Below are positions 1-64,000 of a DNA stretch of 64,000 bases, one piece after another. Origin of the DNA: Candidatus Loosdrechtia aerotolerans (GTDB lineage: Bacteria > Planctomycetota > Brocadiia > Brocadiales > Brocadiaceae). Position 1 is the first letter of the stretch. Every line of letters starts with the position of its first letter. The position numbers were made by a program, and so were the translations under genes. The stretch is taken from NCBI GenBank assembly GCA_021646405.1, contig SOER01000004.1, positions 1-64,000 of the forward strand, given 5' to 3'. The notes beneath the pieces were generated by a model. That model saw nothing but the letters and a program-made list of their open reading frames with translations, was not told the DNA's origin and did not search any database.

Positions 1-375
1 CCATTTCGGATCCAATTGAAGCATAGGATACCTCCTCGTATAACTTGTTTACAAACTTTCATAACGTACAGAAGTATCCTTTTAAACAATTTTATTTCCT
101 GTTCGGTTTCATTTGTTATTAACTATAACTATTTCCATCCGGAGAATGCTATACCGTTGCTTGAAGAATCGCATAAGATGATGAAGGATAGTCTTACCGT
201 TTCGGTTATTTTGGCCCTCACGAAGGCACAGATGTTTATTGAAACGGACTGGTGTGAAGTATGGAAACTTGTAGAGGGGGTTTTTGAGAACAAAGAACTC
301 AAACAGGATCTACGCCCTGAAGCAAAGAAAATTATTCTTAACTATATGATTTTATATAGAGAGTATTGTAGATAA
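1..375 (+). CDS. C-terminal part of an unrecognised protein (partial)
   Basis: The frame is open to the window edge, so the true start is probably outside; a TTG at 16 and no nearby ATG with a ribosome site argue against a local start. The last ~75 residues (from about PENAIPLL to the stop) look helical and amphipathic, like the end of a TPR or similar solenoid, but no family is recognisable. The first ~40 residues look compositionally odd and could be non-coding read-through. No function is proposed. Confidence 0.4.
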   Translation, partial: PFRIQLKHRIPPRITCLQTFITYRSILLNNFISCSVSFVINYNYFHPENAIPLLEESHKMMKDSLTVSVILALTKAQMFIETDWCEVWKLVEGVFENKELKQDLRPEAKKIILNYMILYREYCR

Positions 376-461
376 TAGGTCCAATGTATAGGAATTTTCA
401 TTTGTTCTTTATATTATTATCTTAATTATCATGTTTATATTTATAGAAAAGGAACTTACCT

Positions 462-1442
462 ATGTCATGGAATGTCTTTATTACCCGGGAAATCCCTGAA
501 GAAGGCATTGCTATACTGAAGAGATTTTGCCAAACGGTGGAAGTAAATCCGCATGACAGATCATTAACGTATGATGAGCTTTTGCAGCAGGTAAAAGGAA
601 GGGATGCAATACTTACGATGCTTTCGGATAAAATAGATGCGCGCATGATACAAGAGGCAGCAAACCTCAAAGTAATTGCCAATTATGCAGTAGGGTATGA
701 TAATATCAATGTTAAGGCTGCTACTGAGGGGGGTATTGTGGTGACGAATGCACCAGGTGTATTAACGGACAGCACTGCAGATATGGCCTGGGCGTTGCTT
801 TTTTCCGTAACACGGAGAATTGTTGAGGGTGACCGGCTTACCCGCACTGGTAAGTTTACCGGCTGGGCACCTATGTTTCTCTTAGGCGGTGATATTGTTG
901 AGAAGACCCTGGGTATTATTGGTGCCGGCAGGATTGGAACAGCGATGGCCCTGCGGTCGAGAGGGTGGAATATGAAGGTCCTTTATACCACGTACAAGAG
1001 TAGAAATACTATACTGGAGGAAGATCTTGGTGCGCAAAAGGCAGATCTTGAAACGTTGTTAAGAGAATCTGATTTCATCTCTATCCATACACCACTTTCT
1101 GAAAAAACAAGGCATATGATTGGTACAAGAGAACTTTCGATGATGAAAAAAACAGCATATCTTATTAACACAGGACGCGGACCAGTGATTGATGAAATGG
1201 CTTTGGTAGAGGCTTTGAGAAATAAACAAATTGCAGGGGCAGGGCTGGATGTTTACGAAGATGAACCCAGATTGAAGCCGGGATTGGCAGAACTGGATAA
1301 TGTTGTAGTTGCACCTCATCTTGGTAGTGCTACAGTAGAGACGCGTGCCAGGATGTCCGTTATGGCTGCAGAGGATATCGCTTTGGTATTAAGTAAACAA
1401 AAACCAAAAAATTGCGTAAACCCGGAAGTATTTACCCGGTAA
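462..1442 (+). CDS. D-isomer 2-hydroxyacid dehydrogenase (glyoxylate/hydroxypyruvate reductase type)
   Basis: A 326-residue D-2-hydroxyacid dehydrogenase, the usual length for the family. It shows the N-terminal substrate domain, then a Rossmann NAD(P) domain with the GxGxxG motif (GIIGAGRIGTAMALRSRG, about residue 150), and the catalytic set Arg (NTGRGPVIDE), Glu (DVYEDEP) and His (APHLGSAT). The family reduces glyoxylate, hydroxypyruvate or 2-oxo acids with NAD(P)H in the cytoplasm. Closest in feel to GyaR/GhrB-type glyoxylate reductases; substrate cannot be fixed from sequence. It starts at ATG 462 and is separated from the metal-efflux genes by about 500 bases, so it is probably a single-gene unit. 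Confidence 0.88.
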   Translation: MSWNVFITREIPEEGIAILKRFCQTVEVNPHDRSLTYDELLQQVKGRDAILTMLSDKIDARMIQEAANLKVIANYAVGYDNINVKAATEGGIVVTNAPGVLTDSTADMAWALLFSVTRRIVEGDRLTRTGKFTGWAPMFLLGGDIVEKTLGIIGAGRIGTAMALRSRGWNMKVLYTTYKSRNTILEEDLGAQKADLETLLRESDFISIHTPLSEKTRHMIGTRELSMMKKTAYLINTGRGPVIDEMALVEALRNKQIAGAGLDVYEDEPRLKPGLAELDNVVVAPHLGSATVETRARMSVMAAEDIALVLSKQKPKNCVNPEVFTR

Positions 1443-1627
1443 ATGTGTCAAAAATATATAAACTTTATGCCATAGTATTATACGGCAGTTCAAACAGTTT
1501 GAACCGTTCAAATAGTTCAACCAGCTGAAATTATTTTCCCCTTGCTTTCAGACTGGATGAGTAATTATCATATGGTGAAAAGTATTTATGATAATAACCA
1601 TTCAACATAAATTATCTAACGTAAAGT
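1443..1627 (+). other. Intergenic region with 17-base palindrome
   Basis: The gap after the dehydrogenase contains a perfect 8+1+8 inverted repeat at 1488-1504 (GTTCAAAC A GTTTGAAC) followed by two more GTTCAA words at 1506-1519. There is no T-run, so it is not a canonical terminator; it could be an operator or another dispersed repeat. No other feature is seen before the small ORF at 1628. Confidence 0.35.
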
Positions 1628-1780
1628 ATGTTTAAAGGCGTTCTCCTGAAAGGTCTCAGAGGTACTCTGGTGATATGGTTTCTTTTATGCATATTACCAG
1701 GGGATTGTTTTCTCTTAGGTTGTGGAGGGGGGGATTCTTCCTTTTGTATTGCATGTTCCATGATAAGGGGATACTACTGA
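1628..1780 (+). CDS. Small cysteine-rich putative lipoprotein, 50 aa
   Basis: A 50-codon ORF with an ATG start and TGA stop. Residues 2-11 carry Lys and Arg, residues 12-31 form a hydrophobic stretch ending in a lipobox-like LLGC (C32), and the tail GGGDSSFCIACSM holds two more cysteines in CIAC spacing. This is what a small lipoprotein or a metal-binding CxxC peptide would look like, and it sits directly upstream of a metal-efflux operon. There is no strong ribosome site, the ORF is short, and no homologue is recognised, so coding status is uncertain. Between its stop and the outer-membrane factor at 1951 lie 170 bases without a clear feature. Confidence 0.35.
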   Translation: MFKGVLLKGLRGTLVIWFLLCILPGDCFLLGCGGGDSSFCIACSMIRGYY

Positions 1781-1950
1781 ACGATTGCGATACGGGTAAA
1801 GGTTAACTTTGCAATCAACATTATTCCTTGTAAAAACAAGAGTAATTTCTGAATATAGTATTTATGAAGGTAATGGTAACGTATCCGCGTGAAGATAGTA
1901 TATCAAGTAATCTATTCCATTAAATACCTGTTTATTCCAAGAGGATTATT

Positions 1951-3255
1951 ATGCGTATACACTTGAGCTTTCAGCATGCTTTCCAGAGATATAGATTTGC
2001 ATCTTGTATCTTAGGAGTTTTTCTATCGGTTCACTTTTTCTGTACAGGGGAAATAACCCTTGGAGGCGATAAGCAAAAACCGGTAAATAAGGAGATATCG
2101 CTTGAAGAAGCCCTTACTATTGCAATTAAAAATAATCCGCAGTTACAATCGGCAAGAGATTTCGTTGACGCTGCTGCCGGTTCGTTGAGACAATCGAAAT
2201 TATATCCCAATCCTGTTTTAGAACTTCTGGCCGAAGAGGTTCCTGTTGATGAAATCGGGTTGAATGAGAGCCAAAACCTCGTGGCAATAGTACAGCCTAT
2301 TATTACCGGCGGTAAGAGGAAATTGGGAATAGAGGTGAGTAGAAAGGAAAAAGAAAAAAGTGAATTCGATCGTGATGGTGTTTTGCTTGATGTTATAGCA
2401 GATACAAAAAAGGCGTTTTACGAGGTGGTAGCTGATCAGAAAGGTCTCTTCATAGCACGGGAAGTAGAAAAAATTGCGAAGAACATTTATGAAAGTGAGG
2501 GAAAACGGTTTGACGCAGGTGAGGTGCCTGTTACAAACGTCCTGAGGGCAGAGGTAGAGTTATCAAAGGCAAAAAATCTCGTTTTTCGTGCAGTAAGTAA
2601 TCTTCAGAATTCAGGAAAAGAGCTATTGACGGTAATGGGTATTCCGGATGAGACCCTTGCAGGTGTAACGGAGAAACTGGTAACAGAACCTGCAGAGTTG
2701 TCGCTTCCCCGCCTGGAATCAAACATGAGAAACAATCAACCATTGTTAAAGGCACTGAAGAAGAATATTGAAATAGCTGAGACGCAGACCACATTGGAAA
2801 AAAGACAGGTTATACCTGATATTGACGTAATTGCAGGTTACAAACGGCTTAGCCGGGAGGAAATAGATACGGTTCAACTTGGTATTGCAGTACCGGTCCC
2901 TCTTTTGAATCGTAATCAGGGTAATATCCAGAGGAGCAAGGCCCTTTTACAAAAAGCAAAACATGATTATGAATCGGTTTACAACAATTTACTCTCTCAG
3001 TTAAAAAAGAATTTCAATATATATACCGCAGAGAGAAAACGTATTCTTGAATACAGAAACAAGATTTTACCAAAGGTGGAGGAGTCGTTTCTCTTAATTA
3101 CCAGAGGATATAAGGAAGGTGAATTTAGCTATATAGACCTCCTGGATGCCCACAGAACCTGGGCAGAAATGAGGATTTCCTATATAGACTCCCTCAAGAA
3201 TTTGAATCTCTTAATTGCAGATCTTGAAAGAATAGCCGTAACGAAAGTACAGTGA
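1951..3255 (+). CDS. TolC-family outer-membrane efflux protein (CusC/CzcC-like)
   Basis: A 434-residue outer-membrane factor with an N-terminal signal segment (hydrophobic residues about 18-34) and two OEP repeats of long alternating helices, typical of TolC/CzcC. The conserved opening SLEEALTIAIKNNPQLQSA and the PxPLLNRNQGNIQRS region (about residue 317) are family hallmarks. It would form the trimeric channel across the outer membrane for the RND pump encoded next. ATG 1951 follows AAGAGGATTATT, a good ribosome site. It is the first large gene of a three-gene unit (OMF, adaptor, pump) with a 39-base gap to the adaptor, and is the only OMF in the window, so it may also serve the second RND system at 11.2-16.2 kb. 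Confidence 0.9.
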   Translation: MRIHLSFQHAFQRYRFASCILGVFLSVHFFCTGEITLGGDKQKPVNKEISLEEALTIAIKNNPQLQSARDFVDAAAGSLRQSKLYPNPVLELLAEEVPVDEIGLNESQNLVAIVQPIITGGKRKLGIEVSRKEKEKSEFDRDGVLLDVIADTKKAFYEVVADQKGLFIAREVEKIAKNIYESEGKRFDAGEVPVTNVLRAEVELSKAKNLVFRAVSNLQNSGKELLTVMGIPDETLAGVTEKLVTEPAELSLPRLESNMRNNQPLLKALKKNIEIAETQTTLEKRQVIPDIDVIAGYKRLSREEIDTVQLGIAVPVPLLNRNQGNIQRSKALLQKAKHDYESVYNNLLSQLKKNFNIYTAERKRILEYRNKILPKVEESFLLITRGYKEGEFSYIDLLDAHRTWAEMRISYIDSLKNLNLLIADLERIAVTKVQ

Positions 3256-3294
3256 CAATACTTTTCTATTTTGTTTTTGGAGTAACAAGTACGT

Positions 3295-4662
3295 ATGCAA
3301 TTTTTACAATCATGGAAAACACCAATAATCAATACAATGATTATTTTTTTCTGTATAGGAATAGTTCCTGGTACGAACAGTATCGCGGATCAAAAACATC
3401 AAGATTGTCGGGGTGCATGTGAAGATGCAATATGCCCTGAACATGGTATACCCGAGAAGGACTGTTCCTCCTGCAATCTCCGTACGACAAACAATAACCT
3501 TACCCCTGATGCCGGTCAGGAATATGAGCGTTTGCTTAAAAGGTACTGTGAACACAATGTTTCTGTTATAGAGTGCGATAATTGCCGGTATGAGTTCGGG
3601 GTTGTCAAAGTCGACGGTTCAGTAATAGGCGAGGCCATTACCATCCAGAATGTTGGGTTGCTGGACATTGATGTTACGCTCAAGGCAACAGGCGAGGTCG
3701 GACCAAACAGAGACCGTTTTGTAATCGCATCTCCAAGGATACCCGGGGTAGTAAAGGAGGTCTATGTAGATTGGGGAAATTATGTGAAAAAAGGACAAAA
3801 ACTGGCATTACTCGACAGTATAGAGTTGGGGGAGACCCTGGCCGAATATATGAAGGTAAAAGCTGAGCTCGACTTAGCAAGGAAAAACTACTCAAGGGAA
3901 AAATCCCTCTATGAACAGAATATTTCTTCCAGAAAACACTTTCTCAAGGCAGAGAACACACAGAAACAAGCACAGATCGCGTTGCAAGCACTCAAAGAAA
4001 AATTGATACTTATGGGTTTGCAGGAGGATGATATCGAAGGCAGGACCGAAGGAGCAGCAGCCTCGTTCTTTCTCCTCTCCGCTCCTTTTGATGGTACGAT
4101 CATTGAGAAAAATGCCGCTGTTGGTGAACTGAAGGATGCCTTTGCACCTGTCGTAACCATTGCTGACCTGTCACATCTCTGGGTATGGTTTGATATTTAT
4201 GAAAAAGATATCCCAAAGATCCGGAAGGGAAATGAGGTGCTGATATCCGTTGCCTCCTATCCGGAAGAATATTTTAAGGGACTTATTACGTATGTCGGGG
4301 CCACCATAAATGAGAGGACACGTACGGTAAAGGTGAGAGCGGAGGTAGAGAACCATCATGAGAAATTGAAACCGGGAATGTTTGCCAAGGTACTCATCCG
4401 GCTTTTATCGGAAATCGGAAATAACGCACCCGTAGTACCGGAGGAAACCATTCAAACCGACGGACAAAAACATTTTGTCTTCGTACCACTTGACAGCGGA
4501 TATTTTATAAGACGTGATATAGTTCCGGGAGCGCGTATGAATGGATATGTAAAAGTTACCAGTGGCCTGAGGAAAAATGACCGGGTTGTTGTCAAGGGCA
4601 GTTTTTTGCTCAAATCTGAAATTATGAAGGAAAAGTTCGGGGAGGGATGCTGCGCACATTAG
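3295..4662 (+). CDS. RND efflux periplasmic adaptor with two N-terminal Cys/His metal modules (CusB/CzcB-like)
   Basis: A 455-residue membrane-fusion protein linking the inner-membrane pump to the outer-membrane channel. After a signal segment, residues about 35-110 carry two copies of a C-x-E-H-x(5)-C-x-x-C pattern: CPEHGIPEKDCSSC and CEHNVSVIECDNC, a soft-metal-binding domain found on some CusB/CzcB adaptors. The barrel-sandwich, hairpin and beta-barrel domains follow (SPRIPGVVKEVYVDWGNYVKKG; long helical stretch about 180-240; LSAPFDGTIIEKNAAVGE; ADLSHLWVWFDIYEKD). The extreme C-terminus adds another possible metal site, GEGCCAH. It overlaps the pump gene by 16 bases. The doubled Cys module suggests copper, silver or zinc handling; the metal is not determinable. 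Confidence 0.9.
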   Translation: MQFLQSWKTPIINTMIIFFCIGIVPGTNSIADQKHQDCRGACEDAICPEHGIPEKDCSSCNLRTTNNNLTPDAGQEYERLLKRYCEHNVSVIECDNCRYEFGVVKVDGSVIGEAITIQNVGLLDIDVTLKATGEVGPNRDRFVIASPRIPGVVKEVYVDWGNYVKKGQKLALLDSIELGETLAEYMKVKAELDLARKNYSREKSLYEQNISSRKHFLKAENTQKQAQIALQALKEKLILMGLQEDDIEGRTEGAAASFFLLSAPFDGTIIEKNAAVGELKDAFAPVVTIADLSHLWVWFDIYEKDIPKIRKGNEVLISVASYPEEYFKGLITYVGATINERTRTVKVRAEVENHHEKLKPGMFAKVLIRLLSEIGNNAPVVPEETIQTDGQKHFVFVPLDSGYFIRRDIVPGARMNGYVKVTSGLRKNDRVVVKGSFLLKSEIMKEKFGEGCCAH

Positions 4663-7600
4663 TCTTTATGGTCAACACAGTTATTGAATGCGCACTCAAA
4701 CAACGGTTCCTGGTTATTATCGGTATCGGGGTGATTATAGGATTAGGACTTTATTACACAAAAATGCTGCCGATTGATGCTGTGCCTGATGTTACAACGA
4801 ATCAGGTACAGATCAATACCGAGGTGCCGGGACTCGGTCCTGTTGAGGTGGAAAAACTCGTTACCTTTCCCATTGAGTTTTCTATGAGCAGCCTGCCGGA
4901 TATTACGGAGGTGCGTTCTCTTTCAAAAACGGGACTCTCCCAGGTTACCGTAACATTTGAGGATCATGTAAATATTTATTCTGCCCGTCAGCTGATACTT
5001 GAGCGCCTGCAAACAGCAGAGGCACAATTACCGAAAGTTTTTAACGTCAGGCCGGTTATGGGACCGGTTAGTACGGGTCTTGGTGAGATATACCAGTATG
5101 CAGTTACCGGTGAAGGAAAAGATACTATGGAACTCAGGACAATCCAGGACTGGATGGTGAGGCCGCGGTTACTGACTACACCGGGAGTTATTGAAGTGAA
5201 TAGTTTTGGAGGCTTTGTAAAGCAGTATCAGGTAACAGTGGATCCGGGAAAGCTCATTACCTATAATATTACCCTTCGCCAGGTCTTTGATGCCCTGGCT
5301 GCCAACAACGTGAATGCAGGTGGGCAGTATATAGAACATGCTTCCGAACAGTACCTTATCAGAGGGGTGGGTCTTGTTCAATCCATTCAGGATATCGAAA
5401 ATATTGTTGTCTTTGCAACAGAAGAAGGTACTCCCGTTTATATTAAAAATGTTGCAGATGTAGTGGTAGGGCCTGAAGTACGTTACGGGGCGGTTACCAG
5501 GGACGGTAACGGGGAAGCAGTTATTGGTATTGCCATGATGCTCAAGGGTGAAAACAGCCGTACCATGGTACAGAAGGTCAAACAGAAGGTCAAAGATATA
5601 AGGCAGAACCTGCCAGATGGTGTAGATATCATACCATTTTACGACCGGACTGACCTTGTGAATAATGTTATCCATACCGTTATTACCAACGTTACCTTAG
5701 GTATTATTCTTATTGTAATAGTTCTTACCCTGGCGATCGGAAACTGGAGGGTATCGCTTCTTGTGGCGTTCTCCGTGCCCTTAACGGTTTTTTTAACATT
5801 TTCAGGTATGTATTATATGGGGATTGCCGCTACGGTGATGAGTGTGGGTTCCCTGGGTTTTGGCAATATTACCGATAGTTCTGTATGTACCGTGGAAAAT
5901 GTCATCCAGCATCTTAGCAAAAGAAACAGGAATGACAACCACAGAGAAACGATACGGATTGCTGCCCAGGAGGTAGGACGCCCTATCTTTTTTGCTGTGA
6001 TTATTATCATTATGATTTATTTACCGCTTCTGACCCTGCAAGGTATTGAAGGCAAGATGTTCAAACCTGTGGCACTTACCGTAAGCATTGCTATGGTAAG
6101 CTCCCTTTTCGTTGCACTGGTCATTATGCCAACCCTGTGTACCATTACTTTCAGAAAAGGAATAAAGACCAAGATACACAAGGAGGAATCCGATAACCGC
6201 ATTATACGGTTCCTGAAGCGTTACTACAGACCACTATTACAAAAAACGGTATTCCACCCCCGGATAACCTTAATTATCGCTGTTTCGTGCTTCCTCTCGA
6301 GCCTTGCCCTTATTCCCTTTCTGGGGTCAGAATTTATGCCTGAACTGGATGAAGGTGCTATCGCAATTAACGTAGTCCGTTTACCGAGTGTTTCTTTAAA
6401 GGAATCACTGGAGCTCTCCGCTCTCATAGAGAAGACCCTCATGAAATATCCGGAGGTAGAGACGGTTGTATCCAAGACCGGGCGTGCAGAGATTGCTACA
6501 GACCCCATGGGACAGGAGATTAGCGATGTCTTTGTGATGCTCAAACCCAAAGAAACATGGCAAACGGCCCGAACGAAGGAAGGGCTTATTGCGCGGATGG
6601 AAGAGGATTTGAAAAAGATCCCGGGTATGAGCTATAGTTTTTCCCAGCCCATTGAATTGCGGGTGAGCGAGTTGGTTGCCGGTGTTCGTTCTGATATTGC
6701 TGTAAAACTTTTCGGAGAGGATTTGGAAGTACTAAGGCCAAAGGCTGAGGAGATTAACAGCGTTGTCTCTTCTATCCGCGGGGCTGAGGATGTAAAGACA
6801 GAACAAATAACAGGACTGCCCGTTATGCAAATAAAGATTGATCGGAATGCCATTGCCCGTTACGGTATTAATGTATCAGATGTACAGGATGTTATTACCA
6901 CAGCTATTGGCGGCAAGGTGGCTTCTCAGGTGCTTGAAGGGGAAATGCGTTTTGATCTCCTGGTCCGTTTTGTGGAAGAGGCAAGGAGTAATATTGAAGA
7001 GATCGAAAATATCCTGATCAGCACTCCCGGCGGTGTACTCGTGCCGCTAGCTCAACTTGCGAATATTTCCATTGAAGAGGGGCCTGCTCAGATTAGTCGT
7101 GAGAATGGGAACCGCCGTATTGTGGTAGAGTGTAACGTCAGGAACAGGGATATTGGCAGCTTTGTTGCAGAAGCGCAAAAGGAGATACGGGAGCGTGTGG
7201 ATATACCTGAGGGGTATTATCTTGACTGGGGTGGCCAGTTCGAAAACATGCAAAGGGCAAGGAACCGTCTTGCACTTGTTATCCCCATTTCCATGGGATT
7301 AATTTTTGTCCTTCTCTATATGAGTTTCCGTTCTTTTAAAAACGCTGCCCTTATTTATGTAAACGTCCCTTTTGCAGCAACGGGAGGTATTGTTGCACTA
7401 TTTCTGCGGAGTATGCCTCTGAGTGTTCCGGCAGGGGTAGGGTTTATTTCTTTGTTTGGGCTGTGTGTACTCAACGGTACTGTTATGGTGTCAAGTATTA
7501 ATGAATTTTTACAGGAAGGCAAAGAAACGAGAAATACCGTTATAGAAGCAGCCACAACACGTCTCAGACCTGTACTGATAACCGTTGTCGCAGATATGAT

Positions 7601-7760
7601 CGGTCTGTTACCGATGATGGTATCTACGGACATAGGGGCAGAGATACAGAAGCCGTTAGCAACGGTAATCGTTGGCGGGGTATGCTTTTCGAGTTTTTTA
7701 ACCCTTTTCGTAATTCCAGCCCTCTATCAATGGTTTCCAAAGAATGTTGCGGAGGGATAA
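4647..7760 (+). CDS. HME-family RND heavy-metal efflux pump (CusA/CzcA-like), variant TM4 motif
   Basis: A 1037-residue proton-driven inner-membrane pump of full family length, with 12 predicted TM segments and two large periplasmic loops. Recognisable blocks include [29 protein letters not shown] and ELVAGVRSDIAVKLFGED. The TM4 proton-relay motif, canonically DFGxxxDGAxxxVEN in CzcA, reads GFGNITDSSVCTVEN: the first Asp is Gly (about residue 404), while the second Asp and the Glu remain. ATG 4647 overlaps the adaptor stop; ATG 4668 would begin MVNTVIECALKQRFLV, which fits the family N-terminus better, so the exact start is open. It completes the OMF-adaptor-pump operon. Sequence is closer to CzcA than to Escherichia coli CusA. 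Confidence 0.9.
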   Translation: MLRTLVFMVNTVIECALKQRFLVIIGIGVIIGLGLYYTKMLPIDAVPDVTTNQVQINTEVPGLGPVEVEKLVTFPIEFSMSSLPDITEVRSLSKTGLSQVTVTFEDHVNIYSARQLILERLQTAEAQLPKVFNVRPVMGPVSTGLGEIYQYAVTGEGKDTMELRTIQDWMVRPRLLTTPGVIEVNSFGGFVKQYQVTVDPGKLITYNITLRQVFDALAANNVNAGGQYIEHASEQYLIRGVGLVQSIQDIENIVVFATEEGTPVYIKNVADVVVGPEVRYGAVTRDGNGEAVIGIAMMLKGENSRTMVQKVKQKVKDIRQNLPDGVDIIPFYDRTDLVNNVIHTVITNVTLGIILIVIVLTLAIGNWRVSLLVAFSVPLTVFLTFSGMYYMGIAATVMSVGSLGFGNITDSSVCTVENVIQHLSKRNRNDNHRETIRIAAQEVGRPIFFAVIIIIMIYLPLLTLQGIEGKMFKPVALTVSIAMVSSLFVALVIMPTLCTITFRKGIKTKIHKEESDNRIIRFLKRYYRPLLQKTVFHPRITLIIAVSCFLSSLALIPFLGSEFMPELDEGAIAINVVRLPSVSLKESLELSALIEKTLMKYPEVETVVSKTGRAEIATDPMGQEISDVFVMLKPKETWQTARTKEGLIARMEEDLKKIPGMSYSFSQPIELRVSELVAGVRSDIAVKLFGEDLEVLRPKAEEINSVVSSIRGAEDVKTEQITGLPVMQIKIDRNAIARYGINVSDVQDVITTAIGGKVASQVLEGEMRFDLLVRFVEEARSNIEEIENILISTPGGVLVPLAQLANISIEEGPAQISRENGNRRIVVECNVRNRDIGSFVAEAQKEIRERVDIPEGYYLDWGGQFENMQRARNRLALVIPISMGLIFVLLYMSFRSFKNAALIYVNVPFAATGGIVALFLRSMPLSVPAGVGFISLFGLCVLNGTVMVSSINEFLQEGKETRNTVIEAATTRLRPVLITVVADMIGLLPMMVSTDIGAEIQKPLATVIVGGVCFSSFLTLFVIPALYQWFPKNVAEG

Positions 7761-7787
7761 AGGTAACCGGGGATAAACAGAATATTG

Positions 7788-7892
7788 AACTTGCCGGCTT
7801 GTTCGTTTACCTGTTTGCCCGTTTGCCCGCTTGCTGGCCTGCTGGCCGCTTGTTTGCCGGCCTATTGGCCTTGCGACTTGCTAGCCTGCCGG
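7788..7892 (+). repeat. C/T-rich degenerate CTTGCC repeat tract left of the 115-bp element
   Basis: About 100 bases made of imperfect iterations of words such as CTTGCC, TTGCCCG and CTGCTGGCC, ending directly at the 115-bp palindromic element. Similar tracts abut the copies at 19394 and 20174. Frames through it give Leu/Pro/Ala/Cys-rich translations, which are not credible proteins. Confidence 0.7.
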
Positions 7893-8007
7893 CTTGTTCC
7901 CAAACTCTGTTTGGGAACACAATGGGTCTCGAAACTCTGTTTCGAGGATGAAACACGAAACAGAGTTTCGTTTGAAATGGTGTTCCCAAACAGAGTTTGG
8001 GAACAAG
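7893..8007. repeat. 115-bp nested palindromic element, copy 1 (inverted core)
   Basis: Structure A-B-b-a: outer hairpins are perfect 11-bp stems with 3-base loops (TGTTCCCAAAC-TCT-GTTTGGGAACA, and its complement with AGA loop at the right end), inner hairpins have 6-bp stems CGAAAC/GTTTCG with the same TCT or AGA loops. The whole element is flanked by CTT...AAG. The non-palindromic core is the reverse complement of copies 2 and 4, so this copy is inserted in the opposite orientation. It lies between the RND pump and the YnfA gene. Confidence 0.92.
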
Positions 8008-8061
8008 AGGAAGATGAAGTTCAATTATCACGAAATGTAATATGGGGGAAAAACGGAAAAA

Positions 8062-8388
8062 ATGAATAGTATTACATCAATACTCTTTTTCATCCTTGCA
8101 GGATTATGCGAGATCGGAGGCGGGTACCTGATATGGCTCTGGCTCAGGGAGGACAAGAGCATCTGGCTCGGTTTATTTGGGGCTATCGTGCTCATTGCTT
8201 ATGGGGTAATACCGACCTTGCAGCCTGCAAACTTTGGACGGGTTTATGCCGCTTACGGTGGTATCTTTGTTGCATTATCCATCCTCTGGGGATGGCAGGT
8301 TGATAAGATTATTCCTGATAGGTTTGATTTGATCGGTGGTTGTGTTGTACTGTTCGGCGTTTTTATCATCATGTACTGGCCAAGGTAA
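8062..8388 (+). CDS. YnfA/UPF0060 family small membrane protein
   Basis: A 108-residue integral membrane protein with four predicted TM helices, the usual length of the YnfA (UPF0060) family. The family signatures are present: [15 protein letters not shown] near the N-terminus, [20 protein letters not shown] in the middle and the GxxxxxYWPR end. YnfA proteins are distant relatives of small-multidrug-resistance exporters; transported substrates are not settled. ATG 8062 follows GGGGGAAAAACGG. The gene sits between repeat copy 1 and the P-type ATPase in the metal-resistance island, which suggests a role in efflux or envelope stress, but this is contextual only. Confidence 0.9.
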
Positions 8389-8542
8389 GGACAAACGGCC
8401 GCATTTGCATCAGGCAAGGAATAAATACATTGGTTTTTTATAGTACTGTGAGCAATTACGTAAATTTGACCTGGGGAGGGTTTTGCTGTTATTATTGTGG
8501 TAAATACTATTATTGTTTTTCAGCATTTCCGGGAAGAGAATA

Positions 8543-10648
8543 ATGACGCAAGATCAGGTTGAAACGTATAAATTGAATATTGAAGGGATGGATTGCGAGG
8601 ATGAGGCAAGGATTATCGAAAAGAAATTGAGATCTCTTGCCGGGATTGAAAGTTTTGAGATTTATCTTGCGACTCAGGGGGTAAAGGTTGTCTGCAATCC
8701 TTCATTAATCTCAATTCAGCAAGTGATCAGGAGTATCGCTGATACAGGGTTAAAGGCATCATTTGTCAAGGAAGCAAGACCGAAAATTACCTGGTGGAAG
8801 GAGAAGAGGATTATAGCCCTCTCAATGTGCGGTATTCTCACCCTGGTAGCCTTTATCTTAGAAAAAACAGGAGGGAGGAATACAATAGCGATACTATTCT
8901 ACAGTATGGCTATTGTTATTGGTGGCTATTACCCTGCAAAAATGGCGTTTGGCGCACTAAAGACATTAATCCTTAATATCAGGACTCTCATGGTTACAGG
9001 TACCGTGGGGGCGATAACCCTTGGGTTATGGGAAGAAGCAGCCATGCTGATGTTTATTTATCTCCTCGGCGATATCCTGGAAATGTATACCGTAAGCAGG
9101 TCAAGGGGTGCCATACAGATGCTTATGGAGCTAGCACCGAGAGAAGCGCTCGTTCGGAGAGGCGGAACAGAAATGATTTTACCCGTGGAAGAAGTAATGG
9201 TTGCAGACCTGATCCTTATACGGCCGGGAGAAAAAATACCTCTTGACGGAAGGGTAATAAAAGGTACGTCAAGTGTTGACCAGTCGTCCATTACCGGTGA
9301 ATCAATTCCTGCCAAAAAGAAGGAAGGGGACGAGGTCTTTGCCGGCACCTTTAATCAAAGAGGTACCCTGGAAGTACAGGTAACAAAGCTATCGAGGGAT
9401 ACCACCCTTGCAAAGATTATTCATTCGGTAGAAGAGGCACAGGTAAGGAAATCAAGCTATCAGCGTTTTGGTGAACGGTTTGGAAGGTATTATACCCCTG
9501 CCATGTTTGCTGTAGCCTTCTTCATAGCAATAATTCCTCCGTTCCTGTGGGGCGGGTTTTCGTATTGGTTTTACAGGGGGCTGGTAGTGCTCGTTGTGTC
9601 GTGTTCCTGCGGCATTGCGCTCTCCATCCCGGTTGCAACCGTTGCGGTTATCGGAAATGCAGCCCGAAACGGCGTCCTGGTAAAAGGTGGGGTCTATCTT
9701 GAAATTATAGAAAAATTACGGGCCGTGGCATTTGATAAAACAGGGACGATTACGATTGGTAAGCCGTTTATTACTGATATAGTACCTTTGAATAATGAAA
9801 CGGAAGACGCTCTGTTAAAGCTGGCTGCCAGTATTGAGAATTATTCAGAACATCCTTTGGGGGAAACTATTGTAAGCACAGCGAAGGAGCGGGGATTACC
9901 GTTTTGTAATACAGATGCCTTTGAGTCTTTACCCGGAATGGGTGTAAAGGCAAATATACATACCCGTGAATATTTTATTGGCAATAAACGCCTTTTTTTC
10001 CGGTATATGATTCCGTTAGACACCGTTCACGACCGGATATATAAATTCGAAAAACAGGGGAAAACGGTTGTATTGCTGGGGTCGAGGGAAGAACTCCTGG
10101 GAATTATTGCGATAGCAGATAAGGTGAGATTCGAGGCCAAAGGTGTGATACAGGCATTAAGACACCTGGGTGTTGAAAAAATTATTATGCTTACCGGTGA
10201 TAATGAGGGTACAGCCGCAGAAATCGCCGCAGAGGCTGGCGTTGATGAGTACTATGCTAAACTGCTTCCAGAAGATAAGGTAGAGACGGTAAAGAGATTG
10301 AAGGAAAAATATCAGTACATTGCAATGGTAGGAGACGGCGTTAATGATGCGCCGGCAATGGCCGAATCCAACATTGGGATTGCTATGGGAGCGGTTGGTA
10401 CCGATATAGCTATCGAAACCAGCGACCTGGTGCTTATGTCGGATGATCTGACAAAGATCCCTTATATTGTCGGGCTGAGCCAGTGGGCGATTAAGAACAT
10501 TTATCTCAATATTGTTCTTTCTCTTCTTATTGTCGCTATCCTCGTACCTCTGGCTGTTTCCGGACGGATAGGTCTTGTACCGGGACTTCTTATCAATGAG
10601 TTAGGAGGGCTGCTCGTTATAGCAAACGGGCTCAGGTTGTTGAGATAG
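8543..10648 (+). CDS. P1B-type heavy-metal ATPase with non-canonical CSC and NELGG sites
   Basis: About 701 residues from ATG 8543 (a TTG at 8513 in frame is less likely). N-terminal HMA-like domain has GMDCEDEAR, i.e. CxxE instead of CxxC. Catalytic P-type motifs are intact: TGES in the actuator domain, DKTGT (Asp about 398), SEHPLG, TGDN and GDGVNDAP. The TM6 metal-site motif, normally CPC, SPC or TPC, reads CSC (residues 354-356, context VSCSCGIALSIP), so the hallmark proline is missing. TM8 carries NELGGLLVIANGLRLL, where Zn/Cd pumps have an Asp and Co-type pumps have HEGGT. It is an ATP-driven metal exporter by family; the metal specificity is unclear. It lies alone between repeat copies 1 and 2, in the same direction as the RND operons. 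Confidence 0.9.
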   Translation: MTQDQVETYKLNIEGMDCEDEARIIEKKLRSLAGIESFEIYLATQGVKVVCNPSLISIQQVIRSIADTGLKASFVKEARPKITWWKEKRIIALSMCGILTLVAFILEKTGGRNTIAILFYSMAIVIGGYYPAKMAFGALKTLILNIRTLMVTGTVGAITLGLWEEAAMLMFIYLLGDILEMYTVSRSRGAIQMLMELAPREALVRRGGTEMILPVEEVMVADLILIRPGEKIPLDGRVIKGTSSVDQSSITGESIPAKKKEGDEVFAGTFNQRGTLEVQVTKLSRDTTLAKIIHSVEEAQVRKSSYQRFGERFGRYYTPAMFAVAFFIAIIPPFLWGGFSYWFYRGLVVLVVSCSCGIALSIPVATVAVIGNAARNGVLVKGGVYLEIIEKLRAVAFDKTGTITIGKPFITDIVPLNNETEDALLKLAASIENYSEHPLGETIVSTAKERGLPFCNTDAFESLPGMGVKANIHTREYFIGNKRLFFRYMIPLDTVHDRIYKFEKQGKTVVLLGSREELLGIIAIADKVRFEAKGVIQALRHLGVEKIIMLTGDNEGTAAEIAAEAGVDEYYAKLLPEDKVETVKRLKEKYQYIAMVGDGVNDAPAMAESNIGIAMGAVGTDIAIETSDLVLMSDDLTKIPYIVGLSQWAIKNIYLNIVLSLLIVAILVPLAVSGRIGLVPGLLINELGGLLVIANGLRLLR

Positions 10649-10683
10649 GGGGATGGAATCACCAGGGTAACCACTCGCGCCTA

Positions 10684-10798
10684 CTTGTTCCCAAACTCTG
10701 TTTGGGAACACCATTTTACACGAAACTCTGTTTCGTGTTTCATCCTCGAAACAGAGTTTCGATGTCCATTGTGTTCCCAAACAGAGTTTGGGAACAAG
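10684..10798. repeat. 115-bp nested palindromic element, copy 2
   Basis: Same four-hairpin structure as the copy at 7893, with the core in the opposite orientation to that copy. It is nearly identical to the copy at 19394: I count two differences in 115 bases. A further half-arm, GTTTGGGAACAAG, follows at 10823-10835. It lies between the P-type ATPase and the zinc-ribbon gene. Confidence 0.92.
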
Positions 10799-10884
10799 AG
10801 GAAGAGGCAGACTCAGCACATGGTTTGGGAACAAGAAGAATTTAAAAATAACACTTTATCGTAGAGTAAGAAGGAGGTAAACAC

Positions 10885-11145
10885 ATGCAGTGTCCTATAT
10901 GTAACAACGTAAATCTTGTCATGTCTGAAAGACAGGGGATAGAGATCGACTATTGTCCGCAGTGTCGGGGTGTTTGGCTTGACCGCGGAGAACTGGATAA
11001 GATTATTGATCGAACATTTCAGCAGAGTAAACATGAACAGAAGCATTTTCATGGGCATAGGGATTATGATGATAAGAAGTACCGTGATTACGGCTACAAG
11101 AAGAAAAAACGTGGATTTCTTGGAGAGATATTTGACTTTGATTGA
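10885..11145 (+). CDS. TFIIB-type zinc-ribbon protein, 86 aa
   Basis: Residues 1-45 match the zf-TFIIB family: MQCPICNN at the start and DYCPQCRGVWLDRGELDKI after it, giving CxxC...CxxC for one structural zinc. The second half is His/Lys/Tyr/Asp-rich (HEQKHFHGHRDYDDKKYRDYGYKKKKR), a tail often seen on these proteins, and could itself bind metal. AAGGAGG lies 8 bases before ATG 10885, a strong ribosome site. The molecular role of this family is poorly known. Fifty-six bases separate it from the second RND adaptor gene, so the two may be co-transcribed. Confidence 0.85.
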   Translation: MQCPICNNVNLVMSERQGIEIDYCPQCRGVWLDRGELDKIIDRTFQQSKHEQKHFHGHRDYDDKKYRDYGYKKKKRGFLGEIFDFD

Positions 11146-11201
11146 TGATGGCAGCGTTATAACACGAGAGTGCTATTCGAGAAAACAATACAATATTATT
11201 T

Positions 11202-12731
11202 ATGAAAAATTCGCTCATTCATTTTAAAAAAATACTGGCTGTTGGTGTACTTATCCTTGTGGGGATTATCCTGGCGTTTGTTATCCTCCGTATAGAGAAA
11301 ACAACCGTTAACCATCCACACGAGCATACCCATGGAGACACCCTACACCAGGAGGAAGAGGATGGATCAAGGGGACCCCACGGAGGAAGGTTATTATCTG
11401 ATACAGATTTTCAGATTGAGATTGCCGTATATGAACGGGGTATCCCCCCTCATTTCAGGGTGTATCCACTGTATAAGGGACATGCAGTAGACCCCGGTAA
11501 GGTAAAATTGATTGTGGAATTGTATCGGCTAGGCGGCAGGGTTGATGTCATTCAGTTCCAGGAGGAGGGTGAATATCTTCGCAGTGAAAAGATTATTGAA
11601 GAACCACACTCTTTTGATGTTAAGGTAGTAGCGGAGTGGGAGGGTAATTCGTATCGATGGGAATACTCTCAAAGGGAAGGAAGGGTTGTGCTTTCACCTG
11701 AAGCACTGCGCAACTCAGGAATTATTGTCGAAACTGCAGGGCCGGTTCAAATACGGAGCACACGTGTGTTTCCGGGTGAAATTAAGCTGAATGCAGATAA
11801 GGTCGTACATGTTGTCCCAAGGGTTTCAGGTGTCGTTGTAGAAGTGTATAAAAACCTTGGAGATGCCGTACGGCATGGTGAGGTTATGGCCGTTCTTGAC
11901 AGCCGGGAGATAGCAGAACTGAGAAGTGAATACAGAGCTTCGGTTAAATGGCTGGAACTGGTACAGGCAAATTTTCAGCGAAAAGAGCGCCTCTGGAGGC
12001 AGAGGATCTCTCCTGAACGGGAGTATCTCGAGAGCCGGCAGGAACTGGCAGAAGCTGAAATACGGCTGCAGGAAGTTACTCAAAAGCTATTAACCCTGGG
12101 GTTCTCGCAGGACGATCTGAATCTCATTCCGGAAAAAATAGGAGAAAATCTTTCACGGTATGAGATCCGTGCACTGTTTGACGGAACTGTTATTGAAAAG
12201 CATATTACTGTCGGTGAAGCGATCGGAGAAAATGCTGATATTTTTGTGCTTGCAGATCTTTCAACCGTTTGGGTGGAAGTCACAATATATGCGAGAGATT
12301 TAAAGGTGGTAAGAATTGGACAGGACGTTGTGGTACGGTCTGATATCGTAGGCATAGAAACAGAAGGTACGCTTACCTATATTGCTCCCCTCGTTGGGGA
12401 ACAGACACGGACTGCCCGGGGAAGGGTTGTTATACAGAATACCGAAGGACTCTGGCGTCCCGGTCTCTTTGTGACCGTTGAGGTTATATATGAAGAGGTG
12501 AGAGTACCGGTAGGTGTATCCGCAGATGCAATCCAGACCCTGGATAATCATTCCGGCGTCTTTGTAAAGTATGATAATGTGTTCGAATTCCATCCCCTGG
12601 AATTAGGGAGGAGGAGCGAGGCGTGGGTAGAGGTACTGGACGGTATATCGCCGGGAGAGCAGTACGCTGTCCGAAATAGCTTTATCCTGAAAGCTGATTT
12701 AGGCAAAGCAGGGGCGGTTCATGAACACTGA
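11202..12731 (+). CDS. RND efflux periplasmic adaptor with His-rich N-terminus (CzcB-like)
   Basis: A 509-residue membrane-fusion protein. Residues about 9-30 are a single hydrophobic anchor. A His-rich segment follows (HPHEHTHGDTLH, about residues 38-49), then the GPHGGRLL block and an N-terminal beta domain typical of CzcB adaptors, then the lipoyl-like (RVSGVVVEVYKNLGDAVRHGE), helical-hairpin and beta-barrel (EIRALFDGTVIEKHITVGE; ADLSTVWVEVTIYARD) domains. The C-terminus ends HEH. It docks onto the RND pump encoded after repeat copy 3. No outer-membrane factor gene accompanies this pair. Histidine rather than cysteine ligands suggest zinc, cobalt, nickel or cadmium, in contrast to the Cys-rich adaptor at 3295; this is inference. 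Confidence 0.9.
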   Translation: MKNSLIHFKKILAVGVLILVGIILAFVILRIEKTTVNHPHEHTHGDTLHQEEEDGSRGPHGGRLLSDTDFQIEIAVYERGIPPHFRVYPLYKGHAVDPGKVKLIVELYRLGGRVDVIQFQEEGEYLRSEKIIEEPHSFDVKVVAEWEGNSYRWEYSQREGRVVLSPEALRNSGIIVETAGPVQIRSTRVFPGEIKLNADKVVHVVPRVSGVVVEVYKNLGDAVRHGEVMAVLDSREIAELRSEYRASVKWLELVQANFQRKERLWRQRISPEREYLESRQELAEAEIRLQEVTQKLLTLGFSQDDLNLIPEKIGENLSRYEIRALFDGTVIEKHITVGEAIGENADIFVLADLSTVWVEVTIYARDLKVVRIGQDVVVRSDIVGIETEGTLTYIAPLVGEQTRTARGRVVIQNTEGLWRPGLFVTVEVIYEEVRVPVGVSADAIQTLDNHSGVFVKYDNVFEFHPLELGRRSEAWVEVLDGISPGEQYAVRNSFILKADLGKAGAVHEH

Positions 12732-16241
<3,510 letters not shown>

Positions 16242-16261
16242 ACCACCGGGTATGGAGTGAC

Positions 16262-16392
16262 AATTTGTAAAATCCGAAATCCGAAATCCGAAACAAATCC
16301 GAAATCCGAAACAAATCCCAAATCCCAAAATCATGCTGTTTAGAATTTGGAGTTTGTTTCGGATTTCGTGCTTCGTATTTCGTATTTTACAT
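16262..16392. repeat. AAATCCG tandem repeat with inverted partner
   Basis: From about 16268 to 16331 the word AAATCCG or AAATCCC is iterated at least seven times, interrupted by AAAC. A looser inverted counterpart follows at about 16345-16390 (GTTTCGGATTTCG, then TTCGTATTTCGTATTTT). It occupies the space between the convergent RND pump and M16 peptidase genes. There is no clear U-run terminator. Confidence 0.75.
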
Positions 16393-16435
16393 TCCTTATC
16401 CCGTGCTTGTTTGGTTCCTGGCTGTATATTCGTAT

Positions 16436-19102
16436 CTACTCCACAATAACAATGAGGTAATTGTCATTCCGAAATACCTGATGTATCAGGCGTTTCAGGT
16501 CTTGCGGGGTAACGTCTTTCAGTTTTTCATTATAGAGGTCATCTGCTTCAGGTGTTCTTCCCTCGAGAAGTTCCATGCTAATGTAGTAAGCCTGGCTCAC
16601 GCGGTCGAGTCTCCTCATGCCACGTCTTCCAATGGCGGCATTGATCGTCTTCTGCACTTCATCGGCCGTGAAAACGGCTTTCCGTAAACGGGAGATTTCT
16701 TTCTGTATACCAGTAGTGGCACGCTCAATATTCTCTGGCCGGGTACCCATGGTAATCAGGTACCACCGTGCATTATGATATTTCTGAGTACTTACACCAA
16801 TAGTATAGGCAAGTCCCTGTTTCTCTCTCAGATTGAATGCAAGCCGGTCAGAAAAAAGGTCCATAAGAATATGGAGTGCTGGTCTGTCCTCTTCTGCAAT
16901 ATCAAAGGTATTTGCAAGAGCAATATACGACTGTGGTTTGCCCGACTTCTCATGGAGTGTGGTACCGAGTTTACCAAATTGCGGTGTAAACTCCGGAGGC
17001 TGCCATCCGGATTCTCCCCATGTACCGCCAAAATGATTTTTGACAAGATCCATTACGCCTTCGATTGATTGATTGCCCGAGATAACAATAATAAGGTTTG
17101 CGGGGTTGTAAAATTTATGGTGGAATGCTTGCATCTCCTGCACCCGGACCTGTCCCAGCCTTTCCGCATCGCCGAGCAGCCAGCCAAACCCAGGATTTTC
17201 TGCAAACAGATTATTATATAAGAGCCGGTACGCAATCTTTGGTGTACTTACCGTTTCCGCTGCAGAAAGTGATATAACCTCTTTTTTTACCCGCTCTAAG
17301 GCTTCTTCTGTAAGGAGCGGCCGCGATATCATTTCTGTAAGCAGGCCGAGGCCTTTTTCAAAAAAGGTATCAATTAATTTCAAGCGGATGTAAGCAAACC
17401 GGGGGGAGTGGTAATAGTCATCGAAGGGTATAAAAGGACTGTCATGCAATTTCAATTCAGCCCCAATAGATTCAAATGCCTGATACAGTGCCCTGCCGGG
17501 ATGTTCTTCTGTTCCACCCTCAAGGAGCATTCGCTGTAAAATTTCTGTCATTCCCCATGCATCTCTGCCCTCGCTTACACTGCGTTCTTTGGCTAATACA
17601 TGGATACCGATGACCCGGCTGTCCCTGTTCTCTTTCACTGCGACCGTTAAACCGTTTTCCAGGGTTTCTGTATGATAGCGGTTGGGTGACCGTGTTTCAG
17701 AAACATCGGATATTTGACGAGGAGGTGACATTATCGTAACTACGGGTATTTGTGTGCGAAGATACTGCTCTGCTGCTTTCTGAATAGATGCCGGCGTCGT
17801 TTGCATTAACCCGTCCTGATAATCCTGGAGGAATGAATAACCGCCTGCCGCAAGATAGCCTGATTTCATCATTCCATAGTAGTGAAGCTGTTCCTGGAGA
17901 TAAATTTCATGCGTTTGTTGTGCTACCAGGGTTGATGTTATTTCGCCGGCAGGAACTGGATTTTTTGCCATATCCTCTACAGTTCGTGTAATCAATGCTA
18001 TGATACGGTCCACATCGGCACCTGCAGGTAGTTCTGCAAAAATTTGTAAGAGAGAAAAATCACGGTTAAAATCCAGACTTGCACTAATCATGTTCACGAG
18101 ATTTTTATGAGGTTTCTGTCTGAAAAGTGTTTTCAGCACCGAGTTTTCTTTGCCGCCGAGGAATTCTGCCAGGAGTTTTAACGACGGGAAATCTACTGCA
18201 GTCGGCGGCGGTAAGAGGTAACCCATGGTAAGATAACAGCGGTCTTCCGGGAATTTTTCTCCTGCATTTACCCGGGTAATACGCAAACGCAATGGCTGCC
18301 CGGGCTGGACAGGTTTGTGTTCCGGGAGTGGTCCGGGTGGATAGTGTCCATATTTTTCTTCAATCAGCTCCAGCATTTCTGATGGTACAAAATCACCGAT
18401 TACCATCAGGGTCATATTATTGGGTACATACCAGGTTTTGTAATACGCAAATACCTGATCGCGTTGTAAATTCAGAATGGTAGAGACTGTTCCAAGGATA
18501 GGACGCTCATACGGTGTACCGGAAAAAAGGATTTTCTGAAAATAATTCTGTACCTGATATGTTGGTTGGTTCGCGGATTTACCAATCTCCTCAAGAACGA
18601 TACCGCGCTCTTTCTCGAATTTTTCCGGAGGTAATGTAGAGTTAAACAACATGTCTGCCTGGATATCCATCCCCTGAGCGATATATTCTTTTGGCATGAG
18701 GATCATATAATTCGTATGATCCATGGTCGTGTGGGCATTATTGTAACCGCCGTAAAAATCCATTTCACTGTAAATCTGTTCCTGGGTACGATTTTTTGTG
18801 CCGTTGAAGAGCAGGTGTTCAAGAAAATGGGCTGTTCCGTTACTGGCAGCATCTTCGTTGCGGCTGCCGGCTTTTACCATAGTAACTGCCGCAATCATAG
18901 GATTGGCGTGATTCTCGATGAGGATAACCTCCATGCCGTTATCAAGGTAGAATACGGAGGCCTGCCGGGTTCTTTGAAACAGTTCAGGTGGAGTATTTCC
19001 GGAGTCTTTCCCATAGCATATCAATTGGCTGATGAGGGAGAATAGGCTCAGGGTTACAACACAGGGGGTGAAAACGGTTTTTATTTTTTTCAGAATGTAC
19101 AT
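16436..19102 (-). CDS. M16 family zinc metallopeptidase (two-domain, PqqL/insulinase type), secreted
   Basis: An 888-residue protein with an N-terminal signal segment (MYILKKIKTVFTPCVVTLSLF). The first M16 half has the inverted zinc motif HFLEH (about residue 92) and, downstream, the ligand region ERGIVLEEIGK. The second half (from about 470) has the M16 fold but no HxxEH, as is usual for the inactive clamp domain of single-chain M16 enzymes. The predicted location is periplasmic. Such enzymes degrade peptides inside a closed chamber. The gene stands alone and convergent to the RND pump. The start ATG at 19102 is chosen because it immediately precedes the signal peptide. Confidence 0.9.
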   Translation of the reverse strand: MYILKKIKTVFTPCVVTLSLFSLISQLICYGKDSGNTPPELFQRTRQASVFYLDNGMEVILIENHANPMIAAVTMVKAGSRNEDAASNGTAHFLEHLLFNGTKNRTQEQIYSEMDFYGGYNNAHTTMDHTNYMILMPKEYIAQGMDIQADMLFNSTLPPEKFEKERGIVLEEIGKSANQPTYQVQNYFQKILFSGTPYERPILGTVSTILNLQRDQVFAYYKTWYVPNNMTLMVIGDFVPSEMLELIEEKYGHYPPGPLPEHKPVQPGQPLRLRITRVNAGEKFPEDRCYLTMGYLLPPPTAVDFPSLKLLAEFLGGKENSVLKTLFRQKPHKNLVNMISASLDFNRDFSLLQIFAELPAGADVDRIIALITRTVEDMAKNPVPAGEITSTLVAQQTHEIYLQEQLHYYGMMKSGYLAAGGYSFLQDYQDGLMQTTPASIQKAAEQYLRTQIPVVTIMSPPRQISDVSETRSPNRYHTETLENGLTVAVKENRDSRVIGIHVLAKERSVSEGRDAWGMTEILQRMLLEGGTEEHPGRALYQAFESIGAELKLHDSPFIPFDDYYHSPRFAYIRLKLIDTFFEKGLGLLTEMISRPLLTEEALERVKKEVISLSAAETVSTPKIAYRLLYNNLFAENPGFGWLLGDAERLGQVRVQEMQAFHHKFYNPANLIIVISGNQSIEGVMDLVKNHFGGTWGESGWQPPEFTPQFGKLGTTLHEKSGKPQSYIALANTFDIAEEDRPALHILMDLFSDRLAFNLREKQGLAYTIGVSTQKYHNARWYLITMGTRPENIERATTGIQKEISRLRKAVFTADEVQKTINAAIGRRGMRRLDRVSQAYYISMELLEGRTPEADDLYNEKLKDVTPQDLKRLIHQVFRNDNYLIVIVE

Positions 19103-19261
19103 GGATTTTAAGGAATAAAAAAATGTGCGAGTATATATTTTACGTACATTAAAAACAAGTTATGGAAATTATTTTCAAAGACTGATATATCGTAATATGA
19201 AAGTTAACATGTTCTGTTCGGTCTCACCTGTTGATTACTATAGCACTCCTCACTCAACGTT

Positions 19262-19393
19262 TGCAGAAAGTTTGCTCACCTGCTTTACTTGCCTCTGCTC
19301 ATCTGCTTGCCTGTATACCTGCCACCGCCTGCTTGCCCTGCCTGCCCCACCTACTTGCCCCAACCTACTTGCCTCGTCTGCCTACCCCACCTA
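19262..19393 (+). repeat. C/T-rich degenerate CTTGCC repeat tract left of copy 4
   Basis: About 130 bases of imperfect CTTGCC, CTGCTTGCC and CCTACTTGCC iterations on the plus strand end directly at the 115-bp element. The tract is the counterpart of the one at 7788. The preceding 19103-19261 holds nothing recognised except the upstream region of the M16 gene. Three overlapping frames through this tract are repeat translations, not genes. Confidence 0.7.
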
Positions 19394-19508
19394 CTTGTTC
19401 CCAAACTCTGTTTGGGAACACCATTTCACACGAAACTCTGTTTCGTGTTTCATCCTCGAAACAGAGTTTCGAGGTCCATTGTGTTCCCAAACAGAGTTTG
19501 GGAACAAG
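19394..19508. repeat. 115-bp nested palindromic element, copy 4 (flanks transposase remnant)
   Basis: Four-hairpin element as above. Its right edge lies 49 bases from the stop of the RAYT pseudogene. A further half-arm GTTTGGGAACAAG follows at 19520-19532. Near-identical to the copy at 10684. Confidence 0.92.
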
Positions 19509-19557
19509 AGGATGGCAGGGTTTGGGAACAAGAGGAGGAGATGAGAAATAAATATTT

Positions 19558-20093
19558 TCATAAAACTAATTCATCAATCTGAATAATTGAATGATCATTG
19601 GAATAGTAATTTCTGTAAGAACTGTAGCACCAGTTTTCAGGCAAATCAATAAGACCACGCCTTACCGGATTGTAATGAATATATTCAATCTTTTGTCTTA
19701 GCATTTCTTCATTCAACATCAGTTGTGGATGGAAGCCCTCCTGCCATATCTGATAATTACATCCTGTCTTGTATTTCTTCTTATAAAATGCAAGCTGACT
19801 TAACAGCCATTGCTTGCGGTCCTGTTTTAACTGATCAATGTCTCTTTTGCTGTGAACTTCTTAAATGAAGTCAATGTAGCTGATAACTCAGGTGCCTCTG
19901 TAAGAAGATGGATGTGATTGTCCATAATCACAAATGCATAAAGTTTTAATCCTTTATGTGTTTTGCAATATTTAATTGATTCTACGATTATATCACAGTA
20001 TTTTTGAGAGGTAAAAATAGGCATCCACTCGACAATAGTAGAAGTTACAAAATAGATCCCATCCTTTTCTATAATTTTATACCTGGTTCTCAT
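19558..20093 (-). pseudogene. REP-associated tyrosine transposase (RAYT, IS200-like Y1 family), frameshifted
   Basis: Frame one runs from ATG 20093 for 88 codons: IIEKDGIYFVTSTIVEW, then the HUH-type metal motif DNHIHLL, then SFKKFTAKE, and stops at 19827. A second frame carries the rest to a stop at 19558-19560: DQLKQDRKQWLLSQLAFYKK, then CNYQIWQEGFHPQ, then KIEYIHYNPVRRGLI. Joined, they give about 178 residues with all the blocks of a RAYT-like protein, so a single-base indel in the region 19827-19862 has broken the gene. Family members nick and move REP palindromes as single strands. The remnant is bracketed by a 115-bp element on one side and a solo outer hairpin on the other, the layout of a REPtron. 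Confidence 0.85.
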
Positions 20094-20103
20094 TTTTATC
20101 CCC

Positions 20104-20173
20104 TTTGACCAGCCTACTCACCTACATACCTTTTCGCCTGCTCATCTATTGCCCCGCCTGCTTGCCCTGCCTG
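20104..20173 (+). repeat. C/T-rich degenerate repeat tract left of solo hairpin
   Basis: About 70 bases of CCTGCTTGCC, CCTACTCACC and CGCCTGCTC iterations, again ending directly at a TTGTTCCC arm. It is the third instance of this association. Confidence 0.65.
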
Positions 20174-20202
20174 CTTGTTCCCAAACAGAGTTTGGAAACA
20201 AG
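20174..20202. repeat. Solo outer hairpin of the 115-bp element, copy 5
   Basis: The sequence from CTTGTTCCCAAAC through AGA to GTTTGGAAACAAG is a single outer hairpin with one mismatch (GGAAAC for GGGAAC). It lies 81 bases upstream of the RAYT start, so hairpins of the same family flank the transposase remnant on both sides. Confidence 0.88.
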
Positions 20203-20254
20203 ATGACCCTGACCCCTGAACCAGAGAAATTACTAAACCGTTTAGTCCTCCCCG

Positions 20255-20581
20255 TTATTCAACAGGTATACCGGAGAGGTTTTGTTTAGTGTCCGATACC
20301 CTGGTTTTTGCCTTTTTCTTTTTATAAATAAGCATAACATTGCGCAGGTAAATAAAAAGCCCTGTGCACTGCCCTATAATAAATACAGGATCCCGTCGAT
20401 ACAGTGCATAAGTTAGCAATATGGCACTCCCTCCCATACTTAAATACCAGAATACCTCCGGAATAATACTTTCTCCCCGTTTTTCCGAAATAACCCACTG
20501 GACAAAAAACCGGGACCCGAACAGTAACTGACCAATGAGACCCAGGATAATCCACACGTTGAGATGTGTTGCAGAATGCAT
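20255..20581 (-). CDS. LAB_N-domain membrane protein (lipid-A-disaccharide-synthase N-terminal-like)
   Basis: A 108-residue protein with three predicted TM helices and the LAB_N signature: IGQLLFGSRFFVQWVISEK, then SIIPEVFWYLSMGGSAILL, then YALYRRDPVFIIGQ. The domain is named for its occurrence at the N-terminus of some LpxB proteins, but stand-alone copies are common next to glycosyltransferases. Its start overlaps the stop of the upstream glycosyltransferase by one base (TAATG), so the two are translationally coupled. A role in handling a polyprenyl- or lipid-linked sugar with that enzyme is plausible but unproven. Confidence 0.87.
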   Translation of the reverse strand: MHSATHLNVWIILGLIGQLLFGSRFFVQWVISEKRGESIIPEVFWYLSMGGSAILLTYALYRRDPVFIIGQCTGLFIYLRNVMLIYKKKKAKTRVSDTKQNLSGIPVE

Positions 20582-21300
20582 TATTGTTCAACCTCATAGT
20601 TAAGTTTGCGCTTTTTCATCCATCGTACAACCAATAAATCTACAAATGCCCTGAATGCCCGGTTCGATATTCCGTATTTTGATTTTCCAAATTTCCTCGG
20701 ATAATGATTTACAACGATTTCTGTAACCGTAAAACCTTCCATTTTAAATAAGGTAGGGAGGAACCGGTGCATACCATTGAACAGGGTAATCCTTTCGAGA
20801 CATTCCTTCCGGTACGCCTTCAGGGAGCATCCGGTGTCTTTAATATCTTCCCACGAGAGTTTATTTCTTATAAAATTTGCTACCTGGGAGGAAACACGTT
20901 TGATCCATGGATCGTTTCTTTTCTGTCTCCATCCGCATACCATATCATACGTATTTAATTTTTCAAGTAATTTAGGGATATCAGCGGGATCGTTTTGCAT
21001 GTCGGCATCCATCGAGACGACATATTTTCCCCGGCTGTATTTAAAACCGGCATCCATGGCTGCCGTTTGTCCTGCATTCTTTTTAAAATGAATTGACCGG
21101 AAATATGGGTGTTTGGCGCACCACTCTCTCAATTTTTTGGTACTTCCATCGGTACTTCCATCATCTACAATAATTATCTCGTAATTTTGACCCCGCAGGG
21201 CATTGATAAGAGAATGGCCGAGAAATTCTATCGTATCAACCTCGTTGTAGAGGGGAATTACAACGGAGATGTCCGGATTATTTGATGGGCTTGATATCAT
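20581..21300 (-). CDS. Family 2 glycosyltransferase (DPM1/ArnC-like)
   Basis: A 239-residue GT-A enzyme. Key features: SVVIPLYNEVDTI at the start, IIVDDGSTDGS, the metal-binding DxD in SMDADMQNDP, and a conserved downstream GCSLKAYRKECLER segment. This is the DPM1/ArnC-type subfamily that transfers a sugar from a nucleotide donor to a polyprenyl phosphate. It lacks C-terminal TM helices, so it probably works at the membrane surface with the LAB_N protein encoded next. The acceptor and donor are not determinable. Confidence 0.88.
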   Translation of the reverse strand: MISSPSNNPDISVVIPLYNEVDTIEFLGHSLINALRGQNYEIIIVDDGSTDGSTKKLREWCAKHPYFRSIHFKKNAGQTAAMDAGFKYSRGKYVVSMDADMQNDPADIPKLLEKLNTYDMVCGWRQKRNDPWIKRVSSQVANFIRNKLSWEDIKDTGCSLKAYRKECLERITLFNGMHRFLPTLFKMEGFTVTEIVVNHYPRKFGKSKYGISNRAFRAFVDLLVVRWMKKRKLNYEVEQ

Positions 21301-21493
21301 TAATAATGTGATAAGGTAGGGAAAATTTTTTAGTTTTAAAACGGTAACTTTTTTCTACCTGATACTAAAATATTTAACGTTTATTCCCTCTCTTCTCTGA
21401 GTAATAAAGGGAAATGATGAAGTTTTCTCTGTAATTCATGTTTTTACATATTATATAGCTAAAATTATTTTTTCGCAACTTTATAACTGATAT

Positions 21494-23464
21494 TCAATCT
21501 GTTTGGGTATTTGATGAGCCGGGATGATTGAGATCTTCTTTATAAAAGCGATAATTTTTTTTACCGCTTTTTTTGGAGAGATACATGGCAATATCAGCTT
21601 GTTTGATTAAGGTATCGGTATCGTCAGAATCCGATGGATACAAACTAATTCCGATACTTGCCGTGGTATGTATCTGGTGGCCTTCAAGTTGAAACGGTTG
21701 ATATAAGAGAATAAGGATTTTCTGCGCAACAACGGCAGCATCATATGCTTTATTTAGTTCAGGGAGGATGATCATAAACTCATCGCCGCCCATGCGGGCG
21801 ATGGTATCACCCTTGCGTACACAATATGCTAAGCGTTCTGCAACGGCGATAAGTAATGAATCTCCCGTAAGATGACCAAAGGTGTCATTTACGGTTTTAA
21901 AGTTATCAAGGTCGAGTATCATAACAGCAACAATCTGTTTATTTCGCCGGGCGTGGGTCAGCGCTACTTGCAGATGGTTTTGAAATAATATACGATTGGG
22001 CAGTTTTGTAAGGGAGTCGTGGTAGGCCATATGATTAATGATTTTTTCCGATTCCCTTCTCGCAAGTGCAGTTCCGATAATTGCGGCTGTTATATGAAGC
22101 AGATTAAAATCTTCCTCACTCCACATACCCGTGTTAACGGTATTATCAAAACCAAGAAAGCCTGCTAATCTCTTTTCTGCGTATACAGGAATGGACAGGA
22201 GTGATTTGATCCCCTGCTTTTCCAAAATCTCTTTTTCTGCAGCAGCTTCAGGTGGCATTCCGGAGACATCAGTAATATGGATTACATTCCCTGCCTGTAA
22301 GTTTCCCATCCACCAGGGAAACATCGAGCAGGATAAATTCTGAAGGTTTTGTATCTCCGGAGTAACATTTTCGTTGCACCACTCGTGGGTATTGTCCATC
22401 ATCGTACCGTTGTTCCTGAGCTGAAAGAGATATGCCCTGCTTGCCCCGCTGAGCTGTCCAATATCAGCGAGTGATGTGCTGATAGCATTACTGAAATCCG
22501 AGATGATAATAAATCTCGTGGAAATGCAGGCAACGGTCTTCTCAAAATCTATTCTGCGATTGAGAGATGCTTCTGCTTGTTTCCTCTCAATAAACTGACT
22601 TATTTGGTTGCCAAGAGAAGATATCAGTATCAGTAAATGTTCGTCAATATGCCGTACCCTGTGACTAAAAAATTCTAAAATACCAAATATTTCGTTTTTC
22701 ATGCGGACAGGAAAACCAAATGCCCCATGCAATCCTTCCCGGGCCGCAACGTGCGCCCGGGAAAAGTCCCCGTTGGAGGCAAAATCGGTAATCCAGCAGG
22801 GTTTTCCCGTGGTATAAATGCGCCCTGGTAATTCAATACCCGTTGGAAAGATGGTTTGATGGCTGAGTGTTATAAATTCCTGAACCTTTACAGATGACCT
22901 GTGCCAGGTTTCAGTACAGTGAAGGGTATCTGTTTTTTTGTTTACCACCCAGAACATTCCTGCATCCCATTCCATACTTTCACAGAGTGCCTGGATAATT
23001 TTTGGAAGGGCATCGGGGATTGTATCCGATTCTGCCAGTATACGGGTCAGGCTATACTGCATATTCAAACGCTGTTCTACCTGCCAGCGTTCAGTAATAT
23101 CATGTGCGAGCATAAGTGTTGCTTTCTTTCCTTTAAAGGATATCTGGCTTTTTGTGATTTCAACATTGATAAGCGATCCATTCTTCTTACGATGCCTTCG
23201 TATATCTGCCAGAGATGGTGCAGAAGAAGTATGTTTCCGGCTCAGGTAATCGAATAAATACGGGATATCTTTTGCGGGATGAAGATCTTGAATAGTCATA
23301 CGAAAGAACTCTTCACGGGAATAGCCGTAATGAAGAATTGCAGCGTTATTTACATCAAGAAAGGCAAGTGTCTCCTGATCAAAAATCCACATAGGATGGG
23401 GATTGTTCTCAAATAACAATTGATGATGAAATTCATTGTTGCTATTATTGATTGAAAATTTCAT
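21494..23464 (-). CDS. PAS-GAF-GAF-GGDEF diguanylate cyclase
   Basis: A 656-residue soluble signalling protein. Domains in order: PAS (about 12-130, with NNPHPMWIFDQETLAFLDVN), GAF (about 145-290), a second GAF (about 310-470) and GGDEF (about 485-645). The active-site motif GGDEF is intact at 559-563, and an I-site RxxD (RKGD, 550-553) sits five residues before it, so product-inhibited cyclic-di-GMP synthesis is predicted. No EAL domain and no TM segments are seen. It follows the histidine kinase gene with a 17-base gap on the same strand, so the two are probably co-transcribed and may sense a common input. Confidence 0.9.
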   Translation of the reverse strand: MKFSINNSNNEFHHQLLFENNPHPMWIFDQETLAFLDVNNAAILHYGYSREEFFRMTIQDLHPAKDIPYLFDYLSRKHTSSAPSLADIRRHRKKNGSLINVEITKSQISFKGKKATLMLAHDITERWQVEQRLNMQYSLTRILAESDTIPDALPKIIQALCESMEWDAGMFWVVNKKTDTLHCTETWHRSSVKVQEFITLSHQTIFPTGIELPGRIYTTGKPCWITDFASNGDFSRAHVAAREGLHGAFGFPVRMKNEIFGILEFFSHRVRHIDEHLLILISSLGNQISQFIERKQAEASLNRRIDFEKTVACISTRFIIISDFSNAISTSLADIGQLSGASRAYLFQLRNNGTMMDNTHEWCNENVTPEIQNLQNLSCSMFPWWMGNLQAGNVIHITDVSGMPPEAAAEKEILEKQGIKSLLSIPVYAEKRLAGFLGFDNTVNTGMWSEEDFNLLHITAAIIGTALARRESEKIINHMAYHDSLTKLPNRILFQNHLQVALTHARRNKQIVAVMILDLDNFKTVNDTFGHLTGDSLLIAVAERLAYCVRKGDTIARMGGDEFMIILPELNKAYDAAVVAQKILILLYQPFQLEGHQIHTTASIGISLYPSDSDDTDTLIKQADIAMYLSKKSGKKNYRFYKEDLNHPGSSNTQTD

Positions 23465-23481
23465 TATGGCAATTGTCTTTA

Positions 23482-25104
23482 TTAAGGGTTTAGTTTTACA
23501 GGCAAGAGGATTGCGATCTCGGTATATTCTCCTTCAATACTGCGAATAGTGAGTTTGCCCCTGTGGTTACTGACAATATTATGACACAGGCTTAATCCTA
23601 ATCCGGTTCCTTTACCGGTAGGCTTTGTAGTGAAGAAGGGATTCATTACCTTGTCTTTTGTATGCTGAGGGATACCGGTACCATGATCATAAAAAGTGAT
23701 TTTTACGCAAGGCTGGTTGTCCATCGTTATTGTTTCACCAGAAATCCTAAGGACTTTTTCCTCATGCATTCCTGTATATTTCTGATTTAAGGCATATCGT
23801 GCATTGCTGATAACATTCAGAAATACCAGTTGAATGAGTTGTGGATGTGCAAATATTTCAGGCAGGTCCCGGGATATATCAAGCTGTAGCTTAATGCCCT
23901 CTTTTCGTAATTGCGTCCCTGTTAGGGTTAGGGTATCGGCCATTATCTCTTGAATATTGATAAACTGTTTTATCTCTTTTTTATCACTGGTTACCGCAAA
24001 AGAGAGGAGGCTTTTTACGATCCTGGCTATGCGGTTACCTTCTTTAAGAATCCGGCCGGCGAGGTCTTTTTCCTTACTGCCCTCCTGACCTCTGTTAAGC
24101 AGTATTTGTGCACAATTGATAACGCCGGTAATGGGGTTATTGATCTCATGGCCTATGCCGGCCGCCAGTTCGCCTAATGCAGCCAGGTGCCTGGACCGGT
24201 CGGCCTCTTTTTGCAGCGTTACCTTTTCAGTAATATCCAGGAATGTGACTAAGATACCTATAATATTTCCTTTTTCATCTCTTGCTGGGGTTCTTACCAT
24301 ACGGATAATGAGTTCCTGTCCGTCCCTGATGTATATTTCTTCTGTGTCTTCTGTGTGTCCTGATTCCATGACCTTCTTATCGTCTGCACGATATCTTTCG
24401 GCAAATTCACAGGGGTAGAGGTCATAATCGGTCTTTCCGCTTATCTCATCCGGTTTGATATGGAGGTCTCGTGCTAAATGTTCATTACACGAGATATAGA
24501 CTAAATTTTTGTCTTTGTAGCATATCCTCTGGGGAAGATTCTCAAGGAGCAGCCGGTACTTGCTCTCGCTCATACGCAGTGCCTCTTCTGCTTTTATTAT
24601 CTCGGTCAAATCGGTTATGATAATACTCAAACAGGGTTTATCATCGATAAGTACCGGGTTTAGGGCAAGGTATACGGGAAGGTGATTGTTTTTACTGGTA
24701 ACCAGGGTAATTTTTGCCCTTAAACCTTCCTTCAGGCCTCTTTCAATGAGTTGAGAAAAGAACCTGTTGTCCTTTTCTGATACAAAATTATAAAATGATG
24801 TGCCTGCAATCTGCCCGAGGGGTAGTCCCATCATGCGTCCGAAACAGGTATTGGCATAGAGGATAGTACCATCGGGGATAAGAGTCACGGTCCCCTCATG
24901 CATGCGCTCTACGGTAATACGGTAAGGGTGCTCTGCACCAGTTAGAGAGTAGACCTGTGTGCCTTTTATATTGTCAACGACAATGGCATCGACCTCTCCG
25001 TTTCTTATAGCGTGCAGCGTCTCTTCCGCATCAGTAAGCCTGGTCTGAAGCTCTTCAATCTCTTTTATCAGCTCGTGTTCTGTTTTGTTGTTTGCCTTAA
25101 GCAT
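23482..25104 (-). CDS. PAS-PAS sensor histidine kinase (cytoplasmic)
   Basis: A 540-residue kinase. An N-terminal coiled coil (1-35) leads into two PAS domains (about 55-170 and 180-295), then the HisKA domain with phospho-acceptor His319 in GIGHEINNPITG, and HATPase_c with N box (NVISNARYAL), G1 (DHGTGIP) and G2 (GKGTGLGLSL). No TM segment or signal peptide is seen, so it is cytoplasmic. No receiver-domain gene lies beside it, so its partner is elsewhere. It lies between the Kai genes and the diguanylate cyclase, all on one strand. Confidence 0.9.
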   Translation of the reverse strand: MLKANNKTEHELIKEIEELQTRLTDAEETLHAIRNGEVDAIVVDNIKGTQVYSLTGAEHPYRITVERMHEGTVTLIPDGTILYANTCFGRMMGLPLGQIAGTSFYNFVSEKDNRFFSQLIERGLKEGLRAKITLVTSKNNHLPVYLALNPVLIDDKPCLSIIITDLTEIIKAEEALRMSESKYRLLLENLPQRICYKDKNLVYISCNEHLARDLHIKPDEISGKTDYDLYPCEFAERYRADDKKVMESGHTEDTEEIYIRDGQELIIRMVRTPARDEKGNIIGILVTFLDITEKVTLQKEADRSRHLAALGELAAGIGHEINNPITGVINCAQILLNRGQEGSKEKDLAGRILKEGNRIARIVKSLLSFAVTSDKKEIKQFINIQEIMADTLTLTGTQLRKEGIKLQLDISRDLPEIFAHPQLIQLVFLNVISNARYALNQKYTGMHEEKVLRISGETITMDNQPCVKITFYDHGTGIPQHTKDKVMNPFFTTKPTGKGTGLGLSLCHNIVSNHRGKLTIRSIEGEYTEIAILLPVKLNP

Positions 25105-25169
25105 GTTGTCTTGATTCTTAGCGGATGCCGGAAGAAGGTTATTACATTATTATGGAATTTACCCGATAA

Positions 25170-25198
25170 ATTCTATTGAATTTTGTGGAGTTTTGCAA
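25170..25198 (-). promoter_or_regulatory. Candidate sigma-70-type promoter for the kinase-cyclase pair
   Basis: On the minus strand TTGCAA (25198-25193) is followed after exactly 17 bases by TAGAAT (25175-25170), about 65 bases before the kinase start. The -10 is one base from consensus and the -35 two. It would let the kinase and cyclase be expressed separately from the Kai genes. Confidence 0.4.
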
Positions 25199-25297
25199 CC
25201 AATTTACATTCCGCAGCATGGTGCATATGAGATAAAGAGGGGAGGAAAGAACTTGAAAAGGAAAGAACATTTGAAAATTAAAACTGAGAATTTGTCT

Positions 25298-25330
25298 CGG
25301 ATCCGTTCGCTCTGCTCATGACAAGTTTCG
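25298..25330. repeat. 33-bp dispersed repeat (GGATCCGTTCGC type), copy 1
   Basis: The sequence beginning CGGATCCGTTCGCTC and ending GACAAGTTTCG matches the reverse complement of 32070-32102 with three differences in 33 bases. Both copies are flanked by TTTCGGATTT-like words related to the tandem repeat at 16.3 kb. Confidence 0.75.
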
Positions 25331-25446
25331 GATTTTACCATTGCGTAGTTTGATAGAAAGTGCAGAGATATAGCTTTTGTGGATGTGTTGGCCAACATCT
25401 GTATCTTTTCTTTTAAAACTTTCCCGATTCATGGCGTATTCTTACT

Positions 25447-25821
25447 CTACTCTGCTTCTCCTTCCTTCCCTTTATCTTTATTTTTTTGCGGTTTAATATC
25501 AAATGCTATAAGGATCTTGTTTGCATAAGACATATCCCCAATCAATTTCTTGATGGGCGCTGGTGACTCCTTAATGAGTGTAGGTACCGCTATCACGTTG
25601 TTGTCCCTCGATTCTTTTGTTTCCTGGTAGATATCCAGTATTTCCAGAGTGTAGCGGTCTTTCAGGTATGTCTCACAAAAATTCTTGATATTCATGATCG
25701 CCCTGGATGATTTCCTTGACATACCTGCTACATATAACCGAAGGGTAAAATGTTCTCTCTGCGATCTTTTCAGGAACGCTTCAAAATCTTCCGTATCACA
25801 TTTTATCTTCCGTTTTGCCAT
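25447..25821 (-). CDS. kaiB: KaiB-domain protein (second of two)
   Basis: About 124 residues from ATG 25821 (MAKRKIKCD); the longer frame to 25950 overlaps the upstream gene and lacks a better start. The thioredoxin-like KaiB domain spans about 24-105: FTLRLYVAGMSRKSSRAI, then ILDIYQ, then AVPTLIKESPAPIKKLIGD, then ILIAFDI. Canonical KaiB is about 100 residues and binds the KaiC ring in a fold-switched state. A short charged tail (PQKNKDKGKEGEAE) follows. It is the last gene of the kaiC-kaiB-kaiB set. No KaiA is present, so a full circadian oscillator is not implied. Confidence 0.88.
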   Translation of the reverse strand: MAKRKIKCDTEDFEAFLKRSQREHFTLRLYVAGMSRKSSRAIMNIKNFCETYLKDRYTLEILDIYQETKESRDNNVIAVPTLIKESPAPIKKLIGDMSYANKILIAFDIKPQKNKDKGKEGEAE

Positions 25822-25846
25822 AAAATGCCTTTCAGATGTTAATTCT

Positions 25847-26326
25847 TTATTGCTTAATCTGTTTACCCATACTGATTTGAGATGATTGGCCTGTACATGG
25901 TTCAGGTATCCCTTCGTCGTCTGTACGGGGAGAGAGATCCAGCCCCACAAGGACCCGTTCTGTATTTGACAGGTCTCCGATTATCTTTTTTAAAGGCGGA
26001 GGGAGTTTTCTTACAAGGGTCGGAATAGCCAGTATCTGGTCTCCCCGTGCGAGTTTCGGGTTCTTAAAAAGGTCTATTATCTCAATTTTATATCTGCCTT
26101 TCAAATGTTCTTCACAGATTTTTTTTAAATTGGCAAATGCTGCTAAAGATTTTGATGTCTGCCCGGCGACATAGAGCCGTAAATTCCACGTTTCACGCTC
26201 TTTTCCTGCCTTTTTGCCTGTTTTAGCGGATGTCTTTTTCGCAGATGTCTTTTTCTTTGTAGTGCTCTTTATATCGCCCTTGATGCGGTTCTTTGTACCG
26301 GTGGTCCTCTTTTTATTATCTTTCAT
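25847..26326 (-). CDS. kaiB: KaiB-domain protein with Lys-rich N-terminal tail (first of two)
   Basis: About 159 residues from ATG 26326, which has GGGGGAAAG upstream; an alternative ATG is at 26356. Residues 1-45 are strongly basic ([20 protein letters not shown]), resembling a histone-H1-like tail, unusual for KaiB. The KaiB domain follows: [18 protein letters not shown], then EIIDLFKNP, then [19 protein letters not shown], then VLVGLDL. The start overlaps the end of kaiC by about 11 bases, so expression is coupled. The two KaiB copies share the domain core but clearly differ in sequence and in their tails, consistent with non-redundant roles. Confidence 0.88.
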
Positions 26327-28100
26327 TTCTTTTCTTTCCCCCGTTCTTTTTTGCAAGTCCTGAGGTAGTGTCCGATCTTCGCATTTCTGATAATTTCCTG
26401 CGGTCTTGTGTAAGGATATTCTCCCGTGTTTTTTCCTGTGCTACAACCGTATCAATCTCTTCTGCATCAGCCTCATATTGCAGGCGAAGGGCAGCGATCT
26501 GTAATTCAAGGAACTGCCGTTTTCGCTCAAGCTCACGCTGTTTCCTTTCGATTTCCTGCTCTCTGGCCAGGGCCTCTTCCCTGTCTTTTGCCTCCTGGAT
26601 TACCCTTGCTGTACCTGTAAAGACCTGGCCTTTGCCAATATAGACATCCTGGAGTTTTACTCCCTTATCCGTTATCAGGAATTCCCGTACCTGGTTTGAG
26701 TGTCCCATACCACGTGATTTTAAGACATACAGGGTACGGTTGCGCTCCCCGCCGATTTCCAGATTCCGGAGTAAAAGCCACGTATCCGCGATGGATGAAA
26801 CACCTATCTCCGTTTCCTCTGTTCCCCCCGGGCGGGTAAGATTAGTAAGAAGTGCGGTTATTCTTCGTGTCTTAAGAAAGTCTATCAAACGGGTAAGCAT
26901 CGATCGTACGTCCTTCGCGTTTCCTGTTATAACGAGATTTGAAATGGGATCAATTACTACAGCGTTCGGATTAAACTCATGTATAAGGTTGTAGATACTT
27001 AGAAGGTGCATCTCGAGCCCGTAAATGGTTGGACGTGTTGCGTGGAACTTTAATAACCCCTTTTTCACCCACTGCCCAAGATTCAATCCTATGGAATCCA
27101 TGTTTCTTATTATCTGTTTTTCCGATTCTTCAAATGCCAGATACAGGCATTTTTGCCCGTTTTTGCATACAGAGTCTGCGAAATGGGATGCGATACTTGT
27201 CTTTCCTGTGCCCGCCGTTCCGGAGACAAGAATACTGCTACCGACATAGTACCCTTTACCGCCAAACATGATATCCAGACGGTCTATCCCGGTTGAGATC
27301 CTTTCTTCCGTTGCCTCATGTTTAAGCTCAACTGAGGTTATGGGGAGAACAGAGATTCCATTACTGTCAATAAGGAAGGGATATTCATTCGTTCCGTGCA
27401 GTGAACCCCTGTACTTTACTACCCGTAAACGTCTCGTGGCCGTCTGTTCAGAAACGACATGTTCAAGCAGGACGACACAGTCAGACACATATTCCTCAAG
27501 TCCGTGACGGGTAAGTGTCCCTTCGCCCCTTTCTGCAGTAATTATCGCAGTAACCCCTTTTTTCTTGAGCCAGCGGAATAGTCTCCTCAATTCGGCCCGC
27601 AATATGCGTTCGTTCGGCAGATGTGCAAAGAGGGATTCCAGGGTATCGAGCACAATCCTTTTTGCACCAATAGAATCTATCAAATAGCCGAGCCGTACGA
27701 ACAATCCCTCAAGGTCGTATTCTCCTGTTACCTCAATCTCGGTCCGTTCGATATGGATATGATCAAAAGATATCTTCTTTTGTGCAGATAGCTTGTTGAG
27801 ATCAAAACCTAATGATGCGAAATTACTTGTAAGTTCCTCCGGGGTTTCTTCAAAGGTGACGAAAATACCGGGTTCATGAAATACCGTTGCACCTCTTACG
27901 AGGAATTCCATTGCAAAGAGGGTCTTGCCGCATCCGGGTCCTCCACAAACAAGCGCGGTACGTCCTTTCGGCAATCCCCCGAAAGTAATCTCGTCAATCC
28001 CCTGAATCCCCGTCGGGCTTTTTGCCAGATCCGGTTTCACGTCTTGTTTTTCTGTTTTATTTTTCTTATTAATATTCTTTATTGAGCTTTTTTTCAGCAT
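26316..28100 (-). CDS. kaiC: KaiC-family double-RecA ATPase with C-terminal coiled coil
   Basis: A 594-residue protein with two KaiC domains. Walker A motifs are GGPGCGKT (53-60) and GTAGTGKT (294-301). Each domain has the catalytic Glu pair (TFEETPEEL 84-85; AFEESEKQI 324-325). Aligned with cyanobacterial KaiC, Ser431-Thr432 corresponds here to Ser435-Ser436 ([12 protein letters not shown]), so autophosphorylation is possible. From about residue 500 the protein carries a long coiled coil ([20 protein letters not shown] onward) and a basic tail, about 75 residues beyond the end of canonical KaiC. AAGGACA precedes ATG 28100. Co-transcription with two kaiB genes and absence of kaiA resembles the KaiC2-type systems that act in stress or signalling rather than timekeeping. 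Confidence 0.92.
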
Positions 28101-28440
28101 TTCTGTCCTTTTTTCAGTTTTTAGGTAATTGTATGCATAATAAATACCATAAACGAAATTTAAATTCTTTTTTTGGCAAAGTGGTTGTTTCTACAATATA
28201 AGGGATTACCAGAAACAAGGAGGGTGGTCTGATATTCTTAATCAAGAATTTAATTCTTAATAGCCGGGGATAATTAATGGGAGGTAATTTTAATAGTTTA
28301 ATAACGCCAAACATGCTAAATACAAAGTATAGCAGACACATCAGAGATATCAAGGGTTAAGAATATCGAAGATTAGCCTCCTGATACCTTTCGATTACTT
28401 ATGATTTTGGTTTTCATAAATTAAGCTTCCGATTTTATCG
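28101..28440. other. Divergent intergenic region between kaiC and the TPR lipoprotein gene
   Basis: About 340 AT-rich bases separate the two divergent genes before the promoter at 28441. No strong promoter for kaiC, no repeat family and no credible ORF were found here; the 79-codon minus-strand frame at 28114-28353 looks non-coding. Confidence 0.4.
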
Positions 28441-28469
28441 TTGACTTTGTTATTTAATCTCTATAAAGT
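28441..28469 (+). promoter_or_regulatory. Candidate sigma-70-type promoter for the TPR lipoprotein gene
   Basis: TTGACT (28441-28446) is followed after 17 bases by TAAAGT (28464-28469); TATAAA in the same place at 15 bases is an alternative -10. It lies about 140 bases upstream of the gene. Confidence 0.4.
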
Positions 28470-28612
28470 AGTGATAATTTTAACAAAAAAGACTGTTTCA
28501 CCATATGGGGTTTCTGTTCCTGCAAATACCAGGATTCAGGAAATATCAAAAAAGAAAATTTTACGGTTATACTTTATATAACCAGGGATTCTCTATGAAA
28601 GGGTATACATTC

Positions 28613-29908
28613 ATGAAACGAATACTGGTAAGTATCTGTCTCGCCCTGAGCTTTCTTGGGTGCGCTTCGGCAAATAAGAGGGCAGAGAATACTAGTGAAA
28701 GCAGTAAGTATCAGTTAGCAATGGAGTTTAATAACCTTGGTGCAAAATATGTTAATAAAGAGATGATTGATGATGCGATAGTCCAGTTTAAAAGGGCACT
28801 TGTTATTCAACCTGATTTTGCGGAGGCGCATAATAATCTGGGTGTAGCGTATTGCAGGAAGAGGATGTTTGATAAGGCGGTTGCCGCATTTAAATTGGCT
28901 ATTAAAGCCAATCCTGAATACTCCAAGGCACATGATAACCTGGGTTTTGCATACAGGCAGAAAAACATGTTTGATGAAGCCATTGCAGAGCATACCCATG
29001 CAATAAGAATAAACCCCGGTGATATGGAGGCACACAATAACTTAGAACTTGCAAAGGAAGAGAAAAAAGTGTACGAGAAAACAAAGGCATATCAGGTTGC
29101 CAGCAGGAAGATATCACCAGGAAATATCAATGCCTATGCCCAATACACCCGGGGATTTTTAGATGATGCTATTGTATCATTTCAAAAGGTAATAAGCGAA
29201 AATCCCAATGATATGATAGCCCCTGGTCTCCTCGGTCATGCCTATGTGATGAAGGGAATGCTGGATGAGGCTATAGGGGTGTATAAAGAGATCCTTGCCA
29301 GGGATCCTTCCAATGTCTTTGTCCGCCTAAATCTTGCTGAGGCATATCACAAAAAAGGCTTACATGACGAGGCAATTTCGGAATATGAGAGTATAGTCAA
29401 GACGAGTCCGAATAACACCTATGCCCTCTCCGGGCTTGGTGGTGTTTATGCTGAAAAAGGTCTGTTCGATAAGGCTGTTATTGTGTATAATAAAGCCATT
29501 GTGTCGAATCCCAAATTTCCGGATGCATACAACAAGCTTGGTGCATTGTATATGCAAGAGGGTTTGTATGATGATGCGATTGCAATATGGAAAAAATTGT
29601 TAGGGTTGCATCCGGGATCGGCAAAGGCACATTTTAACCTGGGATTGGCATATGCAGGTAAAGATATGGCAGAAGATGCTGTTCGTGAATTCAGGAAGGC
29701 AGTAAATACCAATTCCGGAAGCAGAGATGCCCGCTATAATCTGGCATATATTTACGAGAAAAAGGGTATGATTGATGAAGCAGTTGCAGAGTATAAAAAG
29801 GTTATAGATGCAGGTTCAGGCGGGCAGGGGGATGATAGGTTAGAGGCGGCAGACAAACAGAAGGAACCTGAGAAGGTAATTGTTACACTCGATAAAGATG
29901 ATAATTGA
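28613..29908 (+). CDS. TPR-repeat lipoprotein
   Basis: About 431 residues from ATG 28613 (MKRILVSICLALSFLGCASA), which puts a lipobox FLGC at residues 14-17; ATG 28595 six codons earlier is equally well placed for ribosome binding. The rest consists of about ten tetratricopeptide repeats (for example FNNLGAKYVNKEMIDDAIVQ and AHNNLGVAYCRKRMFDKAVA), with one helical linker at about 150-180. A lipid-anchored, periplasm-facing or outer-membrane protein-interaction scaffold is predicted. It is the first gene of a short plus-strand run with two small genes 12 and 3 bases apart downstream. Confidence 0.85.
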   Translation: MKRILVSICLALSFLGCASANKRAENTSESSKYQLAMEFNNLGAKYVNKEMIDDAIVQFKRALVIQPDFAEAHNNLGVAYCRKRMFDKAVAAFKLAIKANPEYSKAHDNLGFAYRQKNMFDEAIAEHTHAIRINPGDMEAHNNLELAKEEKKVYEKTKAYQVASRKISPGNINAYAQYTRGFLDDAIVSFQKVISENPNDMIAPGLLGHAYVMKGMLDEAIGVYKEILARDPSNVFVRLNLAEAYHKKGLHDEAISEYESIVKTSPNNTYALSGLGGVYAEKGLFDKAVIVYNKAIVSNPKFPDAYNKLGALYMQEGLYDDAIAIWKKLLGLHPGSAKAHFNLGLAYAGKDMAEDAVREFRKAVNTNSGSRDARYNLAYIYEKKGMIDEAVAEYKKVIDAGSGGQGDDRLEAADKQKEPEKVIVTLDKDDN

Positions 29909-29920
29909 AAGATAAAAACC

Positions 29921-30151
29921 ATGAAACAAAAACTAAAAACTGTTATCATAATAAGTATGGCAGTGCTGATCGCCATCATTGCCATTCACACCCTTATGGG
30001 CGTTTCCGGTTCATTTGAACAGATGGGCGGGTCCAATCTGGCATGGAGATGCTTTGCGCTATGGATCAGGAGTATTATCCTGACTCAGGCGGTATTGGTA
30101 GTGGGAGGATTGCTTTTATTTATGTTAAGAAAACCTAAGGAGACAAGTTAA
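29921..30151 (+). CDS. Small two-TM membrane protein, 76 aa
   Basis: A 76-residue protein with two predicted TM helices (about 6-26 and 47-68) and a basic tail ending RKPKETS. No family is recognised. It starts 12 bases after the TPR lipoprotein and ends 3 bases before the next gene, so the three probably form one operon. Function unknown. Confidence 0.65.
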   Translation: MKQKLKTVIIISMAVLIAIIAIHTLMGVSGSFEQMGGSNLAWRCFALWIRSIILTQAVLVVGGLLLFMLRKPKETS

Positions 30152-30154
30152 TAC

Positions 30155-30568
30155 ATGATGCTACGGTTTATTACATTTGTAGTCGTTGTCTCTGTCGTAT
30201 ATTACCTCATAAAGGGCCGTCTGAGAGGTAAGACGATAAAGAATGTTCGACACAGATATGGAGAAAGAACACAAGACACAGTTAGTGCACGCCTGAAGGA
30301 GATAGCGTATGTCTTCTACTCGGCAGTTAAAGACAGCAGCACCTGTGATGTATGTATGGCATTAGACGGAAGGCATTTATTGCCGGGCCATAAGATGCTT
30401 TCAAATATAAAACCTCCGCATGCCGGATGTAAGAATACACAGGGATGTCGATGTACGCTGGTATATGTAACGCGGGATGAAGAAGGTGGCAGAGAAATAG
30501 AATCTTTCTTAAGGAAACATGGTGGTATGTGTGACAGGAAGGCGATTGAGAAGGCGTTTCCCGCATAA
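30155..30568 (+). CDS. Membrane-anchored protein with phage Mu F/SPP1 gp7-like Cys-rich domain
   Basis: A 137-residue protein with an N-terminal TM helix (MMLRFITFVVVVSVVYYLI) followed by a domain with STCDVCMALDGR, then IKPPHAGCKNTQGCRCTLVYV. The spacing CxxC...LDG...PPHxxC...CRC resembles the C-terminal zinc-like module of phage Mu gpF/SPP1 gp7 minor head proteins. No other phage gene is in the window, and the TM anchor is not a head-protein feature, so this is more likely a domesticated or independently used module. Family assignment is from motif spacing only. AAGGAG lies within the end of the preceding gene. Confidence 0.6.
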   Translation: MMLRFITFVVVVSVVYYLIKGRLRGKTIKNVRHRYGERTQDTVSARLKEIAYVFYSAVKDSSTCDVCMALDGRHLLPGHKMLSNIKPPHAGCKNTQGCRCTLVYVTRDEEGGREIESFLRKHGGMCDRKAIEKAFPA

Positions 30569-30971
30569 AATCAGCATTATCTGGTTAGGCTTTTGTTTTA
30601 TTTTATTGTTCGTAACACCTTCGTTTTTTGAAAAATAACCCCGCAAGGGTGAAATATCAAGAGCGAAAATGAAGCAGAAAGCTCCGGAGGAGCGGTATAT
30701 TAATAGAACAAGAATACACTTCCGTGGGTAAGCTCCAGAGGAGCGACATGTTAATAGAATGGTTCATGGTTCATGGCTCATAGTTTTTCGTTATCAGCTA
30801 TGAGCTATCAGCTATCAACTATATCTTCTATGCCGCTCCTCTGGAGCTTGATAGTGGTATGGTACACACTGTTTTTCTATTAACATACCGCTCCTAACGG
30901 AGCTTTTCAGGTTCTTTTTAAAAAACTAAAGCGTTACTTGAGCCACATATTTTTCGAGGAAAGGACACGCA
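30569..30971. repeat. Repeat-filled spacer: AGCTCC-GAGGAGC hairpin family, arranged head-to-head
   Basis: Units of the form AGCTCCxGAGGAGCGxxATxTTAATAGAA occur at 30679-30708 and 30730-30759 (plus). Inverted units occur at 30830-30849 and 30876-30905. Each contains a GCTCC/GGAGC hairpin. A CCCGCAAGGGTGAAAT word (30639-30654) and a GAGCTATCAGCTATCAAC run (30802-30819) fill the rest. A related inverted unit is at 31993-32010. No gene is seen between the upstream gene and cutA. Confidence 0.75.
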
Positions 30972-31295
30972 ATGTCTGGTTTTGTTGTAATTTTCTCTAC
31001 AGCAGGTAATCTGGAAGACGCGAGGAAAATCGGACAAACCCTGGTGGAAGAGGGCCTTGTTGCATGTTGTAATATTGTGCAATCGGTTGAATCTATTTTT
31101 AAATGGCAGGGTACGTTAAATACCGAACGTGAGGTGTTGATGATATTCAAGACGAGGGATGATATGTTTGATACGGTAGAGAAGCGTATCAAACAATTAC
31201 ATACGTATGAAGTACCTGAAGTTATTGCCATACCTGTCAGCCAGGGATCAAAAGATTATCTGGATTGGGTGTTAAAAGAACTTACCGTTGATTAG
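30972..31295 (+). CDS. cutA: CutA divalent-cation tolerance protein
   Basis: A 107-residue protein with the complete CutA1 pattern: VIFSTAGNLEDARKIGQTLV, then LVACCNIVQSVESIFKWQG, then EVLMIFKTR, then HTYEVPEVIAIPVSQGS. CutA forms a very stable trimer with a PII-like ferredoxin fold. It was named for copper tolerance, but its molecular role is unsettled. The length is normal for the family. It is flanked on both sides by repeat-filled spacers, so it is probably a single transcription unit. Confidence 0.93.
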   Translation: MSGFVVIFSTAGNLEDARKIGQTLVEEGLVACCNIVQSVESIFKWQGTLNTEREVLMIFKTRDDMFDTVEKRIKQLHTYEVPEVIAIPVSQGSKDYLDWVLKELTVD

Positions 31296-31406
31296 GAAAC
31301 CTCATATCTCTACTACCGCATATTTTTCTGCATGTGTTTTTATAACCTCGCCCAGGCCCATATGCATCAAGTTAGGCCTTCGGCGACTTTTGTCTGTTGT
31401 AAAGAT

Positions 31407-31480
31407 GTAGGGCAAGGCTTTAGCCTTGCTTTCCCGCCAGAATACCTGTACGGGGAGGCAACCCTAAAGGGTCGCCCTAC
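31407..31480. repeat. GTAGGGC...GCCCTAC repeat with internal hairpins
   Basis: Ends GTAGGGC/GCCCTAC are inverted. Inside are the perfect hairpins GCAAGGCT-TT-AGCCTTGC (31412-31429) and ACCCT-AA-AGGGT (31461-31472). This resembles a widespread bacterial dispersed-repeat design, here as a single copy in the window. Confidence 0.7.
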
Positions 31481-31504
31481 TTTGAAATTCTCAAGCATGT
31501 ACTT

Positions 31505-31709
31505 AACCCCGAAGGGGTGAAATGATTATAGCAAAAGAATAAACCACAGACTAATAACCCTGAAGGGGTGACATTATGAAGCTGTATTTTGGCGCCACCG
31601 TTCCGGGTTAGCTGTTATTTTCATTTTTTATTTACAAGTATGTCACCCCTTCGGGGTTTACAATTCTTCTGAGGCCTTTTGCTATAATCATGGCATCCCT
31701 TCGGGATTA
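31505..31709. repeat. CCCCGAAGGGGTGA nested inverted repeat
   Basis: Outer arms 31511-31537 and 31676-31702 are imperfect inverted copies of GAAGGGGTGAAATGATTATAGCAAAAG-like sequence (three mismatches in 27 by eye). Inner arms 31562-31574 and 31640-31652 are a second inverted pair. The A-B-b-a design parallels the 115-bp element, with unrelated sequence. Confidence 0.75.
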
Positions 31710-32069
31710 AAAACAATTGAACATAAAGAATCACTGTTGCATCATAGTAACATCATTACCCTTATAACAACACCTCTCCGTAAACCCGCTTATATAAAAT
31801 GAAAATTCCTATACCATCAAGCTAAGGAACGGTGCTGTATTTTTCTCAGGGTAGCACGTTCGTTTTTTGAAAAATATAATGGTCTCAAAACAAAATATTA
31901 GATAGCATAGTCGGTTTTATTAGAAAACACAGGGTTTTTGAACGCTGTAAAAGTGACATTTTGTTGCGGCATGTTCATTCCGTGCCCCTTTATGCCGCTC
32001 CTCCGGAGATTATCTTTACCCATATATTTTCAACCCGGTAACCGGATATGAAGCACGAAATGCGAAACA

Positions 32070-32102
32070 CGAAACTTGTCCTGAGTGGAGCGAACGGATC
32101 CG
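32070..32102. repeat. 33-bp dispersed repeat (GGATCCGTTCGC type), copy 2, inverted
   Basis: Reverse-complement relative of 25298-25330 with three differences in 33. It is preceded by CACGAAATGCGAAACACGAAA, words also present at 16.3 kb. Confidence 0.75.
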
Positions 32103-32124
32103 AAAATTTACAATAAGATTTTGT

Positions 32125-32153
32125 TTGACAAATAGGTAATCAGGGCATAACCT
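32125..32153 (+). promoter_or_regulatory. Candidate sigma-70-type promoter for the DUF4175 gene
   Basis: TTGACA (32125-32130) matches consensus, and after 17 bases comes TAACCT (32148-32153), a weak -10. It lies 35 bases upstream of the start codon at 32188, immediately after the 33-bp repeat. Confidence 0.4.
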
Positions 32154-32187
32154 TAACGTAACGTTATACGAAAAAGAGGTGGAGATC

Positions 32188-35100
32188 ATGTCCTTGAGCA
32201 TTATTGAATTTATAAAGAAACTTTCCGGTAAGTACAGGCAGGCCCTTACGGATCTTGTTGATTTTCTTGCCATTCTCAACTTCAGGGGGAAAAAACTACA
32301 GGATAACCAGAGTATTATAAATGCAACTTTACAGGCAGCTTGTAAAAAGGCTATCGTGAACAGGCTGTACGGAGGAGCTGCGCTTTTACTCTCTATTGCT
32401 CTCTGCCTTCTGGTTGCAGGTGTAATTGCCACCCCTGTCCTTCTGCGATTCCCCTTTGGACTTTTTATTTTTTACACAGGGAGCCTCCTTGCACTCTTCT
32501 TTGTCTTTGTAAAGGTGGTATTTTTACCCCTCCTTTCTTTATTGAACCGGGAAAAAATTGCACTCTTTATGGAAGAGAGATACCCCTCCTTAAACAACTC
32601 CCTTATTAGTTCGGTTCAGCTCACGAAAGGTACCTTACAGAAGAGGGGGGTAACCTATTCCGAACAGATGATCGGGATGCTTGTGGAGGATACAGCAAAC
32701 CAGGTAAAACAATTAGATATAAACCGTGTAATCAACAGGGGTTTTCTCCGGTTTACCTGTGTGATCCTTATTGCTTCATTCGTTATTTTTAGTACCGTGT
32801 ATATATATAATCATTCGTCTTTTCATAAAAATATACCGCTCCTTTTTAGCTATTTCAGTAAAGGAGAAGGTGTTGTTGAAAAAGGATTTGCTGCGTATTC
32901 GGGTCCTGTTATCGGTGATATTACCCTCGCGTACCGGTATCCCCTCTATACAGGGTTGTCACCAAAGACTATATACAACACAAGCGGAGACATAAAGGCG
33001 CTTAAGGGCAGTGAGGTGCAGATCAGCGCTTTGAGTGACCGGCCGCTTCTCTCTGCAGAAATGATTCTGAACGATTCAAAGAGGATTCCTCTCGAAATAG
33101 AGAACGGCAGGATGTTTAAGGGTAATTTATTATTATTTGAGAGCGGATCATATTGCTTTGAGACTACCGATTCAAACGGCAGGGTTGTTAAAGACACGGT
33201 CCTGCATACCATTCAGGTTGATCCGGACCAGTTTCCCGAAATCTCTATCAGATCCCCGGGGAAGGACCTTATTGTTAACGAAAAGGATACCGTAGAACTT
33301 ACGTATGCTGCCAGGGATGATTTTGGCATACATGAAATTACCCTGGTATTTGAACGGGGGGGAGAGAAGAAGACCGAAACCCTTATGCGGTCCGGTAAAA
33401 AGCGAACTGAATATAATGGGTCTTATCTCTGGTCACTTAGTGAACTCAATCTCCGGGAGGAAGAGAGGATTGCATACCATCTGGAGGTGAAGGATAACGA
33501 TACCATATCCGAACAGAAGGTTGGCAGTTCCAGGGTATATTATCTGGAAGTCTATAGTTCCCGGAAAAAACATCAGGATCTGATTCAGTTACAAGAGGCG
33601 TTGTTGCGGGAAATGCTCTTTCTGTTATCTGATGATTTAACAAAGAGGGTTGATGATGAGAAATGTACATCGAAGGATTATTTGATGATGATACAGGATG
33701 GTGTCCAGGGGTATGTAAAGAAGATCCATGATCTTTTTACCGATATTCTCGTCGGTATGCAGGATGATACCCTGGCAAATTACAGCGTGTATTATGCCCT
33801 CCAGAATCTCAAGGAGAAATTCCATACGGTTACGGATAAAAAACAGACGGCCGTTATGAGATCAGTACAGGATACAGCCGAAAGCAGTATGCCTGTTTCA
33901 GTATTGCAGGAATTACAAAAAACCCAGGATGAAGAGGTCGCCGAGGTTGAGAATATTATCCTCTTTATCAATGAAATGATAGAGAAGCAGAGACTTGAGG
34001 ATGTTTTGGATACGGGAAAGAACCTGGTTCAGTCCCAGAATACCATAGAGAAGCTCCTCAATTCACTGCGTGAGGGGAAGGACGAGAAACTCAATGAGAA
34101 GGTATTGGCGGAACTTATGCGTATCGAGGATACGCTTCAGCAAATGATGGAAAAACTTATGAAAATGGCACAGGGGGAGCACATGGATGAGTTCCTTAAT
34201 GCCGATGCCATGAAAACGATTGAACAGAATAGTCTCATGGAAGAATTGAACGCCATGAAGGATGCGTTGAGCAAGGGAGATCTGGATTCTGCCTTACAGG
34301 CAGCACAGAGGTTGCTCTCTGAACTTCAGAAGATGATGGATCAGATGGGGTCCTCTGCACAGAATTTTGCAGACCAGTCTTTTGGTGATATGCTTAAGGA
34401 TGCGAACCATCTGACGGATAAAATATCCGGACTGGAAAGTAAGGAAAGAGAACTCGCAGAAAATACCGATCAGTTAAAGAAAGAGATCCAGTCACGTACA
34501 TCCCAGGCAATGAATGAGACGCTGAAATCGTTCTTCGAAAAACAGGGAGAAAGGCTGGATACGATGAAGAGGGATTTGGCAGAGAGTAAGGAAATCCTGG
34601 CTGAAAACGGATTGGTTCAGAGATATCTGCAGGTGAATCGTGATCTGAAACGCATGTCAGAGGAAAGAGAGGCAATGACTGGCCGGTTGAATGAATTATT
34701 CGGCAGTCAGGAGGATGTTAATCAATTTCAAAGAGAATCTGAAAAACTTGCTGAATTGTTCAGAGAGAATGCTGAGTTAAACCGGGAAATTAACAGGGAT
34801 CCGATGCAGAGGAGTCTCCTGAATATGTCCCGGGATCTTCCGCAGATAGAGGAAAAGATTCCTTATCTGGAAGAGCTGCTGAAGGGGTGGGAGGCAAAGG
34901 AATCATTAGATCTGGCAGAAGACGTGTTACAGGATCTGGGTCGTTTAAACGACCGTATACAGAACGTCCTGAGGCAGAAAGAGGCTTCTCAAGCAGAGAT
35001 ACCGAAAGAGGACCTCGAGGTATCTGAAAAGGTAAATGATGCGGCAGATCAGAACCAGCAGATCGTTAATGACCTTAAAGCCATAATGCAGTCACTTGAA

Positions 35101-35634
35101 GAGCAAGCGCTTTCCGGTTTAACAGAGGATGACCGCAACGCCATGCAGGAGTATGCACAAAAACAGAAAGAGCTGCAGGAAGAAGCGGAGGAGTTGGCAG
35201 AGCTGGCCGATCAACTCTCCCGGCAAAATCCGTTTATGGATGAGAATGCGGATAACCAGCTTGATATGGCATCGCAATCAATGGGAGAAGCAAAAGAAAA
35301 ACTGGAAAAGCACGATGCAGAGGGGGCTGCTCTTGACGAGAGGGAATCGTTGTATCGTCTTGCACAGGCAAGAAAGGGTATGGAGATGGCAAAGGAACGC
35401 ATAGCAAAAGGAATGATGGGTGGTGGTATGCCCATGCCTATGCCGGGGCCTTTCCGCGGAAGGATGGATGAAGGTCAGTTTGGAACCTCTGCAGAAAAGG
35501 TTGAGATACCCTCGGAAGAGGCATATAAGGTACCAAAGGAGTTCCGGGAAGATATCCTGAACGCTTTAAAAGAGGGGTTGCCTGAAAAATACAGGGCATT
35601 GAATAGAGATTATTATCAGAGGTTAGTGGATTAA
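32188..35634 (+). CDS. DUF4175-family giant membrane/coiled-coil protein
   Basis: About 1148 residues from ATG 32188, preceded by GAGGTGGAG; a GTG at 32179 would add three residues. Three N-terminal TM helices (about 50-75, 80-105, 180-205) are followed by beta-rich extracytoplasmic domains (about 230-440). Then comes a very long alpha-helical region (about 450-1050) rich in Glu, Lys, Leu and Gln (for example LQKMMDQMGSSAQNF, KQKELQEEAEELAELADQLS). A Gly/Met/Pro stretch (MMGGGMPMPMPGPF) lies near the C-terminus. The architecture matches DUF4175 proteins, whose function is unknown. It is directly followed by a secreted TPR metalloprotease gene 8 bases downstream, so the two are probably partners in one envelope process. 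Confidence 0.82.
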   Translation: MSLSIIEFIKKLSGKYRQALTDLVDFLAILNFRGKKLQDNQSIINATLQAACKKAIVNRLYGGAALLLSIALCLLVAGVIATPVLLRFPFGLFIFYTGSLLALFFVFVKVVFLPLLSLLNREKIALFMEERYPSLNNSLISSVQLTKGTLQKRGVTYSEQMIGMLVEDTANQVKQLDINRVINRGFLRFTCVILIASFVIFSTVYIYNHSSFHKNIPLLFSYFSKGEGVVEKGFAAYSGPVIGDITLAYRYPLYTGLSPKTIYNTSGDIKALKGSEVQISALSDRPLLSAEMILNDSKRIPLEIENGRMFKGNLLLFESGSYCFETTDSNGRVVKDTVLHTIQVDPDQFPEISIRSPGKDLIVNEKDTVELTYAARDDFGIHEITLVFERGGEKKTETLMRSGKKRTEYNGSYLWSLSELNLREEERIAYHLEVKDNDTISEQKVGSSRVYYLEVYSSRKKHQDLIQLQEALLREMLFLLSDDLTKRVDDEKCTSKDYLMMIQDGVQGYVKKIHDLFTDILVGMQDDTLANYSVYYALQNLKEKFHTVTDKKQTAVMRSVQDTAESSMPVSVLQELQKTQDEEVAEVENIILFINEMIEKQRLEDVLDTGKNLVQSQNTIEKLLNSLREGKDEKLNEKVLAELMRIEDTLQQMMEKLMKMAQGEHMDEFLNADAMKTIEQNSLMEELNAMKDALSKGDLDSALQAAQRLLSELQKMMDQMGSSAQNFADQSFGDMLKDANHLTDKISGLESKERELAENTDQLKKEIQSRTSQAMNETLKSFFEKQGERLDTMKRDLAESKEILAENGLVQRYLQVNRDLKRMSEEREAMTGRLNELFGSQEDVNQFQRESEKLAELFRENAELNREINRDPMQRSLLNMSRDLPQIEEKIPYLEELLKGWEAKESLDLAEDVLQDLGRLNDRIQNVLRQKEASQAEIPKEDLEVSEKVNDAADQNQQIVNDLKAIMQSLEEQALSGLTEDDRNAMQEYAQKQKELQEEAEELAELADQLSRQNPFMDENADNQLDMASQSMGEAKEKLEKHDAEGAALDERESLYRLAQARKGMEMAKERIAKGMMGGGMPMPMPGPFRGRMDEGQFGTSAEKVEIPSEEAYKVPKEFREDILNALKEGLPEKYRALNRDYYQRLVD

Positions 35635-35642
35635 AGAACTTT

Positions 35643-37235
35643 ATGAAAAGAGTATTCATATTGGTACTATTCATAGCGGCGGTTATTACTTCATATAACA
35701 GTAAGGCCGCTATCGCCCTGGAGGGAAAATTCTTTGATATTGTAGGCGATATAGCTTACGGTGAGGAGTGTTTGCAGGCATGGCGAATTGATGAAGCATC
35801 GATGGTTGCCGGTAAGCTTCTTTCAATTGATCCGGAAAACCCGTATGTTTGTTTTTTTGTGGGTGAGGTGCGGTTTTACGAGGGGAATTACGGGGAATCG
35901 CTGTCATTTTTAAAACGTGCGCTACAGGAACCTGTTATCGCACAGAAGGGGCAGGAGTTCTATGACTTTGTAGATAAAATCTACCAGACAGCAGGTAAAT
36001 TTCAGGAGGTGAGAACAGAACATTTCATCTTCCGGTATAACGAAGAAAAGGATGGTATCTTAGTCAGCTATGCCCTTGATGCCCTTGAAAGGGCCTATCA
36101 TGCTATCGGCAGCGACCTTGATTATTTCCCGGAGGAGCCCGTCCTTGTTGAGGTATTTCCTGATGCGGAAAGCTTTTGTACCATTTCAACGCTTACCAGG
36201 GAAGAGATCGAGACCTCAGGTACCGTAGCAATTTGCCTGTTCAATCGTGTCATTATTACCAGTCCGCGTCTTCAACCCAGGGGATATCAGTGGCTTGATA
36301 CCCTTGCCCATGAGTATGTTCACTATGTCATAATGAAAAAAACTTACAACCGTGTACCCATCTGGCTCCACGAAGGTATTGCCAAATACGAAGAGAAACG
36401 CTGGCTTGAGAGTGGTCCCCCGCAGCTTCCGGTCTCTTTGGAAAGTTTGCTTGCCGAGGCTGTAGAAAAAGATTATTTTATCACATTTGACCAGATGCAC
36501 CCTTCCCTGGCTAAATTAGAGAGAAAAGAGGATACCGCACTCGCCTTTGCGGAGGTATTTACGGTTATTGATTATCTATTCAAAGAGGGTGGCTATCCTT
36601 TACTCGCTGCCCTTTTCGATGCTATTAAAAGCGGAAAGTCTACAGAAGATGCGGTACAATCGGTAACAGGGACCCCCTTTGATGAGTTTGAGAAGAAGTG
36701 GGTGCAGGACCTGAAACAAAAGGACCTCCGGAGGATCCATGGTATTCAGATACTTCCTACAAAGCTTCAGGAAACATCATCACTTGTTAATGATGTGGAA
36801 AGTGTTGCTGAAATAGAGGTGAAGGCTGCCAGAAAATATGCCGTTTTAGGTGATCTCCTGCGCCGGGAGGGACTCAATAGCGGAGCTATTGTAGAATACG
36901 AGAAGGCGTTTGAAAAAGCGAATAATATCTCACCCCAGATTCAAAATAAATTAGCCATGGCCTATATAATGGATACTCAGTATACAAAAGCCGAGGAGAT
37001 TTTAAAGATTGCCCTTGAATATTATCCTGAGTACACCACCACCTATATCTCACTTGGAGAATTGTACCGGCGGAAGGGTGAATATAATATGGCAGTAGAA
37101 ATTTTATCGCAGGCTAATTATATCAATCCTTTTAATCCCTTCATTCACAGAGACCTGGCGTCTCTCTATAGTAAGCTGAACAGGAAAGAGGATGCCGAGC
37201 TTGAATTACAGAGGCTTATGACATTAACACAATAG
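35643..37235 (+). CDS. Secreted gluzincin metalloprotease (peptidase MA type) with TPR repeats
   Basis: A 530-residue protein with a signal peptide (residues 1-25) and an N-terminal TPR-like segment (about 45-115). A gluzincin catalytic domain follows, with HEYVH (223-227) and the third zinc ligand Glu244 in WLHEGIAKYEE. C-terminal TPR repeats (about 395-525) complete it. This is the layout of peptidase MA-like proteins. The active-site residues are intact, so it is probably a functional periplasmic zinc protease whose substrates are bound by the TPR arms. It starts 8 bases after the DUF4175 gene, and its stop codon lies at the edge of a large inverted repeat. Confidence 0.87.
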   Translation: MKRVFILVLFIAAVITSYNSKAAIALEGKFFDIVGDIAYGEECLQAWRIDEASMVAGKLLSIDPENPYVCFFVGEVRFYEGNYGESLSFLKRALQEPVIAQKGQEFYDFVDKIYQTAGKFQEVRTEHFIFRYNEEKDGILVSYALDALERAYHAIGSDLDYFPEEPVLVEVFPDAESFCTISTLTREEIETSGTVAICLFNRVIITSPRLQPRGYQWLDTLAHEYVHYVIMKKTYNRVPIWLHEGIAKYEEKRWLESGPPQLPVSLESLLAEAVEKDYFITFDQMHPSLAKLERKEDTALAFAEVFTVIDYLFKEGGYPLLAALFDAIKSGKSTEDAVQSVTGTPFDEFEKKWVQDLKQKDLRRIHGIQILPTKLQETSSLVNDVESVAEIEVKAARKYAVLGDLLRREGLNSGAIVEYEKAFEKANNISPQIQNKLAMAYIMDTQYTKAEEILKIALEYYPEYTTTYISLGELYRRKGEYNMAVEILSQANYINPFNPFIHRDLASLYSKLNRKEDAELELQRLMTLTQ

Positions 37236-37402
37236 GACGCAGATTTGCGCAGATAAACGCAGATTTCATAAACCTTCCCGAAAAAACCATATGAACCACG
37301 GATGAACCTGGTGCGGCCTTTGGCCGCACCAGGTTCATCCGTGGTTCATAGTAAATGTTTTTTATCTTGTAAATCTGCGTCCATCAGCGTTCATCTGCGT
37401 CC
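37235..37402. repeat. Nested inverted repeat with perfect 28-bp hairpin between convergent genes
   Basis: Core: left arm 37291-37318, 3-base loop TTT, right arm 37322-37349, perfectly complementary over 28 bases (ATGAACCACGGATGAACC...). Outside are GGACGCAGATT words at 37235 and inverted ATCTGCGTCC words at 37373 and 37393. The hairpin could terminate both convergent genes, although no clean U-run adjoins it. The right edge encodes the last residues of the oxidase gene. Confidence 0.88.
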
Positions 37403-38901
37403 TCATTATTCAGGAACTCTTCCGGAATAATATTTCCTCTTCCTAAAATTCCGTCCGGGTCAAGTTTCTTTTTTATGAGGGCCATTTCCATCATGCCTGA
37501 CCTGCCTGTCATCTTCAAAAGGTAGATCTTCTTTATCTTACCGATACCATGTTCTGCGGACAGAGAACCTCCCCATTGAATAATCTGGCTGGCTAACTGG
37601 TTATAGAGTTCCCATCCTTTTTTCGCCTCCTGATCATTTCGCGGGAGGATGTTAACGTGGAGGTGATTATCTGCAATGTGTCCGAAAGTACAGTATTGGA
37701 GGCCGGAGTTTTCCAGGTATTGCTGGTATAACCCGAGAAGGTCAAAAAAATGTTCGTTTGGAACAGTAAAATCTGTACCAATCTTCATCTGTTTATACTG
37801 ACGGAGGATCTTGTTCACGAGGGCAGGGATGGCGTGGCGGAATATGCGAAACCTGGTATGTTCTTTTACGCTCTTTCCGAACCAGCTCTGACTGAGGAGT
37901 ACGTGGTGATTTTGAAGCAGTTGAAGCCATTCGGTTGTGAGTCTTGTTTCTGAACCGGGGCGAATCTCTTGTTCGAAAAATATCGCTGACCGGGCTTGCT
38001 GCGGGATTTCGGGGTAGATGTCACGCAGGATATTAAGTGCAGAGAAATCAAAGTATTCCAGGACACAGGCATTCAGTGAATCTTTTTCCCGGGAGATACG
38101 GTTCTTTAGTGACTCTTCTCTCACCTGATCTACAAATTGCCAGGCATGTTCTTTCTGTTCGAAAAAGGCAATTCCGCTGAAAAACCCGTATGGTTTTGGA
38201 ATCAATTCAACTTCAACCTCAGTAAATACCCCTAAGGTTCCTTCTGATCCGATGAAAAGATCGAGTGCATCCATTCCCGGGGCCACATAGTAACCGGCGG
38301 AGTGTTTTGTATGAGGCAGGGTATAGTGGGGTAACGGTAATTCAAACGTATTTTTTGAACCCTTTACGATAAGATAGTTCTCATTATTTGCGAAGCATTC
38401 CCCGCGACGTAACTCTAAAATATCTCCTGTCGGGAGAACAATCTTTAAACGTCTTACCCAGTTTCGTGTTGCTCCATATTGAAAACTTCTTGCCCCTGAG
38501 GCATTTGTTGCTACACTTGCACCGATAAAGGCATTCTGTTCTGTAGGGTCGGGCGGATAAAGGAACCCATGTGCTGAAACTGCTTCCTGAAGTTTCCGGA
38601 GAGTGATAGCCGGACCTGTTACGGCATAAGCGGAGTTTTCATGAATCCGGCAGACCTTCCTGAATCCACCTAGCTTCGTGGTAGAAAGGATAATTCCCCC
38701 AAAAGGTATCCTCGCCCCTACAAGGCCTGTTCCATTGCCTGCAACTGTTACCGGGGTTTTGGAACGACATGCCTCATCCAGAATGTGGATAACATCCTGT
38801 TCATCCTCCGGGAAAACGACTTCGTGTGCATACCCGCCGCTGAGGTTTGAGGCATCATGCAGATAGGGAAGTATTATCTCCGGATCTGTACTGCGAATCA
38901 T
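37384..38901 (-). CDS. FAD-linked oxidase (GlcD / D-lactate dehydrogenase family)
   Basis: A 505-residue flavoenzyme with an FAD_binding_4 domain (about 25-200: VTVAGNGTGLVGARIPFGG; NASGARSFQYGATRNWV) and a C-terminal FAD-linked oxidase domain (about 230-490, with GHIADNHLHVNI and SAEHGIGKIKK). Such enzymes oxidise D-lactate, glycolate or other 2-hydroxy acids to 2-oxo acids and pass electrons to quinone or a partner Fe-S protein. Length is typical. The last residues, DADER, are encoded inside the dispersed repeat at 37235-37402, so the native C-terminus may have been altered by repeat insertion. Substrate is not determinable. The gene is a stand-alone unit. Confidence 0.88.
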   Translation of the reverse strand: MIRSTDPEIILPYLHDASNLSGGYAHEVVFPEDEQDVIHILDEACRSKTPVTVAGNGTGLVGARIPFGGIILSTTKLGGFRKVCRIHENSAYAVTGPAITLRKLQEAVSAHGFLYPPDPTEQNAFIGASVATNASGARSFQYGATRNWVRRLKIVLPTGDILELRRGECFANNENYLIVKGSKNTFELPLPHYTLPHTKHSAGYYVAPGMDALDLFIGSEGTLGVFTEVEVELIPKPYGFFSGIAFFEQKEHAWQFVDQVREESLKNRISREKDSLNACVLEYFDFSALNILRDIYPEIPQQARSAIFFEQEIRPGSETRLTTEWLQLLQNHHVLLSQSWFGKSVKEHTRFRIFRHAIPALVNKILRQYKQMKIGTDFTVPNEHFFDLLGLYQQYLENSGLQYCTFGHIADNHLHVNILPRNDQEAKKGWELYNQLASQIIQWGGSLSAEHGIGKIKKIYLLKMTGRSGMMEMALIKKKLDPDGILGRGNIIPEEFLNNEDADER

Positions 38902-39139
38902 ATTTGTTTCTCATGGTTTTTGTGTTTTTTATAATTATCGTAAAGAATTAAGAGGTATTTCCTATGATACCAGTTGTTATAAGCAAAGTAAAGCCGGGCA
39001 GGGCATTGCTCCATATGCATCAGGCTTTAGAAAGGTTGATAAGAGCAAACAAGAATTAATTTTCCTTGAATGCCTTAAAAATGCTGGTAGAATCAGAGAA
39101 TATCCAAAACCATACAAATACAGAGAGAAGAGGTTGAAA

Positions 39140-39778
39140 ATGAGCTGGAAATTACCGAACATCATCTTTGAAACATTAATGATTGGTCCTCTGGAGGTAA
39201 ATTGCTACCTTATTGGTTCTAAAAAAGATAATGCAGCAATAGTCATTGACGCAGGTGGCAATCCGGAAGAGATCTTAGATCTCTTAAAAAGGCATAATCT
39301 TACTCTACGATACATTTTGAATACCCATGCCCATTTTGATCATGTGGGGGGAGTTGGCTACTTGCAGGATAAAACAGGTGCTGCATTTTTACTTCATCAG
39401 GAGGATATGCCGCTTCTCGGGTACTTGAACGATCAGACAAGTGCCTTTGGGATGTCTCCTATTCCTACACCAAGGGTAGATAAGCCACTTGCAGACAACG
39501 AGGAAATTCCTGTCGGGGATGAGACCTTGCAGGTTATTCATACCCCCGGGCATTCCCCTGGCAGTGTATGTTTCCTGATAAATGACGCACTCTTTTCTGG
39601 TGATACGCTCTTTGCCGGTTCAATTGGGAGAACAGATTTTTATGGTGGTTCTCATACAAAAATAATTCACTCGATAAAGACCCGTTTATTTACCTTAGGG
39701 GATCACGTAGTTGTTTATCCGGGACATGGAGAACCTACGACCATAGGTGAAGAGAGACTGCATAACCCATTTTTTTAA
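39140..39778 (+). CDS. MBL-fold metallohydrolase (glyoxalase II-like)
   Basis: About 212 residues from ATG 39140, which follows AAGAGGTTGAAA. The zinc motif THAHFDHVGG is intact, with downstream ligands in HTPGHSPGS, FSGDTLF and VYPGHGEPTTIG, so both metals of a glyoxalase-II-like site can be bound. It lacks the C-terminal substrate domain of true glyoxalase II, as is usual for this shorter subgroup (about 200-215 residues). Cytoplasmic thioester hydrolase activity is likely; substrate unknown. It is convergent with the next gene, their stop codons adjoining with no spacer. Confidence 0.88.
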   Translation: MSWKLPNIIFETLMIGPLEVNCYLIGSKKDNAAIVIDAGGNPEEILDLLKRHNLTLRYILNTHAHFDHVGGVGYLQDKTGAAFLLHQEDMPLLGYLNDQTSAFGMSPIPTPRVDKPLADNEEIPVGDETLQVIHTPGHSPGSVCFLINDALFSGDTLFAGSIGRTDFYGGSHTKIIHSIKTRLFTLGDHVVVYPGHGEPTTIGEERLHNPFF

Positions 39779-40792
39779 TCAGAAATCCTTTAACACGCTA
39801 AACCAGACCCTGCTGTCGAATTCATCCCTGCCGATTACGGGGAATTCTATACCCGGCATGAGCCAGAATTCACCCCAGAGATGCCATCTGACACCGGGGA
39901 GAATGCTCACTACTGTAGTATCATTGTCCGATCCTATATCTGAACTTCCATTGAATTCAACAAATAGAGTAAGATTTCCAAAGAATGGTGTATCCTTTGG
40001 TGTAACGGTTTTTGTTATGGCAGTACCATAAACGATTGTGGTATCCGGGTCTTCATCGTCTTTTCCCCCTGTCGGGATATCAAGCCCAAAGAAGCTGTGC
40101 AGGGCATATCGCTTGCCGAGATCTCTCCAGAAACCGATACCGGGGCTAACCGTGGTCAGGCCACTCCCCAGCCCGCGGTCCTCATCTCCGGTGGGCAGGG
40201 ATATCTCAAATAGAGATAACAAGGTCGTATTGCGTGTCTCGACAAGCATTATTCTCGCTATAAGTGATAAATCACCAAAGCCGCTGTTCGTGCCACTGAC
40301 GGAAGATGATGGTAACAACAATGCCTTATCAGGTGGCAGATCAAGCATTATCGTGTCAGGGCCAAAGCCGCTGTTTTTATTGCTGCTGTTGGAAGACAAT
40401 GATACGATTCTCGGTTCTACTTCTAGTAACAGTCTTCGGCTGATTGGTATTTCAAATTCAAACTCCCATTCGTGCTTATCGAACTTACCTCCGTCACCGT
40501 TGTTTGTGAACGAATAATTCATACGGACCTCGCGTTCAAACACCGTCGCAGGGATCTTGAGGAGTCTGAAGCGAGGGGCCTGGTCTGGCTCTTGCTCTGG
40601 TTCTTCCCATTGAGTAAACTTCCAGCCATCAGAGAAGAAATGAGAGAATGTAAGATCCGGTCTTTTTTCATGTGGTTCTTGTGCCCGGAGTGAAGGAGAA
40701 TATAATACAAAGAGAAGGATAGAAATAAACAGGTACTGCGTACGAAAAAAGGATGTATGTTCTGGCTGTATATCATTCGTGTGGTAAGACAT
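39779..40792 (-). CDS. Putative outer-membrane beta-barrel protein, unrecognised family
   Basis: About 337 residues from ATG 40792; a TTG at 40819 would add nine. After a signal segment (about residues 17-37, ending SPSLRAQ), the protein is built of alternating beta-type strands with aromatic girdles and Gly/Ser-rich turns (for example SVSGTNSGFGDLSLIARI; LGLDIPTGGKDDED), ending in Phe (SVLKDF), the typical outer-membrane barrel terminus. It resembles transporter- or MetA-like porins annotated only by structure. The stop abuts the stop of the MBL gene, so the ends of both transcripts must overlap. Confidence 0.65.
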   Translation of the reverse strand: MSYHTNDIQPEHTSFFRTQYLFISILLFVLYSPSLRAQEPHEKRPDLTFSHFFSDGWKFTQWEEPEQEPDQAPRFRLLKIPATVFEREVRMNYSFTNNGDGGKFDKHEWEFEFEIPISRRLLLEVEPRIVSLSSNSSNKNSGFGPDTIMLDLPPDKALLLPSSSVSGTNSGFGDLSLIARIMLVETRNTTLLSLFEISLPTGDEDRGLGSGLTTVSPGIGFWRDLGKRYALHSFFGLDIPTGGKDDEDPDTTIVYGTAITKTVTPKDTPFFGNLTLFVEFNGSSDIGSDNDTTVVSILPGVRWHLWGEFWLMPGIEFPVIGRDEFDSRVWFSVLKDF

Positions 40793-41086
40793 ATCTTTCA
40801 CTGTTTTCTGTTCTGTCAAGAGTATTCCGCTTCTTTATATAATCAATGCCTTACGGTTGTGCATTTTGAGAAACGAGCAGAAAAAACAAAAAGTTGACGG
40901 ATTGTAGTACGTAATAGGAGTAAATTGATATTGTTCATAGACGTTGGCGCATTATATTGATGAATGATATAGTTTTCAATGAAATTTATAGAAAAGGCAT
41001 GAATTAATTTGTCTTGAAAGTCAAGGAACGGTTAGTACAATGAGAAAAGGAAAGAGGAAGTTAAACATAATTCTTGGGGGGCCGCT

Positions 41087-42082
41087 ATGAAAAAGAAAAA
41101 AAGAACGTTCTGGTATACAATCCCTGTGTATAGTATCCTTTGTATTTCTCTCCTTTCTTCTTTTGGTTGTACGCTCATATCTGTCTCGCTGTTCCCGCCT
41201 ATAGGACCACTTACTGAAACAACGGTTGCCGGATCGGGAAAAAATAAAGTGCTCTTAATGGATATCTCCGGCATTATTACGTATAACGAGGAAGAGAATG
41301 GTCTTTTAAGCCTGTCGGGGGGACAGGGCATGGTTAGCCGCGTTCGGGAAGAACTGAGAAAGGCCGCAAAGGATGAATACATGAAGGCTGTTGTCCTGCG
41401 TATTAATAGCCCGGGTGGGGAAGTTACAGCCTCAGATGCGATTTACCATGAAATAGAACAGTTTAAAAAGAACACAGGCATAGGGGTTATTGCCTGTATT
41501 ACGGATCTGGGTGCATCGGGTGGCTATTATGTTGCTGTTTCAGCAGATAAGATTGTAGCACATCCAACTGCGGTTACCGGTAGTATTGGTGTAATTATGC
41601 TCAACGTAAGTGTTGAAGGGTTATTACAGAAGATTGGCATAAAGGATACGACGATCACAACTGCCGAGCATAAAGATATGGGTTCACCATTAAAAACAAT
41701 ATCGGAAGAGGAGCGAGAGATATTTCTCAGTGTACTCAACGCTATGCATGAGAGGTTTGTAACTATTATTTCGAACAATCGAAGGGGACTGGAGCGGGAA
41801 AAGATTGTGTCGCTTGCTGATGGCAGGATCTATATTGCCGAACAGGCGCTTGAAAATGGACTCGTCGATATGATAGGTTATCTCGATGATGCTATTATAT
41901 TGGCAAAAAAAGAGGCAGGAATAAAAGAGGCGCGGGTCGTTATATATCACAGACCCGGAGTTTACAAAAGCACTATTCACTCGAGACTTGCAAATCCTGG
42001 TGCCGTTAATTTTATCAATATCGATTTGAAATCATTTGTCAGGACAGGGACTCCGTCATTTATGTATTTATGGTCACCTTAA
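41087..42082 (+). CDS. sppA: Signal peptide peptidase SppA (short S49 form)
   Basis: A 331-residue S49 serine protease with an N-terminal lipoprotein-like or TM segment (SILCISLLSSFGCTLISVSL; Cys28 sits in a lipobox-like FGC). The conserved blocks are VLRINSPGGEVTASDAIYHEI, then GASGGYYVAVSADKIVAHP with the nucleophilic Ser, then TGSIGVI, then ALENGLVDMIGYLDDAI. The catalytic Lys lies in the DUF-like region near KDMGSPLK. This is the short, single-domain SppA. It digests cleaved signal peptides in the membrane. RBS GGGGGG and ATG 41087 are well placed. Confidence 0.9.
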   Translation: MKKKKRTFWYTIPVYSILCISLLSSFGCTLISVSLFPPIGPLTETTVAGSGKNKVLLMDISGIITYNEEENGLLSLSGGQGMVSRVREELRKAAKDEYMKAVVLRINSPGGEVTASDAIYHEIEQFKKNTGIGVIACITDLGASGGYYVAVSADKIVAHPTAVTGSIGVIMLNVSVEGLLQKIGIKDTTITTAEHKDMGSPLKTISEEEREIFLSVLNAMHERFVTIISNNRRGLEREKIVSLADGRIYIAEQALENGLVDMIGYLDDAIILAKKEAGIKEARVVIYHRPGVYKSTIHSRLANPGAVNFINIDLKSFVRTGTPSFMYLWSP

Positions 42083-42219
42083 GAATTTTGTAACTCCTCC
42101 AGGTTCAAGGTTCTGCAGGAGAGGAGTGAGGCCGATCGCCCTCTGTTCCTCATAAACTCCAAACGGTCATTTTTCTTAACACTTTTAACTCTGAACTCTG
42201 AACTCTGAACCCTGAATAA
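42083..42219. repeat. Dispersed CTCCAAAC...CTGAACCCTGAA repeat, copy 1
   Basis: The stretch 42157-42215 (CTCCAAACGGTC, then TTTTTCTTAACACTTTTAAC, then iterated TCTGAAC) matches 52905-52950 in order and spacing. Both copies lie between convergent genes. Confidence 0.65.
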
Positions 42220-43332
42220 TTACATCTTGTTTATATATTCCGTTACCTTACTCCCCATTTCAGCAGTTGAGAGTAGTGTTGCATTCAGTCTCGCGGAAGA
42301 GGCAATATCCCCTGTCCGATATCCGTCCTCTAATACCGACATAATCGCCCGCTCGATCATTTCCGACTCTGTATTAAGTCCGAAGGCATATTTCAGCATC
42401 ATGGCACCTGACAGGATTTGTGCTAAGGGGTTTGCCTTTCCCTGCCCCGCAATATCGGGTGCAGAACCATGAATAGGCTCAAAGAGGCCAAAACCTGTAT
42501 CCGAGAGACTGGCACTGGGGAGCATACCAATGGAACCGGTAATAGCTGATGCCAGGTCTGAAAGAATATCCCCGAACATATTTTCAGTAACAATTACATC
42601 AAATTGTTTTGGATTTGTTGCCAATTGCATTGCTGCATTATCAACATACATGTGGTTAAGTTGTACATGTGGGTAGTTCTTTTGAACATAATCAGTAGCA
42701 ACCTTTCTCCATAATTTTGAACTCTCGAGGACATTTGCTTTATCAACAGAGGTAAGCCTTTTATCACGTTTCATAGCGGCCTCGCATGCCACTTTGGTAA
42801 TTCTCTGAATTTCCGGTACTGAATAAATCATATAATCAACGGCATATTCCCCTTGTACAACCCCCTCATTCAGGGTAATTGACTTCACCTTGTTTTTGCC
42901 AAAGTAGATACCACCGGTTAATTCCCGTACAATAAGGATATCCAGTCCGCCTTCGAGTCGTTCCGATTTTAGCGATGCTGCATCTGCTAGCGGGCCAAAA
43001 ATTACTGCGGGGCGTAGGTTTGCAAAAAGACCATAATGAGCCCGCAGGGGCAGCAATGCCCCCCGTTCAGGAGTAAGCTCTGCTGGTAATTTTTCCCATT
43101 TCGGTCCGCCTACCGCGCCGAAATAAATAGCATCGGCGCTACTACAGACCCTTTTCGTTTCATCTGGCAGAGGATGGCCATAGGTGTCATAAGCACACCC
43201 GCCTATCATCGCCTCTTTATATTCAAAAGTGTGGCCAAATTTCTTTGCTACAGCATCCAGTACCTTGAGTCCCTCTTTCATTATTTCTGGTCCGATGCCA
43301 TCTCCAGCCAATACAGCAATACATTTTTTCAT
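42220..43332 (-). CDS. leuB: 3-isopropylmalate dehydrogenase
   Basis: About 370 residues from ATG 43332, which follows TGGAGAGAAATAC; an earlier in-frame ATG at 43353 is less likely. Family features are [17 protein letters not shown], then GGPKWEKLP, then [10 protein letters not shown], then [13 protein letters not shown]-type [18 protein letters not shown], then [17 protein letters not shown]. It oxidises and decarboxylates 3-isopropylmalate to 2-oxoisocaproate with NAD+ in leucine synthesis. Full length and intact. No other leucine genes adjoin it here. Confidence 0.95.
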
Positions 43333-43541
43333 GTATTTCTCTCCATGTATCAATAATGATTATCCCAATTATCTGAAGAAGTTTATAGAAGAAATAAAAC
43401 TATACCCAAAAGCGTGGTATCTTGCAATAGCTTATGAGAAAAAACCTTTTCATCTGATTTTCAAAAAACCTGGATTATTATTTTGTTGACAATAATGTAT
43501 TTCTCTGTAAATTGTTTTTAAGAAAGTTTGGCGAGTACTTA

Positions 43542-44255
43542 ATGGTAATAAAACGCCTTATTATTTTATACGGGTCTTGTCTTTTGAAGATATCAGTAGT
43601 TGTTCCGGCACTTAATGAAGAATCTCATATAGAGAAAACCCTTCAGAGTATAATGAAACAGGATGGTGATTACGAGTGTTATGTGGTGGATGGAGGAAGC
43701 AGCGATAGTACTGTTCGTATTGCAAAAAAGTATACCCGGGTAATAAATAGTAAACGCGGGCGGGCAGTACAGATGAATACCGGTGCACGGTTGTGCCGGG
43801 GAGACGTTTTGTTATTTTTACATGCTGATACACTTTTACCGGAGAATGCCTTCTGTGAAATACGAAAGAGAATGAAAGATAATACGGTAGCAGGTGGATC
43901 GTTTTATATTACCTTTGATTCTGACCATTTTCTCTTAAAAGGTGCTTCCTTTATTACCCGTTTTAACTTCAGACTTTTTCATTTTGGTGATCAGGGTATT
44001 TTTATAAGAAGGGATATTTTTCAGGAACTCCGGGGGTACAGAGAGATGCCGATCCTGGAGGATTATGATTTGTACAAGAGACTAAAGGGGCAGGGAAAGG
44101 TTATTCTTTTAAGAATGCCTGTAATCTCTTCTGCAAGAAGATTCATGAAAAAAGGAATCGTACGGCAATTATTAATTAATAAATCAGTTGTTTTGGCCTA
44201 TTGGGCAGGTATAGATACTCAGGTAATTAAACGCTTTTATGATGATATGAGGTAA
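43542..44255 (+). CDS. Family 2 glycosyltransferase, TIGR04283 type
   Basis: About 237 residues from ATG 43542; TTG codons at 43512 and 43584 are alternatives, the last giving LKISVVVPALNEES directly. Motifs: SVVVPALNEESHI, VVDGGSSDST, NTGARLCRGDVLLFLHADT (DxD-like) and FGDQGIFIRRDIF. The features match the compact GT2 subfamily TIGR04283, often found in arsenosugar or unknown glycan contexts. It is followed after 3 bases by surE. A TTGACA at 43486-43491 could be a -35 element, but no good -10 follows. Confidence 0.85.
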   Translation: MVIKRLIILYGSCLLKISVVVPALNEESHIEKTLQSIMKQDGDYECYVVDGGSSDSTVRIAKKYTRVINSKRGRAVQMNTGARLCRGDVLLFLHADTLLPENAFCEIRKRMKDNTVAGGSFYITFDSDHFLLKGASFITRFNFRLFHFGDQGIFIRRDIFQELRGYREMPILEDYDLYKRLKGQGKVILLRMPVISSARRFMKKGIVRQLLINKSVVLAYWAGIDTQVIKRFYDDMR

Positions 44256-44258
44256 AGT

Positions 44259-45047
44259 ATGCGGATATTGTTAACGAACGATGATGGTATCTACGCACCG
44301 GGGATAGCTGCTTTAAAACAGTGTATTGAAGATCTGGGAGAAGTTACCGTTGTGGCGCCGGATATAGAACAGAGCGGTGTGGGGCATTCAATAACCTTTA
44401 GTTATCCATTACGCATTCGTGAAGTTCATTTAAATAATGAATTTATTGGTTACGGTGTAAGGGGTTCTCCGGCCGATTGTGTAAAACTGGCGATTTGTGA
44501 GATTATGAAAGAGGGGCCGGATATAGTTATTTCAGGACTTAACATGGGTTCCAATGTAGGCATTCATATCTTTTATTCAGGTACGGTTGCTGCTGCTGTG
44601 GAAGCTGCTATCATGGGGTTTCCTTCAATTGCAGTCTCTTTTGACATCTCCGGAGACTATGATGATGTTCAGGATGCAGCGCGTGTAGCGAAAAATGTTA
44701 TAGGTCGTATTCTCAAACATAGATTGCCAAAAGGCTCGTTATTGAATGTAAATATTCCTTCCATTCCGTCTGACCAGATGAAAGGCATGAGAGTAACCCG
44801 GCAATTTGCCCATGATTTTCAGGAAACCTTTTCTAAGCGTATAGATCCTTCCGGAAAGGCCTATTATTGGTTGGTTGGTACCGACAAATCCCTTCATCAT
44901 GAAGAAGGAACTGATATCAGTGCAATCAATGAAGGTTATATCTCCGTTACACCTCTCCGGTACGATCTTACAAATTACCATTTGTTTCAGGAAGTTAAGG
45001 ATTGGAATTGGGATGATATAACTTCGTATAAGGAGAATAAAGAATAA
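44259..45047 (+). CDS. surE: 5'/3'-nucleotidase SurE
   Basis: A 262-residue protein with the SurE hallmark N-terminus MRILLTNDDGIYAPGI, the metal residues in NDDG, SGLNMGSNVGIHIFYSGTVAAA, and the C-terminal NEGYISVTPLRYDLT. SurE removes phosphate from nucleoside 5'- and 3'-monophosphates in the cytoplasm and is tied to stationary-phase survival. It begins 3 bases after the glycosyltransferase, so the pair is one operon. The gene ends just upstream of the tRNA promoter. Confidence 0.95.
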   Translation: MRILLTNDDGIYAPGIAALKQCIEDLGEVTVVAPDIEQSGVGHSITFSYPLRIREVHLNNEFIGYGVRGSPADCVKLAICEIMKEGPDIVISGLNMGSNVGIHIFYSGTVAAAVEAAIMGFPSIAVSFDISGDYDDVQDAARVAKNVIGRILKHRLPKGSLLNVNIPSIPSDQMKGMRVTRQFAHDFQETFSKRIDPSGKAYYWLVGTDKSLHHEEGTDISAINEGYISVTPLRYDLTNYHLFQEVKDWNWDDITSYKENKE

Positions 45048-45053
45048 AAAATC

Positions 45054-45082
45054 TTGACTTATCTACCCCCCGTTTCTATAAT
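45054..45082 (+). promoter_or_regulatory. Strong sigma-70-type promoter for tRNA-Phe
   Basis: TTGACT (45054-45059), a 17-base spacer and a perfect TATAAT (45077-45082). The predicted start lies about 40 bases before the tRNA, with no coding sequence in between. Confidence 0.75.
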
Positions 45083-45128
45083 AAATTCACGTTTTTGTTT
45101 TTCTCATAACCTGTTGTACGAATAGAAA

Positions 45129-45204
45129 GGGCAGATAGCTCAGTTGGTAGAGCACAGGACTGAAAATCCTGGTGTCGACGGTTCGATCCCGTCTCTGCCC
45201 ACCA
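45129..45204 (+). tRNA. tRNA-Phe (GAA)
   Basis: A 76-base cloverleaf. The acceptor stem GGGCAGA/TCTGCCC is perfect, the D-arm contains AGCTCAGTTGGTAGAGC, and the anticodon stem CAGGA/TCCTG bears loop CTGAAAA with anticodon GAA. The T-arm contains GGTTCGATCC. The terminal CCA is encoded. Confidence 0.97.
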
Positions 45205-45410
45205 CTTTTGTTACTATGGATACATGAAAAATAGTCAGTACAGAATATGATATTCCTCAAACATGGGATAAATATTCAATTCAGGTAGTTTCCTGCCATT
45301 CACTATTTCCTGCCTCCGATAGATTAAATGTTCCGGCTTTCTTGTTATTGATTATTCATAAAATATTGTATATATTTTGAGGAATTTGTTTTTACCAATA
45401 CCCATATGCT

Positions 45411-46241
45411 ATGAAAAATTTACAAAATTTGGATATTAAATCTCTGGAAGAGCATGCGAGGATTATCCGAAGACATGTTATAAGGATGATAGCAAAAGCA
45501 GGCTCAGGTCATCCAGGGAGTTCATTATCAGCGGTGGATTTACTTGTTGCACTTTTTTATAATAAACTGAGACATAATCCACGGTTGCCGAAATGGTCTG
45601 ACAGGGACAGGTTTATTTTATCAAAAGGACATGGTTGTCCGGCGCTCTACGCTGTCCTGGCGGAACAGGGCTATTTTCCTGTTGAGAAGCTCGATACCCT
45701 TCGGCAGTTTGGTAGTACCCTTCAAGGGCACCCTTGTATGAAGACAACACCAGGTATAGAGATATCCGGTGGGTCACTGGGGCAAGGATTATCGGTAGGC
45801 CTAGGGATTGCTTTAGCTGCAAGGCTTGATAAAAAAGATTACCGGACCTATGTAATGCTCGGTGACGGTGAACTAGAGGAAGGCCAGGTGTGGGAAGCCG
45901 CAATGGCTGCAAGTCATTACAACGTCGATAACCTCTGCGCTATCATTGACCAGAATGATTTGCAGATTGACGGATTTATTCATGAAGTTATGTCGTCGCA
46001 CCCCATTCCGGATAAATGGCGGGGATTTGGCTGGCATACCATCGAAATTGACGGACATGATTATCCGTCGATTATAAAGGCATATGACGATGCCGGAGAG
46101 GTAAAGGGCCGGCCAACGGTTATTATAGCGAAAACAATTAAGGGGAAAGGGGTTTCTTTTATGGAGAACCAGGTTGACTGGCATGGAAAGGCTCCTACAA
46201 AGGAAGAGACGGAACGTGCACTGGTTGAATTGAATGGATAG
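45411..46241 (+). CDS. Transketolase, N-terminal subunit
   Basis: A 276-residue thiamine-diphosphate domain: AKAGSGHPGSSLSAVDLLVALF, then SKGHGCPALYAVLAEQGYF, then the TPP/Mg motif GDGELEEGQVWEAA...NLCAIIDQND. Split transketolases encode this PP-domain separately from the Pyr and C-terminal domains, which are supplied by the gene at 46368. The enzyme moves two-carbon units between sugars in the pentose-phosphate pathway. The start ATG 45411 lies 207 bases after the tRNA, with no obvious promoter recognised. A 126-base gap separates the two subunits, larger than usual. Confidence 0.93.
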   Translation: MKNLQNLDIKSLEEHARIIRRHVIRMIAKAGSGHPGSSLSAVDLLVALFYNKLRHNPRLPKWSDRDRFILSKGHGCPALYAVLAEQGYFPVEKLDTLRQFGSTLQGHPCMKTTPGIEISGGSLGQGLSVGLGIALAARLDKKDYRTYVMLGDGELEEGQVWEAAMAASHYNVDNLCAIIDQNDLQIDGFIHEVMSSHPIPDKWRGFGWHTIEIDGHDYPSIIKAYDDAGEVKGRPTVIIAKTIKGKGVSFMENQVDWHGKAPTKEETERALVELNG

Positions 46242-46367
46242 GCATCTCTGCTGCAGAACACTATGCACTGTTAGCAGGAAAAATAATTATCGTATTATAC
46301 ACGGTAGTATCGTTTTGCTATAACTATCGTTGTTCTTCAGATAACTTTTTCATTATGTAGTGTAAAA

Positions 46368-47312
46368 ATGACAGAAATGATAGCTACACGTCAGGCGTAT
46401 GGCGAAGCGCTTGTAGAACTTGGGGAGCAGAATAAAGATATCGTTGTATTGGATGCTGATCTCTCAAAATCTACAACCACGGCTAAATTCGGCAAAAAAT
46501 TCCCTGAGAGATTTTTTAACATGGGAGTCGCTGAGGCGAATATGATGAATACGGCAGCGGGTTTGGCAGCGTGCGGGAAAGTAGCTTTTGTGAGCAGTTT
46601 CAGTATTTTCGCTACAGGAAGGGCATGGGAACAGATCAGAAATACGGTTTGCTATAGTGGATTAAATGTAAAGATTGTTGCTACCCACAGCGGTGTTTCT
46701 GTAGGGCCGGACGGGGCATCGCATCAGTGCATAGAAGATCTCTCTTTAATGCAGGTTATTCCAACCATGACTGTTATAGAACCGTGTGATGCAATTGAAA
46801 CAAAAAAGGCTGTTACAGCGGCTACACGTTATCAGGGCCCCCTCTATATACGGCTGGGCAGGGCAGCAGTGCCGGTGATTACAAGGCGAGAAGATCCTTT
46901 TGTTATCGGAAAGGCAAATATTCTGAGAACGGGCAGAGATGTGGCGATTATTGCCTGTGGTGCATTGGTAGCGAACGCACTCACTGCAGCCGAGGTATTA
47001 TCAAAAGATGGAATTGAGGCAACCGTGGTGAATATGCATACGATTAAGCCTCTCGATAAAGAAACCCTTTTGCAGGTGGTAAAACAGGTGAATGCTGTGG
47101 TGACAGCGGAGCAGCATGTGCTGGATTGCGGTTTGGGCAGTATCGTTGCGTCGGTATTATCGCGAAACTACCCTGTACCTATTGAAATGATTGGCATTGA
47201 TAATCGTTTTGGTCAATCGGGTGAGCCTGACATCCTTTTTAAAGAATATCATTTGTTGCCCGAAGACATTATCCGTGCTGCAAAAAAAGCCGTAGGGCGT
47301 AAGAAGCAATGA
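46368..47312 (+). CDS. Transketolase, C-terminal subunit
   Basis: A 314-residue Pyr plus C-terminal transketolase part. Features: ATRQAYGEALVELGEQ, VVLDADLSKSTTTAKF, the catalytic Glu region in FFNMGVAEANMMNTAAGLA, HSGVSVGPDGASHQCIEDL and a C-terminal domain with TAEQHVLDCGLGS. It completes the active site with the upstream subunit as an alpha2beta2-type enzyme. It overlaps the next gene (ctpA) by four bases (ATGA), indicating translational coupling. Confidence 0.93.
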   Translation: MTEMIATRQAYGEALVELGEQNKDIVVLDADLSKSTTTAKFGKKFPERFFNMGVAEANMMNTAAGLAACGKVAFVSSFSIFATGRAWEQIRNTVCYSGLNVKIVATHSGVSVGPDGASHQCIEDLSLMQVIPTMTVIEPCDAIETKKAVTAATRYQGPLYIRLGRAAVPVITRREDPFVIGKANILRTGRDVAIIACGALVANALTAAEVLSKDGIEATVVNMHTIKPLDKETLLQVVKQVNAVVTAEQHVLDCGLGSIVASVLSRNYPVPIEMIGIDNRFGQSGEPDILFKEYHLLPEDIIRAAKKAVGRKKQ

Positions 47313-48637
47313 AACAAAGGCTATGTATCTTTTTATTGTTTGTCACATTTTTCCTGGTAAGAGTACCCTTATTTGGAGAGGATAAACTTTTTCAGGATCC
47401 CCAGATAGAGGTTAAGGAAGATGTTAAAGAGACCAAAGAGAATATCTATAAGGAATTTGAAGAGTTTGTCCGGGTCATAAAAGAATTACAGGATAAGTAT
47501 GTTGATGAAATACAAGTGAACACAATCCTCACAAATGCATATCGCGGCATGCTTTCCGGTCTAGATCCCTATAGCCAGTATTTTACTCCTGAAGAATTAG
47601 AGGACTTGAAAATTGAAACAGAAGGTGAATTTGAAGGGGTAGGGATTGAGGTAATTGTAAAAGATGGATTGTTAACAGTAATTACACCACTCATTGATTC
47701 TCCTGCTTTCAAGGCCGGGATACTGATTGGTGACCGGATTATCAAGATTAATGGTGAATATACGGAGAATATGAGCATCCGGGAATCGATAAAGAAGCTT
47801 CGGGGTAAACTGGGAACAAAGGTCACCTTAACGGTTGTCCATGAAGGCAATCCAACACCTGAGGATATAACTATGGAACGCGCAATGATTCATGTGAAAA
47901 GTGTTCGTGGCGCCAGAATCGTTGATGATGAGTATAAGATCGGTTACCTTGCCATTACAAACTTCCAGGAGAATACGGTTGAAGATATGGATACGGCTGT
48001 TCAAAATTTGTTGAAAAAGGGCATGAATAGTCTGATACTGGATTTACGGTTTAATCCTGGAGGATTGTTGAGTGCTGCCGTTGATATGGCTGACAGATTT
48101 CTGGAAAAAGGTGTTATTGTTTCTACAAAAGGAAGGGATAAATCTCAGGATTACACGTATCATGCACAGAAACTGGGAACGTATCGTAATTTTCCTGTAA
48201 TTGTTTTGGTAAATAATGGAAGTGCCAGTGCTTCGGAAATTGTTGCGGGTGCAATCAAGGATCATAAACGGGGGCTGTTGTTAGGTATCAAGACGTTTGG
48301 TAAAGGGTCTGTGCAAAGTCTGATCCCTGTGGATAAGGGAGAGGCTGCCTTGAAGCTTACAACGGCACGATACTATGCCCCGTCGGGTATCTGCATTCAT
48401 GAGAAAGGGATTGAACCGGATATAAAAGTACCTCTGAGTTTTGATGAGACAAAGGCATTACATCTGCATCTTGCTACAATAGATACCAGGATGAACGGGG
48501 ATAGGGAAAAAGGGTCACTCCCCCCGGAAAATGGTGTACAGGAAGAGGAGCCACCATACGTAGATATCCAGCTTGAAAGAGCTATTGATATCCTGAAGGG
48601 TATAGAAGTTTATGCGAATCGCAAAGGCATTCCCTAA
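47309..48637 (+). CDS. S41 family C-terminal processing peptidase (CtpA)
   Basis: A 442-residue protein with a signal peptide (MKQRLCIFLLFVTFFLVRVPLFG). It has the N-terminal helical region with YRGMLSGLDPYSQYFTPEE, a PDZ domain (about 105-185) and the S41 domain (about 190-400), where the Ser-Lys dyad lies in NNGSASASEIVAGAI and GKGSVQSL with the DHKRG segment between. It cleaves C-termini of periplasmic proteins. The four-base overlap with the transketolase gene is odd functionally but common in operons. An intrinsic terminator follows at 48678. Confidence 0.93.
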   Translation: MKQRLCIFLLFVTFFLVRVPLFGEDKLFQDPQIEVKEDVKETKENIYKEFEEFVRVIKELQDKYVDEIQVNTILTNAYRGMLSGLDPYSQYFTPEELEDLKIETEGEFEGVGIEVIVKDGLLTVITPLIDSPAFKAGILIGDRIIKINGEYTENMSIRESIKKLRGKLGTKVTLTVVHEGNPTPEDITMERAMIHVKSVRGARIVDDEYKIGYLAITNFQENTVEDMDTAVQNLLKKGMNSLILDLRFNPGGLLSAAVDMADRFLEKGVIVSTKGRDKSQDYTYHAQKLGTYRNFPVIVLVNNGSASASEIVAGAIKDHKRGLLLGIKTFGKGSVQSLIPVDKGEAALKLTTARYYAPSGICIHEKGIEPDIKVPLSFDETKALHLHLATIDTRMNGDREKGSLPPENGVQEEEPPYVDIQLERAIDILKGIEVYANRKGIP

Positions 48638-48677
48638 TGGATTAATATTATTTTTTTCATAAGAAACAATTTTACAG

Positions 48678-48702
48678 GGCAGGAAATATTCCTGCCTTTT
48701 TT
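48678..48702 (+). terminator. Intrinsic terminator between ctpA and tsaD
   Basis: A perfect 8-bp stem GGCAGGAA (48678-48685) / TTCCTGCC (48689-48696) with loop ATA, followed by six T. The T-run ends five bases before the tsaD start codon at 48708. Confidence 0.85.
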
Positions 48703-48707
48703 ATAGT

Positions 48708-49715
48708 ATGCTGATTCTTGGTATTGAAACATCATGCGATGAGACCTCAGCCGCCGTTGTAAGAGACGGAAGGGAAATAGTATCAAATATTATCTTATCC
48801 CAGGATGTATTGCACCGGCAGTTTGGCGGCGTGGTTCCCGAACTTGCTTGCCGGGCACACGAAGAATCTATTATCGGGGTTATTGATAATGCCCTTGTTG
48901 ATGCGAAGATACAACTTTCTGAGTTGGATGCGATTGCTGTTGTAAATACACCGGGTTTGATTGGTGCCCTCCTTATTGGTGTAACGACTGCCAAGACGTT
49001 GTGTATGGTTCTTGATATACCTTTAATAGCTGTTAACCACCTTTACTCTCATATTTACGCAAATAATCTCGAATATAAAAATATATCGTATCCTGCAATA
49101 AGCCTCGTTGTGTCCGGAGGACATACGACACTTTTCTTGTCAAAGAGCGAAACTGAATGTATTGCACTGGGGGGAACAATTGACGATGCAGCCGGTGAGG
49201 CCTTCGATAAGGTATCAAAGATATTAGGATTGGGCTATCCCGGAGGACCTGTTATTGACAAGCTCGCAAAGCAGGGGAATAAAGATGCCGTAACGTTTCC
49301 AAGATCGTACCTGGAGAAAGATTCATTTGATTTCAGTTTTAGCGGGCTTAAAACTGCGGTGTTATATTACCATCGGGGGCAGAATCTGGATGCCTCAAGA
49401 TTAAAAACACCACATGACCAGAGGATTGCTGATATCGCAGCGAGTTTTCAGGAAGCAGTTATTGATGTTTTAGTAAATAAGGCATTTCAGGCATCGATAA
49501 TGTATGATGCAAAAGGAATACTGGTAGGCGGTGGTGTGGCGGCAAATTCCAGATTACGCCAGAGGTTACATGAGAGGTCAAAAGAACGTAACATTCCGGT
49601 ATACTATCCGTCTCTCAGATTATGTACGGATAATGCTGCTATGGTAGCAGGTTTTGCTTACAAGAAATATTTAGAAGGGGATATTGCAGGACTTGATATC
49701 GAGGCCATTCCATAA
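48708..49715 (+). CDS. tsaD: tRNA N6-adenosine threonylcarbamoyltransferase TsaD
   Basis: A 335-residue ASKHA-fold enzyme beginning MLILGIETSCDETSAAVV. It has the metal/substrate motifs HxxxH (NHLYSHIYA), GGHT (SGGHTTLF), DDAAGEAFDKVSKILGLGYPGG, and VGGGVAANSRLRQRL. It transfers the threonylcarbamoyl group to A37 of ANN-decoding tRNAs with TsaB and TsaE. The canonical N-terminus fixes the start at 48708, yet there is no ribosome site and the terminator U-run ends five bases upstream, which raises how it is expressed. The product is full length. Confidence 0.96.
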   Translation: MLILGIETSCDETSAAVVRDGREIVSNIILSQDVLHRQFGGVVPELACRAHEESIIGVIDNALVDAKIQLSELDAIAVVNTPGLIGALLIGVTTAKTLCMVLDIPLIAVNHLYSHIYANNLEYKNISYPAISLVVSGGHTTLFLSKSETECIALGGTIDDAAGEAFDKVSKILGLGYPGGPVIDKLAKQGNKDAVTFPRSYLEKDSFDFSFSGLKTAVLYYHRGQNLDASRLKTPHDQRIADIAASFQEAVIDVLVNKAFQASIMYDAKGILVGGGVAANSRLRQRLHERSKERNIPVYYPSLRLCTDNAAMVAGFAYKKYLEGDIAGLDIEAIP

Positions 49716-49758
49716 GCTCCGGTATTTTTACTTCATTTTCCTTCACGAAGAAAAAAAT

Positions 49759-50511
49759 ATGGATATTGATGTAATTAAGCAGTTGTTAGAAGGTTATAAA
49801 GCTGGAGAGGTACCACTCAATGATGTCCTCGGCAAGATCAGGGAGCTACCTTACAAGGATATTGGGTTTGCTAAGGTAGATAGCCATCGTAAAATCCGCT
49901 GCGGTTTTCCGGAGGTCATTTTTTGCATGGGTAAGACCCCTGATCAGGTTGTGAAAATCATAGAACATATTGTTGCAGGCGGAAACGATATGCTTGCAAC
50001 CCGTGCCGGAAAGGAAATATATGAAGCTGTTTCTGTGAAATTTCCGGAAGCTGTATATCATGAACAAGCGAGGGCGATTACCATACGAAAAAACCGGAGG
50101 AAGGTACGAAGAGGTCTTATCCTGATTGTGACAGCCGGCACTTCAGATATACCTGTTGCTGAGGAGGCAAAGGTGACTGCAGAAATTATGGGTAATAAGG
50201 TAGAGGTAGTGTATGATGTTGGTGTAGCGGGAATTCACCGGCTAATAAAAAATCACGGAGAATTACTCAGGGCTAATGTAATTATTGTAGTGGCAGGGAT
50301 GGAAGGGGCACTGGCAAGCGTGGTTGGGGGGTTGGTGAATTGTCCGGTTATCGGTGTACCCACAAGTATTGGTTACGGAGCAAGCTTTCATGGAGTTGCA
50401 CCCCTGTTATCTATGCTTAACAGTTGTGCCTCTGGTGTTGCAGTGGTAAATATTGATAATGGCTTTGGAGCTGCTTACATCGCCTCTTTGATTAATCGAA
50501 AAAGAGAATAG
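49759..50511 (+). CDS. larB: LarB-family carboxylase (nickel-pincer cofactor biosynthesis type)
   Basis: About 250 residues from ATG 49759 (MDIDVIKQLLEGYKAGE); the frame is open upstream but overlaps tsaD. Features: EVIFCMGKTPDQVVKI, the VTAGTSDIPVAEEA phosphate loop, YDVGVAGIHRL, VVAGMEGALASVVGG and PVIGVPTSIGYGASFHG. The domain is related to PurE AIR carboxylase. LarB carboxylates nicotinate adenine dinucleotide on the way to the nickel-pincer cofactor of lactate racemase. LarC and LarE genes are not seen nearby, so the function is by family only. The gene follows tsaD closely and is probably co-transcribed. Confidence 0.9.
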   Translation: MDIDVIKQLLEGYKAGEVPLNDVLGKIRELPYKDIGFAKVDSHRKIRCGFPEVIFCMGKTPDQVVKIIEHIVAGGNDMLATRAGKEIYEAVSVKFPEAVYHEQARAITIRKNRRKVRRGLILIVTAGTSDIPVAEEAKVTAEIMGNKVEVVYDVGVAGIHRLIKNHGELLRANVIIVVAGMEGALASVVGGLVNCPVIGVPTSIGYGASFHGVAPLLSMLNSCASGVAVVNIDNGFGAAYIASLINRKRE

Positions 50512-50569
50512 AAAATACATACCCCTGCATTTTTTGTAAACCCTATGACTGAACAACTATACTCGCTTT

Positions 50570-51427
50570 ATGTATGAAGTAACAGAAATACCGAAAATCC
50601 TTCCAAGAAGTCCCGACTCCCACAAAGGGAACTATGGGCGCATATTGGTACTTGCAGGTTCAGTTGGTATGACTGGCGCAGCATGCCTGTGCAGTAGCGC
50701 AGCCCTGCGGGCCGGTGCAGGAATTGTTACCCTGGGCATTCCTGAGAGCTTGCAGGGGGTCGTAGCATCAAAACTGACCTGTGTTATGACCCGTCCCTTA
50801 CCCGAGACGCATGCGAAGACCTTATCGGATAGAGGCTGGCAGGATATACTCGACTTTGCACAACAGTTCGACGTAGTCACCATCGGCCCCGGCCTGTCCC
50901 AATACCCCGAAACAAAAAGATTGATACTCAGGCTGTTGCAGGCCTTAGACCACCCGGTGGTATTGGATGCGGATGGTATAAATGCCCTGGCCGATAATCC
51001 AGAGATATTAGATCAGGTAAAAAAACCGATTATCCTGACACCTCACCCCGGAGAGATGTCACGGCTTATCGGAGTACCAACAAAAGAAATACAGCCAAAG
51101 CGATTGGAAGTATCTCAGAGGTTTGTCAGTGGCAGGAGGAATGTTACTTTAGTATTAAAAGGATTCAGAACCATCGTTGTAAATGAAGAGAAATTTTACA
51201 TAAATAAAACCGGTAATCCCGGGATGGCTACTGCCGGGGTCGGAGATGTATTGACTGGTATAGTTGCAGCTCTTTTAGGACAGCACTACTCCCCCTTTGA
51301 TGCAGCACAACTGGGGGTGTATTTGCACGGTTTGGCGGGAGATATTGCAGTACAAAAGATAGGGGAGGTATCTTTGATTGCAACAGATATCCTGAATTAT
51401 TTGCCGAAGGCATTTTTAACATATTAA
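50570..51427 (+). CDS. nnrD: ADP/ATP-dependent NAD(P)H-hydrate dehydratase (NnrD)
   Basis: A 285-residue ribokinase-fold enzyme. Motifs are SHKGNYGRILVLAGSVGMTGAA, VTIGPGLSQ, PVVLDADGINAL, TPHPGEMSRL and the catalytic GNPGMATAGVGDVLTGIVAALL. It repairs hydrated NADH and NADPH. It lacks the NnrE epimerase domain often fused at the N-terminus; that partner is not in the window. The ATG at 50570 is weak in ribosome-site terms. It sits between larB and the PLD-like gene. Confidence 0.93.
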   Translation: MYEVTEIPKILPRSPDSHKGNYGRILVLAGSVGMTGAACLCSSAALRAGAGIVTLGIPESLQGVVASKLTCVMTRPLPETHAKTLSDRGWQDILDFAQQFDVVTIGPGLSQYPETKRLILRLLQALDHPVVLDADGINALADNPEILDQVKKPIILTPHPGEMSRLIGVPTKEIQPKRLEVSQRFVSGRRNVTLVLKGFRTIVVNEEKFYINKTGNPGMATAGVGDVLTGIVAALLGQHYSPFDAAQLGVYLHGLAGDIAVQKIGEVSLIATDILNYLPKAFLTY

Positions 51428-51436
51428 GGAAAGCGT

Positions 51437-52459
51437 GTGAGCATAAAGGGACTCTTTATTATTGTCGTATTAGGATGTATTTTCTCCGGTTCATTTAGTG
51501 CAGCGAATACCCTTTCCTATATTCCTCACGGGAGCATGAAAGAGCGGTTAGAGGAGGGTATCGGATACACTGAACATACGATAGATATTTATATGCATAA
51601 TTTTGCTGCCCTGAATATTACAGAGGAATTGGAAGGTGCAAGAAACAGAGGGGTTCGGGTCCGTGCTGTAATCCTGGAGCACATAACAAAGGGCAGCCAG
51701 AGGGGTTTATTGGCAGAGATATTGATTTCCCGGGGATTTGATGTTAGAATCCTGAAGTCGCAGCATAGCAACAAGTCCGTGCAAGATTTTATTTTATTAG
51801 ACGACAGGGTACTCGTGACGGGTGTATATAACTGGTTGGCCTATCGGAATAGAGATATTTATAATGATATAACATTTTATTATAATTCCGACAGGATTCA
51901 TGATTACAAGAATATCTTTTACCAGTTATTTACCGACGGAGAGGCGGTTCCACTTTTCGTTGAACGAAAGGAACAGGATACAGAAAGTGCATCTCCCCTG
52001 GCAGGTATGATTTCTGACAGGGATAAAGAGCAGACTGAACGGGAATATGTGCCTGGGAAAGAACCTGAGGTAACCGGGGAGACTGTAGGTCCGTCTGAAG
52101 CAATATCTAAGGATTTTATTTCTATCTCTTTTGAAGAGTTAGACAGGCAATTTGGAAAGGAGAGCGGACTTTCGCGTTCTGAAAAAAATACGTTATGGAA
52201 AAAATACCAGGGAAAATATATTCGATGGCAGGGGACTATATCCTATAGAGGAATGGGACGCGTTGACTGGAACCGTATTGGGGTAAGTCAAAAGGGTGAT
52301 AAGGGTGCAGAAGTAGAAATCCTGTTCGACTGGAGGAGGTTTGGAAAGGTTATGAGTTTAAAAGAAGGGAATCCGGTTACCTACACTGGTAAACTGGTTT
52401 CCTATCCAAGAATTAAAGCCCCTTATCGTTTGAATGACGGAGATATAGAAAAACCATAA
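51437..52459 (+). CDS. Secreted PLD-fold protein with degenerate catalytic motif plus C-terminal OB-like domain
   Basis: A 340-residue protein with a GTG start at 51437 after AAGGAAAG and a signal segment (residues 1-22). Residues about 30-170 have the phospholipase-D nuclease fold: DIYMHNFAALNITEELEGARNRGVRVRAVIL and the following DDRVLVTGVYNWLAYRNRDIYNDITF. The active-site HKD motif (HxKx4D) is lost: the aligned segment reads SVQDFILLDD, with Val and Asp where His and Lys are expected. The C-terminal half (about 220-335, WKKYQGKYIRWQGTISYRG...) looks like an OB-fold binding domain. It is probably a non-enzymatic nucleic-acid- or phosphate-binding periplasmic protein, or one with an altered mechanism. 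Confidence 0.65.
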   Translation: MSIKGLFIIVVLGCIFSGSFSAANTLSYIPHGSMKERLEEGIGYTEHTIDIYMHNFAALNITEELEGARNRGVRVRAVILEHITKGSQRGLLAEILISRGFDVRILKSQHSNKSVQDFILLDDRVLVTGVYNWLAYRNRDIYNDITFYYNSDRIHDYKNIFYQLFTDGEAVPLFVERKEQDTESASPLAGMISDRDKEQTEREYVPGKEPEVTGETVGPSEAISKDFISISFEELDRQFGKESGLSRSEKNTLWKKYQGKYIRWQGTISYRGMGRVDWNRIGVSQKGDKGAEVEILFDWRRFGKVMSLKEGNPVTYTGKLVSYPRIKAPYRLNDGDIEKP

Positions 52460-52538
52460 CAGAGAAATACTATTGAAAAGGTGATGTTTTAGTACGGATT
52501 TGGAATTCACTATTATGTGAAGTTCGGGGGATAGAAAT

Positions 52539-52877
52539 ATGAAAAAGATTACAGCGATTGTCAGAGAAGATAGATTTTCAATAATAAAAGATGCCTTGTC
52601 AGACATCGGATATCCTGGAATGACAGTAACGGAGGTAAAAGGACATGGTGCCCAGAAAGGCATTACTGAACAATGGCGTGGCAGAACTTATAGGACAGAC
52701 CTTATAACGAAGGTAGAGATGGAGATGGTAGTTCCTGATAAGGATGTTGAGGATATCATTCAGTGCATTATAAGAGAGGCCAGGACGGGCAGCATAGGAG
52801 ATGGCAAGATCTTTATTAGTTCTATCGAAGATGCTGTTCGTATCAGGACAGGAGAAAGAGGGGAACAGGCTGTTTAG
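52539..52877 (+). CDS. PII-family nitrogen regulatory protein
   Basis: A 112-residue PII protein: MKKITAIVREDRFSIIKDAL, TVTEVKGHGAQKGITEQWRG and a T-loop with the uridylylation Tyr51 (GRTYRTDL), then the C-terminal GDGKIFISSIEDAVRIRTGE. Both PII signature regions are recognisable. It senses 2-oxoglutarate and ATP/ADP and controls ammonium uptake or glutamine metabolism by binding partners. No glnA or amtB adjoins it here. ATG 52539 follows GGGGGATAG. It is convergent with the Ahb operon, with a dispersed repeat between. Confidence 0.93.
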   Translation: MKKITAIVREDRFSIIKDALSDIGYPGMTVTEVKGHGAQKGITEQWRGRTYRTDLITKVEMEMVVPDKDVEDIIQCIIREARTGSIGDGKIFISSIEDAVRIRTGERGEQAV

Positions 52878-52904
52878 CTCGTTAAAAAGTTTTTATCTCA
52901 TAAT

Positions 52905-52950
52905 CTCCAAACAGTTCTTTTTCTACGCTTTTAACCCTGAACCCTGAACC
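52905..52950. repeat. Dispersed CTCCAAAC...CTGAACCCTGAA repeat, copy 2
   Basis: Matches 42157-42215 in word order and spacing (CTCCAAACAG, TTTTTCTACGCTTTTAAC, CCTGAACCCTGAAC) with substitutions and a shorter terminal iteration. It lies between convergent genes, as does copy 1. Confidence 0.65.
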
Positions 52951-52959
52951 TAATGAGTA

Positions 52960-53442
52960 TTATATCCTTACCCCAACCTTCTTAAACTCCTTCTCGCTAT
53001 AAAGGATCACATAATCGTTTAATCCTGTTTTTTCTCTGATAGCCTGGATTACTGCCTCACATTCAGCATCGGTATAACCGTGGATCATGGTAAATACATT
53101 ATATTCCCAGTCGGGATACGTTGGGCGTTCATAACAATGTGTTACTTCTTCGAAGTCGGCCATAATTATACCTACTTCATCAACCCGCTCTTTTGGCACC
53201 TTCCACACGCACATGGCATTTGCATCAATACCAATTTTGCGATGAGCGATAGAGGCCGCCAACCGCCGTACCTTTCCGGAATCTAATAATTTTTGAAGTC
53301 TTTGTATTACCTCCTCTTCTGATATTCCTAATGCCTGGCCAATATCTTTGTACGGAGTCTTCGTAATAGGTAAACCTTCTTGTATATACTTGATGAGCTT
53401 TACGTCAATATCTTCTTTACAGTTTTCTTTTGTATTTGTCAT
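52960..53442 (-). CDS. ahbB: Siroheme decarboxylase subunit, AhbB-like (Lrp/AsnC fold)
   Basis: A 160-residue protein with an N-terminal winged-helix segment (PYKDIGQALGISEEEVIQRLQKLLDSGKVRRLAASIAH split over residues 28-65) and a C-terminal AsnC-like sensor domain. The latter holds HCYERPTYPDWEYNVFTMIHG, the pattern of AhbB/NirD-L-G-H proteins. AhbA and AhbB together decarboxylate siroheme to 12,18-didecarboxysiroheme, on the alternative haem route or toward haem d1. A 112-base gap separates it from the upstream ahbA. The assignment AhbB versus AhbA is by relative similarity, not tested. Confidence 0.85.
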   Translation of the reverse strand: MTNTKENCKEDIDVKLIKYIQEGLPITKTPYKDIGQALGISEEEVIQRLQKLLDSGKVRRLAASIAHRKIGIDANAMCVWKVPKERVDEVGIIMADFEEVTHCYERPTYPDWEYNVFTMIHGYTDAECEAVIQAIREKTGLNDYVILYSEKEFKKVGVRI

Positions 53443-53554
53443 AGTTTAAAGGGATGCAGACTCTCACGGGTATGCACAGGAACTAAACGTTTTTCTCTTT
53501 AAGATCCTGGTTCTCTGTGTTCATCTGCGTTTAAAGTAAAAAATTTCTATAGAA

Positions 53555-54022
53555 TTAATAAATTTTAAAACGTACACCAATCTTAAACTTCTTTACCGTC
53601 GGCATACTCCTGACCGTTAGCCCCGTTTTGTCTTCAATTTCTTTTAATAACCTGTGGAGCTCTTCATCATCCTTTGCTGACATGGTAAACCATACATTGT
53701 AAGGGATGTTTGTATTTCTCCCCTTCCGCAGATAATTGTGGGATACACCACTATATTTGTTAATGATTTCACTTACCTCCTCTATGCGGTCTTCCGGGAC
53801 CTTTATAGCAGCAAGTGTTGCCTCCCTGCCCATAGCCTGAGTATTAATAATAGGTGCAAGCCGTCTTACAAATCCATTTTCTATCATGAATTTGATGCGT
53901 TCAATAATAGTATCTTCGTCTATGTTCAGTTCCCTGCTTAATTCCAGGAACGGTCTTGGTACAAGGGGCAGGTTGGATTGTAAGCGATGAAGTATTTTTC
54001 TGTCAGTATCATGGAGTATCAT
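53555..54022 (-). CDS. ahbA: Siroheme decarboxylase subunit, AhbA-like (Lrp/AsnC fold)
   Basis: A 155-residue relative of the previous gene with an N-terminal winged helix (ELNIDEDTIIERIKFMIENGFVRRLAP) and a C-terminal domain containing SHNYLRKGRNTNIPYNVWF, the family signature. Pairs of such proteins form the heterodimeric decarboxylase. Its start overlaps the stop of the upstream ferredoxin-like gene by four bases (ATGA), so the pair is translationally coupled, which suggests linked function. Confidence 0.87.
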   Translation of the reverse strand: MILHDTDRKILHRLQSNLPLVPRPFLELSRELNIDEDTIIERIKFMIENGFVRRLAPIINTQAMGREATLAAIKVPEDRIEEVSEIINKYSGVSHNYLRKGRNTNIPYNVWFTMSAKDDEELHRLLKEIEDKTGLTVRSMPTVKKFKIGVRFKIY

Positions 54023-54888
54023 ATTCTTTTCTTTATTTCCTCAATTCCTTGTTGTTCTATAAGTGCTCTGAAACGCTGTTCTGTTTTATTTGAAAGGATA
54101 ATGTCTACGCATACCTCGAAGGCTTTTACGGTAGTGGCTTCATCCGCTTCCGGTAATAAATCTAAAGCGAATTTAGGGTGGCGCCCGACTTTTCCGCCAA
54201 TCAGTACATGATACTTTTTGTCTGCTGGTTTTATTGAATCAACCGGGCATACTCTTGCACACATACCACAATGAACGCATTTTTCCTTATCAATGGTAAC
54301 CTCATTATTATTGACAGTAACAGCATCTTCTCGGCAGGTTTTTACACATTTCATACATCCGATACATTCGGTCTCTGTATCTACATAAACGGGTTCTACT
54401 GCATAAACACCAAAGTCCTTGATTTGAGGCATGGAGCAGCTATTTGGACAGCCAGATATGGCTATTTTTATGGTGTGGTGGGGAAGGATTTGTCCTTTAA
54501 TCTTATCGATTAATTTTTCGGTAAAATGTAATTCTTTTAGCCTGTTTTGAAGTTTTTGAACTAAAATTTTGGGATCCGTAATAAGAAAGGGACAATTAAC
54601 TTCAGCACCATGGCAAGGTTTTATTTGATAAAGAACAGGATTCCCATCCTTATCGAAATATTTCGGATATTTCCGGAGAATGGAGAATTTCTCATTGTTT
54701 ATGAATTGTTTTGGGGGTTGAGGATTTGATTTGCCCATAAATCCTTCCCTGGCAGCAACAACATCTGCTTCAGTTACAATACTCTTTCCACGGCTGCGGA
54801 CAATCGTTTCTACCTTTTCCCGAACAATTTTTTGTATAAAAGGAGGAACCTTTTCTAATAATAACGTTGCAGATTTATCCCATTCCAA
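54019..54888 (-). CDS. PCP_red / sulfite-reductase-like ferredoxin protein
   Basis: A 289-residue protein of three parts. Residues about 5-50 form a PCP_red domain (LLEKVPPFIQKIVREKVE; TEADVVAAREGFMG). Residues about 70-165 resemble the siroheme/4Fe-4S half of small sulfite or nitrite reductases, with CHGAEVNC and SGCPNSC (C-x6-C...C-x3-C). Residues about 170-225 are a 2[4Fe-4S] ferredoxin (CIGCMKCVKTCREDAV; CVHCGMCARVCPVDSI). It is the first gene of the Ahb operon, so it may deliver electrons or siroheme-derived tetrapyrroles to the decarboxylases, or be a dissimilatory-type reductase subunit. Role inferred from context. Confidence 0.8.
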   Translation of the reverse strand: MEWDKSATLLLEKVPPFIQKIVREKVETIVRSRGKSIVTEADVVAAREGFMGKSNPQPPKQFINNEKFSILRKYPKYFDKDGNPVLYQIKPCHGAEVNCPFLITDPKILVQKLQNRLKELHFTEKLIDKIKGQILPHHTIKIAISGCPNSCSMPQIKDFGVYAVEPVYVDTETECIGCMKCVKTCREDAVTVNNNEVTIDKEKCVHCGMCARVCPVDSIKPADKKYHVLIGGKVGRHPKFALDLLPEADEATTVKAFEVCVDIILSNKTEQRFRALIEQQGIEEIKKRI

Positions 54889-55188
54889 CAGTCATCCCCC
54901 TAAAATAAAATTGCCACAAGCAGAGGCTGCGGCAATTGTTAGATTAAAAATTTACTTTAATAAACCCACATATCATTAACAGTAAATACGGCATTAAGAA
55001 GACTTAAATAGGTTTTATTATATTTGGAAAGAAGGATAATGTCAATTTCAATTTTTTATGGCAGATTTTCTCTTCGCAGGCGATTTTAAATATTTTAAAT
55101 CTTGACATTTGATTCTGTGAAATTTATAGTTTGTCATTAAGAAAAACATAACCGTCTAATGCCCAATTCATAATGGAGAAATTGTATT
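54889..55188. other. Divergent intergenic region between Ahb operon and coiled-coil gene
   Basis: Three hundred bases, AT-rich. It holds a good plus-strand promoter at 55102-55130; no convincing minus-strand promoter for the Ahb operon was identified by eye. Confidence 0.5.
55102..55130 (+). promoter_or_regulatory. Strong sigma-70-type promoter for the 55189 gene cluster
   Basis: Consensus TTGACA (55102-55107), a 17-base spacer and TATAGT (55125-55130). It lies about 60 bases before the coiled-coil gene and probably drives the following run of genes. Confidence 0.7.
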
Positions 55189-55455
55189 ATGGGTGAACAA
55201 AATTTTCAGGAAAATTTGTTAGATTTGATTGAGGAAATTAAAAAATTTCCAGAGACAAAAAAAGAAAGCCTGGAAATGTTAGCAGGCGAGATTGGTAAAA
55301 AATATGAGGATCTGGGAAAAAGTTTAATAACATTGCAGGATGCCCTTGATTCGTTACGTTTACAGGTAAAATATTTACTTTTTGATTTAGAGATAACGAA
55401 GAAAGAGAATATAGCATTAAAAAAGAAGGTGGAAGGGCAGGGAAATAATAAATAG
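55189..55455 (+). CDS. Small coiled-coil protein, 88 aa
   Basis: An 88-residue, highly charged helical protein with heptad patterns throughout (for example LDLIEEIKKFPETKKESLEML; LQVKYLLFDLEITKKENIAL). No family is recognised. The strong promoter upstream, a plausible ribosome site (ATGGAGAAATTGT before ATG 55189) and coding-like composition support it as a real gene. The nucleotidyltransferase gene follows after 37 bases. Confidence 0.65.
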   Translation: MGEQNFQENLLDLIEEIKKFPETKKESLEMLAGEIGKKYEDLGKSLITLQDALDSLRLQVKYLLFDLEITKKENIALKKKVEGQGNNK

Positions 55456-55492
55456 CTTATACTTCAGTAAACTTAATCAATAGAGAGTTAAA

Positions 55493-56248
55493 ATGGAAGA
55501 ATTGATATTATCTCATATACCAGAAGAAGTAAAAAAGATTATAGAGCCTTTCTTCCTCGACATCCTATCACACTGTAAAGGGGACGTTGTTTCTCTCTAT
55601 ATTACTGGAAGTGCTGTAACCAGGGACTTTCGGGAAAAATATTCCGATATTAATACCGTAATTATTGTAAAAGAGATCAAAGTCCCCTTGTTTGACTTTA
55701 TTTCAACACTTGGTAAACATTACAGCAAGAAGAGGGTATGTGCCCCGCTCATTTTAACGCCTGACTATATCCATAGGTCATTGCAGGAATTCCCGTTGGA
55801 ATTCCTTGAGATGAAATTGGTACACCAACTGGTTTATGGAGATAACATCCTCCAGGATGTAAAGCTTAAAAAAGCCGATATCCGGCTTCAATGTGAACGG
55901 GAATTAAAGGGCAGGTTACAAAATCTTTGCCAGGGGTATATAAAGGCAATGGGTGATAAAAGGATCCTGACAGATTTGTTTGTAGGGCCGGTTTCCGGTT
56001 ATTTTCCGGTATTTCATGGCATACTTTTTCTTTATGATCATAAGACGTTGGAGGCAAAGAGCGATGTTCTCTGTGCCCTGGAGAAGTACCTCAGTGTAGA
56101 TACGAGTGTCTTTACAAGGTTATTGGAGATAAAGTCCAGTAACAGTCATCCATCTCTTGATGCATTGAAAGAGATATTTAAGGATCTTTACCACGTGATA
56201 GATGATATCGCCAGGAAGGTAGATGAATTTAAGGTAGATCATGAATAA
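55493..56248 (+). CDS. Nucleotidyltransferase-fold protein with variant active site
   Basis: A 251-residue protein. Residues about 20-60 carry the pol-beta-like nucleotidyltransferase motif SLYITGSAVTRDFREKYSDINTVII: a GS pair followed by Asp, but the second acidic ligand of the usual DxD reads DIN. A helical C-terminal domain (about 110-250) follows. Activity is therefore uncertain; many such MNT-type proteins act with a HEPN partner, which is not evident here. It overlaps the next gene by eight bases, so the two are translationally coupled. Confidence 0.65.
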   Translation: MEELILSHIPEEVKKIIEPFFLDILSHCKGDVVSLYITGSAVTRDFREKYSDINTVIIVKEIKVPLFDFISTLGKHYSKKRVCAPLILTPDYIHRSLQEFPLEFLEMKLVHQLVYGDNILQDVKLKKADIRLQCERELKGRLQNLCQGYIKAMGDKRILTDLFVGPVSGYFPVFHGILFLYDHKTLEAKSDVLCALEKYLSVDTSVFTRLLEIKSSNSHPSLDALKEIFKDLYHVIDDIARKVDEFKVDHE

Positions 56249-57020
56249 AAAGGGTTTTTACCTCTATGGTTTCATCATAGTCTTGTCCTGTCTCTTCTCT
56301 TTCGCCGTTTGGGCAGAGGGGCTTCCTGTTCCCCAAAAATACGTGGAGGACAAGGCCCAAATTATTGATGAGGAAGTAGAGAGGACATTGAATGGCTACC
56401 TTCAGGAATTAGAACAGAAAACAGGTGCTCAGATGATCGTCCTTACAGTACTTAATACCGGTGGTATTCCAATAGAGATGTATGCAATAGAGCTTGCCGA
56501 AAAATGGAAACTGGGGCAGGAAGGAAAAGATAATGGGGCCCTTGTTGTTATCGCGAAGGAAGACCGTGCATACAGAATTGAAGTGGGATACGGCCTTGAA
56601 GGAATATTGCCCGATAGCTTTTGTGGTACGGTTGGAAGGACGTATTTTGTCCCTCACTTCCGAAAAGGGCAGTACAGCAAAGGGATATTTCAGGGCGTAG
56701 CTATCATGGTTCATGAGATTGCTAAAGAGAGCAATATAAAAATTACGGGAATGCCCAACATGAGAAATTTAAGAAAGAAGGCAAGCGGACGTCAAAATCC
56801 GCTTTTCTCATTATTGCTCTTATTTATTATATTGCCCGTTCTGATAAATTTTTTCTTTGGCAGATTTCGCGGGAGGCGCTACTGGTATGGCGGCGGCCCT
56901 CCGATTATCTTTGGCGGACCAAGGGGATTTGGCGGGTCAGGCGGATTCGGAGGCTTCGGCAGTTTTGGAGGGGGCGGCGGTGGTTCGTTTGGCGGCGGCG
57001 GTGCTTCAGGACGATGGTGA
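56241..57020 (+). CDS. TPM-domain membrane protein (YgcG family)
   Basis: A 259-residue protein with a signal peptide (residues 1-26), a TPM domain (about 30-155: VEDKAQIIDEEVERTLNGYL; LAEKWKLGQEGKDNGALVV; YRIEVGYGLEGILPDSFCG), one TM helix (about 188-208) and a Gly/Phe/Ser-rich tail (GGSGGFGGFGSFGGGGGGS). This matches YgcG-type proteins that commonly neighbour LemA, as here (next gene). TPM domains have been linked to phosphatase-like or thylakoid-repair roles; function in bacteria is unclear. Confidence 0.88.
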   Translation: MNKKGFYLYGFIIVLSCLFSFAVWAEGLPVPQKYVEDKAQIIDEEVERTLNGYLQELEQKTGAQMIVLTVLNTGGIPIEMYAIELAEKWKLGQEGKDNGALVVIAKEDRAYRIEVGYGLEGILPDSFCGTVGRTYFVPHFRKGQYSKGIFQGVAIMVHEIAKESNIKITGMPNMRNLRKKASGRQNPLFSLLLLFIILPVLINFFFGRFRGRRYWYGGGPPIIFGGPRGFGGSGGFGGFGSFGGGGGGSFGGGGASGRW

Positions 57021-57133
57021 TGAACTATATTTTATGAGAATGATAACAAATACCTTATGTTGAATCTTTTTCCCGAAACCAGATTACAGAAAACTCAATA
57101 CAGAATACTTATGAATAGAATAGGAAGGGGATT

Positions 57134-57697
57134 ATGAAAAGGGCAATACCCGCTATTGCATTACTTATCCTGTTAGGTGTCATCTTTGGGATTTGGTATG
57201 TTAAAGGATACAATAAAGTTATCAGACTCAATGAGGATGTTAAAAATGCATGGGCGCAGGTGGACACACAACTGAAAAGGCGGTATGACCTTATTCCTAA
57301 CCTTGTAGAAACGGTAAAGGGATATGCAACCCATGAGAAGGAAATTTTTGAGAAACTTGCCGAGGCGAGAAAAGGATATTTTACTGCCCCGACAGTGAGG
57401 GAGAAGGCCCAGGCTGCAACTCAGATTGAAGGGTTTCTGTCCCGGCTGCTCGCATTTCGGGAAACGTATCCTGATTTGAAGGCAAATGAATCATTTCTTA
57501 AATTACAGGATTCTCTGGAGGGCACTGAAAACCGTATAGCGGTAGAACGCAAGAGATACAACGATACCGTCCGGGAATTCAATGCCTTTATAAAAAGCTT
57601 TTTTGGCCGCTTCTTTGCCGCACGTGTTGGGGTAACCGAGGCAACATATTTCGAGATTGCCGAGGTTGAAAAAGAGGTACCGAAGGTAAAGTTTTAA
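57134..57697 (+). CDS. LemA family protein
   Basis: A 187-residue protein with one N-terminal TM helix (residues 4-23) and the LemA core: GYNKVIRLNEDVKNAWAQVD, then RRYDLIPNLVETVKGYATHE, then ENRIAVERKRYNDTVREFNAFIKSFF. LemA proteins expose a helical bundle to the periplasm and frequently pair with TPM/YgcG proteins, as here. Function unknown. ATG 57134 follows GGAAGGGGATT, a good ribosome site. It begins 113 bases after the TPM gene. Confidence 0.92.
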   Translation: MKRAIPAIALLILLGVIFGIWYVKGYNKVIRLNEDVKNAWAQVDTQLKRRYDLIPNLVETVKGYATHEKEIFEKLAEARKGYFTAPTVREKAQAATQIEGFLSRLLAFRETYPDLKANESFLKLQDSLEGTENRIAVERKRYNDTVREFNAFIKSFFGRFFAARVGVTEATYFEIAEVEKEVPKVKF

Positions 57698-57793
57698 AAT
57701 TAGCCATTGCGGGAACCCAATACCTTTTATCAAGTCTGTAAACCATCCGGTCAATTTGTCTTTCCTGTGTTTTGAACAAGGGAGTAATAATAA

Positions 57794-58066
57794 TTGGAAT
57801 ACAAAATATTGTTCACTGTCTTTATCGCCGTTTTTATTGCTGAGCTTGGCGATAAAACGCAATTAGCCACCATGCTGTTTGCCGCAGATAAAGAAGTGAG
57901 CAAGCTGACAATATTTCTTGGTGCTTCATTAGCCCTGATGGTCGCATCTGGTATTGGTGTGCTCGTTGGTGGCGTTATTTCCCAATTCGTAAGCGAAAGA
58001 CATCTGCATTATATTGCCGGCATCGGCTTTATCGGTATTGGTATATGGACACTTTTCAAAGCATAA
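57794..58066 (+). CDS. Half-size GDT1/UPF0016 (TMEM165-type) transporter
   Basis: A 90-residue membrane protein with three predicted TM helices and a single copy of the GDT1 signature AELGDKTQLATML. Canonical GDT1 proteins have two such halves; this is one half, so it would have to dimerise. The family transports Mn2+ or Ca2+. It uses a TTG start at 57794 with GGGAG upstream; no in-frame ATG precedes the conserved region. A second half-gene is not adjacent in the window. Confidence 0.83.
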   Translation: MEYKILFTVFIAVFIAELGDKTQLATMLFAADKEVSKLTIFLGASLALMVASGIGVLVGGVISQFVSERHLHYIAGIGFIGIGIWTLFKA

Positions 58067-58082
58067 ACCTAAACATTGCCCT

Positions 58083-58742
58083 TTACTGACAGTGTTCTGC
58101 CTTTTCAAGTTCCCCTTGTATATATTCTGCAATTTCCTTATAATTATTTGCGATGAAATCAGCTTCTTTCAGATATTCCTTTCCAAGATAAGTAGGGATA
58201 GCTATGCACCGCAGGCCTGCACTTTTTGCTGATTGGATACCAAGAGGGGCGTTCTCTATAACAAGGCATTGGTCCTTTGGTATATCAAGTTTCTGTACTG
58301 CAACGAGATATGGCTCCGGGGACGGTTTACTGATTTCCGTTGTTTCCCCATCAATAATTACCTGGAAGACATTTGGAAAAAAAGTATTGATTATGTTATG
58401 TACTGTATTTTGGTTAGAACCTGAAACAACTGCAAGTTTATATCTTGATTGTACAAGTTCAAGAAGCTCTTGTATGCCATCAAAAGGTTTGACCTGCGCG
58501 ATCTCTTCAAAAATTTTTGATTTTTTATTTCCAAGATCCTGTATTTCCTCTTCCGTAGGGGTACGCCCAAATTGCCTGAATATTGTATCAATTACCTTTC
58601 GGGAGTTTGCACCTTCAATTTCATAGATCATTCGCTTGTCAATATGGATTCCAATATCCTTCAGTACCGTACTCCATGCCTCTGCATGATAGGGCATAGA
58701 ATCGACAAGCACCCCATCCATATCAAATATTATTGCCTTCAT
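58083..58742 (-). CDS. HAD-superfamily phosphatase (beta-phosphoglucomutase-like)
   Basis: A 219-residue HAD enzyme: motif I FDMDGVLVDSMPYHAEAW with the nucleophile and acid-base Asp, a helical cap (about 15-80), motif II VVSGSN, motif III KPSPEPYL and motif IV VIENAPLGIQSA. Residues match the beta-PGM/phosphatase subgroup I cap type. It dephosphorylates or isomerises small phosphosugars; substrate unknown. Its ATG at 58742 is embedded in IIFDMDG-type start MKAIIFDMDG. Convergent with the GDT1 gene. Confidence 0.9.
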   Translation of the reverse strand: MKAIIFDMDGVLVDSMPYHAEAWSTVLKDIGIHIDKRMIYEIEGANSRKVIDTIFRQFGRTPTEEEIQDLGNKKSKIFEEIAQVKPFDGIQELLELVQSRYKLAVVSGSNQNTVHNIINTFFPNVFQVIIDGETTEISKPSPEPYLVAVQKLDIPKDQCLVIENAPLGIQSAKSAGLRCIAIPTYLGKEYLKEADFIANNYKEIAEYIQGELEKAEHCQ

Positions 58743-58987
58743 AGAAAATTGTACCGGACTGTATTTAATGATATCCTTTGTGCTTTTTCAGAAACTCCTT
58801 TATTCACCATTTTTTGTATAATACCATAACTTATCCCCAAAAACTGTAAAAAATTTTATTTATTTTTAAGATTACTTTATGTATGGTAAGATTTCGTTCG
58901 GTTTTTCTTCAAAAAGTATCTCAAATATAGCCTTGTTTGAGAGATGGTGAAGAACCTGAATAAACCATAAGAATATATAATATATTA

Positions 58988-59494
58988 ATGTTAAGAGATC
59001 AGGATAATCCCACTCCTCACCTTCGCCCTGGTACGGTTTGCGACGTCGATTCAATTCTTAAGCTGGAGACGATAAGCTTTATCCGTATTGAAGAGCAATT
59101 TAGTCGTAAACAAATACAAAGATTGATAACAAACCCCCGCGCCGTTGTGGTAGTCACAGTAAGTAACGACCGCGTTGTAGGATGGGCTGCGGGATTGATA
59201 CGTCGTCATTTGAGGTCCATTTCCGGCCGGCTTTGTGCGATAGCAGTACATCCAGATGTCCGGGGGAAGGGCATCGGGAAACAGATGGTTCGCCATATAA
59301 TTCATTCACTCACCGAACTCGGTGCACGGCGTATTTATTTAGAGGTGAACGCAAAAAATCGGGGGGCTATCCATCTTTATCATAAACTTGGTTTTGCCGA
59401 CCGGGAGTATCTGGAGGATTATTATGGTCGTGGTTATCATGGAATACGTATGATGCTCTCAACTACATCAGATACAGGAATTAACGAAAAATAA
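58988..59494 (+). CDS. GNAT acetyltransferase, RimI-like
   Basis: A 168-residue GNAT protein. The acetyl-CoA loop is VHPDVRGKGIGKQMV and the RimI-like C-terminal part reads LEVNAKNRGAIHLYHKLGFADREYLEDYY. RimI acetylates the N-terminal Ala of ribosomal protein S18, but relatives acetylate other proteins. The region upstream of ATG 58988 gives no clear ribosome site, and residues 1-14 do not look like the family start, so a later start is possible. Confidence 0.85.
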   Translation: MLRDQDNPTPHLRPGTVCDVDSILKLETISFIRIEEQFSRKQIQRLITNPRAVVVVTVSNDRVVGWAAGLIRRHLRSISGRLCAIAVHPDVRGKGIGKQMVRHIIHSLTELGARRIYLEVNAKNRGAIHLYHKLGFADREYLEDYYGRGYHGIRMMLSTTSDTGINEK

Positions 59495-59706
59495 CATGAT
59501 AAATTATTGAGACAGGTATCCTTCGTTTAATTCATTGACACACCTTTTAAAAACAGTTATATTCATAAAAATACATGGGTCTTTTTTTCTCAAAGGGGGA
59601 TTACAGGAAATCGCTTTCGGTTAAACCACCGCGATTACCCCCATTTCACTATTCATGATAAGACCGAAGTGGAGGCTTATGTGTTTTTATTTATGAAGGG
59701 TTTACT
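59495..59706. other. Spacer between rimI-like gene and tRNA-binding gene
   Basis: About 210 bases, without a recognised repeat, RNA or ORF. Confidence 0.4.
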
Positions 59707-60033
59707 ATGATCTCAATCGAGGATTTTTTGAAGATAGATCTGCGGGTAGCTGAGGTAAAGCATGCGGAGCCTCATCCAAATGCAGATAAACTCCTGATAT
59801 TGAAAATTGATGCGGGGGATGGTCTGGAGGGCAGACAGATTGTCGCGGGGATTAGAAATTATTATAAACCAGAAGAGCTCATTGGGAAGAAGATTGTTAT
59901 TGTAAATAACCTTGCACCGGCGATTCTTCGCGGTGTTGAAAGCCAGGGAATGCTCCTGGCAGCAAAGGATGGGGACCAGGTTGTCGTCCTTACAACAGAA
60001 AAAGACGTAAAACCGGGCTCCAGGATACAGTAA
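59707..60033 (+). CDS. Stand-alone tRNA-binding domain protein (MetRS beta/CsaA-like)
   Basis: A 108-residue OB-fold tRNA-binding domain: IDLRVAEVKHAEPHPNADKLLILKID, then QIVAGIRNYYKPEELIGKKIVIVNNL, then SQGMLLAA. It equals the C-terminal extension of methionyl-tRNA synthetase in length and sequence, and matches forms annotated as MetRS beta subunit. It increases tRNA affinity of a partner, perhaps a MetRS lacking this domain. ATG 59707 follows AGGGTTTACT. Confidence 0.9.
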   Translation: MISIEDFLKIDLRVAEVKHAEPHPNADKLLILKIDAGDGLEGRQIVAGIRNYYKPEELIGKKIVIVNNLAPAILRGVESQGMLLAAKDGDQVVVLTTEKDVKPGSRIQ

Positions 60034-60080
60034 ATAATGCAGTAAATCAAAGTTCTTTTTAGTAAATATTACAGAAAACC

Positions 60081-61832
60081 GTGTTGCAAGAATTATATAT
60101 AACCAATTTTGTGTTAATTGACAGAGTTACCATTAAATTTTGCGAACAGTTGAATGTATTTAGCGGGGCAACGGGTGTAGGAAAATCACTGGTAATCGGA
60201 GCCCTGCATTTTATCATCGGTGGACGGGCAACCTCGGATATTGTACGAAGCGGAAAAGACGAGGCAATGGTGATTGCTAAGTTCCATGTTAGTGACAAGA
60301 GTATCCTGAAACAGGTAAGAAGGATTTCTGATAATGATGCGATAGATGAAGAGTTGTTGATTCAGAGAAGTGTAGATGCAAGCGGGCGGAGCAGGTGCCG
60401 TCTGAACGGTATCCCGATAACGGTATCTATGCTGAAGGAGATTGGAGAGATATTGGTTAGTATTCATGGTCAGCATGAACACGAAACCTTACTGCATGGA
60501 ATTAACCAACTGTACATCCTGGATGATCTTGGAGGATCTGCCGCTTTACGGGAGGACTTTTCAGAAATACATCAACGATATACAGAAAAAATAAAGGTAC
60601 GGGAAACACTAAAGAGCAATCAACAGGAACGAAAGCAGAGGATTGATCTGTACGCCTTCCAGATTGATGAAATTGATAAGGCTCAGCTCAGGACAGGTGA
60701 GCAAGAGGAACTTGAAAAGGAGAGGAACATCCTCAATAATGCTGAAAAAATATATAATTCCACAGCATCCTGCTATTTGCGTCTCTATGAGTCTTCGGAA
60801 GCTGTAATTCCGAGGTTAAAATCCGTTGTTAAGGAACTGCAGACAGTTGTGAAACTTGATGAAACCCTGCAGAGGATACTCGAGACCTGCAATCAGGCGC
60901 TGTATCAAATAGAGGACGCTGCGTTTTCCCTGGGAAAGTATAAGGACGAATTCAGTTATGATCCTCAAAGGTTGGAAAATATTGAAGAGCGTTTGAATAT
61001 GATTCGAAAGTTAAGGGTAAAGTACGGAGATACGATAGAAGAGATCTTATCGTATCGGGATGCGATACAGGTGAAACTGAAACAACTTTCGGAGGAAGGA
61101 ACGACGGCTGACCGGATAGATGATGAATTACATACATTTTTGGAATCATTAAAACAAAAGGGTCATGAGTTAACGAAAAGACGGCGCTCAGCGGCTGATA
61201 AATTAGCGCCCTTAATCAATAAAGAACTTCACCAGCTTGGCATTCCTCATGGGAGGTTTTGTGTCCGGATAACATCTCCCTTCTTTGAAAATAAGGAAAA
61301 TTCAGAAGATTTGAATGCTCATAGTTATGGTTTCGATCAGGTAGAGTTTCTTATTTCGCCGAATCCCGGAGAAGATTTAAAACCACTCAGGAAGATTGCT
61401 TCCGGCGGGGAAATATCAAGGGTTATGCTTGCTTTAAAGCACCAGTTAGCTAAAGTAGATAAAACATCAGTCCTGGTTTTTGATGAGATTGATGCTAATA
61501 TCGGGGGCAGAATGGGTGAAATAATTGGCGAAAAATTGAGCAGTATTGCAAGATCTCACCAGGTAATTTGTATTACTCATCTACCGCAAATTGCCTGTTA
61601 CGCCAATGAGCAGTGGAAAGTAACAAAGCTGGTAAAAGATGGTAAGACATTTTCCACTATCGAGAATCTATCAAATAAGGCCCGTCTTGAGGAAATTGCT
61701 GATATGATCAGAGGGAATGAGAAAACGGAGACTACCAGAAAACAAGCGCAGGAAATGCTGCGTGATGCGAAAAAGAAGATAAAGAGAGTAAAAGAAATTA
61801 AAGATAACCTGGCCACGAATGAACACACATAG
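60081..61832 (+). CDS. recN: DNA repair protein RecN
   Basis: A 583-residue SMC-like ATPase. The N-terminal Walker A is GATGVGKS (about residues 32-39), where the common RecN form is GETGAGKS. Central coiled coils span about 160-360. The C-terminal ABC signature KIASGGEISRVMLALK, Walker B VLVFDEIDANIGG and the ITHLPQIACYA switch are present. RecN holds broken DNA ends for double-strand repair. The start is a GTG at 60081, 47 bases after the tRNA-binding gene. Length is typical. Confidence 0.95.
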   Translation: MLQELYITNFVLIDRVTIKFCEQLNVFSGATGVGKSLVIGALHFIIGGRATSDIVRSGKDEAMVIAKFHVSDKSILKQVRRISDNDAIDEELLIQRSVDASGRSRCRLNGIPITVSMLKEIGEILVSIHGQHEHETLLHGINQLYILDDLGGSAALREDFSEIHQRYTEKIKVRETLKSNQQERKQRIDLYAFQIDEIDKAQLRTGEQEELEKERNILNNAEKIYNSTASCYLRLYESSEAVIPRLKSVVKELQTVVKLDETLQRILETCNQALYQIEDAAFSLGKYKDEFSYDPQRLENIEERLNMIRKLRVKYGDTIEEILSYRDAIQVKLKQLSEEGTTADRIDDELHTFLESLKQKGHELTKRRRSAADKLAPLINKELHQLGIPHGRFCVRITSPFFENKENSEDLNAHSYGFDQVEFLISPNPGEDLKPLRKIASGGEISRVMLALKHQLAKVDKTSVLVFDEIDANIGGRMGEIIGEKLSSIARSHQVICITHLPQIACYANEQWKVTKLVKDGKTFSTIENLSNKARLEEIADMIRGNEKTETTRKQAQEMLRDAKKKIKRVKEIKDNLATNEHT

Positions 61833-61990
61833 GTACGGATAAAAGATCTCATATAAAGGCAGGGAGAATTCACCGAATCACTATCCCCTTCATGACTGAT
61901 TATATTTCCCTGGGATCTCCCCTTTTCACTTCTCTCCCGTTGTTTTTATTCGTATCCGTGTTCACCCGTGGCTGATGAAGGAAATACTAT

Positions 61991-62782
61991 ATGTCAGAAC
62001 GATTACAAAAGGTGTTGGCAGAGGCAGGATTTGGTTCACGCCGGGAATGTGAAAGATTCATTGCTGCCGGAAAGGTAACCGTTAATGGAAAGGTCGTTAC
62101 AACTCCGGGTACAACTGTTGATCCGGATAAGGATACCATTTATTGTAACGGAATAGGAGTGCAGAAACAGCGTAAGATTTACTTTTTGCTGAATAAACCA
62201 AAAGGGTATGTGTGTACAAACCGTGATGAACTGGAGCGTCTCAGAGCGATTGATATCTTAAGGAATATAACACAGAGGGTATATACTGTTGGAAGATTGG
62301 ATAAGGAAAGCGAAGGTCTCATTATAATAACGAACGACGGATATCTTGCGAACAGGTTATCCCATCCGCGATATGAAATTTCCAAAACATATTTTGTAGA
62401 AGTAGATGGATACCTGACTGATGAGGCGATTGAGGCATTGAAGAAGGGTATCTGGCTTTCCTTTGGCAAGACAAAACCTGTAATGGTGAAAGATGTGCAC
62501 CGGGGAAGGCAGAGAAGCAGGTTTCTCATGGTATTGAAGGAAGGCAGGAACCGGGAGATCCGCCGCATGCTTGCTGAATATGGATTTAAGGTACGTATTC
62601 TGCGCAGGATAAAAATTGGTAATTTATCGGACCCCCATTTGAAAACCGGTAAATACCGGAAATTAACCGATCACGAGGTTGCGCAACTCTATGCATTAGC
62701 CGAAAAAGAACATACCACAGGTCAAACAAAAGAAAAAGAACGAGGGAAATATGACACAGCTACAGCAAGCCAGACAGAATAG
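61991..62782 (+). CDS. rRNA pseudouridine synthase (RluB/RsuA family)
   Basis: A 263-residue enzyme with an N-terminal S4 RNA-binding domain (ERLQKVLAEAGFGSRRECERFI) and a pseudouridine-synthase core. The catalytic Asp lies in VGRLDKESEGLIIITNDG. KTYFVEVDG and NREIRRMLAEYG are other family blocks. A charged C-terminal tail (AEKEHTTGQTKEKERGKYDT) overlaps thiC by 32 bases in another frame. RluB-type enzymes modify 23S rRNA near the peptidyl-transferase region; RsuA-type act on 16S. The sequence is closer to RluB in layout. Confidence 0.92.
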   Translation: MSERLQKVLAEAGFGSRRECERFIAAGKVTVNGKVVTTPGTTVDPDKDTIYCNGIGVQKQRKIYFLLNKPKGYVCTNRDELERLRAIDILRNITQRVYTVGRLDKESEGLIIITNDGYLANRLSHPRYEISKTYFVEVDGYLTDEAIEALKKGIWLSFGKTKPVMVKDVHRGRQRSRFLMVLKEGRNREIRRMLAEYGFKVRILRRIKIGNLSDPHLKTGKYRKLTDHEVAQLYALAEKEHTTGQTKEKERGKYDTATASQTE

Positions 62783-64000
62783 CATTACAGAGGAGATGAA
62801 ACACGTTGCAAAGGTTGAGGATGTTGATCCTGAGTATGTTAGGGCGCGGATTGCAGAAGGTAAAATAATCATTCCTGCAAATCATAAACGCAAGGCCACA
62901 AAGGTATGTGGTATTGGTACAGGACTCAAAACAAAGATCAATGCCAATATAGGGACCTCTGCCGATTATGCTGATGTTGCAAATGAACTGGAAAAATTAC
63001 GGATGGCGGAGGAAGCAGGCGCTGATGCCGTAATGGACCTGAGTACTGGTGGCGATTTACGGTCAATACGGAAAAAGATCATAGAATCAACGTTTCTTAC
63101 CGTAGGGAGTGTACCAATTTATGAGGCAGCCGTTAAAGCTGTTCAAAACAAACGCTCCATTGTCGATATGACCGCAGGTGATATGCTCGAGGCCATACGG
63201 TTACATTGTGAGGATGGGATCGATTTTATTACAGTTCATTGTGGTGCCACAAAAGGTGTGCTGAAACATCTGAAAGAGGGTAAGCGCGTTTGTGGTGTTG
63301 TGAGCCGTGGCGGAACGTTTCTCGTGGAATGGATGATCCATAACAATCGTGAAAATCCATTATATGAGGAGTACGATGAAATTCTGGCCATTGCCAGTGA
63401 ATATGATGTGACATTGAGTCTTGGAGATGCCTTGCGGCCAGGTGCCCTGGCAGATGCCTTTGATCGTGCACAGGTTTATGAATTGAATGTGCTTGCCGAA
63501 CTTGCTCAGAAAGCCCTGGATGCAGGTGTTCAGGTCATGGTAGAAGGACCCGGACACGTACCATTAAACCAGGTGACTGCCCAGGTTCAACTACAGAAAG
63601 AACTCTGTAAAGGAGTACCCTTTTATGTACTTGGGCCGATTGTTACCGACATTGCTCCCGGATACGACCATATTACTTCCGCGATAGGAGGAGCTATAGC
63701 AGCAGCAGCAGGGGCCGATTTTCTCTGTTATGTAACACCGACAGAGCATTTAAGTTTGCCCCGTCCGGCAGATGTAAGGAGCGGGGTAATGGCAGCAAGG
63801 ATTGCCGCTCATGCCGCTGATATCGCTAAAGGCGTAAAATCTGCATGGGAGTGGGACAAGAAGATGTCACAGTTCAGAAGAAAGCGGGATTGGCAAGGTC
63901 AATTTAATACGTGCATTGATCCCCTGGTTGCCCGGGATATCCGGGAAAAAGGTCGACCTCAGAATGATGAGGTCTGCTCTATGTGTGCCGAGTATTGCGT
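62751..64000 (+). CDS. thiC: Phosphomethylpyrimidine synthase ThiC (3' end cut by window)
   Basis: From ATG 62751, 416 codons are visible with the frame open at the window end, so only the last few residues are missing. Family features are NANIGTSADYADVANEL, ADAVMDLSTGGDL, TVHCGATKGVLKHL, VSRGGTFLVEWM, SLGDALRPGALADA and MVEGPGHVPLNQV. The radical-SAM cluster motif CSMCAEYC is at the very end. It rearranges 5-aminoimidazole ribotide to HMP phosphate in thiamine synthesis. The start lies 32 bases inside the upstream gene, and GAGGGAAAT gives a ribosome site. No TPP riboswitch fits the overlap. Confidence 0.95.
   Translation, partial: MTQLQQARQNSITEEMKHVAKVEDVDPEYVRARIAEGKIIIPANHKRKATKVCGIGTGLKTKINANIGTSADYADVANELEKLRMAEEAGADAVMDLSTGGDLRSIRKKIIESTFLTVGSVPIYEAAVKAVQNKRSIVDMTAGDMLEAIRLHCEDGIDFITVHCGATKGVLKHLKEGKRVCGVVSRGGTFLVEWMIHNNRENPLYEEYDEILAIASEYDVTLSLGDALRPGALADAFDRAQVYELNVLAELAQKALDAGVQVMVEGPGHVPLNQVTAQVQLQKELCKGVPFYVLGPIVTDIAPGYDHITSAIGGAIAAAAGADFLCYVTPTEHLSLPRPADVRSGVMAARIAAHAADIAKGVKSAWEWDKKMSQFRRKRDWQGQFNTCIDPLVARDIREKGRPQNDEVCSMCAEYC

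Follow-up and report, generated by a model that had tools for sequence, protein, structure and literature searches.

The usual description has RAYTs as domesticated enzymes and has REPtrons, whose RAYT gene lies between hairpins with further copies in the genome, staying in place as units (PMC6006769, PMC8266576). Where TnpA-REPs have been characterised, they cleave the single-stranded REP at a CT next to the hairpin (PMC8266576). The REPIN (Bertels and Rainey 2011, PMC3116915) is an extragenic inverted REP doublet of ~110 bp of which one strand folds into a long hairpin, with singlets as remnants and a linked type of RAYT, and the BIME is a mosaic of REP modules in alternating orientation. 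The elements described here, from a 64,000-nucleotide stretch of a Candidatus Loosdrechtia aerotolerans contig (the window), resemble the REPIN in all of these respects and differ from it in having four hairpins instead of two, tens of copies instead of hundreds and, in relatives, a RAYT gene inside the same frame. They are read, with a probability of about 0.85, as non-autonomous mobile repeats, similar to REPINs and MITEs, that belong to a RAYT system (a REPtron). The kind is already known (REPtron, REPIN, BIME); what differs is the CT[C/T]GTTCC foot, the double-hairpin ends and a spread across phyla that departs from host phylogeny.

The window contains four full elements of 113–115 bp and one solo hairpin (Table 1). 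Each full element has the layout A-B-b-a, in which the outer stems are of 11 bp with TCT/AGA loops and the inner stems of 6 bp (CGAAAC/GTTTCG), or 8-9 bp in some copies. An earlier sequence-only reading had reported these four copies, the solo hairpin and their layout, and all were recovered: of nine outer hairpins eight pair perfectly and the other has a single mismatch, whereas dinucleotide shuffles gave 0, and a direct-repeat finder returned the same four copies, with 83, 91 and 98% identity to the copy at 10680-10802. That two copies differ by about two bases was likewise seen (10685 against 19395, 98%), whereas the copy described as inverted in its core is inverted as a whole element (97% identity on the minus strand, 82% on the plus strand) and not in the core alone. 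Each element is an inverted pair that is predicted to fold, as single-stranded DNA, into one long foldback (z -14.4, -48.7 kcal/mol). Four independent hairpins were considered as the most stable fold and were rejected, given that the A:a/B:b foldback is favoured both for DNA (-48.7 versus -38.3 kcal/mol) and for RNA (-72.7 versus -52.2 kcal/mol). The 5' GT[A/G]G tetranucleotide of a canonical REP is absent from the hairpin foot.

Table 1. Repeat elements and associated features in the window
Feature	Position	Strand	Context
Full A-B-b-a element, reverse orientation	7893..8007	-	czcA1/ynfA gap; 97% to consensus (minus strand)
Full A-B-b-a element	10684..10798	+	P-type ATPase gene/Zn-ribbon ORF gap; 98% to consensus
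TATGCATCAAGCTAAG motif	12825..12840	+	1 of 41 in genome; often an inverted pair outside the element
Full A-B-b-a element	12869..12983	+	cusB/cusA2 gap; 94% to consensus
Full A-B-b-a element	19394..19508	+	3' side of RAYT pseudogene, 54 nt from RAYT 3' end; identical to query consensus
RAYT (TnpA-REP, Y1_Tnp) pseudogene, frameshifted	20093 to 19561	-	HUH half ORF 20093-19827, Tyr half 19860-19561, different frames
Solo outer hairpin	20174..20202		CTTG/CAAG on both sides; 5' side of RAYT pseudogene

The same reading had the family seeded through a metal-resistance island. Copies do lie there, but they are not specific to it, being dispersed over the 3.26-Mb genome of this member of the anammox family, in which 45 outer hairpins with perfect stems and ~26 elements that are full or nearly so were counted. 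All 56 outer hairpin ends of the genome read CTTG and CTTGTT is invariant among them, while one base outside CTTG conservation falls from 2.0 to 0.76 bit and 36 different 12-mers lie beyond; CTTG/CAAG is therefore taken as the edge of the repeated unit. Among 48 hairpins of the genome, CTT is present on one side only in the 40 that are members of A...a pairs and on both sides in the eight that are solo, and the solo hairpins (GTTCCCAAAC or GTTTGGGAAC) have the form that would be expected if A and a had lost the sequence between their direct repeats. Several kinds of flank are found repeatedly beside CTTG, with partial hairpins around copies, from which it follows that larger BIME-like mosaics exist. 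As in the BIME, several palindromic modules occur in varying order; the modules are, in contrast, unrelated in sequence to those of E. coli, and none is known to bind a host protein. In random trials, a cluster as dense as that of the window (at least four elements within 11.6 kb) came up in 0.2% of cases, and the density plausibly reflects local spread from the RAYT locus, as has been suggested for other REPtrons. A second dense stretch, however, lies on contig C60 with no cognate RAYT nearby. A RAYT fragment on C60 (L164), broken like that of the window, was considered as a second source of copies and was not counted as cognate given that it adjoins another type of hairpin (CGTTCCAACGC-like).

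Comparison of the metal-pump cluster with those of relatives indicates that the gene junctions occupied in the window are free of the element elsewhere. The czcA1-ynfA spacing is 149-211 nt, with no hairpins, in G005, G020, G017, G021 and G010, against 301 nt in the window; the ATPase-cusB spacing is 9-15 nt in G005, G012 and G007, against 553 nt (Zn-ribbon ORF included); the cusB-cusA spacing is 118 nt in G005, against 319 nt; and the cusB/cusA junction carries no hairpin element in any of 16 relatives. Several genera of the family have czcA next to ynfA, and the ATPase gene, cusB and cusA next to one another, with no element among them. The gene order is therefore older than the elements, and the suggestion that they took part in assembling the island is rejected. 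Most simply, the elements would have been inserted in the window's lineage into an existing cluster, the relatives being too diverged there for base-exact junctions. The further suggestion that they separate every block of the island agrees with the copies at czcA1/ynfA, ATPase/Zn-ribbon ORF and cusB/cusA2, but the pattern is not a clean one: the last full copy is also upstream of an M16 peptidase gene and, together with the solo hairpin, brackets a RAYT pseudogene. The mobility and amplification that had been proposed are supported by dozens of dispersed copies, extending well beyond the five sites of the window, by the element-free neighbours in relatives and by the cognate transposase family.

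The elements could also be kept mainly as RNA-level devices, in line with the transcript-processing sites that the sequence-only reading had suggested: as hairpins in the transcripts of the metal-efflux genes they would determine mRNA stability, termination or processing from one pump gene to the next. Three copies are placed between cluster genes that share a strand, and transcription would run through them; the predicted RNA foldback is very stable, and REP sequences have been reported to act on mRNA stability and termination (PMC6006769). However, this is very unlikely for several reasons: first, the relatives have these gene junctions without the element. Second, copies are found all over the genome, and an Rfam search with the element matched no family. 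Third, such a role leaves both the linkage to RAYTs and the sharp CTTG edge unexplained. An RNA-level effect of mobile repeats may be a by-product, and repeats of this kind between operon genes should be read with caution, not as island-building or regulatory modules.

The RAYT pseudogene between the last full copy and the solo hairpin had been absent from the sequence-only reading. Aligned with the intact RAYT of the relative G020, its two halves show 73% and 77% identity, and NHIH and YIHYNP are both readable across them. The intact G020 protein passes the NCBIfam model REP_Tyr_transpos (NF047646) with 106 bits against a cut-off of 80, and its only PDB match is 4er8, the E. coli TnpA-REP; HUH motif, Y---NP tyrosine motif and profile match are thus all those of a RAYT/TnpA-REP protein. 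Since no intact RAYT of the clade described below was found in this genome, of which the assembly may have gaps, and the adjacent one is frameshifted, the copies are probably inactive remnants now. The system is like REPtron class 2 (Quentin et al. 2018, PMC6006769) in its NHIH, WQ and Y---NP motifs, its length of ~178 aa, its few diverged gene copies per genome, the hairpins on both sides with dispersed copies and its patchy taxonomic spread. It is unlike class 2 in that CT[C/T]GTTCC replaces GT[A/G]G at the foot and a second, inner hairpin is present at each end. The combination of NHIH, WQ and YIHYNP fits none of the published subclasses exactly, the nearest being 2.6 (179 aa, 'atypical secondary structures', mostly Bacteroidetes).

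A tree of RAYTs placed that of the window in a supported clade of 26 rows (96/98), some inner branches of which are weak. Its members come from Planctomycetota, Verrucomicrobiota, Ignavibacteria, Syntrophales and 'Deltaproteobacteria', and Methylococcales, and they are not grouped by phylum, those of the anammox order falling in at least three places of the tree; judged from these sequences, kin of the RAYT element are present in at least five bacterial phyla with a spread at odds with host phylogeny. Hairpins of the GTTCC type were found in 36 of 50 segments touching clade RAYTs, compared with 1 of 186 segments >500 nt away (P 8e-30); as these hairpins were located by an inverted-repeat search, their perfect pairing is not independent evidence. 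CTC or CTT precedes GTTCC on the outer side, and the CT dinucleotide, here a sequence feature, is present at exactly one foot in 42 of the 48 hairpins adjoining clade RAYTs and at both feet in two. Hairpin and RAYT also co-occur among 392 genomes of the phylum (13/15 versus 23/377; outside the family, 4/5 versus 13/363), these genomes being related, and the more distant RAYT groups of the phylum bear different hairpins of their own. The exact 23-nt hairpin extends to MAGs of Chloroflexi, Gemmatimonadota, Bacteroidota and Thiomargarita. Of the 35 genomes with the exact hairpin, 14 have a RAYT at E<=1e-40 (12 of these inside the clade) and 21 yielded none at that threshold, which may reflect MAG gaps, loss or another enzyme; a RAYT was likewise not found in the hairpin-rich family genomes G003, G015, G017 and G022. 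From identical match coordinates, G017 would be Ca. Jettenia ecosi, G015 Ca. Kuenenia hertensis and G340 a Ca. Brocadia MAG.

Both forms of the element are present among these genomes. The layout A-B-[RAYT]-b-a, with weaker inner hairpins of the same core kind, was seen in G005, a Brocadia MAG, G021, Syntrophales and Spartobacteria, and gene-less A-B-b-a in G005, J. ecosi, another Planctomycetota MAG and a Methylococcaceae MAG. In the window and across the clade, as in REPtrons, RAYTs have on their sides hairpins of which the genome holds further copies. The window element is this layout minus the gene, and the preferred reading is therefore that of a REPIN/MITE-like derivative which this RAYT would have spread. 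It is suggested that the gene-bearing form, in which an outer hairpin A with the CT[C/T]GTTCC foot and a weaker inner hairpin B are followed by the gene and then by their mirror image, would give rise to the gene-less 113-115-bp form; that the palindrome would fold while the DNA is single-stranded; and that the HUH-Tyr RAYT would recognise the outer hairpins, cut at the conserved CT beside the foot and join the strand so released to another site, where no target duplication of the kind made by a DDE transposase would be expected. Solo hairpins would then be what is left when the centre is lost by deletion from the direct repeat in A to that in a. As far as linkage goes, there is a strong case that the elements would be mobilised by RAYTs: the linkage to the RAYTs of other genomes is seen directly in the sequences, as are the dispersion, the layout, the sharp CTTG boundary and the element-free neighbours in relatives.

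An IS200/IS605-type insertion sequence and its MITEs, in place of a REPtron, would also be expected to have hairpins at both ends of a Y1 HUH transposase gene, and short derivatives with these ends in common. This reading is extremely improbable, given that the RAYT protein reaches 21 bits where the IS200 cut-off is 55, while passing the RAYT model, that its tyrosine motif is Y---NP and not the Y---Q of IS200/IS605, and that gene-bearing copies are few per genome and diverged (71% in G020, for example) instead of near-identical and high in copy number. In addition, the ends here are inverted copies of each other and no tnpB was seen. The TIRtrons (TIRYTs; Di Nocera et al. 2013, PMC3733652) likewise have a tyrosine transposase gene with flanking inverted repeats, some double-palindromic and some amplified; the TIRs described are, however, mostly GGGGWSAS or unrelated, whereas the hairpins here have a GTTCC foot conserved across phyla. 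A literature search by the hairpin letters gave no related paper by title among the matches listed, which were apparently primer or other sequence strings, and no report of such repeats in anammox genomes was recognised by title and abstract among the papers searched.

An inverted pair of the TATGCATCAAGCTAAG motif flanks many copies in this genome, and raises the possibility that the elements ride in a different mobile cassette bounded by these motifs, the RAYT being incidental. Comparison within the genus Jettenia is consistent with such a cassette: J. ecosi was compared at two sites with G005 and G012, which are of its genus. One site is a larger cassette in which the filling has been exchanged, the element lying between inverted TATGCATCAAGCTAAG motifs in J. 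ecosi and the same cassette ends holding unrelated fillings in the other two genomes; the second is a composite insertion of ~820 nt, so that neither gives a clean junction. This scenario is nevertheless very unlikely, given that no exact copy of TATGCATCAAGCTAAG adjoins the window copies at 7893, 10684 and 19394 and that the motif occurs in only three of 24 genomes surveyed, whereas the hairpins and their RAYT linkage reach across phyla.

A wider proposal can be made tentatively, at a little under even odds: that the clade is a distinct pan-phylum class of RAYT element, with A-B-gene-b-a ends and the CT[C/T]GTTCC foot, which is passed between phyla as a unit and sheds gene-less A-B-b-a copies in each genome. 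The REPINs here would then be literal MITEs of a mobile RAYT and not repeats of a purely domesticated transposase. Gene-bearing and gene-less forms in one four-hairpin frame, with RAYTs interleaved among phyla, provide a clean comparative system, and a relative on a plasmid of Salinivibrio kushneri, which has hairpins of this kind on its flanks, would allow a test in a host that can be cultured.

In the phylum, other groups of REP-associated tyrosine transposases (RAYTs) were each flanked by a distinct hairpin of their own (L253, L256-L259, L261, L265 and L266), for example TGCTGTCAGGAGG, GGGTTCAGGTT and CACGGACAAAC, and therefore several types of REPtron, a RAYT gene with its flanking hairpins, coexist in these genomes. 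Hairpins of the TTCCCACGC type with a CTCG foot also lie on both sides of a transposase relative from Salinivibrio kushneri.

A second stretch of the Loosdrechtia genome dense in the four-hairpin element, on contig C60, has roughly six complete or nearly complete copies alongside several solo hairpins, with no cognate RAYT nearby. The degenerate tracts at element edges in the window have a counterpart in Ca. Jettenia ecosi, where clean tandem arrays (ctcgttgg, ctactacaag) occupy the equivalent place; these arrays look like the products of slippage or of repeated cutting at the element edge.

The 16-bp motif TATGCATCAAGCTAAG, often arranged as inverted pairs around the four-hairpin elements, occurs 41 times in the Loosdrechtia genome and 26 and 45 times in the genomes G005 and G012, and is absent from 21 other relatives searched, including the same-genus genome G001. 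In G012 it is present without any hairpin of the four-hairpin-element type. G012 also encodes, at another genomic site, a protein 84% identical to the Zn-ribbon-like ORF of the window, which had no match in NCBIfam and no equivalent at the corresponding position next to cusB in relatives.

Coordinates of the features discussed
Feature	Location	Remark
Second element-dense stretch	C60:17000-50000 (L161, L166)	33 kb
Degenerate CTTG-containing tracts (cttgcctgcc-like)	window 7745-7890, 19260-19390, 20110-20172	just outside several elements
16-bp motif	window 12825-12840	one of 41 genome copies
Transposase relative, 45% identical	L343, Salinivibrio kushneri plasmid NZ_CP114587	562-kb replicon
Zn-ribbon-like ORF	window 10885-11145	between element 10684 and cusB

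Follow-up and report, generated by a model that had tools for sequence, protein, structure and literature searches.

The window analysed here is a stretch of 64,000 nucleotides from Candidatus Loosdrechtia aerotolerans, an anammox planctomycete of the Brocadiales (contig SOER01000004.1, positions 1 to 64,000 of the forward strand). On its minus strand, at 19558..20093, lies the gene for a REP-associated tyrosine transposase (RAYT), which can be followed from ATG to stop through its ORFs and by alignment with relatives and which has a single frame break. As the preliminary description of this DNA had reported, the gene is situated between a 115-bp element composed of hairpins (19394-19508) and a solo outer hairpin of the same family (20174-20202).

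The RAYT gene and its frame break

The N-terminal half of the gene is an 88-aa ORF (19827..20093, minus strand) that contains the HuH motif NHIH and scores 23.2 bits against Pfam Y1_Tnp (cut-off 23); read from 20093 to 19827, its translation ends in KFTAKETLIS followed by the stop. The frame of the C-terminal half (19561..19860, minus strand) contains the tyrosine motif EYIHYNPV, and this half alone scores 53.1 bits against NCBIfam NF047646. Relatives align throughout both halves (20093..19827 and 19860..19561), which bears out the earlier proposal of a RAYT-like transposase in two frames. DNA alignment with four of these relatives reduces the break, which had been located within 19827-19862, to one missing base in the gap between 19841 and 19840 (19840..19841, minus strand). 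The lesion is not within a homopolymer, and the same alignment reveals no further indel or stop over the full gene. The window copy is thus a broken member of its family, its reading frame interrupted by a one-base deletion, and as the base is lost between the HuH motif and the tyrosine it should yield no working enzyme. Loss of catalytic residues was ruled out as the defect; the HuH motif NHIH and the tyrosine in YIHYNP are both retained, albeit in two frames, and are invariant in sets of 11 and 20 relatives.

Compared with the nearest intact relative (L023, 77% identical over 178 aa), the gene has a dN/dS of about 0.17 (0.15 for the N half and 0.19 for the C half) at a dS of about 0.7, and judging by these substitutions purifying selection acted on both halves until recent times. 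With two constrained halves and a single lesion, the break is either young or an assembly error, since a long-dead gene would have accumulated more lesions; to call the RAYT decayed, as was done previously, is therefore too strong.

Intact relatives score 106.3 and 118.3 bits against NF047646 (REP-associated tyrosine transposase; cut-off 80), with the nearest of them at 106. By sequence the PDB yields a single match, E. coli TnpA_REP (4ER8), which is also the top PDB match (E 2.4e-8) in a fold search with a model of the relative L073 (pLDDT 87.6). On these comparisons the window gene is identified as a RAYT, or TnpA_REP, a Y1 HuH nuclease of known kind. Assignment to an IS200/IS605 insertion sequence was rejected, as profile NF033573 gives 21 bits against a cut-off of 55, and so was assignment to the TIRYTs (subclass 2.1), the protein having 178 aa without a C-terminal HTH extension and the repeats being unlike GGGGWSAS.

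Hairpins and the 115-bp element

The 115-bp element (19394..19508) consists of four hairpins in the order outer, inner, inner' and outer', with a CTTG foot at both ends. On the plus strand the outer hairpin (19397..19419) reads GTTCCCAAAC-TCT-GTTTGGGAAC, and the inner hairpin (19428..19448), ACACGAAAC-TCT-GTTTCGTGT, has the same AAAC tip on a different base. The second inner hairpin (19454..19474, plus strand) reads CCTCGAAAC-AGA-GTTTCGAGG and the second outer hairpin (19483..19505, plus strand) has the loop AGA. Between the element and the RAYT is half an outer hairpin (CAGGGTTTGGGAACAAG; 19516..19532, plus strand) broken at its loop, and the solo outer hairpin (20174..20202), which has CTTG feet and one arm mismatch, lies upstream of the RAYT start. 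The window RAYT has no inner hairpins directly at its own ends.

Other copies of the 115-bp element are found at 7893..8007 (minus strand), 10684..10798 (plus strand) and 12869..12983 (plus strand), so that all four elements of the window are intergenic. The last of these lies between genes but extends over the 5' end assigned mechanically to an ORF; in the region 12870-13050, this 1123-aa RND-type ORF has its mechanical start inside the element, and its true start is probably later. The 23-bp palindrome of the outer hairpin gives nine matches in the window and none in shuffles, and in the 3.26-Mb genome it gives 55 matches, 46 of them perfect, against none for a reversed-pattern control. Eighteen copies of the 115-bp element have a column identity of 97%. 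Folded as single-stranded DNA the element is far more stable than shuffled sequences (z -12.2), and in the inner stems of the 18 copies seven cells are changed on both sides, which 1 of 500 shuffles matched. Covariation among copies is slight, and these compensatory changes modestly favour the view that the hairpin is under selection. No Rfam family matches the palindromes.

Several other features of these repeats were observed. Half palindromes broken at the loop occur at 10824-10835 as well as at 19516-19532 in the window, and in L165, L175 and L180, with several fused to one unrelated sequence, CAGGCTGGGTCAAATG. Among 150-bp stretches of the window, the two richest in CTTG (7751-7892 and 19251-19393) are directly to the left of two 115-bp elements, and genome G005 has a CGAG tandem array to the right of its RAYT. 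A general rule that foot copies are enriched in outside flanks (57 against 32.8) was considered and dropped because a single locus contributes 16 of the 57.

Linkage of RAYT type and hairpin type

In the three nearest intact relatives, all in Brocadiales and 71-77% identical (genomes G020, G032 and G005), the window palindrome adjoins the gene. More widely, 100 loci with related RAYTs were compared, representing about 12 phyla (a few records are present twice, and the phylum labels are those of the MAG submitters); in 85 of them hairpins of the TTCC type lie within 300 nt of the gene. Their density is about 47-fold higher near the RAYT (180 in 59 kb) than beyond 800 nt from it (22 in 343 kb). 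When the tip is defined as the last three stem bases, 13 forms are present, and on a RAYT tree of 88 rows, from which duplicates were removed, the tip changes 18 times compared with a mean of 43.6 and a minimum of 39 in shuffled data, although the shuffling ignores near-copies, which add to the signal. Across the 59 genomes of the order, the palindrome is present in all five genomes with the window RAYT type and in 17 of the 54 without it (Fisher p 0.005). On these comparisons the link between RAYT clade and palindrome is real, yet its presence in those 17 genomes indicates that palindromes outlast the gene or travel without it. The claim that the RAYT adjoins its cognate palindromes is therefore upheld, both by the shared palindrome of the 71-77% identical relatives and by the way the tip follows the RAYT tree. 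The preliminary description had let its reading depend on there being an intact relative or a phylogenetic link between RAYT and palindromes; the relatives are intact and the link is present.

The ends of these elements have a common anatomy. The tetranucleotide flanking the hairpin on the gene-distal side is CTCG in 83 of the 124 hairpins of related RAYT loci, the gene-proximal one is mostly TGCG or TGCA, and bases farther outward are unconserved; in the window genome this foot has the form CTTG. The foot, CTYG, was recognised after inspection rather than predicted, and it occupies the position of the GTAG guide in known REPs; work published in 2021 on how REPs are recognised (PMC8266576) demonstrated that guide role. 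In 35 of 75 loci there is a second hairpin with the tip of its own locus but a different base, against 1.2 expected from the tips of other loci. Of 45 such pairs, 31 have the inner hairpin closer to the gene than the outer one, and 36 have centres 26-32 nt apart. The full order of outer, inner, RAYT, inner' and outer' is seen in L025 of genome G005. As so many ends have a same-tip second hairpin about 30 nt away, the 115-bp element looks like a RAYT element without its gene, consisting of the same two ends and resembling, on its sequence, a non-autonomous derivative such as a REPIN or MITE.

Within the Loosdrechtia assembly, which is 99.4% complete, no intact RAYT of the window clade was found elsewhere, and the clade is represented only by remnants on contigs C60 and C27. 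The C60 copy (L060; 4541-5362) is a second RAYT of the group, has the GTTCCAACGC tip type like an intact one in G001, and is split by an insertion of ~290 bp; that on C27 is a RAYT fragment. The suggestion that the RAYT might act from an intact copy elsewhere in the genome therefore found no support in this assembly as far as its own clade is concerned. The window's own contig, C44, does encode an intact 234-aa RAYT of another clade at 113.2-113.9 kb (NF047646, 87 bits). In the surrounding region (L002, C44:112057-115332; ORF 1141-1842), GTAG double-foot hairpins are located at 1073, 1869, 2041 and 2119, with one at 1608 inside the ORF, and such GTAG...CTAC hairpins beside and within the gene are the pattern described for subclass 2.4.

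Origin and spread of the repeats

The locus holds a RAYT gene flanked by palindromes that recur between the genes of the genome, which is what characterizes a REPtron. We have good confidence in the reading that it is one, in which a gene for a Y1 HuH nuclease carries hairpin ends of its own, that the gene is broken, and that the 115-bp element is its gene-less derivative. The typical end among relatives is two hairpins with the same tip, the outer with CTYG as its foot and GTTCCC as its base, the inner adjoining the gene. By analogy with studied RAYTs and Y1 HuH enzymes, the RAYT would bind these hairpins in single-stranded DNA and use the CTYG tetranucleotide as a guide for choosing the cut site, and the tyrosine would cut and join the ends, such that the element is moved or copied, also in trans. 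Two hairpins per end would suit a dimer. The window gene is not expected to provide a functional enzyme and has probably ceased to drive the family.

How far the RAYT accounts for the present copies is a separate matter. The genome also contains an unrelated dispersed repeat with the TIR CATATGCATCAAGCTAAG, of which 79 ends are found at up to two mismatches (for example at 12823-12840 and 31359-31376 in the window and at C6:58130-58373). Its interiors are very varied and it often contains the palindromes. The proposal that the RAYT was the source of the family thus stands only in part: a TIR of this kind lies no more than 180 bp away from 25 of the 36 palindrome places, and with many copies inside this repeat the RAYT cannot be credited with all of them. 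One possibility, compatible with the REPtron reading and to which we assign a substantial but lesser chance, is that the TIR repeat spread most of the genome copies with the palindromes as passengers, the RAYT having made few. The 79 TIR copies and the repetition of longer flanks agree with this. The other 11 of the 36 places have no TIR nearby, however, and the two families are separable, with 129 TIRs and no palindrome in G012 and palindromes but no TIR in G015, G020 and G022 (TIR counts are 63-129 in genus g5 and 0 in G001, which is of the same genus as the window genome). The TIR repeat also leaves the link of RAYT and tip unexplained.

Empty sites were sought for the same elements. The REPtron of G005 is missing at the matching place of G012, a second species of one genus, which represents a gain or a loss and is neutral as to mechanism; no clean empty site was found in G012, where the junction sequence lacks homology. 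Neither was a clean empty site found in G001, where the REPtron flanks are at two separate places. When window 18600-21200 is compared with G001, the flanks match near 428 kb and 2952 kb, so that synteny is broken at the REPtron. The window interval 7741-8535 corresponds to 33 bp in G001, with no clean junction found, and TIR repeats without palindromes could not be used as empty sites because their interiors are too varied.

The remaining alternatives concern the break and the source of the hairpins. We regard it as unlikely that the frame break arose in sequencing or assembly and that the gene is in reality intact and active, although this is the sole lesion and both halves are constrained; the gap lies outside any homopolymer, and the same genome has the broken RAYTs of C60 and C27, which indicate that loss is usual here. 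Frames joined by a -1 slip on AAAA could also suggest a programmed frameshift giving a fused protein, to which we give the least weight of all, since full-length relatives are unbroken with nearly identical bases at the site and a two-codon slippery heptamer is absent. It is improbable that the host retains the palindromes for a function of its own, for instance as two-way transcription terminators or to stabilise RNA: they do form strong hairpins (z -12) and all four window elements are intergenic, but the palindrome has no copies in the same-genus G001 compared with 46 here, it is tied to a RAYT type across phyla, and it has no Rfam match. Movement of the window palindromes in trans by the RAYT at C44:113.2-113.9 kb is very improbable; that gene is intact, is on the same contig and scores 87 bits, but it has its own GTAG...CTAC hairpins with different stems.

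Relation to known REP systems

Three features look new: the foot CTYG, the double hairpin with its shared tip, and the link of tip and RAYT over about 12 phylum labels. Searches for the full palindromes (as exact 21-mers) in the main text of openly licensed papers found no occurrence, and with shorter fragments no title of relevance came up. Together with the two-hairpin end and the tip-protein link, the foot would give the RAYTs of subclass 2.6, or group 5, a defined substrate, so that recognition could be tested with about a dozen tip types naturally paired with their enzymes. The window copy itself would represent a REP family that has only recently lost its enzyme, and could be useful for estimating how long repeats persist without it.

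Compared with the E. coli REPtron (TnpA_REP, 4ER8), the window system shares the fold, the HuH motif and tyrosine, the W-Q pair, and palindromes that flank the gene and are scattered between genes. It differs in that the GTAG foot is missing, the stretch with the GTAG-reading residues is different in the alignment with 4ER8, and the stems are perfect rather than bulged. The GT[AG]G foot of canonical REPs is absent here, and with CTTG in this genome and CTCG in most relatives this is not a canonical GTAG REP; RAYTs of subclass 2.6 have likewise been reported without GTAG. The double-foot GTAG REPs of subclass 2.4 are similar in being symmetric palindromes with a foot and its complement, but their foot is GT[AG]G in place of the CTTG seen in the window family. 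REPINs (Bertels and Rainey 2011; PMC3116915) are also inverted REPs that form one non-autonomous unit, but have two of them, whereas the element here is about 115 bp with four hairpins of two kinds. Di Nocera 2013 (PMC3733652) described TIRtrons and two super-families of palindromes, GTAG and CGTC. In common with the present family, these have short palindromes that end in a tetranucleotide, or RAYT genes accompanied by inverted repeats; the window family is neither GTAG, CGTC nor GGGGWSAS. Membership of the CGTC family, which has a CGTC tetranucleotide and no RAYT, was rejected, as here the foot is CTYG and a RAYT is present.

The closest described group is subclass 2.6 of Quentin et al. 2018 (PMC6006769), equivalent to Bertels group 5, which is described as mostly from Bacteroidetes and lacks GT[AG]G, having instead "atypical secondary structures" that the main text leaves undefined. 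The window protein agrees with its motifs in length (178 aa compared with about 179), in NHIH (NH[LIV]H), in WQ and in YSS (the SS tail motif), and has YIHYNP where its relatives have YIH[YNS]NP and the published consensus is YIH[QN]NP. Both systems have flanking structures without GT[AG]G and copies elsewhere in the genome. The Bacteroidetes label is absent among the best 80 named relatives listed. Unlike subclass 2.6 as described, the window clade is present in about 12 phyla and has a CTYG foot, double hairpins with a shared tip, and tips that follow the RAYT tree. On balance we favour, albeit with less assurance than the REPtron reading, the view that these comprise a third large class of REPs beside GTAG and CGTC, distributed over about a dozen phyla, with a CTYG foot, a GTTCC base and two shared-tip hairpins ~30 nt apart, in which the tip would be the specificity code for a 2.6-like RAYT clade and the 115-bp element the gene-less form.
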